A stretch of DNA of 64,000 nucleotides, taken from positions 372,001 through 436,000 of the forward strand of contig NZ_JTDW01000005.1 in assembly GCF_000943565.1 (NCBI RefSeq), written 5' to 3'. The position numbers and the translations under genes were made by a program. Of the stretch, positions 1 through 64,000 are shown piece by piece; the stretch's first letter is position 1; each line of letters starts with the position of its first letter. The DNA is from Neotamlana sedimentorum (GTDB lineage Bacteria; Bacteroidota; Bacteroidia; Flavobacteriales; Flavobacteriaceae). The notes under the pieces were generated by a model. That model saw only the letters and a program-made list of their open reading frames with translations. It was not told the origin of the DNA and did no database searches.

Positions 1-506
1 GTAACCGAAGCTATTAAACTATCAGTTACAAATCGCGCACAATTACAAGCATTTTTTATAAAAGCGGCATACCTAATAAAATGTTTATTTTGCATTTTGG
101 TAATATGTGTACGCGCTTTTAAATAATCAACTTTCGTACAAACTGATGCTACTAGTTTACCTTCGCCATGAGTTAATTTTGGTTTAGTAGCAAGAAATTT
201 TAAAATTTCATCTAAATTAATTATTTGGTTTTCTTGAATTTTTGCTTGAATAGGAAAATGTAATTCATTATCAGTATCTTTACCTCTAACCCGCCCTGTT
301 GGCTCTGGAGTTATATACCTACCAAAATCATGATACTCTAAAATTCCGGTTTCCTTATTTATTAAAACTAAGGCAGCGTGTCCTGCTCGCAAATAATCTT
401 TTTTACCAATACCAATAAATCTTAAAAAAGGAGAATACCACTCATCGGCAACCATAACAATAGTTTCAGGATAAGCTAAGGTTATAATAATTCCGGTATT
501 ATTCAT
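1..506 (-). CDS. DUF6695-like flavobacterial protein, C-terminus cut off by the window edge
   Basis: The frame starts at the ATG at 506-504 and stays open to base 1, giving about 168 residues with the 3' end missing. It begins MNNTGIIITLAYPET. I recall similar proteins as the conserved flavobacterial family DUF6695, function unknown. A His in GHAAL (His43) and a Cys in CNCARFV (Cys156) occur in the order and setting seen in permuted papain-like (NlpC/P60-type) hydrolases, so an amidase or thioesterase role is possible; this is inference. Its start overlaps the stop of the NRDE gene by 8 bases (ATGAATAA), suggesting co-transcription and translational coupling. Not in the supplied ORF set because it is truncated. 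Confidence 0.72.
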   Translation of the reverse strand, partial: MNNTGIIITLAYPETIVMVADEWYSPFLRFIGIGKKDYLRAGHAALVLINKETGILEYHDFGRYITPEPTGRVRGKDTDNELHFPIQAKIQENQIINLDEILKFLATKPKLTHGEGKLVASVCTKVDYLKARTHITKMQNKHFIRYAAFIKNACNCARFVTDSLIASV

Positions 507-1224
507 TTATAGGCTCAGGAAATTTAAACTGTTCTTTAGAAACAAATTTATTACGAACGTTTTCGTATCTCATTTCTACTATTGTTCCTGTTTTACAAAC
601 TTGAGTAATACTTGTGGTTTTTACAATACCACGATTCATTACCGTACCGTATTCGTTATTATCTTTGCCCGCGTATTTATGAAAATCAAGAATATTGTTT
701 ACTGAATTTTCATTAGTACTTACAAATTCTTTAAACCATTCTAATCTTTCAACTTTCATATCTGCTGTATATAAAGTTGTCGAAGACCAAATTTTAGGCT
801 CTAAAGGTAATTTTTCAAAGTATTTTTCTAAACCATCCCAAACAAACTGATAAAATTGTAAATCATCATTCCAATCTGCAATTACCAATGTAAATGGTTC
901 AATTCCTAAAAAATTGTAATCATTAAATATATTTATAATGTGCGGAGCAACCAATAACTCTTTAACCACTATACCTCTACTCTTTCTGTATATAGGTTGT
1001 CGTGTATGGAGTTTAAAACCACCATTAAGCAAACAAATTAGTCGATTGTTTTCACTAACACCTACCCAAGTACCTTCAGATAATTCATCCTTTGGATATA
1101 ACATTTTTTTTCCATTAAAATCGTAAAAACTTGGAGGCAAAGATATTCTACTAGGCGCCTCATCTCGGTTGGAAGTTAAAATAAAATCATTATTTCCTTT
1201 TGGAAATATAGAAACTGTACACAT
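499..1224 (-). CDS. NRDE/TANGO2 family protein
   Basis: A 241-residue protein starting Met-Cys-Thr, with the family's diagnostic Asn-Arg-Asp-Glu at residues 19-22. The family (TANGO2 in animals) has no settled bacterial function; roles in haem or lipid handling have been proposed for eukaryotic members. The Met-Cys start is compatible with an Ntn-hydrolase-type nucleophile once Met is removed, which is an inference from family resemblance. No signal peptide or membrane segment is visible, so it should be cytosolic. It is the first gene of a leftward pair with the DUF6695-like gene (8-base overlap) and has a TATATTTG element 36 bases upstream. Confidence 0.87.
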   Translation of the reverse strand: MCTVSIFPKGNNDFILTSNRDEAPSRISLPPSFYDFNGKKMLYPKDELSEGTWVGVSENNRLICLLNGGFKLHTRQPIYRKSRGIVVKELLVAPHIINIFNDYNFLGIEPFTLVIADWNDDLQFYQFVWDGLEKYFEKLPLEPKIWSSTTLYTADMKVERLEWFKEFVSTNENSVNNILDFHKYAGKDNNEYGTVMNRGIVKTTSITQVCKTGTIVEMRYENVRNKFVSKEQFKFPEPINE

Positions 1225-1260
1225 GTTACAAATAAACTTTTAAACAGGGTTAGCAGTTTA

Positions 1261-1268
1261 CAAATATA
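1261..1268 (-). promoter_or_regulatory. -7 element (TATATTTG) for the NRDE gene
   Basis: Read on the minus strand the bases are TATATTTG, a perfect match to the Bacteroidota -7 consensus TAnnTTTG, 36 bases upstream of the NRDE start. No -33 TTG is seen at the usual distance. Confidence 0.6.
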
Positions 1269-1327
1269 AACTAAATATTAACACATTTTTGGGGAAATAC
1301 AATCATCATTATTCATTTAAAAATTCG

Positions 1328-1335
1328 TAATTTTG
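1328..1335 (+). promoter_or_regulatory. -7 element (TAATTTTG) for pruA
   Basis: TAATTTTG matches TAnnTTTG and lies 42 bases upstream of the pruA ATG. A TTG at 1289-1291 is too distant for a standard -33 element. Confidence 0.5.
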
Positions 1336-1377
1336 TGGCTCAATTAATGAATTTTCAATAACAAAAAACAACAAATC

Positions 1378-3006
1378 ATGGGAAAAGGCTTTTTTAACGT
1401 ACCTATTGCCGTAAACGAACCTGTAAAATCTTATGCCCCTGGAACACCAGAACGCACAGAAGTACTTACTGCATACAAGGACATGTTTAATAGCAAAATT
1501 GATGTACCACTATATATTAATGGTGAAAATATCGAAACAGGTAACACTAAAGAAATGTCGCCTCCCCATGACCATAAACATATTGTAGGAACGTTTCATT
1601 TAGCAGAAAAAAGTCATGTTGAAAACGCCATCTCTACAGCTTTAGAAGCTAGAAAAACGTGGAGTTTAATGCCTTGGGAACAACGCGCTGGTATATTTTT
1701 AAAAGCTGCCGAGTTAATTGCCGGTCCTTACCGTGCAAAAATTAATGCTGCAACTATGATTGCTCAGTCTAAAACCATTCACCAAGCCGAAATTGATGCA
1801 GCTTGCGAGTTTATAGACTTTTTACGTTTTAACGTACAGTTTATGACTGATATTTACATGGAGCAACCAGAAAGCACAAGCGATGCCTGGAACCGTATTG
1901 AATACAGACCATTAGAAGGTTTCACTTATGCTGTTACACCATTTAATTTTACTGCAATTGCAGGAAATTTACCAGCATGTATGGCATTAATGGGTAATGT
2001 TGTTGTTTGGAAACCAAGCGATAGCCAAGTATATTCAGCTAAAGTTATAATGGATGTATTTAAAGAAGCTGGTGTACCTGCCGGTGTAATTAACGTGGTA
2101 TTTGGAGATCCAGCAATGATTACCGAAACTGTACTTGCAAGTCCAGATTTTTCAGGTTTACATTTTACAGGTTCTACCTTTATTTTCAAAGAGTTGTGGA
2201 AACAAATTGGTAACAACATTCACAACTACAAAACTTACCCACGAATTGTTGGTGAAACTGGTGGTAAAGATTTTATTGTAGCACATAAATCGGCTAATGC
2301 AAAACAAGTGGCAACAGCTATTTCACGTGGTGCTTTTGAGTTTCAAGGGCAAAAATGTAGTGCAGCTTCTAGAGCTTACATACCAAAAAGCATTTGGGCA
2401 GATGTTAAGAATTTTGTTTTAGAAGATATTGCTTCTTTTAAAATGGGGTCTCCAGAAGATATGAGCAACTTTATTACTGCTGTAATTCACGAAGGTTCTT
2501 TCGATAAATTAGCAAAATATATTGATGGTGCTAAAAACGATACCGATGCCGAAATTATAGCTGGTGGAAATTACGATAAAAGCAAAGGGTATTTTATAGA
2601 ACCTACGGTAATAGTAACAACAAACCCAAAATACACAACCATGTGTACCGAACTTTTTGGACCTGTAATTACTATTTATGTTTATGAAGATGACGCTTAC
2701 GCGGAAACTTTAAAATTAGTAGATGAAACTAGCGAGTATGCCTTAACCGGTGCCATTTTATCAACCGATAGATATGCAATTACACAAGCTACTGAAGCTT
2801 TACAAAACAGTGCAGGTAACTTTTACATAAACGATAAACCTACCGGAGCCGTTGTTGGTCAACAGCCATTTGGTGGTGCTAGAGCTTCTGGAACAAATGA
2901 TAAAGCAGGTAGCGCACAAAACTTATTACGTTGGGTGTCTCCAAGAATGATTAAAGAAACATTTGTAACACCAACCGATTATCGTTACCCGTTTTTAGGC
3001 GAATAA
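1378..3006 (+). CDS. pruA: L-glutamate gamma-semialdehyde dehydrogenase (delta-1-pyrroline-5-carboxylate dehydrogenase)
   Basis: A 542-residue aldehyde dehydrogenase matching the P5C dehydrogenase subfamily in length and in its N-terminal extension. It oxidises glutamate semialdehyde to glutamate with NAD+, the second step of proline catabolism. The catalytic cysteine is Cys327 in GQKCSAASRAY and the general-base glutamate is Glu293 in GETGGKD; the cofactor-loop phenylalanine motif TPFNFTAIAG is also present. It is a stand-alone enzyme without a proline dehydrogenase domain, and no putA-type gene is next to it here. It is transcribed alone, with a -7 element upstream and an intrinsic terminator 30 bases after the stop. 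Confidence 0.95.
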   Translation: MGKGFFNVPIAVNEPVKSYAPGTPERTEVLTAYKDMFNSKIDVPLYINGENIETGNTKEMSPPHDHKHIVGTFHLAEKSHVENAISTALEARKTWSLMPWEQRAGIFLKAAELIAGPYRAKINAATMIAQSKTIHQAEIDAACEFIDFLRFNVQFMTDIYMEQPESTSDAWNRIEYRPLEGFTYAVTPFNFTAIAGNLPACMALMGNVVVWKPSDSQVYSAKVIMDVFKEAGVPAGVINVVFGDPAMITETVLASPDFSGLHFTGSTFIFKELWKQIGNNIHNYKTYPRIVGETGGKDFIVAHKSANAKQVATAISRGAFEFQGQKCSAASRAYIPKSIWADVKNFVLEDIASFKMGSPEDMSNFITAVIHEGSFDKLAKYIDGAKNDTDAEIIAGGNYDKSKGYFIEPTVIVTTNPKYTTMCTELFGPVITIYVYEDDAYAETLKLVDETSEYALTGAILSTDRYAITQATEALQNSAGNFYINDKPTGAVVGQQPFGGARASGTNDKAGSAQNLLRWVSPRMIKETFVTPTDYRYPFLGE

Positions 3007-3036
3007 TTAATTACAATTATATCATATATATCAAAA

Positions 3037-3064
3037 AGTCATCTTTATTAGATGGCTTTTTTGT
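3037..3064 (+). terminator. Intrinsic terminator of pruA
   Basis: An 8-bp stem (AGTCATCT with AGATGGCT, one G-U pair), 5-base loop and a run of T beginning inside the stem, 30 bases after the pruA stop. Confidence 0.85.
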
Positions 3065-3121
3065 TTTAATTCTTTTACATAACCTAAAAAATATTTAAAA
3101 ACAAATTGACTTTCTTTACCG

Positions 3122-3129
3122 TATCTTTG
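3122..3129 (+). promoter_or_regulatory. -7 element (TATCTTTG) for the DEAD-box helicase
   Basis: TATCTTTG matches TAnnTTTG. Only 14 bases separate it from the ATG at 3144, so the 5' leader would be very short. A TTG at 3106-3108 lies closer than the usual 17-23 bases. Confidence 0.55.
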
Positions 3130-3143
3130 CCTAAAATTCTTGT

Positions 3144-4385
3144 ATGTCATTTTCAAATTTTAAGTTAAACAAACCTATTTTAAAAGCTATTGATGAAGCG
3201 GGTTACCTTGCTCCTACATTGGTTCAAGAAAAAACAATTCCTTCTGTTTTAAACAATAAAGATGTTATTGTTTCTGCACAAACAGGCACAGGTAAAACAG
3301 CTGCTTTTGCTTTACCTATTCTTCAAAAGTTTTTCGATTATCAAGATGCACCTAAAAAAGGCAAAAAAGTTAAAGCTTTAATTGTTAGTCCAACTCGAGA
3401 ATTGGCCTCTCAAATTCAAGATAACTTTAAAACCTTAGGAAAATATACCAACTTAAGATCTGCTGTAATTTTTGGAGGTACTTCTATAGAACCTCAAAAG
3501 GATATTTTAAATAAAGGTGTCGATATTTTAATTGCAACACCAGGTCGCCTACTAGATTTACACAAACAAGATTTACTAAATTTAGACTATGTTGAAATTT
3601 TAGTTTTAGATGAAGCCGACTTAATGTTAGATATGGGCTTTATTGATGATGTTAAAAAAATTGAACGCCTTTGTACAAAAGAAAAGCAAATTTTATTATT
3701 TTCTGCAACCATACCTGCAAAAGTTGAGCAACTTGCCAACACCATTTTAAATACTCCAGAACGTATTGAAGTTGCTACAAATTCTTCAACTTCAAAAAAT
3801 ATTAATCAAATTTTATATTACGTACCTAAACGTAATAAAATGGAATTGTGTTTACACTTACTACGAAACACTATTAAAGGTAGTATTATAATTTTTAGAC
3901 GAACCAAATTTGGAGTAAACAAGCTGGAACAAACATTAACTAAAAACGGTTATAAAGTTGATAGTATTCATGGCGATAAAACACAAAATTTACGACAAGA
4001 TGCTTTAAATAAATTTAAAAATGGTTACGTTAATATTCTTATTGCTACAGATGTTGCGGCACGTGGAATAGATATAAATGAATTAGATGCCGTTATAAAT
4101 TTCGATTTACCTAACGTACCAGAAACCTATGTGCATCGCATTGGTAGAACTGCTCGCGCTGGTAAAACCGGAACGGCTTATTCACTATGTTCTGCAGATG
4201 AAAAGAGTTACATTAAAACTATTCAACAACTTATTCAATTAGAAATTCCTATTGAAGATGAACATCCATATCCATTAGACCCTAAAGCTAAACCTGTTGT
4301 TCATAAATCTAAAAAAACAGGTAGTAAACATAAAAAAGGACGAAAAAGTACGGCTTCAAAAAAGAAGAAAAAGCGCTGGTATTAA
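3144..4385 (+). CDS. DEAD-box ATP-dependent RNA helicase (RhlE-like)
   Basis: A 413-residue helicase with all hallmark motifs: Walker A AQTGTGKT (residues 45-52), PTRELA, TPGR, Walker B DEAD (156-159), SAT, and in the second RecA domain ATDVAARGID and HRIGRTARA. After residue 370 the tail becomes strongly basic (many Lys, ending KKKKKRWY), which in this family usually helps RNA binding. The likely role is remodelling of rRNA or mRNA structure in the cytoplasm, as for RhlE/CshA-type proteins. The exact subfamily cannot be fixed from motifs alone. Its stop lies 3 bases from the convergent dipeptidase gene, with no terminator between. Confidence 0.93.
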   Translation: MSFSNFKLNKPILKAIDEAGYLAPTLVQEKTIPSVLNNKDVIVSAQTGTGKTAAFALPILQKFFDYQDAPKKGKKVKALIVSPTRELASQIQDNFKTLGKYTNLRSAVIFGGTSIEPQKDILNKGVDILIATPGRLLDLHKQDLLNLDYVEILVLDEADLMLDMGFIDDVKKIERLCTKEKQILLFSATIPAKVEQLANTILNTPERIEVATNSSTSKNINQILYYVPKRNKMELCLHLLRNTIKGSIIIFRRTKFGVNKLEQTLTKNGYKVDSIHGDKTQNLRQDALNKFKNGYVNILIATDVAARGIDINELDAVINFDLPNVPETYVHRIGRTARAGKTGTAYSLCSADEKSYIKTIQQLIQLEIPIEDEHPYPLDPKAKPVVHKSKKTGSKHKKGRKSTASKKKKKRWY

Positions 4386-4388
4386 ACT

Positions 4389-5054
4389 TTACTTTATAGG
4401 GAAATTAAAATAGGTTTTAGGAAAAGGCTCACCGCGTAAAGTAAAATGCCACCATTCTTTAGAGTAACTTCTAAATCCGTGCTTTTGCATAACACGCTGA
4501 AGCAATATTCTATTATCATGCTGCTTTTTGGTTATTTTGCCATACGTAACCCACGATTGTTGTCCAAAAAAATCAAATGGACTTCCCATATCTATTGGCC
4601 TTCCCGTATCGGCATCAATTATAGTTAAATCGACAGTACTACCCCGACTATGTCCCGATTTTGAAGCAATATAACCGTTTTTAAACAAGTTTTTTTTCTT
4701 TTCCTTCGGATAAAAAATCGATTTATTTATAGTATCATCTAATGCTTTAGCCCATTTAACAAAATGATTAACGGCTTGCTGCGGTCGGTAACCGTCATAA
4801 ACTTTTAAACATAAGTTTTGTTGTTGAAGTTCTTCTTGCACCAATTTTAAAGCTTCTGCTGCTTGTTTAGTTAAAATTAATTGGTTTGCAAAATACCCTT
4901 CAACGTGTTTACCTAAAAAATTGTTGGTAGTGTTATACCTTAATTCAACATCTAAATCTGGTATAACATCTTTTACGTAAACAAATCCATTAGGTAACTG
5001 TCCAAAGGATAATAAACCAATTAAACAGATTAAAACAAGTAATAAATTCTTCAT
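4389..5054 (-). CDS. D-alanyl-D-alanine dipeptidase, VanX/DdpX type (peptidase M15D)
   Basis: A 221-residue protein with an N-terminal signal peptide (residues 1-19, ending SFGQ), so probably periplasmic. The M15D zinc site is complete: His135 and Asp142 in SGHSRGSTVD and His203 in EWWHF, with catalytic Glu200. Such enzymes cut D-Ala-D-Ala and in Gram-negative bacteria recycle cell-wall dipeptides; in enterococci VanX acts in vancomycin resistance. No vanH, vanA or regulator genes are nearby, so a housekeeping peptidoglycan role is more likely. It is transcribed alone and convergently with the helicase. Confidence 0.9.
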   Translation of the reverse strand: MKNLLLVLICLIGLLSFGQLPNGFVYVKDVIPDLDVELRYNTTNNFLGKHVEGYFANQLILTKQAAEALKLVQEELQQQNLCLKVYDGYRPQQAVNHFVKWAKALDDTINKSIFYPKEKKKNLFKNGYIASKSGHSRGSTVDLTIIDADTGRPIDMGSPFDFFGQQSWVTYGKITKKQHDNRILLQRVMQKHGFRSYSKEWWHFTLRGEPFPKTYFNFPIK

Positions 5055-5130
5055 AATTATGCTAATTTAGAAAATATATTAAGGCATACTCAATAAACCT
5101 ATTATTATACTTGATTTTATTGCATAAAAA

Positions 5131-5157
5131 AACCGAGTTCCCTCAAACTCGGTTTTC
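5131..5157. terminator. Bidirectional intrinsic terminator
   Basis: A 9-bp perfect stem (AACCGAGTT with AACTCGGTT) with T runs on both sides when read on the respective strand; the minus-strand T run is the longer. It could end a leftward small RNA from about 5268, or rightward read-through from the helicase gene. Confidence 0.8.
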
Positions 5158-5163
5158 TCTCAA

Positions 5164-5195
5164 TTTGCTTTAATTTTTTATGTAGGTTAGATTTG
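5164..5195 (+). promoter_or_regulatory. Candidate promoter: TTTG, 20-bp spacer, TAGATTTG
   Basis: TTTG at 5164-5167 and TAGATTTG at 5188-5195 are separated by 20 bases, the canonical Bacteroidota -33/-7 arrangement. No protein start follows, so it points to an RNA gene beginning near 5201. Confidence 0.6.
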
Positions 5196-5274
5196 GGGAA
5201 ACCGCATCAACAACATAATGCAAATATTAATTAATTAATCCATTGAACTAAAAAGTGTGTTATTTAGTACACTT

Positions 5275-5282
5275 CAAATATA
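5275..5282 (-). promoter_or_regulatory. Leftward -7 element (TATATTTG) with no gene behind it
   Basis: Minus-strand TATATTTG. A transcript from here would run about 140 nt to the strong minus-strand terminator at 5131-5157. It contains one tiny frame, MLLMRFPQI. No -33 element; the tandem repeats lie where an activator could bind. Confidence 0.4.
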
Positions 5283-5300
5283 AAACTCTTAAAAACATAA

Positions 5301-5330
5301 AAACGACTAAAAGCGACTAAAATCGATGAA
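5301..5330. repeat. Three degenerate 10-bp tandem repeats
   Basis: The units are AAACGACTAA, AAGCGACTAA and AATCGATGAA, one helical turn each. An inverted copy of the first unit, TTAGTCGTTT, is at 5393-5402. The spacing suits a protein binding one face of the DNA. Confidence 0.6.
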
Positions 5331-5350
5331 ACGCGTATTTTTTTAACATT

Positions 5351-5382
5351 TTTCGTCGATAAAATGTATTTTATCGACGAAA
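5351..5382. repeat. Perfect 15-bp inverted repeat with 2-base centre
   Basis: Arm TTTCGTCGATAAAAT at 5351-5365 and its exact reverse complement at 5368-5382, separated by GT. No T run follows on either strand, so it is not a standard terminator. It is either an operator-like site or the core hairpin of an RNA. Confidence 0.75.
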
Positions 5383-5430
5383 TGCACAGTTGTTAGTCGT
5401 TTGGATGCGCTCTAACTAAATTTAATGTAT

Positions 5431-5456
5431 AAAAAAACACCTCGAAATCGAGGTGT
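5431..5456 (-). terminator. Intrinsic terminator, strong on the minus strand
   Basis: An 8-bp stem (ACACCTCG/CGAGGTGT) with a 4-base loop, followed on the minus strand by seven T. On the plus strand the T run is interrupted. Confidence 0.7.
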
Positions 5457-5699
5457 CTTTCTCTAACTAACTAACCAAAAATATGATTTACTTTCTCTAA
5501 GTTTAAAGTAACCACTCAATAAACTTTTAATAGGAACGTAATTACTATCTGTATAACAATACTTGTGCCAAACTTTAATTTATAAGATTATATCTCTAAT
5601 TATTAATAAAAAGTTTTAGCCACACTTATTTTATTTAATATCCTACTAGCTTAATAATTTAAATTATAAGATATTTGCTCACCTTAAAATTATAGAGAT

Positions 5700-6401
5700 A
5701 TGAAAAAAATAACAATAACGCTTGTTACTTTAATAACACTAATTTCTTGTGGAAAAACAGAAAAGGATTTAACAGTAAATGGAACTATAAAAGGTCTAAA
5801 AAAAGGGACGGTTTATCTTAAAAAAATAGAAGATACACTATTAATTACTGTAGATAGTTTAGTAATAAACGGCGACTCCAATTTTAGTTTACAAAGTGAC
5901 CTAGAATCTCCCGAAATTTTCTTCTTAGATTTAGATAAACATAGTGCAGAACAAGATCGAATTAAATTTTTTGCAGATAAAGGTGTTACAGAAATTAATA
6001 CTAGTCTTAAAAATTTTGTTTTCGATGCCAAAATTAAAGGCTCTAAGCAACAAGAGATTTATGAAGAATATTTATTAATGATTTCTAAAGTTAACAATAA
6101 ACGATTAGAGCTAATTAAAGAAAAATTTGAGGCACAACGCGCTGGAGACTCTATTGCTTTAGACTCTTTAGTTAATCTTGATAATGGCTTATTAAGAAGA
6201 CGTTATTTATATACAGTTAATTTCGCCTTAAACCACAAAGACAGTGAGGTTGCTCCATATTTAGCGCTTTCTGAAATTTATAACGCGCAACTCAAATTTT
6301 TAGATACCATTAACCAAACGCTTACGCCAGATATTAAAAACTCTAAATACGGTAAAGAGCTAGAAGCTTTTATTAAAATTATAAAAGAAACCGAAAAATA
6401 A
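5700..6401 (+). CDS. DUF4369-type lipoprotein
   Basis: A 233-residue protein with a lipoprotein signal peptide; the lipobox LISC puts the lipidated cysteine at residue 17. Residues 24-115 fit DUF4369, a beta-rich domain common in Bacteroidota and often fused to thioredoxin-like AhpC/TSA domains. Here no CxxC or thioredoxin fold follows, only a helical C-terminal half (residues 120-233), as in stand-alone members. Function unknown; the location should be the periplasmic face of a membrane. It is transcribed alone and ends in a clear terminator. Confidence 0.78.
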   Translation: MKKITITLVTLITLISCGKTEKDLTVNGTIKGLKKGTVYLKKIEDTLLITVDSLVINGDSNFSLQSDLESPEIFFLDLDKHSAEQDRIKFFADKGVTEINTSLKNFVFDAKIKGSKQQEIYEEYLLMISKVNNKRLELIKEKFEAQRAGDSIALDSLVNLDNGLLRRRYLYTVNFALNHKDSEVAPYLALSEIYNAQLKFLDTINQTLTPDIKNSKYGKELEAFIKIIKETEK

Positions 6402-6425
6402 AACACAACCGTTTTAAAATGCAAA

Positions 6426-6456
6426 AAACCTTTCAAAATCATTTGAAAGGTTTTTG
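6426..6456 (+). terminator. Intrinsic terminator of the DUF4369 lipoprotein gene
   Basis: A 12-bp perfect stem (AAACCTTTCAAA with TTTGAAAGGTTT), 4-base loop and T run. Confidence 0.88.
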
Positions 6457-6464
6457 TTTTTTAG

Positions 6465-6538
6465 AGCCGATGGAGGGACTCGAACCCACGACCTGCTGAT
6501 TACAAATCAGCTGCTCTAGCCAGCTGAGCTACATCGGC
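6465..6538 (-). tRNA. tRNA-Thr (anticodon TGT)
   Basis: A 74-nt cloverleaf on the minus strand with acceptor stem GCCGATG/CATCGGC, T loop TTCGAGT and anticodon loop TTTGTAA, anticodon TGT, reading ACA. No CCA is encoded. It is identical to the copy at 23333-23406. It is a single-gene transcript with its own canonical promoter. Confidence 0.96.
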
Positions 6539-6551
6539 GTAATTGCGGGTG

Positions 6552-6581
6552 CAAATATAATCGCAAAAATTAAATTTGCAA
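6552..6581 (-). promoter_or_regulatory. Promoter of the stand-alone tRNA-Thr: TTG, 19-bp spacer, TATATTTG
   Basis: Minus strand TTG (6581-6579) and TATATTTG (6559-6552), separated by 19 bases, a canonical Bacteroidota promoter. The tRNA 5' end is 13 bases downstream. Confidence 0.75.
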
Positions 6582-6597
6582 GCACTTTCTAAAAAAA

Positions 6598-6867
6598 TTA
6601 ACTTAATTTATTAATCTTTTCTATTAACGCCTTCCCTTTTTCTTCCAGTTCAAGGTTAATTGCCTTAAAATGAGCCTTTGGCCTTTCTACATCTTTTGCA
6701 TTTACTTTTGCTATTAAAACATCAAACGTTTCAATAGCTTCATCAATTATTGCTTCGCTTTCTTTTGTATCCTTATCTGTATTTTCCATTTCCCATACGT
6801 AAACAGCTTCAATAATATCCCCTAAAACATAATTTATGTCTTTTTTTAAATCTCTAACATTTGCCAT
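6598..6867 (-). CDS. Conserved hypothetical small acidic protein
   Basis: An 89-residue, highly charged protein (MANVRDLKKDINYVLGD...) predicted to be mostly helical, without signal peptide, membrane segment or cysteine. The family is not one I can name; coding is supported by a clean frame, an ordinary composition and a bracket of short AT-rich spacers. It stands alone between tRNA-Thr and queD, 80 bases after the queD stop, so it may share the leftward transcript. A small helical adaptor or dimer is as far as the sequence goes. Confidence 0.72.
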   Translation of the reverse strand: MANVRDLKKDINYVLGDIIEAVYVWEMENTDKDTKESEAIIDEAIETFDVLIAKVNAKDVERPKAHFKAINLELEEKGKALIEKINKLS

Positions 6868-6947
6868 AATATAAATTTTAATTTAATGCAAAATTACATT
6901 TAAAATAAATATAAAACTCTTTTTATTTTTACAACTTATAAAGTTTT

Positions 6948-7358
6948 TTATTTACCACTATAGGTAACGAAATTTCGTGGAGTTTCGTACAGTGTTATTT
7001 GTAAATCTAGATGCTTTGATAGTTTTGGTTTTAAAATGTTGTATATAACAACAGCAATATTTTCGGCTGTTGGGTTTAGTGTTTTAAAGACTTCAACCTC
7101 TAAATTTAAATTTTTATGATCGAAAGTTTGCTCAATTTCTTCATAAATTAAATCTTTTAAAACCTTCATATCTATAACAAAACCTGTTTCTTTATCTATC
7201 TCTCCTGTTACACTTACAATTAACTCGTAATTATGTCCATGAAAGTTAGGGTTACTACACTTACCAAAAACAGCTTTATTTTTATCGTCGCTCCAAGTTG
7301 CTCGATAAAGTCTGTGAGCAGCATTAAAATGGGCTTTTCTGCTTACTGTGGCTTTCAT
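6948..7358 (-). CDS. queD: 6-carboxytetrahydropterin synthase QueD / PTPS family
   Basis: A 136-residue 6-pyruvoyltetrahydropterin synthase homologue. The zinc ligands are His15 (NAAHRL), His40 and His42 (NFHGHNYE), and the catalytic cysteine is Cys34 (GKCSN). These fit QueD, which converts dihydroneopterin triphosphate to 6-carboxytetrahydropterin for queuosine synthesis; a biopterin-type PTPS role cannot be excluded from sequence alone. Its ATG overlaps the idi TGA by 4 bases (ATGA), so it is the second gene of a leftward pair and probably translationally coupled, though the two pathways are unrelated. Confidence 0.9.
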   Translation of the reverse strand: MKATVSRKAHFNAAHRLYRATWSDDKNKAVFGKCSNPNFHGHNYELIVSVTGEIDKETGFVIDMKVLKDLIYEEIEQTFDHKNLNLEVEVFKTLNPTAENIAVVIYNILKPKLSKHLDLQITLYETPRNFVTYSGK

Positions 7359-7900
7359 GGCTTTGTAATATTTATGTGTTTATAAAACTTTTCAAAAATA
7401 ATTTTAAACCACTCGGTATAAGTATCTGGATTTAAATTAATATCATTTTTTACGGCTTCTAAAGGCATCCATTTCCAAGCTTCAACTTCATCTGTATTAA
7501 TTTCTGGGGCATCATTAAAGTACCCTAGCATAATATGGTCGTACTCATGTTCTGTTAATCCATTATCAAAAGGGGCTTTATAAATAAATGAAGTTGTTTC
7601 TTCTAACTCGGTTACAAATCCCATTTCTTCAAATAATCTACGTTTTCCAGCTTCTATATTGCTTTCACCTTCACGCTGGTGGCTACAACATGTATTTGTC
7701 CATAAACCCGGAGAATGGTATTTGCTAAAAGCACGCTGCTGTAACATTAGTTCATGCTTATCATTAAAAACAAAAACTGAAAATGCACGATGTAATAATG
7801 CTTTTTCATGAGCCTCCATTTTACCCATTAATCCTATTTGTTCATCTTGTTCATTTACAAGAATTACTTTTTCTTCTTCCATAGTAAACAAAAATACCAA
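7355..7900 (-). CDS. idi: Isopentenyl-diphosphate delta-isomerase, type 1
   Basis: A Nudix-fold isomerase interconverting IPP and DMAPP, supplying isoprenoids such as menaquinone side chains and carotenoids. Type 1 signatures are present: the metal-site cysteine and histidine in NTCCSHQREGE and the Nudix-like RRLFEEMGF. The full frame gives 181 residues, but MVFLFT before MEEEKVILVNE looks untypical, so translation may start at the second Met, base 7882 (175 residues). It is the first gene of the idi-queD pair and lies about 100 bases from the divergent prfC. Confidence 0.94.
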   Translation of the reverse strand: MVFLFTMEEEKVILVNEQDEQIGLMGKMEAHEKALLHRAFSVFVFNDKHELMLQQRAFSKYHSPGLWTNTCCSHQREGESNIEAGKRRLFEEMGFVTELEETTSFIYKAPFDNGLTEHEYDHIMLGYFNDAPEINTDEVEAWKWMPLEAVKNDINLNPDTYTEWFKIIFEKFYKHINITKP

Positions 7901-7977
7901 GTAAAATTTAAACTAACAATGTATTTACTAAATTAAAAAGCCCTTTAAAGTTCTACAATATTTGGTGTATTAAGTAG

Positions 7978-7985
7978 TATATTTG
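7978..7985 (+). promoter_or_regulatory. -7 element (TATATTTG) for prfC
   Basis: TATATTTG followed by C, 22 bases before the prfC ATG. TTTGG at 7961-7965 is close to, but nearer than, the usual -33 position. Confidence 0.6.
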
Positions 7986-8007
7986 CATCCCATTTATTTA
8001 AAATTTT

Positions 8008-9597
8008 ATGAGTTTTTTAAAAGAAATACAACGCAGAAGGACTTTTGGTATTATTTCTCACCCAGATGCAGGTAAAACAACATTAACAGAGAAGCTATTA
8101 CTTTTTGGTGGTGCTATTCAAGAAGCTGGCGCTGTAAAAAGTAATAAAATTAAAAAAGGCGCTACCAGTGACTTTATGGAAATTGAGCGCCAACGTGGTA
8201 TCTCGGTGGCTACCTCTGTTTTAGCATTTGAGTATAACGGTACAAAAATAAACATTCTAGATACACCTGGACATAAAGATTTTGCTGAAGATACCTTTAG
8301 AACTTTAACAGCCGTAGATAGTGTAATTGTAGTTATTGATGTGGCAAAAGGTGTTGAGGAACAAACTGAAAAGTTGGTTGAAGTTTGCCGTATGAGAAAC
8401 ATTCCTATGATTGTATTTATTAATAAACTTGACCGTGAAGGTAAAGATGCTTTTGATTTATTAGATGAAGTTGAACAAAAACTAGGTTTAAAAGTGGCTC
8501 CTTTAAGTTTCCCTATTGGCATGGGTTATGAGTTTAAAGGTATTTACAACATTTGGGAGAAAAATGTAAACTTATTTAGTGGAGATAGCCGAAAAAATAT
8601 TGAAGAAACTATTGAAATTTCTGATTTATCTTCTCCTGAATTGGATGAATTAATTGGAGAAAAATCGGCTAACACCTTAAGAGAAGAAATAGAGTTAGTT
8701 GAAGGTATATACCCAGAGTTTAATAAAACGGATTACTTAGAAGGCAATCAACAACCTGTATTTTTTGGTTCGGCATTAAATAATTTTGGAGTTCGCGAAT
8801 TATTGGATTGTTTTGTTGAAATAGCACCAAAACCAAGAGCTAAACAAAGTGAAGAACGTTTGGTAAAACCAGATGAAAAGAAATTTACAGGCTTTGTTTT
8901 TAAAATTCATGCAAACATGGACCCAAATCATCGTAACCGTTTAGCTTTCGTTAAAATTGTTTCTGGTGAATTTAAACGTAATACGCCATACCTTCATGTA
9001 AGAAATAATAAAAAACTTAAATTCTCGAGCCCAAATGCGTTTTTTGCTGAAAAGAAAGAAATTGTAGATATATCGTATCCTGGAGATATTGTTGGCTTAC
9101 AAGATACAGGGAGTTTTAAAATTGGTGATACCTTAACAGAAGGAGAAATTTTAAACTATAAAGGCGTTCCAAGTTTTTCTCCTGAGCATTTTAGATATAT
9201 AAACAATGCTGACCCAATGAAATCGAAACAGCTTTTTAAAGGTATCGATCAATTAATGGATGAAGGTGTAGCACAACTTTTTACCTTAGAACTTAACGGT
9301 AGAAAAGTAATTGGTACCGTTGGCGCTTTACAATACGAGGTAATTCAATATCGATTAGAACATGAATATGGTGCAAAATGTACTTACGAAAACTTAAATG
9401 TTCATAAGGCCTGTTGGGTGGATCCAGAAGATCCAAAATCTGATGAATATAAAGAGTTCTTAAGAGTTAAACAGCGCTTTTTAGCTAAAGATAAGCAAGG
9501 ACAGTTGGTGTTTTTATCAGACTCTCCATTTTCACTGCAAATGACTCAGCAAAAATACCCGAGTGTAAAATTACATTTCACATCGGAGTTTGAATAA
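8008..9597 (+). CDS. prfC: Peptide chain release factor 3
   Basis: A 529-residue translational GTPase with the RF3 arrangement. G1 is SHPDAGKTTL (residues 17-26), G3 is DTPGH, G4 is NKLD; the RF3-like domain follows with no EF-G domain IV. It recycles RF1/RF2 from the ribosome after peptide release using GTP and acts in the cytosol. Length and domain order are as usual. It has its own -7 element and ends in a strong terminator, so it is monocistronic. Confidence 0.96.
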   Translation: MSFLKEIQRRRTFGIISHPDAGKTTLTEKLLLFGGAIQEAGAVKSNKIKKGATSDFMEIERQRGISVATSVLAFEYNGTKINILDTPGHKDFAEDTFRTLTAVDSVIVVIDVAKGVEEQTEKLVEVCRMRNIPMIVFINKLDREGKDAFDLLDEVEQKLGLKVAPLSFPIGMGYEFKGIYNIWEKNVNLFSGDSRKNIEETIEISDLSSPELDELIGEKSANTLREEIELVEGIYPEFNKTDYLEGNQQPVFFGSALNNFGVRELLDCFVEIAPKPRAKQSEERLVKPDEKKFTGFVFKIHANMDPNHRNRLAFVKIVSGEFKRNTPYLHVRNNKKLKFSSPNAFFAEKKEIVDISYPGDIVGLQDTGSFKIGDTLTEGEILNYKGVPSFSPEHFRYINNADPMKSKQLFKGIDQLMDEGVAQLFTLELNGRKVIGTVGALQYEVIQYRLEHEYGAKCTYENLNVHKACWVDPEDPKSDEYKEFLRVKQRFLAKDKQGQLVFLSDSPFSLQMTQQKYPSVKLHFTSEFE

Positions 9598-9610
9598 ATT
9601 TAACTTCAAT

Positions 9611-9648
9611 AAAAAAAGCCTTTAAAATTAATTTTAAAGGCTTTTTTT
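9611..9648. terminator. Bidirectional terminator between prfC and the DUF3467 gene
   Basis: A fully symmetrical stem centred at 9629/9630 (AAAAGCCTTTAAAATT and its complement) with A and T runs outside, so it works for both convergent genes. The last bases touch the stop codon of the DUF3467 gene. Confidence 0.88.
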
Positions 9649-9965
9649 TATGCTTGTCCTGTTGGTCCAAAATTTAAAGGAATTGGAGGTTGCTCGTAAT
9701 CTTTTATTTCACCATGTGCTTGCTCGAAACGTTGTACATTGTCGTTTAATGCTTTTAATAATCGTTTAGCATGTTGTGGTGTTAATATAATTCTAGATTT
9801 AACCTTGCTCTTAGGTACACCTGGCATTATATTCACAAAATCTACTACAAATTCGGATACAGAATGATTAATTATGGCCAAGTTAGAATATGTGCCTTCT
9901 GCTACTTTTTCATCTAACTCTATATTTATTTGCCCTTGTTTTGGTTTATTCTTTTCGTCTACCAT
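9648..9965 (-). CDS. DUF3467 domain protein
   Basis: A 105-residue protein that I recognise as DUF3467, a conserved Bacteroidota family of unknown function. Visible features are an even beta-rich core (GQINIELDEKVAEGTYSNLAIINHS) and a central HAKRLLKAL helix, ending in a proline-rich tail (YEQPPIPLNFG). No signal peptide or membrane segment. It follows rpoC on the same strand, but a terminator separates them, so co-transcription would need read-through. The position next to rpoC hints at a link to transcription, which is only inference. Confidence 0.85.
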   Translation of the reverse strand: MVDEKNKPKQGQINIELDEKVAEGTYSNLAIINHSVSEFVVDFVNIMPGVPKSKVKSRIILTPQHAKRLLKALNDNVQRFEQAHGEIKDYEQPPIPLNFGPTGQA

Positions 9966-10016
9966 TTGAAACTATTTTTTAACTTTAAATAAAAGTTTTA
10001 TTATTATAAATTCATT

Positions 10017-10050
10017 AAAAAAAGCCTTCACGTTTATACATGAAGGCTTT
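10017..10050 (-). terminator. Intrinsic terminator of the rpoBC operon
   Basis: A 10-bp stem AAAGCCTTCA/TGAAGGCTTT, 10-base loop and a long T run on the minus strand, about 40 bases after the rpoC stop. Confidence 0.88.
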
Positions 10051-10060
10051 TATTTTATAG

Positions 10061-10080
10061 ATTCCCGCCTTCGCGGGAAT
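10061..10080. repeat. REP-like GC-rich palindrome
   Basis: ATTCCCGC-CTTC-GCGGGAAT, an 8-bp perfect stem with a tetraloop, much more GC-rich than its surroundings. It resembles the REP-type units with core TTCCCGCGAAGGCGGGAA found in many genomes. It sits between the rpoC stop and the operon terminator. Only one copy is seen in this window. Confidence 0.7.
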
Positions 10081-10091
10081 AACAAAAATTA

Positions 10092-13000
10092 TTAATTATA
10101 ATTTAATTCTTGCTTTACTTGCATCATTTGGTCGAATTCTTCTTTCGAACCTACAATAATGTCGCTATACTTACGCATACCTGTACCTGCAGGAATTCTG
10201 TGACCTACAATTACATTTTCCTTTAAGCCTTCTAAAGTATCTACTTTACCAGCTACAGCTGCTTCGTTAAGTACTTTTGTAGTTTCCTGGAAGGATGCTG
10301 CAGAAATAAACGACTTGGTTTGTAATGACGCTCTTGTAATACCCTGAAGAATTGGTGTTGCTGTTGCTGGTTGTGCATCACGAGCTACAACAAGATTTTT
10401 ATCTTCACGACGTAAAATTGAGTTTTCATCACGTAATTGACGAGGTGAAACTATTTGCCCTTCTTTAAGGTTAACAGAATCTCCAGCATCTTCAATTACC
10501 TTCATACCGAAAATATCATCATTCTCCTTAATAAAATCAGCTTTGTGTGCTAATTGATCTTCTAAGAATAAAGTATCTCCAGAATCAATAATTCTTACTT
10601 TACGCATCATTTGTCTTACAACAACTTCGAAATGCTTATCGTTAATTTTTACACCTTGTAAACGGTAAACTTCTTGTACTTCGTTTACTAAATATTGTTG
10701 TACTGCTGAAGGACCTTTTATATTTAAGATATCATTAGGTGTTACAGATCCATCAGAAAGTGGCATACCAGCTTTTACAAAATCGTTTTCTTGTACCAGA
10801 ATTTGATTTGATAGTTTAACTAAGTACTTTTTAACTTCACCTAATTTAGACTCTACGATAATTTCACGATTACCACGCTTAATTTTACCAAAAGATACAA
10901 CACCGTCAATCTCTGAAACAACTGCTGGATTAGATGGGTTACGCGCTTCGAATAACTCCGTTACACGAGGTAAACCACCCGTAATATCACCAGCTTTTGC
11001 TGATTTACGTGGGATTTTAACTAAAATCTTTCCAACGCTAATCTTCTCACCATCATCAATCATCAAGTGTGCGCCTACAGGTAAGTTATACGAACGTATA
11101 GTTTCTCCTTTACTATCTTCAATATGAAGCGTAGGAATAAGTTTTTTATTTCTAGACTCTGAAATTACTTTTTCTTGGAAACCTGTTTGTTCATCAATCT
11201 CCACCTGATATGTAATTCCTTGCTCGATGTTTTCGTATTTTACTTTACCAGCAAACTCCGAAATAATTACACCATTATATGGATCCCATGAACAAACCAC
11301 ATCTCCTTTCGTTAAGTTCGCACCATTTTTAATGTTTAGCGTAGAACCATAAGGAATGTTATTTGTGCTTAAAACAATACCAGTTTTCTTATCAACAAGT
11401 TTAAGCTCAGATGTTCTAGAAATAACAATATCAACATCATTACCCTCATTATCCTGACCTTTAACTGTTTTTAAATCTTCAATTTCAGCTACACCGTCAA
11501 ACTTAACAACAAGCTTGTTTTCTTCTGAAATATTTCCTGCAATACCTCCAACGTGGAATGTACGAAGTGTTAACTGCGTACCAGGCTCACCAATAGATTG
11601 TGCCGCTACAACACCAACAGCTTCACCACGTTGAACCATTTTTCCTGTGGCTAAGTTACGACCGTAACATTTAGCACAAATACCTTGCAAAGCTTCACAC
11701 GATAATGGCGAACGTACTTCTATCGTTTCAACCGGAGAGTCTCCAATAGTTTTTGCGATTTGATCGTCTATTAACTGACCGGCAGAAACTAATAATTCAT
11801 CTGTTAAAGGGTTGTAGACATCGTTCAAAGAAACTCTACCTACAATTCTAGCAGCAAGTGTTTCAACGATTTCATCGTTTTTCTTAAGTGCTTCAACTTC
11901 AACACCTCTTAATGTACCACAATCTTCTGAATTGATAATAACATCTTGAGAAACATCTACTAAACGACGTGTTAAGTAACCTGCATCTGCAGTTTTAAGA
12001 GCCGTATCTGCAAGACCTTTACGCGCACCGTGAGTAGAAATAAAGTATTCTAAAATTGAAAGACCTTCTTTAAAATTAGAAAGAATTGGGTTTTCAATAA
12101 TTTCACCACCACCTGCGTTAGATTTTTTAGGCTTAGCCATTAATCCACGCATACCGGTTAACTGACGAATTTGTTCTTTAGAACCACGAGCTCCAGAATC
12201 CAGCATCATAAATACCGAGTTAAATCCTTGTTGGTCTTCGCGAATACGCTTCATCGATAACTCGGTTAACTCTGCGTTTGTTGATGTCCAAATATCAATA
12301 ACTTGGTTATAACGTTCATTATTGGTAATAAGTCCCATATTATAGTTCCCCATAATACCGTCAACTTGCTTATTAGCAGCATCAATCATACTTTGCTTTT
12401 CAGCTGGAATAATAATATCACCTAAACTAAAAGATAAACCACCTTTAAATGCAAAGTTGAAACCTAAGGTTCTAATAGCATCTAAAAAATCTGCAGTTTC
12501 AGGAACAGATGTCGCTTTTAAGATATCACCAATAATATCTCTTAACGATTTCTTTGTTAATACTTGATTGATATAACCAGCTGCTTGAGGTACATGTTGA
12601 TTAAATAATACACGACCAACAGTTGTATCGATAATCATTCTGTCTAACTTACCTTCTTCATTAATATCGATAGTACGAACTTTTATTGATGCATTTAAAT
12701 CAACACGTTTTTCGTTAAAAGCGATTTCTACCTCTTCTGGAGAATAAAATGTTAAGCCTTCTCCTTTGATTGGCACTTCTGGTGTAGACTTACGCTCTTT
12801 AGTCATATAATATAAACCAAGCACCATATCTTGAGATGGTACTGCTACTGGAGAACCATTTGCAGGGTTTAAAATATTATGCGAGGCCAACATTAATAAT
12901 TGACACTCTAAGATTGCCTCTGGCCCTAATGGTAAGTGTACCGCCATTTGGTCACCATCGAAATCGGCGTTAAATGCCGTACAAACTAATGGGTGTAACT

Positions 13001-14393
13001 GTATTGCTTTACCTTCAATTAACTTAGGTTGGAAAGCTTGAATACCCAAACGGTGTAATGTTGGAGCACGGTTTAGTAATACCGGATGTCCTTTAAGAAC
13101 ATTTTCCAAGATATCCCAAACCACAGGCTCTCTTTTATCTATAATTTTCTTTGCAGATTTTACAGTTTTTACAATACCTCTTTCAATTAATTTTCTAATT
13201 ACAAAAGGCTTGTAAAGTTCTGCTGCCATATTTTTTGGCAATCCACATTCGAATAATTTTAATTCTGGACCAACAACAATTACCGAACGTGCCGAATAAT
13301 CTACACGTTTACCAAGTAAGTTTTGACGGAAACGCCCTTGCTTACCTTTTAAACTATCTGATAAAGATTTTAACGGACGGTTAGAATCGGTTTTTACTGC
13401 TGAAGATTTACGTGTGTTATCAAATAATGAATCGACAGATTCTTGTAACATACGTTTTTCGTTACGTAAAATTACTTCAGGTGCTTTAATTTCAACTAAA
13501 CGCTTTAAACGGTTATTACGGATAATAACTCGACGGTATAAATCATTTAAATCTGAAGTAGCGAAACGACCACCATCTAACGGCACTAACGGACGTAATT
13601 CTGGCGGAATGATTGGAATTACCTTCATAATCATCCATTCTGGTCTGTTCTCGCGATTATTGTTAGATTCACGTAAAGCTTCAACCACTTGTAAACGCTT
13701 TAAGGCTTCTGTTTTACGTTGTTTAGACGTTTCGGTGTTTGCTTTATGACGTAATTCGTATGATAAAGCCTCTAAGTCAATTCTAGCCAATAACTCGATT
13801 AAACACTCTGCTCCCATTTTAGCAATAAACTTATTAGGGTCGGTGTCATCTAAATATTGATTGTCTTGAGGAAGTGCTTCTAATATATTTAAATATTCTT
13901 CTTCCGTAAGGAAATCTAATTTTTGTAAAGGCTCGCCTTCTTCATTTTTAGCATTACCTGGTTGAATTACTACATAACGTTCGTAGTAAATTATCATATC
14001 TAATTTCTTAGATGGTAAACCAAGTAAATAACCTATTTTGTTGGGTAAAGAACGGAAATACCAAATATGTGCTACTGGCACTACTAAGTTAATGTGTCCC
14101 ACTCTATCGCGACGTACTTTCTTCTCTGTTACTTCAACACCACAACGGTCGCAAACAATACCTTTATAACGGATTCTTTTATATTTACCACAAGCACACT
14201 CGTAATCCTTTACAGGACCAAAAATACGCTCACAGAACAAACCATCTCTTTCTGGTTTGTGAGTTCGATAATTGATAGTTTCTGGTTTTAAAACCTCGCC
14301 ACGAGATTCTGCTAAAATAGACTCTGGTGATGCTAAACCAATTGAGATTTTATTAAATCTCTTTACTGTATTCTTATCTTGTTTTCTTGCCAT
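10092..14393 (-). CDS. rpoC: DNA-directed RNA polymerase subunit beta'
   Basis: A 1433-residue largest RNA polymerase subunit, the usual length in Bacteroidota. The catalytic magnesium site NADFDGDQ carries Asp477, Asp479 and Asp481. The N-terminal zinc ribbon is at CACGKYKR...VCDRCG and the second zinc site near [14 protein letters not shown]. It forms the active-site clamp with beta. It is the last gene of the tuf-to-rpoC block, 70 bases after rpoB, and is followed by a REP-like palindrome and a terminator. Nothing is truncated or rearranged. Confidence 0.99.
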
Positions 14394-14413
14394 GTTTTTT
14401 AGTCTTCAGTTTT

Positions 14414-14449
14414 CATCCACAATTTATGTTTCAATATGAACTGTGGATG
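14414..14449 (-). other. Hairpin in the rpoB-rpoC spacer
   Basis: An 8-bp stem CATCCACA/TGTGGATG closing a 20-base loop that can itself pair (TTTCA with TGAA). No T run follows directly; the rpoC start is 20 bases beyond. Likely a processing or stability element. Confidence 0.5.
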
Positions 14450-14463
14450 TTAACTATGTTTTT

Positions 14464-17400
14464 TTACTCCTCTAATCTGATGTCTAATCCTAAACCTTTC
14501 AATTCATGCATTAATACATTGAATGATTCTGGTAAACCAGGATCTGGCATTGGCTCACCTTTAACTATACTTTCGTAAGTTTTGGCTCTACCAATTACGT
14601 CATCAGATTTTACAGTTAAAATTTCTCGTAAAGTACTTGATGCACCGTATGCTTCAAGTGCCCAAACTTCCATCTCACCAAAACGCTGACCACCAAATTG
14701 TGCTTTACCACCAAGAGGTTGTTGAGTAATTAATGAGTAAGGTCCTATAGAACGTGCGTGCATTTTATCGTCTACCATGTGTCCTAACTTTAACATGTAG
14801 ATTACACCTACTGTTGCTGGCTGATCGAAACGCTCTCCTGTACCGCCATCATATAAATATGTATGTCCGTAACGTGGAATTCCAGCTTCGTCTGTTAATG
14901 CATTAATCTGATCGATAGTTGCACCATCAAAAATTGGCGTAGCGTATTTTCTATCTAATTTTTGTCCAGCCCATCCAAGAACAGTTTCATAAATCTGACC
15001 AATGTTCATACGAGATGGTACACCTAGTGGGTTAAGTACTATATCAACAGGAGTTCCATCTTCTAAGAATGGCATATCTTCTTGACGAACAATACGTGCA
15101 ACAATACCTTTGTTACCGTGACGTCCTGCCATTTTATCACCTACTTTAAGTTTACGCTTTTTAGCAATGTAAACTTTAGCTAGTTTAATAATTCCTGATG
15201 GTAACTCATCACCTACAGAAATAGTAAACTTCTCGCGACGCAATGCACCTTGTAAATCGTTTTCTTTGATTTTGTAATTGTGAATTAAATCGGCAACTAA
15301 TTGGTTTGTATGCTCATCGGTAGTCCATTTACCTGAAACTAAATGCGCATAATCATCAACAGCATTTAACATTTTTAAAGTGAATTTTTTACCTTTTGGT
15401 AAAACTTCTTCACCTAAATCGTTAAATATACCTTGAGCGGTTTTACCGTTAACAATAGCAAAAAGTTTTTCTACTAAAATTTCTTTTAAATCGTCGAACT
15501 TTCTATCGTATTGTGCTTCTAAAGCTAAGATATCATCTTTATCTTGAGCTCTTTTACGCTTATCTTTTACTGCTCTTGCAAATAATTTCTTCTCGATTAC
15601 AACACCATTTAATGATGGCGAAGCTTTTAAAGATGCATCTTTAACATCACCAGCTTTATCACCAAAGATAGCACGTAATAATTTTTCTTCTGGAGTAGGA
15701 TCGCTTTCTCCTTTTGGAGTAATTTTTCCGATTAAGATGTCACCAGGTTTAACCTCGGCTCCAACGCGAATCATTCCATTTTCATCTAAATCTTTAGTCG
15801 CTTCTTCTGATACGTTAGGAATATCGTTAGTTAACTCTTCGTTTCCTAATTTTGTATCTCTAACTTCTAAAGAATACTCATCAATGTGAATAGATGTAAA
15901 AATATCTTCACGAACAACTTTTTCAGAAATTACAATTGCATCCTCAAAGTTATACCCTTTCCAAGGCATAAAGGCTACTTTCATGTTTCTACCAAGTGCT
16001 AATTCGCCTTGTTGCGTAGCATAACCTTCACATAAAACTTGACCTTTAGTTACTGTATCTCCTTTAACCACAATTGGTTTAAGGTTGATTGAAGTACCTT
16101 GGTTAGTTTTTCTAAACTTAATTAATGGATACGTTTTAATATCTGAATCGAAGCTTACTTTTGCTTCATCTTCTGTTCTGTCGTATCTAATTTTAATTTC
16201 GTTTGCATCAACATATAAAACTTCTCCAGTTCCTTCTGCATTAATTAATACTCTAGAATCTTTAGCCACCTGACGTTCAAGACCTGTTCCTACAATAGGA
16301 GAATCTACTCTTAATAATGGTACCGCTTGACGCATCATGTTAGATCCCATTAAAGCACGGTTTGCATCATCATGCTCTAAAAATGGAATTAAAGATGCCG
16401 AGATAGAGGAAATCTGGTTTGGAGCTACATCAGTATAATGTAAATCTGTTGGCTCAATAACAGGGAAATCTCCTTCCATACGTGCAATTACCTTATCATG
16501 TAATATCTTACCATCCTCATCAACATTTACAGTTGCTTGAGCTATTAATTTTTCTTCCTCTTCTTCTGCACTTAAATAAGTTGGCTCATTTTTAATATCT
16601 ACTACACCATTTTCAACTGGACGATATGGTGTTTCAATGAATCCCATTGAGTTAACTTTAGCATAAACTGAAAGTGATGATATAAGACCAATATTTGGTC
16701 CTTCTGGTGTTTCAATAGGACAAAGTCTTCCGTAGTGTGTATAGTGAACATCACGCACCTCGAAACCTGCTCTTTCACGAGACAGACCACCTGGACCTAA
16801 TGCTGACAAACGACGTTTATGAGTTATTTCTGCTAATGGATTCGTTTGATCCATGAACTGAGATAACTGGTTTGTACCAAAGAAAGAATTAATTACAGAA
16901 GATAATGTCTTCGCATTAATTAAATCAATTGGAGTAAATACTTCGTTATCACGAACATTCATACGTTCACGAATAGTACGCGCCATACGAGCTAAACCAA
17001 CACCAAACTGTTGAGATAATTGCTCACCAACTGTACGTACACGACGGTTAGATAAGTGATCAATATCATCTATCTCTGCTTTTGAGTTGATAAGCTCAAT
17101 TAAATATTTAATAATAGTTATGATATCTTCTTTGGTAAGCACTTGCTTATCCATACCAATATCTAACCCTAATTTTTTGTTCATTCTATAACGACCAACT
17201 TCACCAAGTGAATAACGTTGATCTGAGAAGAATAACTTGTCAATTATACCACGTGCCGTTTCCTCATCTGGTGGTTCTGCATTACGTAATTGACGGTAAA
17301 TATGTTCTACAGCTTCTTTTTCTGAGTTTGTAGGGTCTTTTTGAAGCGTGTTATGAATAATGGCATAATCACCTTGTTCGTTAGATTCTTTATGAAGAAG

Positions 17401-18279
17401 AATCGTTTTAACATCGGCTTCTATAATTTCTTCAATATTATCTTTATCTAAAATAGTATCACGATCAAGTACAATTTCGTTACGCTCGATTGATACTACT
17501 TCACCTGTATCTTCATCAACAAAATCTTCATGCCATGTATTAAGTACACGTGCAGCTAATTTGCGACCTAAATACTTTTTAAGACCTGTTTTAGAAACTT
17601 TAGCTTCTTCAGCTAAATCGAATATTTCTAAAATATCTTTATCGCGTTCAAAACCGATAGCGCGGAAAAGCGTAGTTACAGGTAATTTTTTCTTTCTATC
17701 GATATAAGCATACATTACTTGGTTTATATCGGTAGCAAATTCTATCCATGATCCTTTAAAAGGAATAACCCTAGCTGAATATAATTTAGTTCCATTGGCA
17801 TGGAATGACTGACCAAAAAACACCCCTGGTGAACGATGTAATTGAGAAACAACTACTCGCTCTGCACCATTAATAACAAAAGTACCACTAGGTGTCATGT
17901 AAGGAATGGTTCCTAAATAAACGTCTTGAACAATGGTTTCAAAATCTTCATGTTCAGGATCAGTACAATATAATTTTAACCTAGCTTTTAGCGGTACGCT
18001 ATAAGTAAGTCCTCTTTCTATACACTCTTCAATAGTATACCTTGGTGGATCTACGAAATAATCTAAAAACTCTAATACAAATTGATTACGAGAATCAGTA
18101 ATAGGAAAGTTTTCCATGAAGGTATTATAAAGACCTTCATCTCCTCGTTCTTCTGATTTAGTTTCTAGTTGGAAAAAATCTTGAAACGACTTAATTTGAA
18201 TATCCAAAAAATCTGGATATTCCGTTCTATTAACAATAGAGGAGAAATTTAATCTTTCAGCTTGTGTTGACAACATCAA
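14464..18279 (-). CDS. rpoB: DNA-directed RNA polymerase subunit beta
   Basis: A 1271-residue beta subunit, core of transcription with beta'. The rifampicin-pocket segment reads NQLSQFMDQ...[14 protein letters not shown], retaining the Asp, His and Ser equivalent to E. coli 516, 526 and 531, so the pocket is of the sensitive type. The C-terminal [20 protein letters not shown] motif is intact. Translation may begin at the first or second Met (MMLSTQ). The gene is 183 bases after rplL, a spacer containing a long hairpin, and 70 bases before rpoC. Confidence 0.99.
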
Positions 18280-18396
18280 TGGACGGAATTTTGATTAAAA
18301 AAATAGTTAAAGTGCTCTTTAAACACTTGGAATAAACGGCACAAAAATAGGCCAAAAATACATAATTTATTTGCTATACTTTTATATACGCAAAAT

Positions 18397-18439
18397 GGTT
18401 TAGGTGTTATCCCGCAACTTAGCGAGATAAACCTAAACC
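18397..18439 (-). promoter_or_regulatory. Long hairpin in the rplL-rpoB spacer, possible attenuator
   Basis: On the minus strand GGTTTAGGTTTATCTCGC pairs with GCGGGATAACACCTAAACC apart from one bulge and one G-U pair, about 18 bp. It is followed by ATTTT, a weak T run. In E. coli the same spacer has a partial terminator and an RNase III site that set the ratio of L7/L12 to RNA polymerase; an equivalent role here is inference. Confidence 0.65.
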
Positions 18440-18462
18440 TTTGTTTTTAAGAGTAATTAAGC

Positions 18463-18840
18463 TTACTTAAGCTCAACTTCTGCTCCTGCTTCTTCTAAAG
18501 AAGATTTTAAAGCTTCAGCCTCATCTTTAGATACACCTTCTTTAATTGGAGATGGAGCGTCATCAACTAATCCTTTAGCTTCTTTTAATCCTAAACCAGT
18601 TAATTCCTTAACTAATTTTACAACAGCTAATTTAGAACCACCTGCCGCTTTTAAGATTACATCAAATTCAGTTTTTTCTTCAGCAGCGTCACCACCACCT
18701 GCAGCAGGACCAGCAACAGCAACTGCAGCAGCAGCAGCAGGCTCGATACCATACTCATCTTTTAATATAGTAGCTAACTCGTTTACTTCTTTTACTGTTA
18801 AGTTAACTAATTGTTCTGCGAAATCTTTTAAATCTGCCAT
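18463..18840 (-). CDS. rplL: 50S ribosomal protein L7/L12
   Basis: A 125-residue stalk protein: N-terminal dimerisation domain (residues 1-35), Ala/Gly-rich hinge ([16 protein letters not shown], about 36-53), and C-terminal factor-binding domain with the conserved [19 protein letters not shown] segment. It recruits and stimulates translation GTPases such as EF-Tu, EF-G and RF3. It lies 64 bases after rplJ, and the spacer to rpoB holds an attenuator-like hairpin. Confidence 0.98.
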
Positions 18841-18904
18841 TTTTCTATCGTTTTAATAGTGTTTTTAAATAATATATTTGTAATAAAGTGCGTACTCGCT
18901 AAGA

Positions 18905-19426
18905 CTATCCTTCTTTTTCAGATAGTGTTTTAATAATACCTGCAATTTTACCGCCACTTGATTTAAGTGCTGAAACAACATTTTTAGCAGGCGATTGTAA
19001 TAATCCAACAATCTCTCCTAATAACTCGTCTTTAGACTTAATTTCAACTAAAGCGTCTAATTGCTCGTCACCAATATAAATTGCTTCCTCAATAAAAGCT
19101 CCTTTCAATAATGGCTTTTCTGATTTTTTACGGAAGGTCTTTATTAACTTTGCTGGTGCATTACCTGTCTCGGCATACATAACAGATGTATTACCTTTTA
19201 AAACTGTAGGAAGTTCTCCAAACTCTTTATCTGAAGCCTCCATTGCTTTAGCAAGTAAGGTATTTTTAACAACTGCCATTTTTACGTTTGCTTTAAACGC
19301 AGCACGACGTAAATCGGATGTTGATCCTGCATTTAACCCAGAAATATCCGCTAAATAGATATTTGCGTTATTGGCTAATTCTGCAGTTAACTCCTCAATA
19401 ACTTGTGATTTTTCTTCTCTTGTCAT
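18905..19426 (-). CDS. rplJ: 50S ribosomal protein L10
   Basis: A 173-residue L10 that anchors L7/L12 dimers to 23S rRNA. The N-terminal rRNA-binding domain (residues 1-130, with VVKNTLLAKA) and the C-terminal stalk-binding helix are present. In many bacteria the L10-L7/L12 complex represses its own mRNA from the leader upstream of rplJ; here only 19 bases separate rplJ from rplA, so any such site must lie within the rplA end. Order rplK-rplA-rplJ-rplL is standard. Confidence 0.98.
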   Translation of the reverse strand: MTREEKSQVIEELTAELANNANIYLADISGLNAGSTSDLRRAAFKANVKMAVVKNTLLAKAMEASDKEFGELPTVLKGNTSVMYAETGNAPAKLIKTFRKKSEKPLLKGAFIEEAIYIGDEQLDALVEIKSKDELLGEIVGLLQSPAKNVVSALKSSGGKIAGIIKTLSEKEG

Positions 19427-19445
19427 AATAAAAGTTTTAACTTAA

Positions 19446-20135
19446 TTAACCAATTTTTGGATCAACAGCAATACTAGGACTCATTGTAGAAGAAATAAAA
19501 ATACTTTTCACATAAGTACCTTTTGCAGTTGTTGGTTTTAATTTTAATAATGTTTGTAATAATTCATTTGCATTTCCTGCAATTTTATCAGCACTAAATG
19601 ATGCTTTTCCAATAGCCGCGTGAACAATACCTGTTTTATCAACTTTAAAATCGATTTTACCAGCTTTTACTTCGCTTACTGCTTTTGCAATATCCATTGT
19701 CACTGTACCAGTTTTAGGGTTTGGCATTAAACCACGAGGACCTAACACACGTCCTAAAGGACCTAATTTACCCATAACACTTGGCATAGTAATAATTACA
19801 TCTACATCGGTCCAGCCACCTTTAATTTTATCAAGGTACTCATCTAAACCAACATAATCTGCCCCAGCCTCTTTAGCTTCTGCTTCCTTGTCTGGAGTTA
19901 CTAATGCTAATACTTTCATGTCTTTACCAGTACCGTGAGGTAACGAAACCACACCACGCACCATTTGATTTGCTTTACGAGGATCTACTCCTAAACGTAC
20001 AGCAATATCTACTGATGCATCAAATTTTGTATTGGTAACTTCTTTAACTAAGGCTGATGCTTCGTTTAACGAATACACTCTACCTTTTTCAATTTTCGCT
20101 AAAGCTTCTTTTTGCTTTCTTGTTAATCTTGCCAT
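19446..20135 (-). CDS. rplA: 50S ribosomal protein L1
   Basis: A 229-residue L1 stalk protein with the typical signature [28 protein letters not shown] and [14 protein letters not shown]. It binds 23S rRNA at the E-site and helps expel deacylated tRNA; in other bacteria it represses its own operon. It follows rplK by 20 bases and precedes rplJ by 19, a tight operon. Confidence 0.98.
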
Positions 20136-20155
20136 TTTGTAATGTCTTTAATAGA

Positions 20156-20593
20156 TTAAGATGGAAACTGACCAGTTACAGTTATTCCCATAGATCTTGC
20201 TGTACCAGCTACCATACGCATTGCAGATTCAATTTCGAATGCATTTAAATCCTGCATCTTATCTTCTGCAATAGTCTTCACTTGTTCCCAAGATACTTTA
20301 GCTACTTTTTTTCGGTTTGGTTCACCTGAACCTTTTTTCACCTTGGCCGCTTCTAATAATTGTACTGCAGCTGGAGGAGTTTTAATAACAAAGTCGAACG
20401 ACTTGTCTTTATAAACTGAGATAACAACCGGTAAAACTTTACCAGCTTTATCTTGAGTTCTAGCATTAAATTGCTTACAGAACTCCATAATGTTAACTCC
20501 AGCAGCACCTAAAGCGGGTCCAACCGGTGGCGACGGATTCGCAGCACCTCCCCGAACTTGTAACTTAACTACTTTACCTAATTCTTTTGCCAT
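20156..20593 (-). CDS. rplK: 50S ribosomal protein L11
   Basis: A 145-residue L11 with the family motif near the C-terminus ([10 protein letters not shown]) and the proline-rich linker [12 protein letters not shown]. It forms the GTPase-associated centre with 23S rRNA and the L10-L12 stalk. It follows nusG by 72 bases in the same leftward operon. Confidence 0.98.
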
Positions 20594-20665
20594 TTTTAAT
20601 AATTTAGTTTGATAGGTTTTTAATTGGAAGCAAAAAACTCATCATTTTATATAGTGTAACAATTA

Positions 20666-21220
20666 TTATACTTTTTCTACTTGCATATAGCTTAACTCTA
20701 ATGGTGTTTTTCTTCCAAAAATTTTCACCATTACCTCTAACTTACGCTTTTCTTCATTAATATTTTCGATAGTACCATCGAATCCATTAAATGGTCCATC
20801 AATAACTTTAACTGTTTCTCCTTTAGTGTAAGGAATAGCAACGTTAGCTGTTTCTTCAACCGTTAATTCATCGACCTTACCTAACATTCTGTTTACTTCA
20901 GATTGTCTTAATGGCACAGGATCGCCTCCTTTTGTTTCGCCTAAAAACCCAATAACATTAGTCACCGAGCGAATTATATGTGGAACTTCACCAGTTAAAT
21001 TGGCTTGAACCATAATATACCCAGGAAAAAACACCTTTTCTTTATGTATTTTTTTCCCGTTACGAATTTGAACAACACGTTCTGTAGGAACTAAAACCTG
21101 ATCTACATAATCCTGCATTCCTAAACGTGCTATTTCATTTTCTATGTATGTTTTTATTTTGTTCTCTTGCCCACTAACTGCACGAACAACATACCATTTT
21201 TTTTCACTTACTTCAGACAT
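20666..21220 (-). CDS. nusG: Transcription termination/antitermination protein NusG
   Basis: A 184-residue NusG with the NGN domain at the start (KWYVVRAVSGQE, FFPGYIMVQ) and a C-terminal KOW domain (GETVKVIDGPFNGFDGTI). It binds RNA polymerase, raises processivity and links transcription to Rho or the ribosome. It is 26 bases after secE and is the usual partner in a secE-nusG-rplK operon. Confidence 0.97.
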   Translation of the reverse strand: MSEVSEKKWYVVRAVSGQENKIKTYIENEIARLGMQDYVDQVLVPTERVVQIRNGKKIHKEKVFFPGYIMVQANLTGEVPHIIRSVTNVIGFLGETKGGDPVPLRQSEVNRMLGKVDELTVEETANVAIPYTKGETVKVIDGPFNGFDGTIENINEEKRKLEVMVKIFGRKTPLELSYMQVEKV

Positions 21221-21246
21221 AATCTTTTTCTTTTAACTTTTAAATG

Positions 21247-21438
21247 TTAACCAATCCATTGAAAGTAAGCCGTAATAACTTTACTGAAAACTGTATCGAC
21301 ACCCCAAATAGCAAGCGAAAATATAATAGAAAACACAGCAACTAAAACTGTTAAACTTTGTGCTTCTGCCCAAGTAGGCCATGTCACATTATTTTTAAGT
21401 TCTGCAAATGATTCTTTTACATAATTTACAATTCCCAT
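21247..21438 (-). CDS. secE: Preprotein translocase subunit SecE
   Basis: A 63-residue single-span SecE: a short amphipathic N-terminal helix (FAELKNNVTWPTWAEA) and one transmembrane segment (residues 28-55). It clamps the SecY channel in the inner membrane. The position between tRNA-Trp and nusG is the standard one. Confidence 0.96.
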   Translation of the reverse strand: MGIVNYVKESFAELKNNVTWPTWAEAQSLTVLVAVFSIIFSLAIWGVDTVFSKVITAYFQWIG

Positions 21439-21505
21439 ACTGTTATTTTTTATTAATAAAACAAGCTGAATTTAAAATTCAACCTGTTAAACTTATTTTA
21501 TTTTG

Positions 21506-21578
21506 CACGGGAGGAGAGACTCGAACTCCCGACACCTGGTTTTGGAGACCAGTGCTCTACCAACTGAGCTACACCCGT
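21506..21578 (-). tRNA. tRNA-Trp (anticodon CCA)
   Basis: A 73-nt cloverleaf on the minus strand, anticodon loop CTCCAAA, reading UGG. D-arm and T-arm are normal. The acceptor stem ACGGGTG/CTCCCGT has a U-U mismatch at position 6-67. No CCA is encoded. It lies between tuf and secE and is immediately preceded by a long hairpin. Confidence 0.96.
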
Positions 21579-21580
21579 AT

Positions 21581-21624
21581 TTATACTTAAAGGTATTCCG
21601 AAAAACGGAACACCCTTAGTATAA
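21581..21624 (-). other. Long hairpin between tuf and tRNA-Trp
   Basis: On the minus strand TTATACTAAGGGTGTTCCG pairs with CGGAATACCTTTAAGTATAA across a 5-base T loop, about 19 bp with one bulge and two G-U pairs. It ends 2 bases before the tRNA 5' end. It probably guides processing of the tuf-tRNA-secE transcript; a T run for termination is lacking. Confidence 0.6.
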
Positions 21625-21641
21625 AATTTATATTATTCTAA

Positions 21642-22829
21642 TTAATCTAGAATTTCAGTTACCTGACCAGCACCTACTGTTCTACCACCTTCACGAATTG
21701 CGAAACGTAAACCAACGTTCATTGCAATTGGTTGAATTAATTCAACAGTAATAGTTAAGTTATCACCAGGCATAACCATTTCAACTCCATCAGGAAGCGC
21801 AATGTTTCCAGTTACGTCAGTTGTACGTACGTAGAACTGTGGACGGTAGTTGTTGTGGAATGGAGTGTGACGTCCACCTTCTTCTTTTTTAAGGATATAA
21901 ACCTCAGCTTTGAATTTAGCGTGTGGAGTTACAGATCCAGGCTTAGTAATTACCATACCTCTAGAGATTTGAGTTTTCTCAATACCTCTTAATAAGATAC
22001 CAGCGTTATCACCAGCTTCACCTCTATCTAATATTTGACGGAACATTTCGATACCAGTGATAGTAGAAGTTAACTTCTCTGCACCCATACCAATAATTTC
22101 CACAGGATCACCTGTGTTAGCTACACCAGTTTCAATACGACCAGTTGCAACAGTTCCACGACCAGTAATAGAGAATACGTCTTCGATAGGCATTAAGAAA
22201 GGCTTATCCATATCACGTACTGGCTCTTCGATCCAATCGTCACAAGCTTGCATTAATTCTAATACTGTATCAACCCACTTTTGCTCACCGTTAAGTGCAC
22301 CTAAAGCAGAACCAGAAATTACAGGTCCGTTATCACCATCGTACTCATAGAAGTTTAATAAATCTCTAACTTCCATATCTACCAATTCTAATAACTCCTC
22401 ATCATCAACCATATCTACTTTGTTTAAGAAAACAACGATACGAGGAATACCTACTTGACGACCTAATAAGATGTGCTCGCGAGTTTGTGGCATAGGACCA
22501 TCAGTAGCAGCAACAACTAAAATAGCACCATCCATTTGTGCAGCACCAGTTACCATGTTTTTCACGTAATCGGCGTGACCAGGACAATCTACGTGCGCGT
22601 AGTGACGATTTGCTGTTTGATACTCAACGTGAGATGTATTAATTGTAATACCTCTTTCTTTTTCTTCTGGAGCGTTATCAATTTGATCGAAATCTCTCGC
22701 TTCTGATAAACCTGCATCAGCTAATACTTTAGTAATAGCAGCAGTTAAAGTTGTTTTACCGTGATCTACGTGTCCAATTGTACCAATATTTAAGTGTGGT
22801 TTTGAACGATCGAAAGTTGCCTTTGCCAT
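21642..22829 (-). CDS. tuf: Elongation factor Tu
   Basis: A 395-residue EF-Tu. G1 [10 protein letters not shown] (residues 18-27), G3 DCPGHADY and G4 NKVD are present, and length and sequence are typical. It delivers aminoacyl-tRNA to the ribosome using GTP. It is flanked by tRNA genes, with tRNA-Thr 75 bases upstream and tRNA-Trp downstream, the ancient tufB-type arrangement also seen in E. coli. Confidence 0.99.
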
Positions 22830-22904
22830 GTTTTTAAAAAAATTTTAATCTTAGTTATATAATAATATTAGTGTTATCTAATAATTTTTTGTTCATTTTT
22901 ATTG

Positions 22905-22976
22905 AGCCAATGACGGGATTTGAACCCGTGACCTCTTCCTTACCAAGGAAACGCTCTACCCCTGAGCTACACCGGC
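22905..22976 (-). tRNA. tRNA-Thr (anticodon GGT)
   Basis: A 72-nt cloverleaf with acceptor stem GCCGGTG/CATTGGC (two G-U pairs), anticodon loop TTGGTAA, anticodon GGT, reading ACC/ACU. No CCA is encoded. It is the fourth tRNA of the operon leading into tuf. Confidence 0.95.
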
Positions 22977-23056
22977 CATTTTTAGTTTAAAGTTTCAAGC
23001 TCAAAGTTTCTAGTTTTTCAAACCGTAACACTTTAACCAAAACCGATAACTCTTAG

Positions 23057-23129
23057 AGCGGGAGACCGGGTTCGAACCGGCGACATTCAGCTTGGAAGGC
23101 TGACGCTCTACCAACTGAGCTACTCCCGC
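23057..23129 (-). tRNA. tRNA-Gly (anticodon TCC)
   Basis: A 73-nt cloverleaf with acceptor stem GCGGGAG/CTCCCGC and anticodon loop CTTCCAA, anticodon TCC, reading GGA/GGG. It is the third tRNA of the operon, 80 bases before tRNA-Thr(GGT). Confidence 0.96.
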
Positions 23130-23133
23130 AATT

Positions 23134-23182
23134 CTCAAAATTTCAAAATACATCGAATTTTGAGCTTGCCACGCTATGCGTG
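23134..23182 (-). other. Processing hairpins between tRNA-Tyr and tRNA-Gly
   Basis: Two stems fill the spacer: CTCAAAATT/AATTTTGAG (23134-23142 with 23156-23164) and CACGC/GCGTG (23170-23182). The second lies directly behind the tRNA-Tyr 3' end. They look like RNA-processing signals. Confidence 0.45.
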
Positions 23183-23186
23183 TTTG

Positions 23187-23268
<82 letters not shown>

Positions 23269-23332
23269 AATGGTATTCAATATTTTAAAGACCTTTCTCG
23301 AAAATTCGAACCTTAATATTTAAGGATTTTTG

Positions 23333-23406
23333 AGCCGATGGAGGGACTCGAACCCACGACCTGCTGATTACAAATCAGCTGCTCTAGCCAGCTGAGCTAC
23401 ATCGGC
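23333..23406 (-). tRNA. tRNA-Thr (anticodon TGT), second identical copy
   Basis: A 74-nt cloverleaf identical over its whole length to the tRNA-Thr at 6465-6538. It is the first gene of the operon tRNA-Thr, Tyr, Gly, Thr, tuf, tRNA-Trp, secE and onward. A hairpin and a canonical promoter lie just upstream. Confidence 0.96.
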
Positions 23407-23428
23407 GTTTTTATACTTTTTACCATAT

Positions 23429-23453
23429 AAAAAAAGCCCGTTATTTCTAACGG
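23429..23453 (-). terminator. Intrinsic terminator after hpf, inside the leader of the tRNA-tuf operon
   Basis: Minus strand CCGTTA-GAAA-TAACGG followed by GCTTTTTTT. It follows the hpf stop by about 55 bases. It also lies just downstream of the operon promoter at 23458-23488, so the operon transcript would start with it. Confidence 0.75.
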
Positions 23454-23457
23454 ACTG

Positions 23458-23488
23458 CAAATGTAGAGATTTATTTTTGTATTCAAAA
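23458..23488 (-). promoter_or_regulatory. Promoter of the tRNA-Thr-Tyr-Gly-Thr-tuf operon
   Basis: Minus strand TTTTG (23488-23484), 18-base spacer, TACATTTG (23465-23458), a canonical Bacteroidota promoter. The start point would be near 23452, immediately before the terminator-like hairpin. Confidence 0.65.
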
Positions 23489-23507
23489 CATTTTTTAAAA
23501 AATTTTA

Positions 23508-23810
23508 CTATAAATAAGCTCTTAATTTTTCTTTTCGCTTTTTTAACTGCCTTTCTAACGACGCAATTGCGGTATCCGCCCCTTCTTCGAAGGTTTTACA
23601 TTGTTTTTTTACAACAAAGCTATCTCCAGGAACACTTACTCTGGCTTCAAAAATTTTGTTAGTTTTTTCACTAGTGTTTTCAACTTTTAAAAAAACATCA
23701 GACTTAATGACCTTATCATAAAACAATTCTAACTTATCCATTCGTTTTTGAATAAATTCAATTAATTTTTGATCTGCATTAAAATTTACGGATTGCGTGT
23801 TTACTTTCAT
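23508..23810 (-). CDS. hpf: Ribosome hibernation-promoting factor, short HPF/YfiA family
   Basis: A 100-residue protein of the HPF/YfiA fold (MKVNTQSVNF...RQLKKRKEKLRAYL) without the C-terminal dimerisation domain of long HPF. It binds the 30S decoding centre in stationary phase and stores or protects idle ribosomes. The basic C-terminal helix contacts rRNA. It follows xerC by 36 bases, likely in one transcript, and ends at a terminator just before the tRNA operon. Confidence 0.9.
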   Translation of the reverse strand: MKVNTQSVNFNADQKLIEFIQKRMDKLELFYDKVIKSDVFLKVENTSEKTNKIFEARVSVPGDSFVVKKQCKTFEEGADTAIASLERQLKKRKEKLRAYL

Positions 23811-23846
23811 ATCTAATAAAAGGTTTAGTTAGACAATAAATTAATA

Positions 23847-24737
23847 CTATTTTTTACTTCTTGGATGTGCTTTAATATGCACTTTTTTTAATTCTGCTAT
23901 ACTATTATGTGTATAAACTTGAGTAGCAGCTAAACTAGAATGTCCTAAAAGTTCTTTAACAGCATTTAAGTTTGCACCTTGGTTTAATAAATGGGTTGCA
24001 AAAGAGTGCCTAAGTATGTGTGGACTCTTTTTTACTTTAGTAGATGCTTTACTAAAATAGTCATTTATTATTCTGTAAACAAGTGTTTCATATATTTTAA
24101 CTCCTTTTTTTGTTAAAAACAACTTATTTTTATCGACTAAAATTTGTAGTTCGCTTCTTGCTTTTAGGTACTCTTTAGCTGTTTGTATTACTGTATTTAA
24201 TAACGGAATAATACGCTCCTTTTTTCGTTTACCTAAAACCTTTAACGTTTTATTATGTAAATCGAGGCTAGACAGGTTTATTTCTACTAGCTCTATACGA
24301 CGTATTCCTGTTGAGTAAAACAATTCGATTATAAATTTGTCGCGCAAACTTTCAAAATCATTTTCTGTTTTAAAAAGATTTAATACTTGGCTTACCTCGT
24401 TTTCTGAAAATGGAATTTGCACTTTCTTACTTGTTTTTAAGGCTTTATGTTTTGATAAAGGGTTTATTTGAATGGTTTCGGTTTTTAACAGAAACTTGTA
24501 GTACGAATTTAATGCAGACACTTTTCGGTTTACGCTACGATTGCTTAAGCCAGCTTCAACCAAGGAAACTATCCAGCTTCTTATTTGCTGATAATTTACT
24601 TCATTTATTGAAGCCATATTGTATTCGGAATTAATAAATTCCGCGAAAGCGTTAATGTCGCTTAAATAGTTTTTTACGGTTAATGCTGAATAATTTTTTT
24701 CGAGCAACAAATAATTTGAAAAGGATTTAGTAGACAA
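23847..24737 (-). CDS. xerC: Tyrosine recombinase XerC
   Basis: A 296-residue tyrosine recombinase with an N-terminal SAM-like DNA-binding domain (residues 1-90) and a C-terminal catalytic domain. Catalytic residues are visible: the first Arg in STGIRRIEL, His240 and Arg243 in HILRHSF, His266 in LLGHSS and the nucleophile Tyr275 in QVYTH. Length and position beside hpf and rpsU are those of the chromosomal XerC that resolves chromosome dimers at dif, rather than a mobile-element integrase. No attachment sites or phage genes flank it. Confidence 0.9.
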   Translation of the reverse strand: MSTKSFSNYLLLEKNYSALTVKNYLSDINAFAEFINSEYNMASINEVNYQQIRSWIVSLVEAGLSNRSVNRKVSALNSYYKFLLKTETIQINPLSKHKALKTSKKVQIPFSENEVSQVLNLFKTENDFESLRDKFIIELFYSTGIRRIELVEINLSSLDLHNKTLKVLGKRKKERIIPLLNTVIQTAKEYLKARSELQILVDKNKLFLTKKGVKIYETLVYRIINDYFSKASTKVKKSPHILRHSFATHLLNQGANLNAVKELLGHSSLAATQVYTHNSIAELKKVHIKAHPRSKK

Positions 24738-24797
24738 ATTGGGACCGTTTTAAATTTGGATTTCTTAAAAATACGAATCTTTACATAAATATGAAGC

Positions 24798-24827
24798 AAA
24801 AAAAAAACCCACTTGTTATAAAGTGGG
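24798..24827 (-). terminator. Intrinsic terminator of rpsU
   Basis: Minus strand CCCACTT/AAGTGGG stem, 6-base loop and a run of about ten T, 27 bases after the rpsU stop. Confidence 0.88.
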
Positions 24828-24853
24828 ATTTTAAATTATTTAGAATGCAGTAA

Positions 24854-25048
24854 TTAAACTTCTTCTGCGTCTCTAAGTGTTTGAATGTATTGCGCTTTTT
24901 GAACTTGCGCTCTACGAGCTACAGATGGCTTAGTAAACTGCTTACGAGTTTGTAACGCGCGCTTAGTTCCTGTTCTATCAAACTTACGCTTGTAACGCTT
25001 TAACGCTCTATCTATATTTTCTCCTTCTTTTATAGGTATAATTAACAT
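24854..25048 (-). CDS. rpsU: 30S ribosomal protein S21
   Basis: A 64-residue, very basic S21 (MLIIPIKEGENIDRALKRYKRKFDRTG...). In Bacteroidota S21, with S18 and S6, covers the anti-Shine-Dalgarno end of 16S rRNA, which explains why most mRNAs lack a Shine-Dalgarno sequence. This gene is an exception: its leader has an extended Shine-Dalgarno sequence, suited to autoregulation by free S21. It has its own TATATTTG promoter and its own terminator. Confidence 0.97.
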   Translation of the reverse strand: MLIIPIKEGENIDRALKRYKRKFDRTGTKRALQTRKQFTKPSVARRAQVQKAQYIQTLRDAEEV

Positions 25049-25056
25049 AGCTCTTA

Positions 25057-25067
25057 ACCTCCTCTCT
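25057..25067 (-). promoter_or_regulatory. Extended Shine-Dalgarno sequence of rpsU
   Basis: The minus strand reads AGAGAGGAGGT, ending 8 bases before the ATG. Against the expected 16S 3' end (ACCUCCUUUCU) it gives 11 consecutive pairs, one of them G-U. No other gene start in the window shows anything similar. Confidence 0.85.
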
Positions 25068-25086
25068 TTTTCAGATTTTGTGGGTG

Positions 25087-25094
25087 CAAATATA
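25087..25094 (-). promoter_or_regulatory. -7 element (TATATTTG) of rpsU
   Basis: Minus strand TATATTTG, 38 bases upstream of the ATG, leaving a leader of about 30 nt that contains the Shine-Dalgarno sequence. Confidence 0.65.
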
Positions 25095-25134
25095 AAATTA
25101 ATTCTGAATTCTGAATTAATTTTATACTTTTTTT

Positions 25135-26301
25135 TTAAGTTGCTGGTTTATAACTCTTTTTATCGATTATTATTTTCGATAAGATTTCTCGAAGTATTTC
25201 TGAAGTTCCGCCTCCAATTGGACCTAACCTGCTATCGCGAAGCAGTCGTGCCATTGGGTATTCTTCCATATAACCATAACCGCCTAAAAACTGTAAACAT
25301 TCATAAATAACCTCATCTGCCATTTTTGTAGATTTTAGTTTAGACATGGTCGCTTCTTTTACCGCATATTCACCTTTATTTAATTGATTTGCCACTGCGT
25401 AATTAAAGGTTTTACAAAATTCTAACTCGGTATATAAATCGGCAATTTTATGTCTTAAGGCTTGAAACTGATTGATTGATTTACCAAACGCCTTACGTTC
25501 CTGCATGTATTCCAGAGCATACTCTAAAGCAAATTCTGCGCGAGCATGGGCATTAATTCCCATAATTAAACGTTCGGATGCAAAGTGTTGCATTATATAA
25601 GAGAAGCCTTTATTTTCTTCTCCCATTAAATTTTGAACTGGGATTTTAACATTATCAAAAGCTATTTCACCTGTGTCTGACGCACGCCAACCTAATTTAT
25701 CTAGTTTAGTAGCCGATACACCAGGAGATTCTCTATCGATTAAAAAAATGCTTATTCCTTTGTTTCCAAGTTCTGGATTGGTTTTCGCTGCTACAATTAA
25801 ATAATCGCTATAAACCCCATTTGTTATAAAAGTTTTAGAACCATTAATAACATAACTATCGCCTTGCTTTACAGCTGTAGTTCGCATTCCTGCTACATCG
25901 CTACCTCCAAAAGGTTCTGTTATACAAAGACATCCTATTTTTTCTCCAATAATACTTGCCGATAAATATTCTTCTTTAATCGCATCACTAGCTTCGGCAT
26001 TTAAATGCGTCATCGCTAAATAGCCATGCGCCCAAACAGCTGCTGCAAAACCGCCAGAGTTTATTTTTTGAAGTTCCTCTAATAAAATTACCGTGTAAAA
26101 TAGATCTAAATTTAATCCACCATAAGCTTCAGGGTAATTTATACCTAAAAAGCCCATTTCACCAAGTTTTAACCAGATGTCTTTATCTATCGCTCCAGTT
26201 TTTTCCCAAGTGTTAATGTGTGGTACAACTTCCTTTTGTAAAAAATTTTTTAAGCTTTCTCTAAAAAGGTGATGTTCTTCAGTGAAGTATATGTTATTCA
26301 T
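25135..26301 (-). CDS. Acyl-CoA dehydrogenase
   Basis: A 388-residue FAD-dependent acyl-CoA dehydrogenase with the usual three domains and signatures (LCITEPFGGSD, the C-terminal GGYGYMEEYPMARLLRD). The catalytic glutamate of the common medium-chain type is absent from the C-terminal loop (PIGGGTSEI), while Glu243 in ASERLIM matches the position used by isovaleryl-CoA and long-chain enzymes, so a branched- or long-chain substrate is likely. It overlaps the upstream HhH gene by 8 bases (ATGAATAA), suggesting coupling. Confidence 0.9.
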   Translation of the reverse strand: MNNIYFTEEHHLFRESLKNFLQKEVVPHINTWEKTGAIDKDIWLKLGEMGFLGINYPEAYGGLNLDLFYTVILLEELQKINSGGFAAAVWAHGYLAMTHLNAEASDAIKEEYLSASIIGEKIGCLCITEPFGGSDVAGMRTTAVKQGDSYVINGSKTFITNGVYSDYLIVAAKTNPELGNKGISIFLIDRESPGVSATKLDKLGWRASDTGEIAFDNVKIPVQNLMGEENKGFSYIMQHFASERLIMGINAHARAEFALEYALEYMQERKAFGKSINQFQALRHKIADLYTELEFCKTFNYAVANQLNKGEYAVKEATMSKLKSTKMADEVIYECLQFLGGYGYMEEYPMARLLRDSRLGPIGGGTSEILREILSKIIIDKKSYKPAT

Positions 26302-27175
26302 TTAAAATATTTTCGGATTGCAAATATAATTCAATTATCTCAAATTTATTTACAGGAAAACCATTTACTTTTTTAAGTTCTTCAACAGATTTGAACCCTT
26401 TTTGAGATTCTTTAAATTCTATAATTTTATGAGCCAACTCATAATCGATATGTTGCACAGTTACCCAATCGTTAACCGTTGCTGTATTTATATTTATTTT
26501 TTTAATTACACGCGGTGTTTTTACCGTAAACTTTTGAGTAATGTTGGTTATTACCTCTGGCTTTAATCCGTAAACATCTTTAAGTTGAATATCGGCAACA
26601 AAACCACCTGGAAAGGAATTTCGAAAACGAATAATACGTTTTGCATAAACCGCGCCTACACCATAAACCGTTTGTAAGTCTTTGGCTGTAGCTGTATTTA
26701 AATCTTGTTTTTGAGAATGATTAAATGTTTTTTTAGCTGCTGTTTTCTTGACTTTGTTATAAGCTGGTTTATTTACCCAGTCGGGAAATTTAAAATATGG
26801 TGCTATTGTATTTAATAATGAATCTGAAATTTGGGTTACTTCTTGAAACTGTTTTGGTGAATTTATAAATTCTCCTTTTTTTCTAAATGCAAACAACCTA
26901 TCTATTTCTTGGGTAGATAATCCTAAGGTTTCACCTTTAAAATCGGTAATATAATTGGGGTTAAACGGATAGATTTTTGGCTTTTGTGCGCCTATCTTCA
27001 CCGCTTGAAGTGAATCGAATTCTTTTTCGAAAGCAATTAACTCTTCGGTATTAACGTTTATTTCTTCCGAAGAAAAATCAATAAAAAAATATGCACATTG
27101 CAACCCAATAATTAATACTAATAATAGCAAAATCCCATTTCGCTGTTGTTTAGTAAACTTGAAATGGGATTGCAT
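26294..27175 (-). CDS. Helix-hairpin-helix (ComEA-like) membrane-anchored protein
   Basis: A 293-residue protein with one N-terminal membrane anchor (residues 12-32) and several helix-hairpin-helix units: DLNTATAKDLQTVYGVGAVYAKRI (about 154-177) and NINTATVNDWVTV...AHKIIEF near 228-255, plus a more diverged one around residue 87. This is the ComEA-type fold, which binds DNA in a sequence-independent way; family members act in DNA uptake, but many Bacteroidota versions have no tested role. It would face the periplasm. It sits between the AGCS symporter and the acyl-CoA dehydrogenase, without other competence genes. Confidence 0.8.
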   Translation of the reverse strand: MQSHFKFTKQQRNGILLLLVLIIGLQCAYFFIDFSSEEINVNTEELIAFEKEFDSLQAVKIGAQKPKIYPFNPNYITDFKGETLGLSTQEIDRLFAFRKKGEFINSPKQFQEVTQISDSLLNTIAPYFKFPDWVNKPAYNKVKKTAAKKTFNHSQKQDLNTATAKDLQTVYGVGAVYAKRIIRFRNSFPGGFVADIQLKDVYGLKPEVITNITQKFTVKTPRVIKKININTATVNDWVTVQHIDYELAHKIIEFKESQKGFKSVEELKKVNGFPVNKFEIIELYLQSENILNE

Positions 27176-27196
27176 TAAGGTTGAGTTAGTTAAATT

Positions 27197-28897
27197 TTAA
27201 TCTTCAATCGCATCTGCTTTTAACTTGATAGCATCAAGATAGCGATTTAATTGTTTTTTAACCACTGGGAATAATAGGAACAAACCAACCATGTTAGGGA
27301 AAATCATTGCGAAAATCATCGCATCAGAGAAACTCCAAATAGATCCCATACTAGCAGCTGCACCAATTACAACAAAGGTTAAGAATAATATTTTATAAAC
27401 TAAATCGGCAACTTTACCTCTACCGAATAAAAATTTCCAAGATTGTAAGCCGTAGTAAGACCACGAAATCATTGTTGATACAGCAAACAATACTACAGCT
27501 ACAGTTAAAAATATATTTGAATAAGGAATATATTGCGCAAATGCTTTAGATGTAATTCCTGCGCCTTCGAAAGCTTCTCCATCTATAAACACTACACCAG
27601 AACCATCTCCACCATACTCAAAAAATCCTCCAAAGTTAAAAATAACAATAACTAAAGCCGTCATAGTACAAATTACAACAGTATCAATAAATGGCTCTAA
27701 TAAAGCTACAAGTCCTTCTGAAGCAGAATATTTTGTTCTTACCGCAGAGTGTGCTATTGATGCCGAACCAGCCCCAGCTTCGTTAGAGAACGCCGCACGT
27801 TTAAAACCTACTAGTAAAACTCCTATTACCGAGCCTACACCAAATGCTGTTGGATTAAATGCTTCTTTTACAATTAAACCAATAGCATCATCAATTAATG
27901 AGAAATTACTAAATATTATATAAACACAAGCTATTATATACATTAAAGCCATAAAAGGCACAACTTTTTCAGTTACCGATGCAATACGCTTAATACCTCC
28001 AATTATTATAATACCAACTAAAACAGCTAATACTAAACCTACAATTGCTCCTGCCGCTGTGCTTTCCCAGTTAAAAAGTTCTTTAATTACAATAGTTGCT
28101 TGGTTAGATTGTGCTGCGTTACCACCACCAAAAGAACCACCAATACAAAACACCGCAAAAATACCTGCTGCAATTTTCCCTAAGGTTTTAAATCCTTTTG
28201 ATTTTAACCCTTTACTTATGTAATACATAGGACCACCATAAACAGTACCATCTTCACCTACATCGCGATATTGAACACCTAATGTACATTCTACAAACTT
28301 AGTAGACATACCTAAAAGGCCGCATATAATCATCCAAAACGTTGCTCCAGGACCACCTAAAGCAATAGCTAAAGCTACACCAGCAATATTACCATTACCG
28401 ACTGTTCCTGAAACCGCAGTTGCTAAAGCCTGAAAGTGCGACACTTCCCCTTCAGAACTTTCATCTCTTATAGTATCTACTATATCACCATCAATCGCTA
28501 AATCGTCCTTTATACTTACCAAATGATCTTCAATATCCACATTAGTTAAATCTTGACCTTGAGCAATACCCTCTTCACCATAAAGTTCTTGAGCACCGTG
28601 TTTTTCAATATCTTCATATTTACCACGAACCGTATTTATAGCTGTCCAGAAATAACGAATGTTTGGAAAGCCAAAATAAATAGTAAAAAATAACGCACTA
28701 CCTACTAATAGTAACAGTACGAATGGTATTGTGAATTCTTCACCTTTATAAACAGGAAAAAACACAACATTCGTAAAAAATTCTGCAATAGGTGCAAATG
28801 CTTGATCTATTTTTTGGTCAAGTCCAACCTCTTCTTCTTGTGCAAATGTTAATATTGGTAAAATTAATGAAAGTGTTGTTAGAAGATATTTCTTCAT
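27197..28897 (-). CDS. Sodium:alanine symporter (AGCS) family transporter
   Basis: A 566-residue inner-membrane transporter, probably Na+-coupled amino acid uptake. Family signatures are SHFQALATAVSGTVGNGNIAGVA and AAFSNEAGAGSASIAHSA. Two features are unlike most bacterial AGCS proteins: an N-terminal signal-peptide-like segment (residues 1-19, ending TFAQ) and a hydrophilic insert of about 55 residues (about 95-150) just before the first signature. About ten transmembrane segments follow. It precedes the HhH gene by 21 bases. Confidence 0.9.
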   Translation of the reverse strand: MKKYLLTTLSLILPILTFAQEEEVGLDQKIDQAFAPIAEFFTNVVFFPVYKGEEFTIPFVLLLLVGSALFFTIYFGFPNIRYFWTAINTVRGKYEDIEKHGAQELYGEEGIAQGQDLTNVDIEDHLVSIKDDLAIDGDIVDTIRDESSEGEVSHFQALATAVSGTVGNGNIAGVALAIALGGPGATFWMIICGLLGMSTKFVECTLGVQYRDVGEDGTVYGGPMYYISKGLKSKGFKTLGKIAAGIFAVFCIGGSFGGGNAAQSNQATIVIKELFNWESTAAGAIVGLVLAVLVGIIIIGGIKRIASVTEKVVPFMALMYIIACVYIIFSNFSLIDDAIGLIVKEAFNPTAFGVGSVIGVLLVGFKRAAFSNEAGAGSASIAHSAVRTKYSASEGLVALLEPFIDTVVICTMTALVIVIFNFGGFFEYGGDGSGVVFIDGEAFEGAGITSKAFAQYIPYSNIFLTVAVVLFAVSTMISWSYYGLQSWKFLFGRGKVADLVYKILFLTFVVIGAAASMGSIWSFSDAMIFAMIFPNMVGLFLLFPVVKKQLNRYLDAIKLKADAIED

Positions 28898-29005
28898 AAT
28901 TATGAGAATAAGTTAGTTATTATTTAGAGAATAATTAGTTATTTGCGGCAAGATGCTAAAAAAAAATGGCATTTTAAAACATTGGTTGTTAAAAATGCAA
29001 TTACA

Positions 29006-30025
29006 CTAATCTATATTAAATTCAGAATTAAGCGCATTTATTTGTTCAGGACGACCTAAAACAATGATTTTAGAATGCGGTTCTAATTTTAAATTCGCTT
29101 CAGGGTTTACAATATATTCACCACTAGCATCCTTATAACCAATTACATTACAGCCTGTTTTACGGCGTAAATCTAAATCTTTTAAGGTTTTTGCAAAATT
29201 GGTATTATATAGTTTCTCTACTGCAATTTCTTCTATATTTATATTTGATTTGCCTACAATAGATAAATTATCAATAAATTCCATTAAACCAGGAACAACT
29301 ACTAAAGACGCCATATGATCGCCACCAATTTTATCGGGTAAAATAACATTGTTGGCTCCTGCGAATTTTAGCTTATTATAAGATGATTCTTGTGATGCTC
29401 TACTAATTATATTAATATCCTTATTAAGTTGTCTGGTAGAAAGTACTACAAACAAATTATCGGCGTCGTTTGGTAAAGCCGAAATAAAACAAGATGCGCG
29501 ATCTACACCAGATTGTTGCAAAACTTCATCTTCATTTGCATTTCCTATTACATATGGCACGCCATCTAGCTGTAAACGTTCTTCTAATTCTTTATTTTTT
29601 TCAATTACAACAAATTCACGATTGTAGGCCATTAATTTGCTTGCTGCTTGTTTACCATTGCGCCCATAACCACAAATAACAACGTGATTTTTAAAACCAT
29701 CAATCTTTTTTTGCATTTTTCTATGTTTTAATTCTTCAATATCATTCTTACTTAAAATATATTCGGTAATAATAGATAGTGCGTAACCTACAATTATTAC
29801 GCTCGCTAAAATTAAGATTATGGTAAAAATTTTAGCTTCTTTATCAAGTGGTACAACTTCACCAAAACCAACGGTTGTCATGGTAATTACGGTCATGTAA
29901 ACAGCATCGACCCACGAATAACCAGAAATAAATCGATACCCAGAAACGCCAATAAGTAAAATTACTATTAGCAAGAGTACTGCGGTGTAAATTTTGGTTC
30001 TAAAAAACTTTATTAATGGATTCAT
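29006..30025 (-). CDS. Potassium channel protein with RCK (TrkA-N/TrkA-C) domains
   Basis: A 339-residue channel: two transmembrane helices (about 13-33 and 72-96) with the selectivity filter TVGFG between them, then a cytosolic Rossmann-type RCK domain (GYGRNGKQAASKL) and a TrkA-C domain at the end (residues about 250-339). This is the Kch/MthK-type design, gated by a cytosolic ligand such as nucleotide or Ca2+. It follows the PspC gene by 6 bases. It adds to the TrkAH uptake system elsewhere in the window. Confidence 0.92.
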   Translation of the reverse strand: MNPLIKFFRTKIYTAVLLLIVILLIGVSGYRFISGYSWVDAVYMTVITMTTVGFGEVVPLDKEAKIFTIILILASVIIVGYALSIITEYILSKNDIEELKHRKMQKKIDGFKNHVVICGYGRNGKQAASKLMAYNREFVVIEKNKELEERLQLDGVPYVIGNANEDEVLQQSGVDRASCFISALPNDADNLFVVLSTRQLNKDINIISRASQESSYNKLKFAGANNVILPDKIGGDHMASLVVVPGLMEFIDNLSIVGKSNINIEEIAVEKLYNTNFAKTLKDLDLRRKTGCNVIGYKDASGEYIVNPEANLKLEPHSKIIVLGRPEQINALNSEFNID

Positions 30026-30031
30026 ATAAAA

Positions 30032-30259
30032 TTACAAATCGAAAACCGAAGATCTTTTGGTATAAATTAAATCCTTAATTCGCATCCAAAAAGCTAAAAA
30101 TAAATATAATGCAAATCCAAAACCAACAGTAACAAATGTTAAATACATAAAACTTGTACGCACTACTTTGGCGCGAATTCCTAACCTATCGGCAATTCTT
30201 TGACACACATAATATCCATGTTTTTGAAAAAAATATACTGGTTTGTAAAATACATTCAT
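30032..30259 (-). CDS. PspC-domain small membrane protein
   Basis: A 75-residue protein of the PspC type: a short cytosolic stretch (CQRIADRLGI) followed by one transmembrane segment (about residues 38-58). PspC proteins take part in envelope-stress responses in enterobacteria; short stand-alone copies in Bacteroidota are uncharacterised. It lies 14 bases after the DUF2851 gene and 6 bases before the K+ channel, so the three probably form one leftward operon. Confidence 0.82.
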   Translation of the reverse strand: MNVFYKPVYFFQKHGYYVCQRIADRLGIRAKVVRTSFMYLTFVTVGFGFALYLFLAFWMRIKDLIYTKRSSVFDL

Positions 30260-30273
30260 ATCGCAATTTAATA

Positions 30274-31566
30274 TTAAGTTTCTTGGTTTAAAAGTTTATT
30301 ATTTAAAAACACGTTTCCCACGGCACATTTTAAACACAAATTAGTGTCACAATACTTAGTTTTTAAGTGAATTAAGGCTTGCGAATCTAAAGCTGTTTTT
30401 GAAACTGGTTTTAAATTATTAAAAGCCGAAATAATATTATTTTTTTCTGATTTTATTGAGGCTATCAACTCTAATATTTCATCTTGAATGGAAATTCCTT
30501 GATGCTTTGCATAACAAAACTTTAGTGGAATTATAGTATTAATTAGCAACAAATCGATAAATGATTTTGATATTCCTTTGTTTGAAGGCTTTGATTCTTT
30601 TTGAAAAGTATAATGCGTTTTCCAAAAACTAGAAGTCTCTACTTTAAACAACTTATAAAACTCATCGAGTGATTTGATTTCTATAACTTTAGAAAACAAA
30701 TTTTGATGTAAAAAATATAAACTTGCTAATTGCGATAATCGAATGGTGGGAAAGTTAAGAGGTCTCAATCGAAAAAATTGAACAGGTAAAACCCCAATGG
30801 TTTTTAGGTTAAACTTTACTTTAGTAAAGCTGTATTCCTTTAAAAGTTTTAAAAAATAAGGTTCTTGAGTGTCGTTTTCCAATAATCCTGCTTGACCGAA
30901 TAACAAGGCTTCCAACTTAAATAAATCATTTTGCATCTTCCTAACCACCGTAAAACTCATAGAATTTGCCAAACTAAAAAAGGCTTCTCCATTTACTTTT
31001 AAACCAAAATTTTTAAATATCATTTTAAATAAAACGGTCTCCCAGTCGTTTTTAGATTGAGTCAATAAATCATCAATAACACCAGCCTTTTGCTCTAAAC
31101 GCTCAAAAAATAAGCGTTCTTTCCAATTGGCAAGCACAAAATCATTAACATTGCTAAATTCATTTTCACAATTAATCCATCTATTATCGGCACCAAATAA
31201 TGTCTTATAACTTTTTAATAAACCCTCATTAACAAAATCTTTTAATTGTAAGGTAGCTAAAGGCGAATTATCCTCTCTAAACACTTCAATATCGTGTTCC
31301 CAAACTACATGTAAAATAACATTATTGTAAGCATTATCTATTTCATGATTATGCAAATACCAATCGGAAGATTTTATATGAATTTCCACATTACCAGCCC
31401 AAAGCTGATTGTCAATAATTAATTGGGCATTAAAAAAATCGGGGCCCGAATTAAAATTATGCGTGCCTACATTTTTTACAACAACTGTTTTACCCATAAC
31501 CGTTTTTAAATGCGTAATATGTATCTTTTTATGTTTCCATAAATAATGTAGAAAATCTTCTTGCAT
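30274..31566 (-). CDS. DUF2851 family protein
   Basis: A 430-residue protein I recognise as DUF2851, conserved in Bacteroidota, function unknown. The start MQEDFLHYLWKHKKI and the segment NVEIHIKSSDWYLHNHEIDNAYNNVILHVVWEHD (residues about 58-92) are characteristic; that His/Asp/Glu-rich stretch resembles a nuclease-like metal site, which is inference. A cysteine cluster near the C-terminus (CDTNLCLKCAVG) may bind metal. No signal peptide. First gene of a leftward group with pspC and the K+ channel. Confidence 0.87.
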   Translation of the reverse strand: MQEDFLHYLWKHKKIHITHLKTVMGKTVVVKNVGTHNFNSGPDFFNAQLIIDNQLWAGNVEIHIKSSDWYLHNHEIDNAYNNVILHVVWEHDIEVFREDNSPLATLQLKDFVNEGLLKSYKTLFGADNRWINCENEFSNVNDFVLANWKERLFFERLEQKAGVIDDLLTQSKNDWETVLFKMIFKNFGLKVNGEAFFSLANSMSFTVVRKMQNDLFKLEALLFGQAGLLENDTQEPYFLKLLKEYSFTKVKFNLKTIGVLPVQFFRLRPLNFPTIRLSQLASLYFLHQNLFSKVIEIKSLDEFYKLFKVETSSFWKTHYTFQKESKPSNKGISKSFIDLLLINTIIPLKFCYAKHQGISIQDEILELIASIKSEKNNIISAFNNLKPVSKTALDSQALIHLKTKYCDTNLCLKCAVGNVFLNNKLLNQET

Positions 31567-31676
31567 TCAACTAATTTAATTATTTTGAAGTAAGAATTTT
31601 AATAAATTTGAAAAAAATGTCCCTTTTTTAAATCTGGCAAACGTCATTAAGATATAAACTTTTAAAAAATTAAATT

Positions 31677-32024
31677 ATGAAACAATTTATGATGATTTTC
31701 ACTGGAGCCGATTACACCGATTTAGGCTTATCGCCAGAAGAATTACAAACTCGCATGCAAAAATGGTTTGCCTGGGGAAACAAAATGGAACAAGCCGGTA
31801 TTTTACGAGGCGGTGAAGCTTTAACACCACAAATTAGACGTGTTTCGGGTGAAAACCGCACGGTAACCGATTTATCTTCGGCCGAAGCTAAAGAAATTGT
31901 TGGTGGTTATTACACCGTTGAAGCCGAAAGTTTTGATGCTGTTGAAGCCATTGCTCAAGATTTTCCCGATTACGATTTAGGTGGCACTGTAGAAATTAGA
32001 GAAGTTATGGTGTTCGATAGATAG
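31677..32024 (+). CDS. YciI-like (DGPF) protein
   Basis: A 115-residue dimeric alpha-beta barrel protein of the YCII/DGPF type (KQFMMIFTGADY..., ending GTVEIREVMVF). Such proteins are the usual neighbours of ECF42-type sigma factors, where they are regulated together or may sense a signal. Enzymatic activity is not established. It precedes the sigma factor by 1 base, so the two are certainly one transcript. Confidence 0.88.
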   Translation: MKQFMMIFTGADYTDLGLSPEELQTRMQKWFAWGNKMEQAGILRGGEALTPQIRRVSGENRTVTDLSSAEAKEIVGGYYTVEAESFDAVEAIAQDFPDYDLGGTVEIREVMVFDR

Positions 32025-32025
32025 T

Positions 32026-32982
32026 ATGGAAAACCAACTTATAGACCATCTTTTTAGACATCACAGCGGAAAGATGGTCTCTGTTTTAACTCGATTTTTT
32101 GGTTTACAGCATCTCGGTATAATTGAAGATGCCGTACAAGACACCTTTATAAAAGCCAGTTTAAGTTGGCGTACAAAACAACCCGAAAATCCTGAAGCTT
32201 GGTTAAATAAAGTGGCGAAAAACCGTGTTTTAGATATTTTTAGAACGCTTAAAGCCCAACAAAACAACTTACCACAAATAAACCAAGGCACACAAAGTAT
32301 TGCTATAAACGAATTGTTTCTAGATTCAGAAATTGAAGATGCGCAATTACGTATGATTTTTACCGCTTGCCACCCCAAACTCGATGCTCGCGATCGTATT
32401 TCGTTTGCATTAAAAACCGTTTCTGGTTTTAGCATAAAAGAAATTGCTTCGGCTTTATTAACCAAAGAAGATACTATTAAAAAACGGCTGCTTCGGGCTA
32501 AAAAAAGTATTAAACAACAACATATTCCTTTTAAAATTCCACAAGGCAATGCGTTACCTCAACGGTTAGATAGTGTACTGGAAGTTTTATATTTAATTTT
32601 TAATGAAGGATTTCACTCTAACAAAACAGACAAACTCATTCAAAAAGAACTTTGTGCAGAAGCTATTCGTTTAACTCAAATTCTATTAAAAAAAGACATT
32701 ACAAGACAACCAAAAGTATATGCGCTTTGTGCTTTATTGTGTTTTCATGCCGCACGACTAGATGCGAAAACCAATACCAATAACGAAATTTTAGATTTAA
32801 AAACGCAAAACCGTAGCCTGTGGCATAAACCGCTTATAGAGCGCGGAAATGTAATGATGTATAAAGCTGTTGAAACTCATACATTTTCGCATTATCATTA
32901 TGAAGCCGCCATAATTGCAGAGCACTTAAAAGCTTCAACCTTCGAACAAACAGATTGGAACAAAATTCACCATTGGTATTAA
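32026..32982 (+). CDS. ECF42-type sigma factor, interrupted by an in-frame TAA
   Basis: A 318-residue sigma-70 family protein. Region 2 spans residues 1-75 (IEDAVQDTFIKASLSW, LNKVAKNRVLDIFR), region 4 about 105-165 (FALKTVSGFSIKEIASAL), followed by the ECF42 C-terminal extension. ECF42 proteins are normally about 410-420 residues. Here a TAA at 32980-32982 ends the frame early, but the same frame continues without a shift to 33276 and encodes the missing TPR-like tail. The full reading would be 416 residues. Either the gene is a recent pseudogene, the stop is a sequencing error, or the short form works. Confidence 0.82.
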   Translation: MENQLIDHLFRHHSGKMVSVLTRFFGLQHLGIIEDAVQDTFIKASLSWRTKQPENPEAWLNKVAKNRVLDIFRTLKAQQNNLPQINQGTQSIAINELFLDSEIEDAQLRMIFTACHPKLDARDRISFALKTVSGFSIKEIASALLTKEDTIKKRLLRAKKSIKQQHIPFKIPQGNALPQRLDSVLEVLYLIFNEGFHSNKTDKLIQKELCAEAIRLTQILLKKDITRQPKVYALCALLCFHAARLDAKTNTNNEILDLKTQNRSLWHKPLIERGNVMMYKAVETHTFSHYHYEAAIIAEHLKASTFEQTDWNKIHHWY

Positions 32983-33276
32983 TGCCTACACCAATTACAA
33001 CCAGCTCCCATTAATTTATTAAACATGGCTGTTGTATGCTTGCAAAAACAAGATTTTATAATGGCAAAAACACATTTAAACCAATTAAATGCTGAAGATT
33101 TACAACAACGCTCATATTTGTTTTATGCCACTAAAGCCAATTATTATTTGCAAACCAATCAACCTAAAAAAGCCATTTTAAACCTAAACAAAGCTATAGA
33201 ACAGGTTAGCAATACACTCGAAAAAAAATATTTAATAAAAAAACGTGACGATTTAATTTTAAAAAACAAAACTTAA
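32983..33276 (+). pseudogene. C-terminal tail of the ECF42 sigma factor behind the in-frame stop
   Basis: Directly behind the TAA, in the same frame, the sequence reads CLHQLQPAPINLLNMAVVC and on to a TPR-like pair (FYATKANYYLQTNQPKKAILNLNKAIE). That is the conserved end of ECF42 proteins, where the typical text is L-x-PSP-x-V-x-LNRAVA. An ATG at 33025 could start an 83-residue ORF, but it would begin inside the conserved block, so I treat it as the detached tail and not as an independent gene. Confidence 0.75.
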
Positions 33277-33339
33277 ATTTCTGGAAAACTATATTATCTT
33301 TATGTGAAAAACGGCATATTTTTTGCTCCCTAATTCACA

Positions 33340-34296
33340 ATGAAAAAACTGCTAGCACTTTTACTGTTATTGCCTCTTCTTAATTTTGCTCAGGTTAAGA
33401 AATTATATAGGCAAGCCTTAAGAACTTCTAATTTAGAAGAACGAATTTCTATTTTAAACGAAATTATAAAACAAGACCCTAAAAATTTCGATGCCATTTT
33501 TCAGCGTGGTATTGCAAAAAACGACTTAGGAAATTTTAGAGGTGCCATTGTAGATTACTCCAGAATAATTGTTGAAAAACCAGAAGCGGACACCTTTTTT
33601 AATCGTGGAAATGCGAAATACAGCTTGCAAGATTTACCAGGTGCAAAACAAGACTATGCCAAAGCTTATATGCTAGACGATAATTTTATTGACGCACTTT
33701 ATAGTTTGGCTTGTGTGAAGTTAGATTTAGGCGAATTTGAAAGTGCCATTACCGATTTTAATATCGTTATAAAAAATGCACCAAACTTTGCTCGGGCACA
33801 TGTTTTAAGGGCACATGCTTATAAAGCCACCGAAAAATTAGAAAAAGCTTTAGAAGGTTATACTACTGCCATCGTTTTAGAGCCGTCAATAGACACGTAT
33901 TACAACCGCGCACTTTTCTTCATGGAAATGAACTATTTTAAAGAAGCTAAACGTGATTTTTCTATTGTATTAAAAGCCGACAGAAATAATGCCTATAGCT
34001 ATTTTTACAGAGGAGCCATAAATTTATTTTTAGGAAAATTTGAAGAAGCTATTATAGATTTCACCAAAGCCAACCAGTTCGACACAACAGATTTTGATAC
34101 CTACTTAGGATTAGCTATGGCTTACAACAAATTAAATAACACACCGCTTTCTCAAGAAAATTTAAAAAAAGCTAATAGTATTATTTCCCCAAACCAAACT
34201 ATAAATAGTATTGATGATTATGAAAACACTTATTGGCATCAACATTATTATCATTACTTTAATAATAATATTAACGAGATAATTAAAAATCGATAA
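33340..34296 (+). CDS. Secreted tetratricopeptide repeat protein
   Basis: A 318-residue protein with a signal peptide (residues 1-18, LLPLLNFAQ) and about seven TPR units from residue 25 to 275 (for example FDAIFQRGIAKNDLGNFRGAIVDYS). The tail is rich in His, Tyr and Asn (YWHQHYYHYFNNN). TPR solenoids bind proteins; the partner is unknown. It should be periplasmic. It follows the sigma-factor tail by 63 bases on the same strand and meets rsmG head-on, 1 base apart. Confidence 0.88.
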   Translation: MKKLLALLLLLPLLNFAQVKKLYRQALRTSNLEERISILNEIIKQDPKNFDAIFQRGIAKNDLGNFRGAIVDYSRIIVEKPEADTFFNRGNAKYSLQDLPGAKQDYAKAYMLDDNFIDALYSLACVKLDLGEFESAITDFNIVIKNAPNFARAHVLRAHAYKATEKLEKALEGYTTAIVLEPSIDTYYNRALFFMEMNYFKEAKRDFSIVLKADRNNAYSYFYRGAINLFLGKFEEAIIDFTKANQFDTTDFDTYLGLAMAYNKLNNTPLSQENLKKANSIISPNQTINSIDDYENTYWHQHYYHYFNNNINEIIKNR

Positions 34297-34297
34297 A

Positions 34298-34927
34298 TTA
34301 CCCTTTATACTTTAAAGGTAAATGCACCACTTTTTTGGTTTCAAAAAAGTCTTCTTCGAAAAAATCTGGCAAATCGTAAATGGTGGCTGTCCTGTAAGTT
34401 TTAAGCTCCTCGCTTAAATCACCACCTTTTAAATATAGTATACCATTTTTTAAATCATGGCTTTGTTCTTTTTTTATTTTTCCTTTCACCCAATGAACAA
34501 ACGTGGGCATTGAAGCTACAGCTCTGCTTACAATAAAATCGTAAGTATCATTAATTTCTTCAACACGAGTGTGTGTTGTTTTAACATTGGTTAAACCTAA
34601 GCCTTCAACAACCTCATTTACTACTTTAAGCTTTTTAGCAATACTATCTACTAAATGAAACGAACATTCTGGATATAAAATGGCTAATGGTAACCCTGGA
34701 AACCCTCCACCCGTACCAACATCCATTATTTTACTTCCATCATTAAATTGCAATACTTTAGCAATACCTAATGAGTGTAAGACGTGGCGTAAATACAGCT
34801 CGTCAATATCTTTTCTAGAGACTACATTAATTTTTAAATTCCAGTCTTGATAAAGATTTTCTAATTGTTTAAACTGATTAATTTGAGTCTCAGTTAAATT
34901 TGGAAAGTACTTTAAAATGAGTTCCAT
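34298..34927 (-). CDS. rsmG: 16S rRNA (guanine527-N7)-methyltransferase
   Basis: A 209-residue class I SAM methyltransferase. The SAM site is MDVGTGGGFPGLPLAILYPE (residues about 66-85) and the GidB/RsmG features LHSLGIAKVL and VSRAVASMPTFVHW are present. It methylates G527 of 16S rRNA near the decoding site; loss in other bacteria gives low-level streptomycin resistance. It is monocistronic, with a -7 element upstream. Confidence 0.94.
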   Translation of the reverse strand: MELILKYFPNLTETQINQFKQLENLYQDWNLKINVVSRKDIDELYLRHVLHSLGIAKVLQFNDGSKIMDVGTGGGFPGLPLAILYPECSFHLVDSIAKKLKVVNEVVEGLGLTNVKTTHTRVEEINDTYDFIVSRAVASMPTFVHWVKGKIKKEQSHDLKNGILYLKGGDLSEELKTYRTATIYDLPDFFEEDFFETKKVVHLPLKYKG

Positions 34928-34944
34928 TTCTGTTAAATTTTCAA

Positions 34945-34952
34945 CAAAAATA
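34945..34952 (-). promoter_or_regulatory. -7 element (TATTTTTG) of rsmG
   Basis: Minus strand TATTTTTG matches TAnnTTTG, 17 bases upstream of the rsmG ATG. Confidence 0.5.
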
Positions 34953-35009
34953 TACTTTTTAAATACATTATTTTACTAAAAAACGTTATTAGTTAAGTTG
35001 GTTTATAAC

Positions 35010-35017
35010 TATATTTG
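35010..35017 (+). promoter_or_regulatory. -7 element (TATATTTG) of the desaturase gene
   Basis: TATATTTG followed by C, 51 bases upstream of the ATG. A TTG at 34998-35000 is closer than usual. Confidence 0.6.
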
Positions 35018-35068
35018 CACCGAATATAGTCATTCGACCTAATTTGAGTACTATATAAAATATTTATC

Positions 35069-36169
35069 ATGACTAAACAGACATTATCGTTCTCCAGAAC
35101 GGATTCAGCAAAATTTTTCAGAACATTAAATAAAAGAGTTAACAATTACTTTAAAGAAAATAACGTAAAAAAAACCGGCAACTGGAAAATATGGGTTAAA
35201 ACCATAGTTATGTTCTCCATTTTCTTGGCGCCTTATTTCTTAATACTTACCTTAAATATACCTGGTTGGGCTCAACTACTTTTAACCATAGTAATGGGAA
35301 TTGGAATGGCAGGAGTTGGTATGAATGTAATGCATGATGGTAACCACGGTGCTTTTTCTAACAAAGAATGGGTTAACCGCTTAATGGGAAGTAGTATCTA
35401 CATTCTAGCTGGAAATGTGTACAACTGGCAAGTACAACATAATGTTTTACATCATACTTATACAAATATACACGGACACGACGAAGATTTAGACGCTGGT
35501 CGTATTTTACGTTTTACAAAACATTCAGAGTGGAAATGGTATCACAGATTTCAACACTACTACTCTATTTTATTATACGGTTTATTAACTATAAATTGGG
35601 CCATCACTACCGATTGGCAACAAATGCGCCGTTATATGAAACGTAAATTATCTTACGGAAAATTCCCTAACCCAGTTTGGAATTGGAGTAAACTTGTAAT
35701 TTCAAAACTAATTTATGTTTCTATTTGGATTGTTTTACCGCTTTTAGTTTTAGATATTGCTTGGTGGAAAGTACTACTAGGTTTCTTCTTAATGCATTAT
35801 ACCGCCGGCTTAATTTTAAGTGTCGTGTTTCAATTAGCACACGTTATGGAAGAAGCCGAAATGCCTTTACCAGAAGAAAACGGTACTATGAAAAACACAT
35901 GGGCAATTCACCAATTAAACACAACCATTAATTTTAGCACCAAAAACAAAATTGTTAACTGGTTTACTGGCGGCTTAAACCACCAAGTAGAGCACCATAT
36001 TTTTCCGCATATTAGTCATGTACATTATACTAAAATCGCAAAAATAGTAAAAGAAACAGCTAAAGAATTTAATTTACCATACAACGAATATAAAACAACA
36101 CGTAAAGCTGTTATTTCTCATTTTAAATTTTTAAAACAAATGGGAGCAAAACCTGCGTTAAACGTTTAA
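35069..36169 (+). CDS. Membrane fatty acid (acyl-CoA/acyl-lipid) desaturase
   Basis: A 366-residue integral membrane di-iron desaturase. The three histidine boxes are HDGNH, HNVLHH and HQVEHH, the last in the front-end/delta-6-like form with Gln-Val-Glu. About four transmembrane segments. It introduces double bonds into acyl chains for membrane fluidity using O2 and an electron donor. The exact position of the new double bond cannot be told. It precedes the aminotransferase by 19 bases. Confidence 0.92.
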   Translation: MTKQTLSFSRTDSAKFFRTLNKRVNNYFKENNVKKTGNWKIWVKTIVMFSIFLAPYFLILTLNIPGWAQLLLTIVMGIGMAGVGMNVMHDGNHGAFSNKEWVNRLMGSSIYILAGNVYNWQVQHNVLHHTYTNIHGHDEDLDAGRILRFTKHSEWKWYHRFQHYYSILLYGLLTINWAITTDWQQMRRYMKRKLSYGKFPNPVWNWSKLVISKLIYVSIWIVLPLLVLDIAWWKVLLGFFLMHYTAGLILSVVFQLAHVMEEAEMPLPEENGTMKNTWAIHQLNTTINFSTKNKIVNWFTGGLNHQVEHHIFPHISHVHYTKIAKIVKETAKEFNLPYNEYKTTRKAVISHFKFLKQMGAKPALNV

Positions 36170-36188
36170 CCAACTTATTTACATTTAA

Positions 36189-37373
36189 ATGCAACTATTA
36201 TCTGATAGAATTTTAAACATGGCTACCTCAGCAACGTTAGCTATGGCGGCGAAAGCACGCGAATTAAGAGGCGAAGGCAAAGATATTATTGGTTTAAGCT
36301 TAGGCGAACCCGATTTTAACACGCCCGATTTTATAAAAGAAGCCGCTATTCAAGCTATTAACGAGAACTACAACTCGTATACTCCTGTTGATGGCTATGG
36401 TGAACTTAAAGATGCCATTATTACAAAGTTTAAACGTGATAATGGTTTAACTTATGAGTCTTCTCAAATTGTGGTTTCTACAGGTGCTAAACAAGCTCTG
36501 TTTAATATTGCAGGAGTTATGCTTAATGATGGCGACGAAGTTATTTTACCATGTCCATACTGGGTAAGTTACTCTGATATTGTAAAGCTTTTTGGCGGTG
36601 TTCCTGTAGAAGTGAAAACTTCAATTGAAACAGATTTTAAAATGACTGCAGAACAACTTGAAGCTGCCATTACACCAAAAACCAAAATGATGTGGTTTAG
36701 TTCGCCTTGTAACCCAAGTGGTTCGGTGTACAGTAAAGAAGAGCTGCAAGCTTTAGTTGATGTTTTTAAAAAATACCCAGACATTTATGTCGTTTCCGAT
36801 GAAATTTACGAACACATAAATTATGGTAAAGGTCATACCAGTATAGCCGAATTTGAAGAGATGTACAACAGAACTATCACCGTAAATGGCGTTTCTAAGG
36901 CTTTTGCTATGACGGGATGGCGTATTGGATATATTGGTGCTCCAGAAAAAATTGCTAGAGCATGTAATAAACTTCAAGGACAAGCCACAAGCGGTGCCAA
37001 CTGTATTGCACAACGCGCTGTAATAACTGCATGCACAGAATCTCCAGAGAAAGTATCGTATATGATTGAAGAATTTAAAGAGCGTCGCGATTTAATTCTT
37101 GGTTTATTAAACGATATTGAAGGCTTTAACTGTAATGTTCCTGATGGTGCTTTTTACGTATTCCCTGATATTTCATATTACTTCGGAAAGACTTTACGTG
37201 GAAAAACAATAAACAACGCTACCGATTTTTCTTTATATTTATTAGAAGAAGCTTTGGTTGCAACCGTAACAGGTGATGCTTTTGGAAATCCAAATTGTAT
37301 TCGTATATCTTACGCTGCTTCGCAAGAACAAATTATTGAAGCTATAAAACGAATTAAAGAAGCTGTAAGTTAA
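36189..37373 (+). CDS. Class I pyridoxal-phosphate aminotransferase, aspartate aminotransferase type
   Basis: A 394-residue fold-type I aminotransferase. The PLP-binding lysine is Lys237 in NGVSKAFAMTGWRIGY, preceded by SSPCNPSGSVYS and SDEIYEHI. It resembles the I-gamma aspartate aminotransferases, which move the amino group between aspartate and 2-oxoglutarate; specificity for aromatic or prephenate substrates cannot be excluded. It follows the desaturase by 19 bases, perhaps in one transcript, and ends in a symmetrical terminator. Confidence 0.9.
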   Translation: MQLLSDRILNMATSATLAMAAKARELRGEGKDIIGLSLGEPDFNTPDFIKEAAIQAINENYNSYTPVDGYGELKDAIITKFKRDNGLTYESSQIVVSTGAKQALFNIAGVMLNDGDEVILPCPYWVSYSDIVKLFGGVPVEVKTSIETDFKMTAEQLEAAITPKTKMMWFSSPCNPSGSVYSKEELQALVDVFKKYPDIYVVSDEIYEHINYGKGHTSIAEFEEMYNRTITVNGVSKAFAMTGWRIGYIGAPEKIARACNKLQGQATSGANCIAQRAVITACTESPEKVSYMIEEFKERRDLILGLLNDIEGFNCNVPDGAFYVFPDISYYFGKTLRGKTINNATDFSLYLLEEALVATVTGDAFGNPNCIRISYAASQEQIIEAIKRIKEAVS

Positions 37374-37402
37374 TTTCTTACTAAAGCTCTAAAGTTTATA
37401 TT

Positions 37403-37438
37403 AAGCCTTTAAGTTTTAAAAACTTAAAGGCTTTTTTT
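37403..37438. terminator. Bidirectional terminator after the aminotransferase gene
   Basis: A 14-bp stem (AAGCCTTTAAGTTT/AAACTTAAAGGCTT) with T runs on both outer sides. It separates two convergent genes; the stop codon of the minus-strand gene lies within its T run. Confidence 0.88.
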
Positions 37439-37703
37439 ATGTAAAAATAAAATAGCCTAATACTATAAAAAGCACAACTAATAGTAGAATTATAAAAACT
37501 ATTTTCTTTTTAAAGGCCCTGTTTTCCTCGATAGTTTGCTGTTTTATTTTATTTAATAATGCTGGTGTAGACTCTGAAAAAGATTTCATTTTAACTCCGC
37601 GGTAGCTACCAGACAATACTTTTTTGTCTTGTCGTTTTGCTAATAAACTTCTATTATTTTTTAATGAATTACTGGCTGCTACCATTGCACCTTCTCCTCC
37701 CAT
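37437..37703 (-). CDS. Conserved hypothetical protein with a C-terminal membrane anchor
   Basis: An 88-residue protein: about 60 basic, polar residues (several Lys and Arg, KNNRSLLAKRQDKK) followed by one transmembrane segment ending at the last residue (IVFIILLLVVLFIVLGYFIF). No signal peptide, so it should be a tail-anchored type with the N-terminus inside. I recall similar short flavobacterial proteins but no function. It lies between the aminotransferase terminator and accD, without obvious partners. Confidence 0.72.
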   Translation of the reverse strand: MGGEGAMVAASNSLKNNRSLLAKRQDKKVLSGSYRGVKMKSFSESTPALLNKIKQQTIEENRAFKKKIVFIILLLVVLFIVLGYFIFT

Positions 37704-37791
37704 AATTTAATAGTTTTTATAAACCAACAATAACACATTGTTGTATTTATAGGTGGTAGATTTTATAAAAAAGTTACAGAAAGCAAATAAA

Positions 37792-37815
37792 AAAGCCGCT
37801 AAATTTAGCGGCTTT
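37792..37815 (-). terminator. Intrinsic terminator of accD
   Basis: AAAGCCGCTAAA and its exact complement, a 24-bp palindrome with outer A and T runs, 22 bases after the accD stop. Confidence 0.85.
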
Positions 37816-37837
37816 AATTGAAATATTATAAAATGAA

Positions 37838-38695
37838 TTAAGCTCTTAAAGGCTGATTCATAATTAAATCGATATATTGATTTACTTTATTTTTAAGTTC
37901 CTTTCTAACCGTAATAAAATCTAAGAAACCATGCTCTAATAAAAACTCAGCAGATTGAAATCCTTCTGGTAAATCCTTTCCAGTTGTATCTTTTACAACA
38001 CGAGGTCCTGCAAAACCAATCAAAGCTCCTGGTTCGCTAATGTTTATATCGCCTAACATAGCAAAAGATGCTGTTGTACCTCCTGTTGTAGGATCTGTAC
38101 ACAACGAAATATAAGGTAATTTAGCTTCGGCTAACTGTGCTAACTTAACAGATGTTTTGGCTAACTGCATTAAAGATAATGCTGCTTCCATCATACGGGC
38201 ACCGCCAGATTTTGAGATTACCATTAATGGTAATTTTTTCTTTAAAGCATAATCTGCTGCACGTGCTATTTTTTCGCCTACTACACTTCCCATAGAACCA
38301 CCAATAAAGGCAAAATCCATACAAGCTACAACTAAATCTTTTCCTTTAGATTTACCAACGCCGACTCTAACGGCATCTTTTAGCTTTGTTTTTTCTTGAG
38401 CAGATTTTAAACGGTCTGGGTATTTTTTAGTATCAACAAACTTTAAAGGATCTTTAGATTCTAGGTTTGCATCTAATTCTTTAAACTTATTATCATCAAA
38501 AAGAATTTCAAAATACTCTTTACTACCAATACGCACATGGTACCCATCTTCTGGACTTACATAAAAGTTTTTTTCTAACTCTTCGGTATCAATAATTTTC
38601 CCTGTAGGCGATTTGTACCAAAGCCCTTTTGGTGTATCTTTTTTCTCTTCGGTTGTTGTTGTTATTCCTTTTGTTTTTCTTTTAAACCAAGACAT
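37838..38695 (-). CDS. accD: Acetyl-CoA carboxylase carboxyltransferase subunit beta, zinc-less form
   Basis: A 285-residue AccD that, with AccA, moves the carboxyl group from biotin to acetyl-CoA to make malonyl-CoA. The carboxylase core is intact ([44 protein letters not shown]). The N-terminal zinc ribbon is degenerate: the four cysteines of the E. coli type (WTKCxxC and VCPKC) are replaced here by Ser29/Gly32 and Ser/Asp ([14 protein letters not shown]), so no zinc can bind. I recall the same in other flavobacteria. Monocistronic, with a -7 element and terminator. Confidence 0.94.
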
Positions 38696-38778
38696 ATGAT
38701 TTATATTTTTTTACAGATTATAACAATCTATTACGTTTCAACTTTGTTAGTCAGTTTGCTTTTATAAAAGCGAGAAGA

Positions 38779-38786
38779 CAAAATTA
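38779..38786 (-). promoter_or_regulatory. -7 element (TAATTTTG) of accD
   Basis: Minus strand TAATTTTG matches TAnnTTTG, 83 bases upstream of the accD start. Confidence 0.5.
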
Positions 38787-38881
38787 AACCTTTTTTTGCT
38801 TTTGAGGTAAAACTACGGTGCTTTTTATGAAACAAGCTCCTTTAAGTTAGTGCTATTAATCTGGTTGAAAATACTTTATAC

Positions 38882-38914
38882 AAAAAAAGATTCTGTTTTT
38901 ACAGAATCTTTTTT
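38882..38914 (-). terminator. Intrinsic terminator of fbaA
   Basis: A stem AAAAAAGATTCTG/CAGAATCTTTTTT with a 6-base loop and T run, about 20 bases after the fbaA stop. Confidence 0.88.
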
Positions 38915-38933
38915 ATCGAAAATATTTAATTTC

Positions 38934-40001
38934 TTACAACGTATTAACGTTATTTAAATCTTCAAACGCTTTCTTTAAACGTGCTACGAAAGTTTTTTCG
39001 CCTTCACGCAACCAAACACGTGGATCGTAGAATTTTTTATTTGGCACATCGTCTCCGTCAGGGTTACCAATTTGTGCTTTTAAATATTCAGCTTTTTTCC
39101 CCATGTAATCGCGAATACCTGTCATGAATGCATATTGTAAATCAGTATCGATATTCATTTTAATTACACCATAGCTAATACCTTCACGAATTTCTTCTAC
39201 TGAAGAACCAGAACCGCCATGGAATACAAAATCGATATGATTATGACCTACACCATATTTTTCAGAAATATATTCTTGAGAATTTTTTAAGATTTTTGGA
39301 GTTAATTTTACGTTACCTGGTTTGTAAACACCGTGTACATTACCAAAAGCTGCTGCAATGGTAAAACGAGGACTTACTTTACTTAGCTCTTCGTAAGCGT
39401 AAGCCACTTCTTCGGGTTGTGTGTATAGTTTAGAATCGTCTACATCACTGTTATCTACTCCATCTTCTTCTCCTCCTGTGATACCTAATTCTATCTCTAA
39501 AGTCATTCCCATTTTGCTCATTCTCTCTAAATAGGTTTTACATATTTCTATGTTTTCTTCTATTGGTTCTTCAGAAAGATCAATCATGTGTGAACTGAAT
39601 AATGGTTTTCCAGTTTCTTCAAAATATTTTTCACTGGCGTCTAACATACCATCAATCCATGGTAATAACTTTTTTGCACAGTGGTCTGTATGTAAAATTA
39701 CTGGCACACCATAAGCTTCTGATAACGTATGCACATGCTTAGCACCCGCTACAGCACCTGCAATTGCAGCTTTTTGGTCTTCGTTGCTTAATCCTTTCCC
39801 AGCATTAAACTGTGCACCACCATTTGAAAATTGAATAATTACTGGAGCATTTAAATCTCTTGCTGTTTCTAATACACCGTTAATAGTGTCCGAACCAATA
39901 ACATTTACAGCTGGTAAAGCGTAACTATTTGCTTTAGCGTGTTTAAATATTTCTTGAACTTCATCGCCTGTAGCAACGCCTGGTTTAATGTTGTGTGCCA
40001 T
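38934..40001 (-). CDS. fbaA: Class II fructose-bisphosphate aldolase
   Basis: A 355-residue zinc-dependent aldolase that splits fructose 1,6-bisphosphate into DHAP and glyceraldehyde 3-phosphate (glycolysis and gluconeogenesis, cytosol). Zinc and substrate motifs are visible: VILHTDHCAKK, the downstream GNVHGVYKPG and FHGGSGSS. The length fits the class IIA (E. coli-like) type. It is monocistronic, between a -7 element and a strong terminator. Confidence 0.96.
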   Translation of the reverse strand: MAHNIKPGVATGDEVQEIFKHAKANSYALPAVNVIGSDTINGVLETARDLNAPVIIQFSNGGAQFNAGKGLSNEDQKAAIAGAVAGAKHVHTLSEAYGVPVILHTDHCAKKLLPWIDGMLDASEKYFEETGKPLFSSHMIDLSEEPIEENIEICKTYLERMSKMGMTLEIELGITGGEEDGVDNSDVDDSKLYTQPEEVAYAYEELSKVSPRFTIAAAFGNVHGVYKPGNVKLTPKILKNSQEYISEKYGVGHNHIDFVFHGGSGSSVEEIREGISYGVIKMNIDTDLQYAFMTGIRDYMGKKAEYLKAQIGNPDGDDVPNKKFYDPRVWLREGEKTFVARLKKAFEDLNNVNTL

Positions 40002-40037
40002 GTTTATGTTTAATTTTATTTTTTAAATAGATTACTT

Positions 40038-40045
40038 CAAAAGTA
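40038..40045 (-). promoter_or_regulatory. -7 element (TACTTTTG) of fbaA
   Basis: Minus strand TACTTTTG matches TAnnTTTG, 36 bases upstream of the ATG. Confidence 0.5.
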
Positions 40046-40124
40046 ATCAATTTTTAATAAATTAATTATCGCTAATTAGTTATTTAACCCTAAATAAACC
40101 TAAAACGTTATAGTAAATCTATTT

Positions 40125-42662
40125 TTAGAAAGGATAGTTTATACCTATGTTATAAACGGCATTAGAAAAATTATAATCGTTAAACCAACGGTTTTCATCT
40201 TGATATGAAGGATCATAAGTTTTAAAACCAATATCGAATCGAAATACAAAGAAACTAAAATCGTAACGCAGCCCAAAACCTGAGCCAATTGCGATATCTT
40301 CTAACGAATTAAAGCCTGTAAAAGTTGCTCTAGCATCATCTACATTATCTAGTACATTCCAAATATTGCCAGCATCAACAAACAACGCTCCATTTAAACT
40401 TCCCGCAATGTTAAAACGTTGTTCTGCGCTTAAAGCAATTTTTAGATTAGCTTCATTAAATTCGTTTGTAGTTTCTAAACTCCCAGGACCTAAACCATAG
40501 GCTGTCCAAGCTCTGTTGTCGTTAGGGCCACCGGCAAAAAAACTTTTAGAAAAAGGGATGCTGTTAGAATTTCCATAAGGTATTGCAACTCCTAAAAAAC
40601 TTCGTATTGCCAGGACATTATTTCTTCCTAAATCCCAATGTTTTATATAATCTAATTCGGCTTTTGTGTATTGTGAAAATGCAACGTTTAAAATTTCAAA
40701 GCGGTCATCGCTGTTACGTTCTAATCCCATTAAATCGGCAGCTGTAGCAAACAAATTACCCGCAACCTCAAGTTTGGCTCTAAAAATGGAAAAATCGTTA
40801 TCAAATAAATTGGTGCGCTCATCATTAACAAAACTAAAGCTTGAAGCTAAAATAAGATTGTTTTCCGTTAATCTATTTTTACGTTCGTTGATATTTGAAA
40901 CCGTTATATAATCATTGTCGTCTGAAGTTAATACTGTATTATTAGAAAGTACATCAGAGATAAATATATCGGCATCTTCAGGAATTGACAACTCGTCTTC
41001 TTCTCCCACATAACCAATTTCTTGAGCAATACTATTTAAATTACTGAAGGAAGTTGTGTAAACTGAAAAATAATTATCAATATTTAAATTTTTCACATAC
41101 TGGATATTAAATACGTCTAACCGATTTGAGACCTTTTTGTTAGGGTACCAATTATAATTGAAAACCCCGCTAAAGCTTTGCTTATCCAGACCTATGTTAG
41201 TTTGACTTGTTGCAGAGAGACTAATTACAGTACTTGGAGACATATATTTTGGTATAAAAGGCTCCGTATAAAAAGGTGAAAACAACCGTGGAATAGTTAA
41301 CTTAAAATCCACTCCGTATTCATTTATATCAAAAAACGGATCTTCATCACTATTTCTATTAGCATCTGTAGACGCTCCAATTGATGCTAACCCTGAAATT
41401 TCAAGAGTTTCGGCACCCCTAAAAATATTTCGTATTAATAAACTAGGATTAACCGAAAAACCAACACGCTGAATATTACTTTGGGAGCCATCTGTCCTAA
41501 AACTAAAATTAAACTTTTTTAAAGGCGTAAGTCTTATAGTGTCAGTAAGTGTATTGTCTTTATTTTCAATATACTCAATATTTGGATATTTAAAAGTTCG
41601 TAACTCGTTTAAATGCCTATATGTTCTTGTTTTATCAATCTCTCTAAAAATAGCTCCAGGATTTATAAAAACAGCATCGGTTAACGCCTTAGGACGATAC
41701 TTTATTTTATCGTAACTGTAAATTTTAAAACTATTATATTTTATAGAATCTTTAAATGGTTTACCACGATTTTCAAAGGTATAATCAGTAATAATATTTA
41801 CATCCCTAATTTTAAAAATATCGAAAGGTTCACGACTAACAGAATCTTGAGTTCGTATGGCTCGGTCTTGAATATTTATTCCAACATTTACCTTATTATT
41901 GGTTCCAATGGTATCCATGGTGTAGGTAATATAATCGGCTTTAAAATGATAAATTCCTGAATTTCGTAAAGCACTTGCAATACGTTCGCGTTCTTTATTA
42001 AAATTTTCGGTTTTGTACTGATCATAACGCTTTAAAAGCGTTTCTTGTTTTATTTTTTTATAAAGTGTATCTACAATAGCCGACTTTATATCTGTTGATA
42101 TTGTATCTAAAATGAAGGCGTTACCAGTAGTGACATTATAAGTTACTTCTGCCTTTTTATTGCCAACGTTTTCAATATCATAATTGGCTTTAACATTAAA
42201 CCAACCATTATTTATGTAATAATCTTTAAATCTGTTAACAGTCCGTTTAGCTTTATCTTCATTCAAAATTACAGGTGCCTCTCCAGTATTTTTCAACCAA
42301 TTATTAAAGTCCTTTTTAGATTGAACGTATTTATTGAATTGCTTTGTGGACAAAAAGTTTTCTAATCGTTCTCTTTTCGAAGGCTTATCAAAAATGTTAC
42401 TCTCTATAATAGAGTCTATATTTGGACGTGCCAAGTTATAAACATGCAGACGCAATGGTAAATTAATTAACGGAATTTTTAGATTAGGCTGTTGATAAAG
42501 CAAATTAATTAAAGCCTCCGTCTTAACCTTTTCATCATTTACTTTTATGGTGTTTTTAGTTAATAGTCGTTCTTTTTCGGCAACTCTTTTAACGCTATCG
42601 CAGGCGTAAAACAAGTTAAAACATACGCTTATTATTAATATTTTAAAGAGAAGCTTCTTCAA
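40125..42662 (-). CDS. tamL: BamA/TamA-family outer membrane lipoprotein TamL
   Basis: An 845-residue Omp85-family protein with a lipoprotein signal peptide (FYAC, lipidated Cys21). This lipidated TamA-like form is the Bacteroidota-specific TamL, thought to work with TamB in lipid transport or assembly of outer-membrane proteins. POTRA-like repeats occupy roughly residues 100-400 and the 16-stranded barrel the C-terminal 400, ending in an aromatic-rich strand (NAVYNIGINYPF). No tamB lies beside it in this window. A -7 element is present upstream. Confidence 0.9.
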   Translation of the reverse strand: MKKLLFKILIISVCFNLFYACDSVKRVAEKERLLTKNTIKVNDEKVKTEALINLLYQQPNLKIPLINLPLRLHVYNLARPNIDSIIESNIFDKPSKRERLENFLSTKQFNKYVQSKKDFNNWLKNTGEAPVILNEDKAKRTVNRFKDYYINNGWFNVKANYDIENVGNKKAEVTYNVTTGNAFILDTISTDIKSAIVDTLYKKIKQETLLKRYDQYKTENFNKERERIASALRNSGIYHFKADYITYTMDTIGTNNKVNVGINIQDRAIRTQDSVSREPFDIFKIRDVNIITDYTFENRGKPFKDSIKYNSFKIYSYDKIKYRPKALTDAVFINPGAIFREIDKTRTYRHLNELRTFKYPNIEYIENKDNTLTDTIRLTPLKKFNFSFRTDGSQSNIQRVGFSVNPSLLIRNIFRGAETLEISGLASIGASTDANRNSDEDPFFDINEYGVDFKLTIPRLFSPFYTEPFIPKYMSPSTVISLSATSQTNIGLDKQSFSGVFNYNWYPNKKVSNRLDVFNIQYVKNLNIDNYFSVYTTSFSNLNSIAQEIGYVGEEDELSIPEDADIFISDVLSNNTVLTSDDNDYITVSNINERKNRLTENNLILASSFSFVNDERTNLFDNDFSIFRAKLEVAGNLFATAADLMGLERNSDDRFEILNVAFSQYTKAELDYIKHWDLGRNNVLAIRSFLGVAIPYGNSNSIPFSKSFFAGGPNDNRAWTAYGLGPGSLETTNEFNEANLKIALSAEQRFNIAGSLNGALFVDAGNIWNVLDNVDDARATFTGFNSLEDIAIGSGFGLRYDFSFFVFRFDIGFKTYDPSYQDENRWFNDYNFSNAVYNIGINYPF

Positions 42663-42706
42663 ACGGAGATAATTCGATTTAGTATTTTTTTAAAATTTAT
42701 AATCCA

Positions 42707-42714
42707 TAATTTTG
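42707..42714 (+). promoter_or_regulatory. -7 element (TAATTTTG) of the TrmH-type gene
   Basis: Plus strand TAATTTTG, 100 bases before the ATG at 42815. It is only 4 bases from the minus-strand -7 element of tamL, so the two promoters would overlap. Confidence 0.45.
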
Positions 42715-42718
42715 CTGT

Positions 42719-42726
42719 CAAAAATA
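42719..42726 (-). promoter_or_regulatory. -7 element (TATTTTTG) of tamL
   Basis: Minus strand TATTTTTG matches TAnnTTTG, 56 bases upstream of the tamL start and adjacent to the rightward element at 42707-42714. Confidence 0.45.
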
Positions 42727-42814
42727 CAGCTTTTAAAAGAAAAAAATACTTATTTGCTTATGCATCTGGTTAACTTATTAATATTTTCTTTTCTTTATAA
42801 AAAATACCTAAACC

Positions 42815-43549
42815 ATGCTATCTAAAAGTCAGATAAAATTAATAACTAGTTTAAAACAAAAAAAATACAGACAACAACATGGTTTATTTGTAGTTGAAGG
42901 CATAAAAACGATAACCGAATTGCTTCAATCGTCCTTTAATCTTCAAAAACTATACACTACCAAGTCGTTCAAAATTGATGCCAATAATAATAAAATTGAT
43001 GAAATTTTAATTTCTGATTCCGATTTAAAACGCATTAGCTTTTTAGCTAACCCTAATACGGCTTTAGCTATTTTCGAAATTCCTAAACCGAAAAAAATTG
43101 AAAAATCAGGTTTAATACTAGCTCTTGATGCCATTCGAGATCCTGGAAATTTAGGCACTATTATTCGACTTTGCGATTGGTTTGGAATAAAAAATTTAGT
43201 TTGTAGCAACCAAACCGTTGATTGTTATAATCCTAAAGTAGTACAAGCCACAATGGGATCAATAACCCGAATTAATATTAATTATGTTAATCTAGAAAAC
43301 TTTTTAAAAAGCACTAATTTACCAATTTACGGTGCTTTTATGGATGGCACTAATGTGTACCAAAAACAAGCCTTAGCTGACGGCATATTAGTAATGGGAA
43401 ATGAAGCAAACGGCATTAGCGAGCCAATTGAAGCCTTAATTACAGAGAAACTATCTATTCCAAGGTTTGGAGACCTTCAAGCTACCGAAAGTTTAAATGT
43501 AGCCACAGCTACGGCAATATTATTAAGTGAATTTAGAAGAAGAAATTAA
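42815..43549 (+). CDS. TrmH/SpoU family RNA 2'-O-methyltransferase
   Basis: A 244-residue SPOUT-fold methyltransferase. The three SpoU motifs are ALDAIRDPGNLGTIIRLCDWFG, LVMGNEANGIS and a C-terminal SLNVATATAILLSEFRR. The N-terminal substrate-binding domain (residues 1-90, KSQIKLITSLKQKKYRQ) is that of the RlmB/TrmH-like group, so rRNA or tRNA ribose methylation is likely, target not determinable. Monocistronic, divergent from tamL. Confidence 0.92.
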   Translation: MLSKSQIKLITSLKQKKYRQQHGLFVVEGIKTITELLQSSFNLQKLYTTKSFKIDANNNKIDEILISDSDLKRISFLANPNTALAIFEIPKPKKIEKSGLILALDAIRDPGNLGTIIRLCDWFGIKNLVCSNQTVDCYNPKVVQATMGSITRININYVNLENFLKSTNLPIYGAFMDGTNVYQKQALADGILVMGNEANGISEPIEALITEKLSIPRFGDLQATESLNVATATAILLSEFRRRN

Positions 43550-43577
43550 GCTTTTAATAAACTACAAACTACCACAT

Positions 43578-44309
43578 TTATTGGAACGTAAAGTTAACAA
43601 ATAACCCTCTTGTTTTCATGCTTGCTACATTGCTTGTCCATGGACTATTTGGATCTTCATCTCTAATTAACTCGTCGTTAATACCAAATACACCACGTAC
43701 AGAGGGTGTAAACTTAAAATTATACAAATAAAAATCGATACCAAAACCTAGTTCATAAAATAAAGCATTTTTTGTAGTTCTAAATTGGCCGCTACGGTTG
43801 TCTTCTGGATTATCTTCGTTACTCGAAAGGTTTAATGCTGTAGAGAAGCCCCCAACTATAAACGGTTTAAAATTATTTATTCGTTTTGTTGAAACTTTTA
43901 GTAATAATGGCACGTGTATATAAGTCGATTTTACTTCGCGTACCAAATACGAATTTCGTAATTCTGGTTCGTTTACAAAATAACTTTCGTTATAGTTTAA
44001 TTCTCTGGTGGTAATAATCAAACCCGGTTCTAGGCGTAAATCTAAAAATTTATTAATTCGCAAATTTCCAATTAAACCCACGTTAAAACCAGGGCTTCTT
44101 GCGACATAAATATCATGTAAATCCTCGTTATAGTCGAAATTAAAATCGTACGAGCTTAAACCCAAATAATAGCCCCAACGTAACAAATTATTATCGGTTG
44201 TACCACGCCCTTGGTTGGCATCGTATGTTACTTTTTCGCGCTTAAAAAGCTGCGCTTGAGATGTGTTTACTACGAATAAGAATGAAAGAATTGCAAAAAA
44301 ATACTTCAT
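43578..44309 (-). CDS. porT: PorT-family outer membrane protein (type IX secretion/gliding)
   Basis: A 243-residue beta-barrel-like protein with a signal peptide (MKYFFAILSFLFVVNTSQAQ). I chose the ATG at 44309 over the longer frame from 44384 because the signal peptide begins there and the extra residues overlap ubiE. Sequence (LLRWGYYLGLSSYDFNFDY, RLEPGLIITTRELNY) and the position directly behind ubiE, 4 bases apart, match PorT/SprT, needed for type IX secretion and gliding in flavobacteria. No other T9SS genes are in the window. Confidence 0.82.
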   Translation of the reverse strand: MKYFFAILSFLFVVNTSQAQLFKREKVTYDANQGRGTTDNNLLRWGYYLGLSSYDFNFDYNEDLHDIYVARSPGFNVGLIGNLRINKFLDLRLEPGLIITTRELNYNESYFVNEPELRNSYLVREVKSTYIHVPLLLKVSTKRINNFKPFIVGGFSTALNLSSNEDNPEDNRSGQFRTTKNALFYELGFGIDFYLYNFKFTPSVRGVFGINDELIRDEDPNSPWTSNVASMKTRGLFVNFTFQ

Positions 44310-44313
44310 ATTT

Positions 44314-45045
44314 TTACTTCGATGATTTATAAATTGTTGCCACACCCATAGTTTGTGGAAAATCTTCAACATTAATAAACCCAATTTTATGTAAAATATT
44401 GTTTAAAGCTTCACCATAAGGAAAAACCGAAGCCGATTCGCTTAAATATTTGTAAGCACTTCTATCTTTTGAGAATAATTTACCAATAAATGGCATAATA
44501 TTTTTAGTATACAAATTATAACCCTGCTTAAAAGGCGTTTTAGTTGGCACCGATGTTTCTAAAATCACAAAAATACCACCTGGTTTTAAAACTCTTAAAA
44601 TTTCTTTTAATCCGTTTTCTAAAGTTTCAAAATTACGTACACCAAAAGCAACTGTAATTGCATCAAAAGCATTATCCTTAAAAGGTAAATTCTCACTATC
44701 ACCTAAAACCATTTCAATTTTAGAAGTTAAACCTTTCTTTTTTATTTTTTCTTTACCAACCGCGAGCATGCCACTACTTATATCTAACCCAACAATTTTA
44801 GTAGCCGAGGTTTGAGCTAAATTAATGGCTAAATCCCCAGTACCAGTGGCAATATCTAAAATAGAATCTGGATTCGTGGTAGCAACCATTTGCACCACTT
44901 TTTTTCGCCATTTAACATCAATCCCAAACGAAATAACACGGTTTAAGCCGTCATAATCTTCAGAAATCGTATCGAACATTTTAGCCACCTGTTCTTTTTT
45001 ACCCAAGTCGCTATTTTTATATGGTTTTACTTTTAACAAACTCAA
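44314..45045 (-). CDS. ubiE: Demethylmenaquinone methyltransferase
   Basis: A 243-residue class I SAM methyltransferase of the MenG/UbiE family. The SAM site is [16 protein letters not shown], with downstream [26 protein letters not shown]. It performs the last step of menaquinone synthesis; as menaquinone is the quinone of Bacteroidota, the ubiquinone activity of E. coli UbiE is probably irrelevant here. It is the first gene of the ubiE-porT pair, with the -7 element only 10 bases before the start codon. Confidence 0.95.
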
Positions 45046-45055
45046 AAATTTTAAG

Positions 45056-45063
45056 CAAAGATA
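45056..45063 (-). promoter_or_regulatory. -7 element (TATCTTTG) of ubiE
   Basis: Minus strand TATCTTTG, 10 bases upstream of the ATG. The mRNA would be almost leaderless. Confidence 0.55.
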
Positions 45064-45138
45064 ATCTTTTAAAAATTTAAGTGTAGAAGCTTTAAAGGAA
45101 TTATATCGAATAATTTTATCCCAAAATTGTAATTATAG

Positions 45139-45146
45139 TATATTTG
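45139..45146 (+). promoter_or_regulatory. -7 element (TATATTTG) of trkA
   Basis: TATATTTG followed by C, 24 bases before the trkA ATG. Confidence 0.6.
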
Positions 45147-45170
45147 CACTACTTTTTATTAGATTGAAAA

Positions 45171-46520
45171 ATGAAAATTATAATTGCTGGTGCAGGTGAA
45201 GTAGGATTTCATTTAGCGAAACTTTTATCGTACGAGTCGCAAGAAATCACCTTAATTGATGTTGACAAAGATAGTTTGGCCTATGCCGATACCCATTTAG
45301 ATATAAAAGTAATTAGGGGAGACGCTACATCTAGAGCCATTTTAAAAGATGCTCGAATTGAAGACTCAGAATTATTTATTGCGGTCACTTCCAGCGAAAC
45401 CACAAATATTACAGCCTGTGTTTTAGCCAAACAATTAGGATCGGACAAAACAATTGCTAGAATTACAAATACAGAATTTATAAAACATAAAGACGAATTA
45501 GGTTTTACTAAACTTGGTATAGACGAACTTATTTCCCCTGAATCTTTAGCAGCCTCTGAAATTGAATTATCTTTAAAACAGTCTTCTTTTACAGATGCTT
45601 ATGAGTTTGAAGAAGGCGCGTTGAAAATGGCTCGCATTGTACTATCTCGTTCCGCTTTATTTGTTGGAAAAACAGTAAAAGAAGCCGCTAAAATTTTCCC
45701 CGAGATTCATTTTGTTCCTATTGCGATTCAACGCTTTGGGGCGCAACATACGTTAATTCCTCGCGGAGACACGGTTTTTCAAAAAGGAGATACCGTTGTT
45801 TTTATTACAACCGAAGATGGTGGTGAAGAATTATGCCGTCTAACTGGAAAAGCTAATAGAGATATTAAAAATGTAATTGTTTTAGGAGGTAGTAGAATTG
45901 GATACAAAACAGCGCGAGAATTAGCAGAAAAAGGTATTAATGTTAAATTATTTGTTGAAAACAAAGAACGAGCATTCGATTTTGCCGACGATTTACCAAA
46001 AGTTTTAGTATTACATGGTGACGGTAAGAATGTTGATTTACTAGAAGAAGAAAACATTAGCGATATGGACGCCTTTATAGCTGTAGGAGAAAACTCTGAA
46101 ACAAATATCATGTCTTGTTTAGTTGCCAAATCTAAAAATGTAAAAAAAACTGTTGCTTTAGTAGAAAACATGGACTATTTTGAATTGTCTCAATCGGTAG
46201 GTATTGGCACTCTAATTAATAAAAAACTATTAGCAGCCAATAATATTTTTAGATACATTCGCAAAGGAGAAGTTGTTGCAATGACTAAACTTAACAATAT
46301 GAATGCTGAGTTACTGGAATTTGAAGTTAAAGCATCTTCTGCTATTTGCAACAAATACATTAAAAAATTAGACTTCCCACGTTCAGCTATTATTGGTGGT
46401 GTTATTCGAGACGGTGTTGGCCAAATAGCTTTAGGAGATTTTAAAATTCGTGAAGGAGACTTAGTGGTAGTTTGTTGTTTATTACAATCAATTAAAGGTG
46501 TTGAAAAATTATTTCGCTAA
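45171..46520 (+). CDS. trkA: Trk potassium uptake regulatory subunit TrkA
   Basis: A 449-residue peripheral membrane protein of two tandem RCK units: TrkA-N (IIAGAGEVGFHLAKLL, NAD/nucleotide site, residues 3-120), TrkA-C, then a second TrkA-N (VIVLGGSRIGYKTAREL, about 233-) and TrkA-C. It binds nucleotides and gates TrkH. It is 9 bases before trkH, one operon. Confidence 0.95.
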   Translation: MKIIIAGAGEVGFHLAKLLSYESQEITLIDVDKDSLAYADTHLDIKVIRGDATSRAILKDARIEDSELFIAVTSSETTNITACVLAKQLGSDKTIARITNTEFIKHKDELGFTKLGIDELISPESLAASEIELSLKQSSFTDAYEFEEGALKMARIVLSRSALFVGKTVKEAAKIFPEIHFVPIAIQRFGAQHTLIPRGDTVFQKGDTVVFITTEDGGEELCRLTGKANRDIKNVIVLGGSRIGYKTARELAEKGINVKLFVENKERAFDFADDLPKVLVLHGDGKNVDLLEEENISDMDAFIAVGENSETNIMSCLVAKSKNVKKTVALVENMDYFELSQSVGIGTLINKKLLAANNIFRYIRKGEVVAMTKLNNMNAELLEFEVKASSAICNKYIKKLDFPRSAIIGGVIRDGVGQIALGDFKIREGDLVVVCCLLQSIKGVEKLFR

Positions 46521-46529
46521 ATCCAAAAA

Positions 46530-48023
46530 ATGAAACTTAATTACAAAATCATTTTTTATTTTTTAGGATCACTATTATTATTTAATGGTGGTTTTATGCT
46601 AATTTCAACATTGATAAGCCTTATTTATAAAGATGGTGTTACTTTAGATCTTTTAATTTCTAGTATTGCCAACCTAATTTTAGGAATAATTGTTATGTTT
46701 TTTACGAGAAAACATACCAAGGAGATAAATAAAAGAGAAGGTTATATTGTCGTAACTTTTGGCTGGATAATTATGTCGCTATCTGGAGCTATTCCTTATG
46801 TACTAACCGGAAGTATTCCTAATTTCAGCAATGCTTTTTTCGAAACTATGTCGGGTTATACCACAACAGGAGCTTCCATTTTAAACGATATTGAGGCTGT
46901 TCCTAAAGGGGTGTTATTTTGGCGTAGTTTAACCCACTGGATTGGCGGTATGGGAATTATTGTTCTTGCTATTGCTATTTTACCTCTATTAGGAATTGGT
47001 GGTATGCAACTTTTTGCAGCCGAAGCTCCCGGACCAAGTGCCGATAAGTTACACCCAAGAATAACCGATACTGCTAAACGCCTATGGCTAATTTATTTTG
47101 GCTATACAGCCGCCGAAACTTTGTTTTTAAGTTTAGCAGGCATGTCGTTTTTCGATGCTATAAACCATGCGCTTTGTACACTTTCAACGGGTGGATTCTC
47201 AACAAAAAATGCTAGTGTTGCATATTGGAATGACCAACCTATTATACAGTACATTATTATTCTATTTATGTTTTTGGCGGGTACTAATTTTGTTTTAAGC
47301 TACTTCGCATTTAAAGGAAAAGTACAAAAAGCTATTCAAGATGAAGAATTTAAGCTTTATTTTAAGTTTATTTTAATTTTTACACTCATAGCTTCTATTA
47401 TAATTTATTTTAACGCCGATTTAGGAGATTCATCTATTAATCATCCTATGGTTTGGGGCAAAGCAGAAAGTGTTTTTAGACATGCATTATTTCAAGTTAT
47501 TAGCGTAATCACAACCACGGGCTTTGTGTCTGCAGATTACACTTTATGGACGCCTTTTTTAATGGTATTCTTCTTTGGAATTATGTTTCTTGGGGGCTCG
47601 GCAGGTAGTACTTCTGGGGGGGTAAAAGTAGTTCGCCATTTAATTCTAATAAAAAATGGCTTTTTAGAATTTAAACGTGCATTGCATCCTAATGCTATTA
47701 TTCCTGTTAGATATAATAAAAAAGCTATTGAAGGAGGTATCGTATTTAATATTTTAGGCTTCTTTATACTATATATGCTATCTTTTATTATTGGAGCATT
47801 GGTGTTTTCAATGTTTGGTATAGACTATGAATCAGCAATCGGCTTAGCGGCTTCTACTTTAGGAAATGTAGGACCCGCACTTGGCAATTTTGGTCCTGTG
47901 AATAATTATGCAGCATTACCAGATTTAGCACAATGGTGGGCATCGTTTTTAATGCTTATTGGACGTTTAGAATTATTTACAGTACTGATTTTATTAACAC
48001 CTTTTTTCTGGAGAAATCGCTAA
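46530..48023 (+). CDS. trkH: Trk potassium uptake channel TrkH
   Basis: A 497-residue K+ translocating membrane subunit with four pore-like repeats. Filter segments include SGYTTTGAS, LSTGGFSTKN, TTTGFVSADY and a last one at AASTLGNVGPALG. About ten transmembrane segments. With TrkA it imports K+ in an NAD/ATP-dependent way and acts in osmotic balance. Its stop lies 17 bases from the convergent histidine kinase gene. Confidence 0.95.
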   Translation: MKLNYKIIFYFLGSLLLFNGGFMLISTLISLIYKDGVTLDLLISSIANLILGIIVMFFTRKHTKEINKREGYIVVTFGWIIMSLSGAIPYVLTGSIPNFSNAFFETMSGYTTTGASILNDIEAVPKGVLFWRSLTHWIGGMGIIVLAIAILPLLGIGGMQLFAAEAPGPSADKLHPRITDTAKRLWLIYFGYTAAETLFLSLAGMSFFDAINHALCTLSTGGFSTKNASVAYWNDQPIIQYIIILFMFLAGTNFVLSYFAFKGKVQKAIQDEEFKLYFKFILIFTLIASIIIYFNADLGDSSINHPMVWGKAESVFRHALFQVISVITTTGFVSADYTLWTPFLMVFFFGIMFLGGSAGSTSGGVKVVRHLILIKNGFLEFKRALHPNAIIPVRYNKKAIEGGIVFNILGFFILYMLSFIIGALVFSMFGIDYESAIGLAASTLGNVGPALGNFGPVNNYAALPDLAQWWASFLMLIGRLELFTVLILLTPFFWRNR

Positions 48024-48040
48024 ATTATTAATTGCAATTA

Positions 48041-49150
48041 CTAACCCAGTACTTTTGCATTTTTAAAATGTACAATAAATGTTGAACCTACATTAACCTC
48101 GCTTTCAACAGATACCTTACCTCCCATTGATTCGATATGACTTTTGGTAATAAACAAACCTATTCCTGTGGCATCTTTATGTTTATGAAAAGTTTTATAC
48201 ATATGAAAAAGCTTGTTACCAAACTTAATTAAATCAATACCCAACCCGTTGTCTTTTACCATAAAAACCACATATTCATCCTCTTCTCTACTCGATAACG
48301 TTATTTTTAACTTTCTATCTAGTGAAGCATATTTTATAGCATTGGTTAAAAAATTCAGTATAACACTATCTAAGTATGCAGGAATCCCTTTAATATATAA
48401 AGTTTTATCTATATTGTTTTGTATACTACAATCTATATTTTTTGCTAAGGCACTTACATTATAAATAGCTTGTTCAACATAATCATTTAAATTTAATGCT
48501 TCAATTTGATCTTTAACTACGCTTCTAATTTTAGCTACTTCGGTTAAATGTGATACGGTTTGACTTAAATTAATTACCGATCCTTTTAGCAAATAAAAAT
48601 CGTCATCTTGAGTAAGTTGATGCTTGTCTTCTTCAAGAAAACTAATTAAGGTATTTAAATTCGAGGCATGCGTTTTTAAATTGTGTGTAATAATATCCGC
48701 AAAATTGGAAAGTCGTTCGTTTTGCTCTTTAACAACTTCAAGCATCGCTTCTAACTTTCCTTTATCGGCCATTCTATCAGTAATATCTTCAATTTGAGAT
48801 ATAAAGTAAAGCGGTTTTCCTGCCTCGTTTCTTACTAAAGACACACATAAACTTGCCCAAATAATTTGTCCGTTTTTATGGAAATACCGTTTATCCATTT
48901 GATAATTTTCAATAACCCCATCCAATAGTTCTTTCATATAACTAAGATCGGCAACTAAATCATTTTTATGTGTGATTTGTTTAAAGTTCATGCCATACAA
49001 TTCATCCTCTGTATAACCCAATGCATTCAAAACGCTTGTATTCACTTTAATCAATTCTCCTTTTAATCCAACAACAGCAATACCACCTTTAGCATAATTA
49101 AAAATATTTTCAAAAAGCGTATCTTTTAAACGATCTATTCCTCTTATCAT
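48041..49150 (-). CDS. PAS-domain sensor histidine kinase (soluble)
   Basis: A 369-residue kinase without signal peptide or membrane segment, so a cytosolic sensor. Residues 1-130 are a PAS-PAC domain (NIFNYAKGGIAVVGLKGELIKVN, LYFISQIEDITDR), then a dimerisation helix with the phospho-accepting His in IITHNLKTHASNL, and an HATPase domain with N box (FLTNAIKYA), G1 (KDNGLGIDL) and G2 (GIGLFITK). No response regulator is adjacent, so its partner is unknown. Monocistronic, convergent with trkH. Confidence 0.9.
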   Translation of the reverse strand: MIRGIDRLKDTLFENIFNYAKGGIAVVGLKGELIKVNTSVLNALGYTEDELYGMNFKQITHKNDLVADLSYMKELLDGVIENYQMDKRYFHKNGQIIWASLCVSLVRNEAGKPLYFISQIEDITDRMADKGKLEAMLEVVKEQNERLSNFADIITHNLKTHASNLNTLISFLEEDKHQLTQDDDFYLLKGSVINLSQTVSHLTEVAKIRSVVKDQIEALNLNDYVEQAIYNVSALAKNIDCSIQNNIDKTLYIKGIPAYLDSVILNFLTNAIKYASLDRKLKITLSSREEDEYVVFMVKDNGLGIDLIKFGNKLFHMYKTFHKHKDATGIGLFITKSHIESMGGKVSVESEVNVGSTFIVHFKNAKVLG

Positions 49151-49253
49151 AATTACTAAAAATAGCCATTTTTTGAAAAATTAACAACATTATTGTAAGA
49201 TTTTTACATCAAAAAAAATAAATAGTTTTAACTATTCATAAATAAAATATGTT

Positions 49254-49261
49254 TATATTTG
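49254..49261 (+). promoter_or_regulatory. -7 element (TATATTTG) of rpsO
   Basis: TATATTTG followed by CC, 53 bases before the rpsO ATG. Confidence 0.6.
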
Positions 49262-49314
49262 CCGCTTGAAAGAAAACCTTTCATATACATAAAAATCATT
49301 TTAAAAATATTAGC

Positions 49315-49584
49315 ATGTATTTAACTAAAGAAGTCAAAGAAGAAATCTTCGTAAAACACGGTAAAGGGAAAAACGATACGGGTTCTGCAGAAGGTCAAAT
49401 CGCGTTATTTACGCACAGAATTAATCACTTAACAGAACACTTAAAGAAGAATCGTAAAGATTATAACACCGAGCGTTCTTTAGTAAAATTAGTAGGTAAG
49501 CGTCGCGCTTTACTAGATTATTTAACGAAGAAAGATATTTTAAGATATCGTGCTATAGTTAAAGAATTAGGTTTAAGAAAATAA
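49315..49584 (+). CDS. rpsO: 30S ribosomal protein S15
   Basis: An 89-residue S15 (GSAEGQIALFTHRINHLTEHLK..., LVGKRRALLDYLTKKD). It binds 16S rRNA early in 30S assembly and forms bridge B4. It is followed by a terminator hairpin and then by pnp, the standard rpsO-pnp order, in which pnp is partly expressed by read-through in other bacteria. Confidence 0.98.
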   Translation: MYLTKEVKEEIFVKHGKGKNDTGSAEGQIALFTHRINHLTEHLKKNRKDYNTERSLVKLVGKRRALLDYLTKKDILRYRAIVKELGLRK

Positions 49585-49588
49585 TTTA

Positions 49589-49613
49589 AAAGAGGCTTCG
49601 CGCCTCTTTTTTT
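49589..49613 (+). terminator. Intrinsic terminator of rpsO
   Basis: AGAGGC-TTCGC-GCCTCT followed by seven T, 5 bases after the stop. It probably limits read-through into pnp. Confidence 0.85.
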
Positions 49614-49626
49614 AATTTATATATAC

Positions 49627-49643
49627 ACTCGCTTCGGTCGAGT
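49627..49643 (+). other. Small GC-rich hairpin in the rpsO-pnp spacer
   Basis: ACTCG-CTTCGGT-CGAGT, followed by AT-rich sequence. It could be a processing site for the rpsO-pnp transcript; PNPase mRNA is controlled by leader cleavage in E. coli, but an equivalent here is not shown. Confidence 0.4.
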
Positions 49644-49768
49644 ATAATCACCGAAATTGAAGAAGCTTTACAGTTTTTCATTGGTCGACAACAACTACAT
49701 AACAACACAACGACCATTGTTTAACATGTTTCAAGCACAAATTTGCTTGAAATAAGAATTAAAATTTT

Positions 49769-52018
49769 ATGATTCCACAAACATTTAAAGAGGTTATAGA
49801 CCTTGGTGACGGTAGAGAAATTTCTATCGAAACCGGAAAATTAGCAAAACAAGCGCATGGTAGCGTTGTTGTGCAATCTGGAAAATGTATGTTATTATGT
49901 ACAGTTGTTTCCAATTACAAACAAGCAGATGTTGATTTTTTACCATTAACGGTAGATTATCGTGAAAAATTTGCGGCTGCGGGTAGATACCCTGGTGGTT
50001 TCTTTAAAAGAGAAGCAAGACCTAGTGATGGTGAGGTCTTAACAATGCGTTTAGTAGACCGCGTTTTACGCCCGTTGTTCCCAAAAGATTACCATTCTGA
50101 AACTCAGGTAATGATTCAGTTAATGTCTCACGACCCAGAAGTTATGCCAGATGCTATGGCAGGTTTAGCTGCATCTGCTGCTATTCAACTATCAGATTTC
50201 CCATTTGAATGCCCAATTTCTGAAGTAAGAGTTGGTCGTATCAACGGTGAATTCATTATTAATCCTTCTTTTTCTCAATTAGAAGAAAGTGACATCGATA
50301 TGGTTATTGGTGCTTCTGCCGATTCTGTTATGATGGTTGAAGGTGAAATGGATGAGATTTCAGAAGAAGAAATGACTGAAGCCATTAAATTTGCTCACGA
50401 AGCTATTAAAGTACAATGTGAAGCACAAGTAAAATTAGCTGAAGCTTTCGGAAAAAAAGAAGTTCGTGAATACGAACCAGAAAGAGAAGATGAAGAATTA
50501 GCTAAGAAAATACACGATATGGCATACGATAAAGTGTATGCTGTTGCTAAAGCAGGATCATCTAAACACGAAAGAGGTGCTGCATTTGCAGAAATTAAAG
50601 AAGAAATTATCGCTAGTTTTTCTGAAGAAGAAGTTGAAGATTACGGCGGATTAATTTCTAAATACTACTCGAAAGCAGAAAAAGCAGCTGTACGAGATTT
50701 AACACTAAATGAAGGTTTGCGTTTAGATGGACGTAAAACTACTGATATTAGACCAATTTGGTGTGAAGTAGATTATTTACCATCTACACACGGTTCTTCA
50801 ATATTTACTCGTGGAGAAACTCAAGCTTTAGCTACAGTTACCCTAGGTACAAGTAGAGAAGCAAACCAAATAGATATGCCATCATATGAAGGTGAAGAGC
50901 GCTTTTATTTACACTACAACTTCCCTCCTTTCTCAACTGGTGAAGCACGACCAATTCGTGGCACTTCTCGTCGTGAAGTAGGACATGGTAACTTAGCACA
51001 ACGTGCCTTAAAAGGCATGGTTCCTGAAGATTGCCCATATACAGTACGTGTGGTTTCAGAGATATTAGAATCTAACGGTTCTTCTTCTATGGCAACTGTT
51101 TGTGCAGGTACAATGGCCATGATGGATGCTGGTGTACAGCTTAAAAAACCAGTTTCTGGTATTGCCATGGGATTAATCTCTGATGCAGATTCTGGAAAAT
51201 ACGCGGTATTATCTGATATTTTAGGTGATGAAGATCACTTAGGAGATATGGATTTTAAAGTAACAGGAACTGCCGATGGTATTACGGCTTGCCAAATGGA
51301 TATTAAAGTTAAAGGATTATCGTACGAAATTCTTGTAAATGCTTTAAAACAAGCGCGTGATGGTCGTTTACATATTTTAGGTAAAATTACTGATACTATT
51401 GATACTCCAAATTCTAAAGTTAAGGAACACGCACCAACAATGATTACAAGACGTATTCCTAACGAATTTATTGGTGCCTTAATTGGTCCTGGAGGTAAAA
51501 ACATTCAGGAATTACAAAAAGAAACAGAAACTACTATTGTAATTAATGAAGATCCTGTAACAGAAGAAGGTATTGTTGAAGTTTTAGGTGTAGGACCTAA
51601 AGGTATTGAGGCTGTACTTGCTCGTATTGAAGCGATGTTATTTAAACCAGAAATTGGTAGTATTTACGAAGTTAAAGTAATTAAAATGTTAGATTTTGGT
51701 GCGGTAGTAGAATATACTGAAGCTCCTGGAAACGAAGTTTTATTACACGTAAGCGAATTAGCTTGGGAACGTACTGAAAACGTAACCGATGTTGTAAACA
51801 TGGGCGATGTTTTTGATGTAAAATACTTTGGTATTGACCCAAGAACACGTAAAGAAAAAGTATCTCGTAAAGCTATTTTACCTAAACCAGAAGGTTGGGA
51901 AGAAAGGCCAAAACGCGATAACAACCGCAGTAGAGATAATAATCGTGGACGCGATAACCGAAATAAAGGTAACAGAAGAGACGATAGAAAACCTAGAGAA
52001 AATAGGAGCGAAGATTAA
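49769..52018 (+). CDS. pnp: Polyribonucleotide nucleotidyltransferase (PNPase)
   Basis: A 749-residue 3'-5' phosphorolytic exoribonuclease: two RNase PH-like domains (residues about 10-215 and 315-540), an alpha-helical domain between, KH domain ([17 protein letters not shown]) and S1 domain (about 615-690). The C-terminal tail is Arg/Asn/Asp-rich ([16 protein letters not shown]), a disordered RNA- or partner-binding extension. It degrades mRNA in the degradosome. A terminator follows. Confidence 0.97.
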
Positions 52019-52044
52019 GCTCTATTTTAAATCTCAATAAATTA

Positions 52045-52077
52045 AACCTCAATATATTATATATTGAGGTTTTTTTA
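52045..52077 (+). terminator. Intrinsic terminator of pnp
   Basis: AAACCTCAATAT/ATATTGAGGTTT, 5-base loop, seven T. Confidence 0.87.
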
Positions 52078-52079
52078 TC

Positions 52080-52432
52080 TAAGTATTTATTTCTAAATAT
52101 TCTATTCCACTTTCTGTGCTTGTTGCTTTAAAACTTCAATATCATTAAACAACTAATGTTTTAAAAAAACATCATTTATATATAATTCTAAATGTTATAA
52201 ACTGTAAATCTTTATCTAAATGCTTTCTATTAATTTATAATGGATTTATAATTGATAAATTGAGTAAGGACACCTATTATTTAAAGACTTTCCATTTAAC
52301 TATAAGAATCCGATGTGTTAAAAAGACTTAGAATAAAATAATGCCCTATATTTTAAAAAAAGAAACATAAAAGCTTGTGTTTGGTTTTATATGAGTAAAA
52401 TCTAATTTCCAATTTACATTACACTAAGGAAC
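52080..52432. other. Gene-poor AT-rich gap between pnp and yajC
   Basis: About 350 bases with no plausible gene, promoter or strong hairpin. The only coding-like trace is a 16-codon minus-strand frame (52102-52152) that reads LFNDIEVLKQQAQKVE and then stops, which looks like the remnant of a protein end. The gap lies where other flavobacteria, as I recall, carry rpoD behind pnp. It may be a deletion or rearrangement scar. Confidence 0.5.
52102..52152 (-). pseudogene. Possible remnant of a gene's 3' end
   Basis: Sixteen codons ending in TAG, directly preceded by another TAG in frame. The residues LFNDIEVLKQQAQKVE have the look of a helical protein tail. It is too short to assign and may be chance. 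Confidence 0.2.
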
Positions 52433-52457
52433 AAAAAAACCTCCTATTTTAGGAGGC
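52433..52457 (-). terminator. Intrinsic terminator of the nusB-DUF1573-yajC genes
   Basis: Minus strand CCTCCT/AGGAGG stem, 5-base loop, seven T, 27 bases after the yajC stop. Confidence 0.86.
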
Positions 52458-52483
52458 TTTAAAAACTATTTACGTCTTTTTAA

Positions 52484-52780
52484 TTATTTTTTATCTGCTA
52501 CTGAAGTATTAAGTTTCATACTCATTTCCATAGAAATAGCCGATCTATCGAACTTTAATTTACCAGCTAAAGTTTCAATAACACAAGAGTTATCTTTATC
52601 GTTTAACTCGGCAATTTTACCGTGCAATCCACTTTTGGTTATTACTTTATCGCCTCGTTTTAATTCGGCTGCAAATTTCTTTTCTTTTTTTGCGCGTTTC
52701 ATTTGCGGTGCAATCATAAAAAAATACACCACTACAAACATTAATGCAAAAGGTAGTAAACTACTTAAACCTTCTCCCAT
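52484..52780 (-). CDS. yajC: Preprotein translocase subunit YajC
   Basis: A 98-residue inner-membrane protein: one transmembrane segment at the start (LPFALMFVVVYFFMIAPQMKRAKKEKKF) and a cytosolic domain (GDKVITKSGLHGKIAEL). It belongs to the SecDF-YajC complex that aids late steps of Sec export. It lies 13 bases after the DUF1573 gene, in a leftward group with nusB. Confidence 0.95.
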   Translation of the reverse strand: MGEGLSSLLPFALMFVVVYFFMIAPQMKRAKKEKKFAAELKRGDKVITKSGLHGKIAELNDKDNSCVIETLAGKLKFDRSAISMEMSMKLNTSVADKK

Positions 52781-52793
52781 TTTTTATATTTAA

Positions 52794-53273
52794 TTAGTGT
52801 GCTGCTGGAGCGTTAGTTACTTTATTTGGATCTGGTTTTACAAAAGCCATAATTTTTACAGTTTCTTTACCCTTTTCAGTATTTGCTGAAACCGTAATGG
52901 TTTTAGTTACTTTGTTAGATCCGCTACCATTAAACTTAACAGTAAACTCACCTTCTGCACCAGGAGCTAAAGGTTCTCTACTCCAGTTTTGAGGAACTGT
53001 ACACCCACATGAACTTTTAATATCTGTAATTACTAAAGGTGCATCACCCGCGTTTTTATACTTAAACACCGTTTCAACTGCTGTTCTAGACTCTATTTCT
53101 CCAAAATCATGTTCCGTTTTTTCAAACTCAATTACTGGAAATTTTGATGCTACGGCATCTCTTTCAGCTGCAGCTGCAATATTACTTTCGTCAATTTTTT
53201 TTGCTGCATTGTCCTTACAAGATGTAAAGGCTAACATGGCAAATGCCGCTAAGCCTAAGATAATTTTTTTCAT
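52794..53273 (-). CDS. DUF1573 domain lipoprotein
   Basis: A 159-residue protein with a lipoprotein signal peptide (FTSC, lipidated Cys19) and one DUF1573 domain, an immunoglobulin-like fold (HDFGEIESRTAVETVFKYKNAGDAPLVITDIKSSCGC). Widespread in Bacteroidota; function unknown. The nusB-DUF1573-yajC order is a common flavobacterial cluster. Surface- or periplasm-facing location is inferred. Confidence 0.88.
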   Translation of the reverse strand: MKKIILGLAAFAMLAFTSCKDNAAKKIDESNIAAAAERDAVASKFPVIEFEKTEHDFGEIESRTAVETVFKYKNAGDAPLVITDIKSSCGCTVPQNWSREPLAPGAEGEFTVKFNGSGSNKVTKTITVSANTEKGKETVKIMAFVKPDPNKVTNAPAAH

Positions 53274-53361
53274 AATAAAAAATAAAATTTTATAAATTTG
53301 GTTCGTAAAAATAGTAATTATTTGGGCGATTAAAAATTTTTTGTAAAGTTCTTAACACTCT

Positions 53362-54306
53362 TTAAAGCAAGCCTCGGCCTACTTTTTGTAATTTTCCTGT
53401 TGCTTCATATTCTTTTACCAACTTATCTAAAATACCATTAATAAAAATGCTACTTTTTGGTGTACTATATTCCTTCGATATTTCGAGATATTCGTTAATA
53501 GTAACTTTTACTGGTATAGATGAAAAATGATTAACCTCGCAAATCGCCATTTGTAGCAATATATAATCTACATTGGCAATTCTATCGGTATCCCAATTTT
53601 TGGTTTTCCCTTCAATTTCAGTATTTAAACTGGTTCGATTTAATAAAGTTTTTCTAAACAATTCGATTGCAAATTGTTTATCGTCTATATCTTTATATAA
53701 TTTCGGAGTAAAGTGTTGCCCAGAACCACTAGGTTTTACTTTTCTTAAAAGCTTTAAAATAGTAGTATTTACAATTGGTAAATCGTCTAACCAAGTAAGG
53801 TTTTTATCTTCGATATAATCGTATAACTTTTCGTTAGGCGCTACAATTTCTTTAAAAACATCAACAATAAAATCTTTATCCTCTTTAAAATCGGAGGTTC
53901 TTGTTTTCATGTAATCTTTATACAAACTACTCGATGTAATGGCTTTAAAAATAACATCGACGTATTCGCTGTCGAGCTCCCAATTATCAATTTTTCTATT
54001 TTCAAGAGCATCACGCAGCGCTTCGCTTTCGCAAAGAATGCTTAAAACTTGATTATTCACAAACTTTCGATTAGGATCCTTATCTTCTTTTGTGGCAAGA
54101 TGTTTTTGTTGCTTTTTTACAATATCGCTAGCTGCTCTTTTTTGCACTTCAATGAGTAAGGACAGCATTAAAAGGTATAAATTTTGGATGTTTTCTATGC
54201 TAAATAGCAGAAATTTTTGGTCTTTACTAAAATCGTCACTTTCTGAACCTTTAAAAGCATAAAGGCCTTGCATGACTTTAATGCGAATGTGTCTTCTATT
54301 AAGCAT
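53362..54306 (-). CDS. nusB: Transcription antitermination factor NusB, long form
   Basis: A 314-residue NusB, more than twice the length of E. coli NusB. The canonical NusB domain is in the C-terminal half (KNWDTDRIANVDYILLQMAICEVNHFSSIPVKVTINEYLEISKEYSTPKSSIFINGILDKL); the N-terminal half is an alpha-helical extension that starts with a second NusB-like piece (LNRRHIRIKVMQGLYAFK). This form is usual in Bacteroidota. It acts with NusE in rRNA antitermination. First gene of the nusB-DUF1573-yajC group. Confidence 0.93.
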   Translation of the reverse strand: MLNRRHIRIKVMQGLYAFKGSESDDFSKDQKFLLFSIENIQNLYLLMLSLLIEVQKRAASDIVKKQQKHLATKEDKDPNRKFVNNQVLSILCESEALRDALENRKIDNWELDSEYVDVIFKAITSSSLYKDYMKTRTSDFKEDKDFIVDVFKEIVAPNEKLYDYIEDKNLTWLDDLPIVNTTILKLLRKVKPSGSGQHFTPKLYKDIDDKQFAIELFRKTLLNRTSLNTEIEGKTKNWDTDRIANVDYILLQMAICEVNHFSSIPVKVTINEYLEISKEYSTPKSSIFINGILDKLVKEYEATGKLQKVGRGLL

Positions 54307-54480
54307 AATTACAAAGAACTTTTATAAAACAAATATGTCGTTTAAAAAATTTTACGCTGCAAAAGTAATACTATATTTAATAACTTCTCATGTTTATTTT
54401 TAAATAATTATTACAAATTAATTAAGCAATGTTTAACAATTCAATTACGCCAGTATTCCGTGTAATTATCATTAATAAAC

Positions 54481-54488
54481 TATATTTG
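54481..54488 (+). promoter_or_regulatory. -7 element (TATATTTG) of the ABC exporter gene
   Basis: TATATTTG followed by C, 22 bases before the ATG. Confidence 0.6.
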
Positions 54489-54510
54489 CGTTTCTACTTT
54501 TTATAATTAC

Positions 54511-56262
54511 ATGAAAGCATTACTGCATTTAAATAAATACTTTTATAAATACCGAAGCCATTTAATTATTGGAATCATTATAACTATAATTGCGCGTTTG
54601 TTTTTACTTTACACACCGCGTTATGTTAAACAAATTTTTACGGTAATTGAAAATTATTTTTCAGGTAACATAACTATAGACGTTTTTAAAAATGATTTAT
54701 TAGAAGCCATTTTATATATAATTGGAGCGGCAATTATTGGTGCTATTTTAACTTTTTTTATGCGCCAAACTATAATAAATGTTTCGCGATACATTGAATT
54801 CGATTTAAAAAATGAAATTTACGCCCAGTACCAAAAACTTTCGTTAAACTTTTATAAGAAGAACAGAACCGGTGATTTAATGAACCGAATTACCGAAGAT
54901 GTTACACGTGTGCGCATGTATGCTGGACCCGCAATTATGTACAGTATAAATACCATTACTTTAATAATTATGGTTATATTTTATATGTACAAGGCGTCGC
55001 CAAAACTTACGCTATACACTTTGGTTCCGCTTCCTATTTTATCAATTATTATTTATAAGTTAAGTAAAGAAATACATAATCGCAGCACCGTTGTTCAAGA
55101 ATATTTATCGAAACTATCAACATTTACGCAAGAATCTTTTAGTGGTATTTCGGTAATAAAAGCGTACGGACTGGAAGCGCAAACCTCAAAAAACTTTAAC
55201 AATTTAGCCATTGAAAGTAAAAACAAACAAGTAAGTTTAGCTAAAGTACAAGCTTGGTTTTTTCCTATGATGATTTTATTAATAGGCACAAGTAATCTTT
55301 TGGTAATTTACATTGGCGGTATGCAATATATAAATGGCGAAATTGAAAGTATTGGTACTATTGCCGAATTTTTAATGTATGTAAACCTTTTAACTTGGCC
55401 AGTTGCAACGGTTGGTTGGGTAACCTCTATTGTACAACAAGCCGAAGCATCGCAAAAACGTATTAATGAGTTTTTAAAAATAGAACCCGAAATTAAAAAC
55501 GAAAATACGGCCAATACAAAAATTGAAGGCGACATTGTATTTAATAATGTTTCTTTCACTTACGACGATACAAATATTAATGCCTTAAAAGAAATAAGCT
55601 TTAGTATAAAAACTGGCGAAACCTTATCCATTTTAGGTAAAACAGGTTCTGGCAAATCCACAATTTTAGATTTAATTAGTCGTTTGTATGATGTAAAACA
55701 TGGCAACATAACCATAAACAACAAACCGTTAAAAGCGTTAAACCTATATAATTTACGCGATAGTATTGGTTATGTTCCTCAAGATGCTTTTTTGTTTTCG
55801 GATAGTATAAAAAACAACATAAGCTTTGGTAAAATTGATGCTACCAACGACGATGTAATTGAAGCCGCCAAAAATGCTCAAGTGCACAAAAACATTATAA
55901 AGTTTAAAAACGGATACGACACCGTATTAGGAGAGCGTGGCATTACACTTTCTGGCGGGCAAAAACAACGTGTTTCTATTGCGAGAGCCATTATAAAATC
56001 GCCAAAAATATTGTTATTCGACGATTGTCTTTCGGCTGTAGATACTGAAACAGAAGAAAAGATTCTTAAAAACCTTAATAAAATTTCAAAAAACAAGACC
56101 TCAATTATAGTTAGTCATCGTGTTTCATCAGCAAAAAACGCCGATAAAATTATTGTTCTAGATGATGGCAAGATTGTACAGGAAGGCAACCACGAAAGTT
56201 TAATAAATGTAGATGGCTACTACAAAGAACTTTACCTTAAACAATTAAGCGAAAAATCTTAA
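54511..56262 (+). CDS. ABC exporter, fused membrane and ATPase domains
   Basis: A 583-residue half-size exporter of the MsbA/LmrA type: six transmembrane helices (residues about 15-310) and an ATPase domain with Walker A GKTGSGKST (376-384), signature LSGGQKQR (from 480), Walker B LLFDD and His switch IIVSHR. The residue after the Walker B aspartate, normally the catalytic Glu, is Asp505, as in the degenerate half of heterodimeric exporters, yet no partner gene is adjacent. Substrate unknown; lipid or drug export is possible. Confidence 0.9.
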   Translation: MKALLHLNKYFYKYRSHLIIGIIITIIARLFLLYTPRYVKQIFTVIENYFSGNITIDVFKNDLLEAILYIIGAAIIGAILTFFMRQTIINVSRYIEFDLKNEIYAQYQKLSLNFYKKNRTGDLMNRITEDVTRVRMYAGPAIMYSINTITLIIMVIFYMYKASPKLTLYTLVPLPILSIIIYKLSKEIHNRSTVVQEYLSKLSTFTQESFSGISVIKAYGLEAQTSKNFNNLAIESKNKQVSLAKVQAWFFPMMILLIGTSNLLVIYIGGMQYINGEIESIGTIAEFLMYVNLLTWPVATVGWVTSIVQQAEASQKRINEFLKIEPEIKNENTANTKIEGDIVFNNVSFTYDDTNINALKEISFSIKTGETLSILGKTGSGKSTILDLISRLYDVKHGNITINNKPLKALNLYNLRDSIGYVPQDAFLFSDSIKNNISFGKIDATNDDVIEAAKNAQVHKNIIKFKNGYDTVLGERGITLSGGQKQRVSIARAIIKSPKILLFDDCLSAVDTETEEKILKNLNKISKNKTSIIVSHRVSSAKNADKIIVLDDGKIVQEGNHESLINVDGYYKELYLKQLSEKS

Positions 56263-56413
56263 GCTTAAAATCATTCTGCCAATCTTTTAATGCAACAACA
56301 AGAATAAATGGAATTTTACTAAAAGAAAACCTATAATTTGTTGGTTAATAAGAGTTTTTTTTAGATTTTTGGTATTCACAAAACAATTAAATCAACACTT
56401 ATTTCAATTCAAA

Positions 56414-56788
56414 ATGAATGCTATGATGGAGAAAGAGGAAATTTTTTCAAAAGTATTAAGAGCAGGACGACGAACTTATTTTTTTGATGTTAGAGCAACT
56501 AAGGCTGAAGACTACTATCTAACAATTACCGAAAGTAAAAAATTCACTAATGATGATGGATCGTTTCATTACAAAAAGCATAAAATTTACATTTATAAGG
56601 AAGATTTCGCCGAATTTAAAGAGATTTTATCTGAAATGACAGATTATATCATTAGTGAAAAGGGAGATGAAGTAATTAGTGAAAGACACCAAAAAGACTT
56701 TAAAAAAGAATTCGACACCACTCATGTTACCGAAGCGGAATTAAAAACTCCTGAAAGTTTTACAGATGTAGATTTTGACGATATTTAA
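56414..56788 (+). CDS. PUR-family (PUR-alpha-like) nucleic acid-binding protein
   Basis: A 124-residue protein with one PUR repeat (IFSKVLRAGRRTYFFDVRATKAEDYYLTITESKKF...) preserved in Bacteroidota (DUF3276). The longest frame starts with TTG at 56369; I place the start at the ATG at 56414 because the earlier residues (VFTKQLNQHL) are not part of the fold. A second start at 56423 (MMEKEE) is equally possible. Bacterial PUR proteins bind single-stranded nucleic acid, mainly RNA. The acidic tail (residues about 95-124) ends with TDVDFDDI. A terminator follows. Confidence 0.88.
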   Translation: MNAMMEKEEIFSKVLRAGRRTYFFDVRATKAEDYYLTITESKKFTNDDGSFHYKKHKIYIYKEDFAEFKEILSEMTDYIISEKGDEVISERHQKDFKKEFDTTHVTEAELKTPESFTDVDFDDI

Positions 56789-56796
56789 TTAAAATA

Positions 56797-56824
56797 AAAA
56801 CCATCAAAATTTGATGGTTTTTTT
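56797..56824. terminator. Bidirectional terminator after the PUR gene
   Basis: AAACCATCAAA/TTTGATGGTTT, one-base loop, T runs on both strands. It serves the PUR gene and the convergent acyltransferase gene. Confidence 0.85.
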
Positions 56825-56829
56825 ATATG

Positions 56830-57864
56830 TTATATTTTACTTGTTAACAGTGCTATTAAAAATACTGTTATTAAATAAATTAATCCTATTCGAATACTAA
56901 AACCAGCTGCTAATAAGCAAAAAACTAAAAACACCCAAATAGGAACCAATGTTATCGCGACCGCAAACCTAAATGTTGCCGTAAACTCAGCCTCTTTTAT
57001 TTTTGGTTTTATTAAAAATTGCCATACTATAAATGGCACTATTAATTGAAAAATTAATAAAGTTTTAAACAATTTTTTTAAAGTACTTTTTTTAGATTTA
57101 AAAGGTGGGATCTCATCTAAACAATCATCTTTTATTAAACTATTTATCCTCTCTGGTTGTAAAAAATCAACATTTATAGTTTTTAATTTTTCAAGTGTGA
57201 CAGCATAATTATCTTCAGGAATGTGAGTTGTTAATTGTGAAATACGTTCTTGCAAAACGGTTTTTAGTTTTAAAACTGATTTATGCTTATCTTCAAATAA
57301 AAATTGCTTTGCAGAAATAGTAATACCAAAATTTAGACTTACCGAGTCCGGATAATTTTTAGCGTTTTCATAATTTAATCCCAAAGGTATAATTTGTAAA
57401 TCGGTTTCCGGATATTTTTCAAGAGTTTCAAAAACAATTCTCGTAAATCCTTTACTTAAAGGGCGTACAGTTCGTTTTAAACTATGGTTTCCTTCAGGAA
57501 AAAGGGACACTGCATCATTGTTATGTAATAGCTCGCTACAAGTATTAAAAACCTCAACATTATTAGAAATTGTACTCCAACCATCTCGAACACGATAAAC
57601 AGGAATCATTTGTAAAGACTTTAAAATTTTTGCAATTAATGGTTTATTAAAAACACTAGCTCTAGTTAAAAAGTAAAAAAAACGACCATTACCATAAACG
57701 GCAATAAGCAATGCATCAATTAAAGCATTTTGATGATTAGACAGCAACAAAAGCGGCTTGTTTTTAGGAATATTTTTCGCATTAATTACCTTAACTTTCT
57801 TATAATAAAAATATAAAGCACACCTTAAATAAAAACGAACCGTATGTAGCCAAATCTTTTTCAA
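56830..57864 (-). CDS. Lysophospholipid/glycerol-phosphate acyltransferase (PlsC-like)
   Basis: A 344-residue membrane acyltransferase. The catalytic motif is SNHQNALIDAL, His and Asp separated by five residues (HX5D) rather than the usual four; the NHPNSFLD-type subgroup has this spacing. The second motif FPEGNHS is present. Two or three transmembrane segments lie at the C-terminus (about 270-340). It probably acylates lysophosphatidic acid or a related lipid in the inner membrane. It overlaps the symporter gene by 4 bases (ATGA). Confidence 0.87.
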   Translation of the reverse strand: MKKIWLHTVRFYLRCALYFYYKKVKVINAKNIPKNKPLLLLSNHQNALIDALLIAVYGNGRFFYFLTRASVFNKPLIAKILKSLQMIPVYRVRDGWSTISNNVEVFNTCSELLHNNDAVSLFPEGNHSLKRTVRPLSKGFTRIVFETLEKYPETDLQIIPLGLNYENAKNYPDSVSLNFGITISAKQFLFEDKHKSVLKLKTVLQERISQLTTHIPEDNYAVTLEKLKTINVDFLQPERINSLIKDDCLDEIPPFKSKKSTLKKLFKTLLIFQLIVPFIVWQFLIKPKIKEAEFTATFRFAVAITLVPIWVFLVFCLLAAGFSIRIGLIYLITVFLIALLTSKI

Positions 57865-58772
57865 ATGGCAACTTTTTTAACCGAAGTGTACGACCAGTAA
57901 AATGCCAAAACTAGCCCAGAAATTATATGCCATATGCCCCAAAACGCAGCTAAAATTGCCATACCTCCTAAACCATTAAAAAAAGTAAAAATTAACAATA
58001 AACCTAGTCCAGAATTCTGTATTCCAGTTTCAATGGCTATAGTTTTTTGGTTGGTAAACGACAATTTAAAAAATTTAGCCACTGAAAAGCCTAAAATAAT
58101 GGCCAAAAAATTATGAAACACACCAATTAATAATACATAATGAATGTAATTATTAAAAATGTCGATATTCTTAGAAAAAGCCAATACCACAATTAAACCA
58201 AAAACTATTATAGATAAAGGTTTTAAAAGTTTAGATAATTTTAAAGCCATAACCGGAAATTTATATCGAAAAGCCATTCCTAAAACTAAAGGAATACCTA
58301 AAATTAAAATTACTAGTTGTATTATATCAACAGGACTTAAAGCTACCTCTTTTAATATTTGAGCTGTTGGCGGGTATAAACTTCCATAAAACTGAAAGTT
58401 AAAAGGCGTCATAAATATGGCTATAAAGGTGGCAAAGGCTGTTAAACTAACCGATAAAGCCGTGTTTCCTTTAGCTAAATGCGTCATAAAGTTAGATATA
58501 TTCCCACCTGGACATGCGGCAACCATTAACATGCCTAAAGCAATGCTTGGTTGTGGTTTTATAACCCAAACCACTAAAAATGTTAATAAAGGTAAAAGTA
58601 CAAACTGGCATAAAACACCTACTAAAATTAACTTTGGAGTTTTTAGCAATTGCTTAAAATCGTTTAATGTTATACCTAAAGCGACACCAAACATAACTAT
58701 GGCTAAAGCCAAATTTAGCACCCATAAACCGCTGCTATCAAAATTAATTACAACATTATCTAGTTCCTGCAT
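57861..58772 (-). CDS. Bile acid:sodium symporter (BASS/SBF) family transporter
   Basis: A 303-residue inner-membrane protein with about nine transmembrane segments and the family features MVAACPGGNISNFMTHLAKGNTALSVSLTAFAT and IETGIQNSGLGLLL. Family members import organic anions with Na+; the bacterial substrate is unknown. It lies 1 base after the CsaA gene and overlaps the acyltransferase by 4 bases, a compact leftward cluster. Confidence 0.9.
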   Translation of the reverse strand: MQELDNVVINFDSSGLWVLNLALAIVMFGVALGITLNDFKQLLKTPKLILVGVLCQFVLLPLLTFLVVWVIKPQPSIALGMLMVAACPGGNISNFMTHLAKGNTALSVSLTAFATFIAIFMTPFNFQFYGSLYPPTAQILKEVALSPVDIIQLVILILGIPLVLGMAFRYKFPVMALKLSKLLKPLSIIVFGLIVVLAFSKNIDIFNNYIHYVLLIGVFHNFLAIILGFSVAKFFKLSFTNQKTIAIETGIQNSGLGLLLIFTFFNGLGGMAILAAFWGIWHIISGLVLAFYWSYTSVKKVAI

Positions 58773-58773
58773 A

Positions 58774-59109
58774 TTAAGCTACGGTGCTTCCGTTTTTCAC
58801 TTTATTTTCTGGATTTAACAAAATTACATCGGCACCATTAACTGCACCTAAAACCAAACACTCGCTCATAAATTTAGCAATTTGCTTTTTAGGAAAATTA
58901 ACTACAGCAACTATTTGTTTCTGTAATAAATCTTCTTTTTTATAAAGTGTTGTAATTTGTGCTGAAGATTTTTTAATACCTAATTCGCCAAAATCAATTA
59001 CTAATTGGTAAGCCGGATTTCTAGCCTCTGGAAAGTCATTTACTTCAATTATAGTTCCTACACGCAAATCTATTTTGGTAAAATCTTCAAAAGTTATTGT
59101 ATTATTCAT
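58774..59109 (-). CDS. tRNA-binding domain protein, CsaA-like
   Basis: A 111-residue OB-fold protein matching CsaA (IDLRVGTIIEVNDFPEARNPAYQLVIDFGELGIKKSSAQIT...). CsaA homodimers bind tRNA and have chaperone-like activity in other bacteria. It is the first gene of the leftward cluster with the symporter and the acyltransferase and is divergent from the thioredoxin-like gene. Confidence 0.9.
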   Translation of the reverse strand: MNNTITFEDFTKIDLRVGTIIEVNDFPEARNPAYQLVIDFGELGIKKSSAQITTLYKKEDLLQKQIVAVVNFPKKQIAKFMSECLVLGAVNGADVILLNPENKVKNGSTVA

Positions 59110-59157
59110 TTTTTAAAAATACAAATAATCACGAAATTTGAATTAAAGAAAATAAAA

Positions 59158-59715
59158 ATGGCAAATACACCTTCAAACATGCTTCCATTAGGAACAACGG
59201 CTCCAAATTTTAATTTAACAGATACAATTTCGAAACAAAAACTTTCACTATCACAATTAAAAGGAAGTAAAGGCACTGTAATTATGTTTATTTGCAATCA
59301 CTGCCCATTTGTTATTCATGTTAATAAAACAATTGTAAATATAGCTAATACTTACAGCGAACACGGTATTGGTTTTATTGCTATTTCTAGTAACGATGTT
59401 ATTAATTATCCGCAAGACTCTCCCCAAAAAATGGCTATTCATGCAAAAGAAAATAATTACCCTTTTCCTTATTTATACGATGAAACACAAAAAGTTGCAA
59501 AAGCATATGATGCAGCATGCACTCCCGACTTTTACTTATTTGATGCTGATTTAAAACTGATTTATAGAGGGCAACTAGATGATTCAAGACCAGGAAATGA
59601 CTTACCTGTTACTGGCAACGATTTAAAATATGCAATAGATTGCCTGCTCAACAATAAAAAAAACGAGTCTCCGCAAAAACCTAGTATTGGCTGCAATATT
59701 AAATGGAAAAAATAA
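59158..59715 (+). CDS. Thioredoxin-like (redoxin/AhpC-TSA) protein
   Basis: A 185-residue redoxin without signal peptide, so cytosolic. The active site CNHC is at residues 46-49 (MFICNHCPFVIHV), and GTTAPNFNL begins the fold. I start it at the ATG at 59158; the longer frame from 59005 runs through the divergent csaA-like gene. Likely a thiol peroxidase or disulfide reductase; the substrate is unknown. Confidence 0.9.
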   Translation: MANTPSNMLPLGTTAPNFNLTDTISKQKLSLSQLKGSKGTVIMFICNHCPFVIHVNKTIVNIANTYSEHGIGFIAISSNDVINYPQDSPQKMAIHAKENNYPFPYLYDETQKVAKAYDAACTPDFYLFDADLKLIYRGQLDDSRPGNDLPVTGNDLKYAIDCLLNNKKNESPQKPSIGCNIKWKK

Positions 59716-59726
59716 AAGTTAATTTT

Positions 59727-60212
59727 TTATTGTAATTTAAGTTGCCAAAAACCTACATTTAACCATTGCCCAAATTTAAAACCTACTTCTTTTAAATCTG
59801 CAACTTGCTTAAAACCGAATTTTTCATGCAATTTAACACTTGCGTTGTTGGGTATTGTTAAAACACCTAAAACCATATGGTATTTTTCTTTTTTAAGTTG
59901 TGTTATAAGTTTTGCATACAACGTCGTACCAAATTGTTTACCATGGACTTTTTGCTTTACATAAACTGTAGTTTCTACCGTTCCATTATAGGCAGGTCTT
60001 TCTCTAAATTTACTTGCATAAGCATAACCAAGAATTTCTCCATCAGTTTCAAAAACGAAAAAAGGAAAATTTGCATTTATCCCTAAAAGTTTTTCTTTAA
60101 AGGGCTCTAGTTGACAAACTTCTAAATCGAAAGTTGCCGTAGTATTTAAAACATAATAGTTATATATATCAAGAATTTGTGGTATATCTTCAATTTTAAA
60201 AGGTCTTATCAC
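59727..60212 (-). CDS. GNAT N-acetyltransferase, phosphinothricin acetyltransferase-like
   Basis: A 161-residue GNAT-fold enzyme resembling the Pat/YwnH group: IRPFKIEDIPQILDIYNYYVLNTTATFDLEV at the start, ILGYAYASKFRERPAY in the middle and acetyl-CoA-binding region KQKVHGKQFGTTLYAKLI. It would acetylate a small amino-acid-like or amine substrate. It lies 11 bases after the YfiT-like gene on the same strand. Confidence 0.88.
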   Translation of the reverse strand: MIRPFKIEDIPQILDIYNYYVLNTTATFDLEVCQLEPFKEKLLGINANFPFFVFETDGEILGYAYASKFRERPAYNGTVETTVYVKQKVHGKQFGTTLYAKLITQLKKEKYHMVLGVLTIPNNASVKLHEKFGFKQVADLKEVGFKFGQWLNVGFWQLKLQ

Positions 60213-60222
60213 GGTATAAACT

Positions 60223-60762
60223 TTAAATCCAGTTGTTTCGTTTTAGTAAATTTTCAATATGGGCATAATGATGATTTCCATGCCATGCATAATTACCTAT
60301 GTTATAATCTAAAAAAACATCAGAATTTGTTTCTGGGTGAATAAAAACTCTCTTAAAATCAGACAATTTTAATCCTCGAATAAGGTAAACCAACTTAAAA
60401 TGAACCGCTTTTAAGTGCTGTATAGACATCTCAATAGGTGCTGTTTTGGTATCAAAAAGTTCTGCCCAACGATCTTCATAATAAGCTTTTATAACCGGTT
60501 TATCTTCGGTTAAAGCCCATTTAAAACGTGTATAACTATGATGATGACTATCTGAAACATGATGAATTACTTGCCTAATCGTCCATCCTTTTGGTCTATA
60601 AACCGTATCCAGTTGTTCATCATTAAGGTTCTTAACTAAATTTTCAAGCTTTTTGGGAAAATTTTCCAATTCTAAAGTCCAAGTTTCAATTTGCTTTTTA
60701 GTAATATTTTTGGGGCAATTAAATTTTCCGATAGGGTATTTAAGTAATTCTAAACTTTCCAT
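60223..60762 (-). CDS. DinB-fold YfiT-type thiol transferase/hydrolase
   Basis: A 179-residue protein of the YfiT/DinB superfamily: KLENLVKNLNDEQLDTVYRPKGWTIRQVIHHVSDSHHHSYTRFKWAL and WHGNHHYAHI. The conserved His residues form the metal site. YfiT is named putative metal-dependent hydrolase or bacillithiol transferase; as bacillithiol is reported in some Bacteroidota, a role in thiol conjugation of toxic compounds is possible. It sits 14 bases after the small unknown gene and before the GNAT gene. Confidence 0.87.
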   Translation of the reverse strand: MESLELLKYPIGKFNCPKNITKKQIETWTLELENFPKKLENLVKNLNDEQLDTVYRPKGWTIRQVIHHVSDSHHHSYTRFKWALTEDKPVIKAYYEDRWAELFDTKTAPIEMSIQHLKAVHFKLVYLIRGLKLSDFKRVFIHPETNSDVFLDYNIGNYAWHGNHHYAHIENLLKRNNWI

Positions 60763-60776
60763 AAGATATAATTTAA

Positions 60777-61211
60777 CTATCTATCAACAGATTGTATTAA
60801 AATAGATTTAGCCTCTAAAATAGCTTCATCTAAACTATTAAAATGTTTAATTTTCTTTTTAAAAAACAACTTTTCTATGGTAGAATTAAGTGTTCCTACA
60901 GAACTACTAGACACCACAAAATAAGATTTTAAAGAATAACTATGTTTAAAAAATTTTAACCAATCAGATGCTATAACAGAGTACGAATTAATCCTATTTG
61001 TAATAAAAATTATTTCACCACTCTTGGTGTTTAAAAAATTAGATACATCATTAACCATTTGTTCTCCACACTCCCATCCAATAGTCTCTCCTTCATAAAT
61101 TTCGGAGATTACATATCCCTGAAACACAAATAATTTACCAAACGAATAGTTAAATTCTTCTAGAATCTCGTTATAAAAACGAGAATTTTTCACACTCCTA
61201 CTCCTCACCAT
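60777..61211 (-). CDS. Conserved hypothetical STAS-like protein
   Basis: A 144-residue cytosolic protein I cannot assign with confidence. The pattern beta (KLFVFQGYVISEIYEGETI), beta (GEIIFITNRINSY), helices with KSILIQ at the end, resembles the SpoIIAA/STAS-like small alpha-beta fold common in flavobacteria. No catalytic motif, signal peptide or membrane segment. It opens the leftward set hypothetical-YfiT-GNAT. Confidence 0.68.
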   Translation of the reverse strand: MVRSRSVKNSRFYNEILEEFNYSFGKLFVFQGYVISEIYEGETIGWECGEQMVNDVSNFLNTKSGEIIFITNRINSYSVIASDWLKFFKHSYSLKSYFVVSSSSVGTLNSTIEKLFFKKKIKHFNSLDEAILEAKSILIQSVDR

Positions 61212-61261
61212 GCTATAATTTCATTTTAACTAAAAATAAGTAAAAAAAACTATAAAAAACA

Positions 61262-61289
61262 AAAAAGTACCTAACGAGTTAAGTACTTT
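61262..61289 (-). terminator. Intrinsic terminator of the peptidylprolyl isomerase gene
   Basis: Minus strand AAAGTAC/GTACTTT outer stem with a partly paired interior, then six T, 23 bases after the stop. Confidence 0.75.
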
Positions 61290-61312
61290 AATAGTTTATT
61301 TATAAAAAGTTT

Positions 61313-62245
61313 TTATTTTACATCCATTAGCTCAACATCAAAAACTAAAGTTGCGTTAGGCGGAATTACTCCACCTGCACCACGAGATCCATAACCTAAA
61401 TGACTAGGAATTACTAATCTGGCTTTATCCCCAACTTTTAAAAGCTGAATACCTTCATCCCAACCAGAAATTACTTGTCCCATTCCTAAAGGAAAATCTA
61501 TTGGTGCATTTCTTTTGTATGAAGAATCGAAAACGGTTCCATCTGGTAATTGTCCTTTGTAATGTACAGAAACTGTTTTACCTTTTTCGGCTTTTTTACC
61601 ATTACCTTGTTGCAGAATTTGGTAACGTAAACCACTTTCAGTTTTATTAAAACCAGTTGCAAGTTTATCTAATTCAGCCTCCGCTGCTTTCTTTTCTGCT
61701 TCTTCACGTTTTTCTCTAGCTCCTTCAAAAGTTCTAAATGCTTCTATGGCATTAAAAGCTTCTGCTTCTGCTCCTACTTTTACAATTTCTAAAGTATCGA
61801 TAACATCTCCTTGAGCAATTGCATCAACAACATCTTGCCCTTCTATCACTTTACCAAATACAGTATGATTGTTATCTAACCATGGAGTTTCAACGTGTGT
61901 TATAAAAAACTGACTTCCATTAGTTCCAGGTCCGGCGTTTGCCATAGACAAAACTCCAGGGCCATCATGTTTTAAATCTGGATGAAATTCATCATCGAAC
62001 TGGTATCCTGGGTTACCCGAACCTGTGCCTTGCGGGCAACCACCTTGAATCATAAAATCTGGAATTACTCTGTGAAATTTTAACCCGTTATAATATGGTG
62101 TTCCTTGAGGTTTTACTTTATTTTCTAAGTTACCTTCGGCTAAAGCAACAAAGTTACCAACGGTTCCTGGTGTTTTTTTATACTCTAAAGCTACTAGAAT
62201 TTCGCCCTTAGTTGTATTGAATTTTGCGTATAATCCGTCTTTCAT
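61313..62245 (-). CDS. Cyclophilin-FKBP fusion peptidylprolyl isomerase
   Basis: A 310-residue protein with two different isomerase folds. Residues 1-160 are a cyclophilin ([37 protein letters not shown]); a charged helical linker (about 170-200, [17 protein letters not shown]) leads to an FKBP domain (about 205-310: [43 protein letters not shown]). Both accelerate proline isomerisation during folding. Such cyclophilin-FKBP fusions are known from Flavobacterium. No signal peptide, so cytosolic. Confidence 0.94.
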
Positions 62246-62263
62246 TTCTTAAATTTTAGGCTG

Positions 62264-62271
62264 CAAAGATA
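62264..62271 (-). promoter_or_regulatory. -7 element (TATCTTTG) of the isomerase gene
   Basis: Minus strand TATCTTTG, 18 bases upstream of the ATG. Confidence 0.55.
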
Positions 62272-62409
62272 GGAAATGATGTTTGAAGACAGAAACTAGA
62301 AGTAAGAAGATTTTTTAAGCTAAAAAGCTAATATTATATCTATTCATAATAAAACAACAAACATCTGATTCAATTTACTGCAAAACCACCAAAACCAAAT
62401 TAGATAACA

Positions 62410-64000
62410 TTAATTCGCTACCTCGCTAATAAACTTTATGCGATATAAACGTAATTCTTCATCATCATAATCGCCGTCAAATTCATCAATAGCCAGATTT
62501 ATGTTATCAGATTCAGATTCCATGAAATAATCATGAATTTCTTCTTGTTGGTCTTCATCTAAAATATCATCAATCCAATAATTTATATTAAGTTTTGTAC
62601 CAGAATAAACTATAGCTTCCATTTCCTTAATAAACTCTTCCATAGACAGCCCTTTGGCAGAAGCAATATCGTCAAGTGGCAATTTTCTATCAATATTCTG
62701 AATAATATATAACTTATTTGCAGAATTAGTTCCGGTAGATTTTACAACCAAATCGTCTGGTCGCATAATATCGTTGTCTTCAACATATTTAGCAATAAGA
62801 GTTACAAAATCTTTACCGTATTTTTTTGCCTTACCATCGCCAACACCATGAACATTACCTAATTCTGATAAAGTAATTGGGTATTTAAGTGCCATATCTT
62901 CAAGAGATGGATCTTGAAAAATAACAAATGGAGGAACGCCTAGTTTCTTAGCATTTTTCTTTCTTAAATCTTTAAGTATGCTCATTAAAACCTCATCGGC
63001 TGCAACACCTCCACTTTTTGTATTGGTTACAATAGCATCGTCTTGATTTTGAGTAAACTCATGGTCTTCAGTCATCATAAAAGACACCGGGTTACTCATA
63101 AAATCTTTACCAGAATCGGTTAATTTAATAACACCATAGGTTTCAATATCTTTTCTTAAATGACCAGAAACAAGCACTTGTCTTAACAGCGCCATCCAAT
63201 ACTTTTTTTCTTGACTTTTACCTGCTCCAAAAAACGGTTGTTCGTTGGTTTTATGCGAGTTAATAAGGGCATTTTCACTTCCAACTAGTACGTTAACCAA
63301 GTCTTTCGATTTATATTTTTCGTTGGTTTTAAATACAGTTTCTATAAGTAATTTAACTTCATCTTCGGCTTCATGTTGCTTTTTGGGATTTCGAACATTA
63401 TCATCCATGTCTCCACCTTCACCTGTTTCATTATCGAACTCTTCACCAAAATAATGCAAAATAAATTTTCGACGAGAAATCGATGTTTCAGCAAAAGCAA
63501 CCATTTCTTGTAGTAATGCCTGCCCAATTTCTTGTTCGGCAACAGGTTTACCCGACATAAACTTTTCGAGTTTTTCAATATCTTTATAAGAATAATAGGC
63601 TAAACAATGACCTTCACCTCCATCGCGCCCAGCTCTACCAGTTTCTTGATAATAACTTTCTATACTTTTAGGAATGTCGTGGTGTATTACAAAACGTACA
63701 TCGGGTTTATCTATACCCATCCCAAAGGCTATGGTTGCAACTACAACATCTACATCTTCCATTAAAAATTTATCTTGATGACTCGATCTTGTTTTGGCAT
63801 CTAAACCAGCATGATACGGTACAGCGTTTATACCATTTACTTGAAGCACCTGTGCTAATTCTTCAACACGTTTACGACTTAAACAATATACAATACCAGA
63901 TTTGCCTTCATTTTGCTTTATAAAACGAATAATATCCGCATCAACATTTTTAGTTTTTGGTCTAACTTCATAATACAAATTCGGTCTATTAAATGATGCC
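62410..64000 (-). CDS. recQ: ATP-dependent DNA helicase RecQ, N-terminus cut off by the window edge
   Basis: The frame is open to the right edge of the window; its first complete codons there read ASFNRPNLYYEV, so the TTG at 63978 is internal and not the start. The visible 530 residues cover the end of the first RecA domain, the second (YCLSRKRVEELAQVL, GMGIDKPDVRFVIH, ETGRAGRDG), the zinc/winged-helix RQC region and a C-terminal HRDC-like part ending in an acidic tail (DEFDGDYDDEEL). The ATPase Walker A part lies outside. It unwinds DNA in recombination and repair. Confidence 0.92.
   Translation of the reverse strand, partial: ASFNRPNLYYEVRPKTKNVDADIIRFIKQNEGKSGIVYCLSRKRVEELAQVLQVNGINAVPYHAGLDAKTRSSHQDKFLMEDVDVVVATIAFGMGIDKPDVRFVIHHDIPKSIESYYQETGRAGRDGGEGHCLAYYSYKDIEKLEKFMSGKPVAEQEIGQALLQEMVAFAETSISRRKFILHYFGEEFDNETGEGGDMDDNVRNPKKQHEAEDEVKLLIETVFKTNEKYKSKDLVNVLVGSENALINSHKTNEQPFFGAGKSQEKKYWMALLRQVLVSGHLRKDIETYGVIKLTDSGKDFMSNPVSFMMTEDHEFTQNQDDAIVTNTKSGGVAADEVLMSILKDLRKKNAKKLGVPPFVIFQDPSLEDMALKYPITLSELGNVHGVGDGKAKKYGKDFVTLIAKYVEDNDIMRPDDLVVKSTGTNSANKLYIIQNIDRKLPLDDIASAKGLSMEEFIKEMEAIVYSGTKLNINYWIDDILDEDQQEEIHDYFMESESDNINLAIDEFDGDYDDEELRLYRIKFISEVAN

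Follow-up and report, generated by a model that had tools for sequence, protein, structure and literature searches.

Candidate tandem small RNA genes and an associated repeat site in an intergenic gap of Neotamlana sedimentorum and related marine Flavobacteriaceae

The intergenic gap and its features

The window analyzed here is a 64,000-nucleotide stretch of the Neotamlana sedimentorum contig NZ_JTDW01000005.1. Near one end it contains a gap between a gene for an M15 D-Ala-D-Ala dipeptidase (5054-4389, minus strand) and a gene for a DUF4369 protein (5700-6401, plus strand). Both were assigned with Pfam, which covered four flanking proteins of the window and two further proteins; the names AlkB-like, hydrolase, secreted and lipoprotein, used below for other genes, were assigned by eye. 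An earlier, sequence-only reading had held that no protein gene explains the gap, and this was borne out: no open reading frame of at least 40 amino acids overlaps 5055-5699, so a protein-coding reading was rejected. The features listed in that reading were all present in the DNA. On the plus strand there is a TTTG (5164-5167) followed by TAGATTTG (5188-5195), and on the minus strand a TATATTTG (5282-5275). There is also a perfect 15-bp inverted repeat (arms 5351-5365 and 5368-5382), an outer inverted pair (5301-5310 with 5393-5402), a series of CGACTAAAA-type tandem repeats beginning at about 5301, and a hairpin at each end (5129-5156 and about 5431-5465). Absent from that reading was the fact that most of 5130-5388 is conserved DNA. 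The 303-nt segment folded better than 100 shuffled sequences on both strands (z -5.0 and -4.8), a result that does not tell which strand is the RNA.

Comparison with related genomes suggests two leftward small RNA genes in tandem, A and B, of which the segment holds the downstream part; B is preceded by a probable control site (Table 1). The probability of this reading is estimated at about 0.65. The gap, which is uncharacterized in the literature searched, is predicted to hold small RNA gene B, the site that controls it and the terminal part of A, with the functions proposed below.

Table 1. Predicted features of the gap (positions in the window)
Feature	Position	Strand	Basis
Small RNA B, about 145 nt	5127..5270	-	Alignment of window and 15 relatives; 77-sequence covariation; G-U cells
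B promoter box TATATTTG, TAnnTTTG type	5275..5282	-	Comparison
B 5' hairpin ACUAA/UUAGU	5244..5271	-	97.6% of cells paired, 77 sequences
B unpaired, nearly invariant AAUGGAUUAAUUAAUUAAUA; proposed seed	5225..5244	-	Alignment
B stem-loop 2 AUUUGC/GCAAAU, apical CCCCAAAUCUA	5163..5225	-	Covariation set
B terminator hairpin, loop UUGAGGG	5129..5156	-	10 of 13 pairs with double changes
Proximal upstream element: AAATGTTAAA, R3 CGTTTCATCGA, R4 TTTTAGTCG 20 bp on	5303..5351	-	75 loci
Distal upstream element: R1 and R2, within palindrome 5351-5382	5353..5386	-	75 loci
Small RNA A, about 115 nt, 5' end inferred	5431..5545	-	Model R3 match 5432-5548
A sigma-54-type promoter TGGCAC-N5-TTG	5557..5570	-	Comparison

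In the 16 sequences that were oriented along the minus strand (the window and 15 aligned relatives), the leftward block consisted of a TAnnTTTG box in 16 of 16, a core of 132-148 nt, and a hairpin followed by a U-run. The box was also found in 76 of the 77 named loci with upstream sequence, among the matches listed. The 5' end of B was placed a few nucleotides past this -7 box, and the match of model R1 in the window covers 5128-5274. The proposed fold was well supported among the 77 sequences listed: 96.0% of cells were paired, compared with 31-55% when the fold was slid along the alignment, and 16 pairs had double changes, compared with a mean of 7.9 in shuffled alignments, none of 500 of which reached as many. 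The terminator contributed ten of these pairs, the inner stem four and the neighborhood of the CCC loop two. In the 5' hairpin changes were few, with none on both sides of a pair, and the AUUUGC/GCAAAU stem likewise hardly varied across the 77 sequences, so that most of the covariation falls in the terminator, where it informs least on function. With its U-run, the covarying terminal hairpin is predicted to be an intrinsic terminator; its UUGAGGG loop was present in 77 of 77 B sequences among the matches listed. The motif CCC[CT]AAATCTA was found in 60 of the same 77, and its three C columns were at least 90% conserved. Wobble cells were far more often G-U than A-C (200 versus 39, or 142 versus 39 without the three outer terminator pairs), an excess that favors the minus strand as the RNA. 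Covarying stems between related flanking genes, which had been proposed as a check on a structured RNA here, were thus found, in the minus-strand RNA B. The 77 sequences are the window and 76 named loci (set A5), and the 76 loci had been selected with part of AAUGGAUUAAUUAAUUAAUA; the 15 BLAST relatives had not been so selected.

The neighborhood of B indicates that it does not depend on the gene that follows. In 36 of 52 loci B is directly followed by a convergent gene, named AlkB-like by eye, and in 13 by the M15 gene. Since the downstream neighbor varies, B is not simply the leader of the M15 gene. We infer that B is an autonomous small RNA gene, transcribed from its own promoter and with a three-part fold and a terminator. 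A side observation is that the unpaired stretch of B (5244-5225, minus strand) contains the start-stop series AUG-GAU-UAA, which is kept in most members; a coding reading of this minimal frame was rejected, as it is lost in two of them (L015 and L304).

Distribution of A and B

A DNA search of 60 genomes, including that of N. sedimentorum, found the segment in 15 of the 59 relatives at E below 1e-20. Three genomes of the same genus matched all of 5130-5470, and the other relatives matched part or all of about 5130-5394. Of the 299 genomes of the family, 98 matched model R1 at E 0.01 or better. Across the order, model R2 had matches in 11 of 395 genomes at E 0.001, all of them in the family of the window; none of these 11 was from genus g147, which to judge from its many species may be Flavobacterium and for which 13 listed entries had no match. 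A pattern scan gave at least 119 stretches, and 80 of these (L051-L130) were scanned for B, of which 78 had a strong match and two (L067 and L091) did not. Set A5 contains 76 of the 78, as L077 and L126, both truncated, were left out, and the statistics on the region upstream of B use 75 of the 78. Among the matches listed, carriers of B included Winogradskyella, Algibacter, Lacinutrix, Olleya, Bizionia and Psychroserpens, as well as Gelidibacter, Mangrovimonas, Seonamhaeicola, Tamlana and Flavivirga. Within the N. sedimentorum genome model R2 found B once, and a repeated mobile palindrome was rejected on this ground; the other match was at chance level (E 5.9) and overlaps the B terminator on the other strand.

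Six divergent members (L304, L305, L306, L315, L318 and L319) were fetched by the model and not by the motif pattern. In L306 and L318 stem 2 has changed to UUUAC/GUAAA with compensating changes that keep the fold, and both retain AAUGGAUUAA, CCCUAAAUCUA and UUGAGGG. AUGGAUUAA and the UUGAGGG loop are retained in these two and in L315 and L319. The AU-rich stretch is changed and the CCC motif missing in L304 and L305, and in L305 the terminator loop is changed too. L305 and L315 have the exact box; in the other four it deviates, mostly as TATATTTA, which weighs slightly against the main reading. That L304 and L305 are real members of the B family is supported by the presence of A just upstream.

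The predicted RNA A consists of variable stems, a GGTTAGTTAGTTAG tail (5476-5463) and a terminator (5457-5431). Many loci were found to contain related units, in which a sigma-54-type box is followed by variable stems, the conserved GGTTRGTTAGTTAG tail and a terminator. The box (TGGCAY-N5-TTG) precedes 72 of the 74 A matches in named loci, among the matches listed. These include 23 of the 25 A matches outside the model, which itself starts after the box, although two of these 25 (L056 and L077) had previously been found by the box. Of the 65 A loci that a regular expression had picked out, 47 were used together with the window as the set from which A was modeled (A6). Model R3 has only 4 base pairs because A6 was aligned without structure and because four of its loci (L066, L070, L081 and L118) end inside the terminator. 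A is predicted to be a second leftward small RNA, transcribed from a sigma-54-type promoter and ending at its own terminator.

A and B occur together. In 88 of the 98 family genomes with B, A was found within 4 kb upstream of B on the same strand, and at none of the 117 A places used was it nearby on the other strand from B. The list of A places contained the model matches listed down to 7.2e-6 and three weaker ones beside B that were added by hand (G011, G111 and G225); weaker places elsewhere were left out, a choice that cannot lower the 88 of 98 but confines the opposite-strand result to the 117 places. Strong A matches (E 1e-8 or better) were present in 75 genomes, one of which (G218) lacked B. 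At E 0.001 there were A matches in 162 of 299 genomes, most of the weak ones of which were taken as chance. Start-to-start distances between A and B fell mainly into classes of 250-500 bp (32 genomes), 1250-1500 bp (30) and 2000-2250 bp (11), and many loci of the 1250-1500 bp class have a gene between A and B that appears by eye to be hydrolase-like. A has been multiplied in some genomes, to two to four copies. Tandem arrays with three or four copies were observed at L083, L113 and L127 and in genomes G094, G220 and G307.

The repeat site upstream of B

Upstream of the B box, the AAATGTTAAA block is flanked by four TTTCATCG-type direct repeats. These form two pairs, with a spacing of 21 bp in one and 20 bp in the other. 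The arrangement is well conserved among the matches listed. R4 and R3 are 20 bp apart in 66 of 75 loci, R2 and R1 are 21 bp apart in 58 of 75, and R3 and R1 are 51 bp apart in 61 of 75. TGTTAA lies between the repeat pairs in 73 of 75, and the distance from the end of R3 to the end of TAnnTTTG is 47-48 bp in 74 of 75. These data suggest that the four-repeat site is probably an activator site.

The perfect palindrome of the window overlaps this site. The 64 kb contain two places with an inverted repeat that has arms of at least 15 nt and a spacer of 2-6 nt, and because no such repeat arose in any of 30 dinucleotide shuffles the palindrome is not a product of chance. The other place, 9611-9648, is an 18-bp perfect inverted repeat just after a gene that ends at 9597, and is probably a two-way terminator. 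In the 75 relatives listed, 46% of the cells at the palindrome site were paired, compared with 41% in shuffled sites, and none of the 75 kept 12 or more of the 15 pairs. By the refuting condition that the sequence-only reading had itself set, the palindrome is not the RNA stem it had been taken to be. It is instead the form that the outer half of the four-repeat DNA site, with its fixed geometry, takes in this genome, and together with the 10-bp tandem repeats it is the local version of R1-R4.

LytTR-type regulators bind pairs of direct repeats that are spaced by about two helical turns and lie upstream of the promoter. The B site is like LytTR-regulated promoters in having paired direct repeats in this position, and differs from them in its core, TTTCATCG. 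Direct repeats two helical turns apart would fit a regulator of this type. The genome has 14 LytTR matches; autoregulation was rejected, as the B upstream element was found at none of the 12 LytTR loci scanned, and the proposed regulator class therefore rests on the repeat spacing and the general LytTR architecture.

A search of the N. sedimentorum genome for the upstream-element pattern with at most 3 mismatches found 31 matches, which is no excess over the 28 of its control. A 50-bp matrix of the proximal element, for which the training set itself scores -3.9 to 68.0, was run on the window, on the loci of 30 of the 31 pattern matches and on some other loci. Within the window the B site alone scored (45.5; next -1.3). 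Among the 30 pattern-match loci a second locus, L174 (L174:1480-1800, which is G000:C12:375091-375411), scored 54.7, compared with 45.5 for B and 6.2 for the next best. Seven further TTTCATCG sites (L170, L173, L178, L188, L194, L195 and L199) appeared promising by eye and were not claimed as regulon members because they scored 6.2 or less.

At L174 the B-type element precedes a predicted mRNA whose leader contains two GTAGACCCAAATCTAC hairpins (CCCAAATCTAC hairpins), followed by an open reading frame of 42 amino acids (MNFASNLPEQP...) that had no Pfam match. This leader and B have the CCC-AAAUCUA motif in common. Open reading frames of 42-43 amino acids and of the same kind were found at L229, L232 and L233, and similar ones were also visible by eye at L209-L211. 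In more distant relatives (L221, L235, L236 and L238) a B-type element was seen before genes that look by eye like those of secreted proteins or lipoproteins, which suggests a wider regulon. As a genome-wide element, CCCAAATCTACC was not clearly enriched (27 matches with at most 1 mismatch, versus 23 for the control); apart from two exact copies at L244 there was no clear excess, and it was rejected. At that locus (G000:C12, about 113532-113748) two TTGCCCCAAATCTACCATRAACTTAACCTACTTATG copies, 205 bp apart, lie directly after terminator-like hairpins, which has the look of a dispersed element.

Function, alternatives and known systems

The sequence-only reading had taken the segment for one rightward RNA, about 260 nt long, or for an overlapping antisense pair, with the palindrome as an RNA stem. 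A small structured RNA was indeed indicated, but its strand, size and anatomy are different: it is leftward and of about 145 nt, and in place of two overlapping antisense RNAs there appear to be two tandem leftward ones. The terminator hairpins described at both ends are present, but the right-hand one would end A and not B. The plus strand does fold better than shuffled sequence and does contain a promoter-like match; this match, TTTG-N20-TANNTTTG, which had been called canonical, occurs once in the window compared with a mean of 1.25 in 20 shuffles, and is therefore at chance level. With a spacer of 18-22 nt it survives in 14 of 76 relatives among the matches listed, and the rightward TAGATTTG is the reverse complement of a conserved CAAAUCUA inside RNA B. 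As the palindrome is not kept and the G-U pattern favors the minus strand, the rightward RNA is contradicted by the comparison and we give it almost no credence. Hardly better placed is the idea that B is the 5' leader, or attenuator, of the M15 dipeptidase gene. In 50 of 52 loci the M15 gene is indeed found no more than 2.6 kb downstream of B and on its strand, but B ends in a terminator and the gene that directly follows is convergent in most loci, and on these grounds the leader was rejected.

The best supported function is that B is probably a trans-acting small RNA under a dedicated activator that pairs through its AU-rich stretch. Under this model A and B would both be transcribed. A dimeric, LytTR-like regulator would bind the direct repeats two helical turns apart and switch B on, and B would then act in trans: the unpaired AAUGGAUUAAUUAAUUAAUA would base-pair with AU-rich regions at the translation starts of target mRNAs and alter their translation or stability. 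A would respond to another signal, by way of sigma-54 together with an enhancer-binding protein. The proposed seed is a low-complexity AU sequence, and L304 and L305, the most divergent members, have an altered version of it. CsrB/RsmZ-type RNAs act as decoys, and B could conceivably do the same, its CCC-AAAUCUA loop mimicking the small-protein mRNA leader and capturing, or titrating, an RNA-binding protein or RNA; we regard this as possible but rather unlikely. The conservation of the loop motif and the occurrence of the proximal B element before the L174 leader are in its favor, but each B molecule has a single such loop, the lack of clear enrichment of CCCAAATCTACC in the genome gives it no support, and the CCC motif is missing in L304 and L305. 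Less likely still is a mutual titration of A and B, in which the invariant GGUURGUUAGUUAG tail of A and AUUAAUUAAUUAAU of B would form an AU/GU helix of 14-15 bp. This helix was predicted in all 10 loci shown of 49, with a mean over the 49 of -10.6 kcal/mol compared with -4.7 and -4.5 when either strand was shuffled, although the four-base periodicity of both stretches makes shuffling a weak control here. A and B are inherited together and are syntenic, and the pairing in L305 and L306 was better than in 196 and 194 of 200 shuffles, respectively. It was modest in L315, L318 and L319 (24, 24 and 14 of 200 shuffles as good) and no better than shuffles in L304 (137 of 200 as good), no compensating changes were seen, and 336 of 8520 genome windows of 30 nt paired as well with A. 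Equally doubtful is the broader proposal that A and B form one unit, in which sigma-54 and repeat-activator signals would be weighed RNA against RNA through the pairing tails, with B sharing the loop motif of the mRNA leader.

Neither RNA reached the gathering score of an Rfam 15 family. None of the 7 Rfam 15 matches in the window fell within 5000-5700, and the best below-threshold scores were 27.9 bits (5000-5700) and 25.7 bits (5400-5600), each against a cut-off of 54. The literature search yielded no description of A or B by title or by the start of the abstract. To our knowledge, small RNA regulation in Bacteroidota is little charted outside a few model species. The GacA-controlled RNAs RsmY and RsmZ have a dedicated, highly conserved upstream activator site and a loop motif common to the co-regulated RNAs. 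B resembles them in having a dedicated conserved upstream site and a loop motif common to co-regulated RNAs, but its site has direct repeats two turns apart and not the palindrome of GacA, its loop is C-rich whereas theirs carry GGA, and the second gene with the B element is a small-protein mRNA. The Qrr RNAs of Vibrio are sigma-54-dependent siblings. A is like them in its -24/-12-type promoter and its multiplication to 2-4 copies in some genomes, a likeness of promoter and copy number, and unlike them it is found in a different phylum and in tandem with an unrelated small RNA, B. Within the Flavobacteriaceae, the nearest paper found (PMC9723704) reports the Rfp small RNAs of Flavobacterium psychrophilum, including Rfp18, as independent, structured and conserved, and describes Rfp18 as widely conserved in Flavobacterium. 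The predicted B would be alike in being an independent, structured and conserved small RNA of the family.

Since the A/B pair is carried by many related marine bacteria, it is probably a real regulator. It would provide two clearly bounded and conserved small RNAs, inherited together across a large marine group within the Flavobacteriaceae, and because an activator-type site and a sigma-54-type promoter have been defined, the predicted sigma-54 target, the activator regulon and the targets of the small RNAs are all directly testable.
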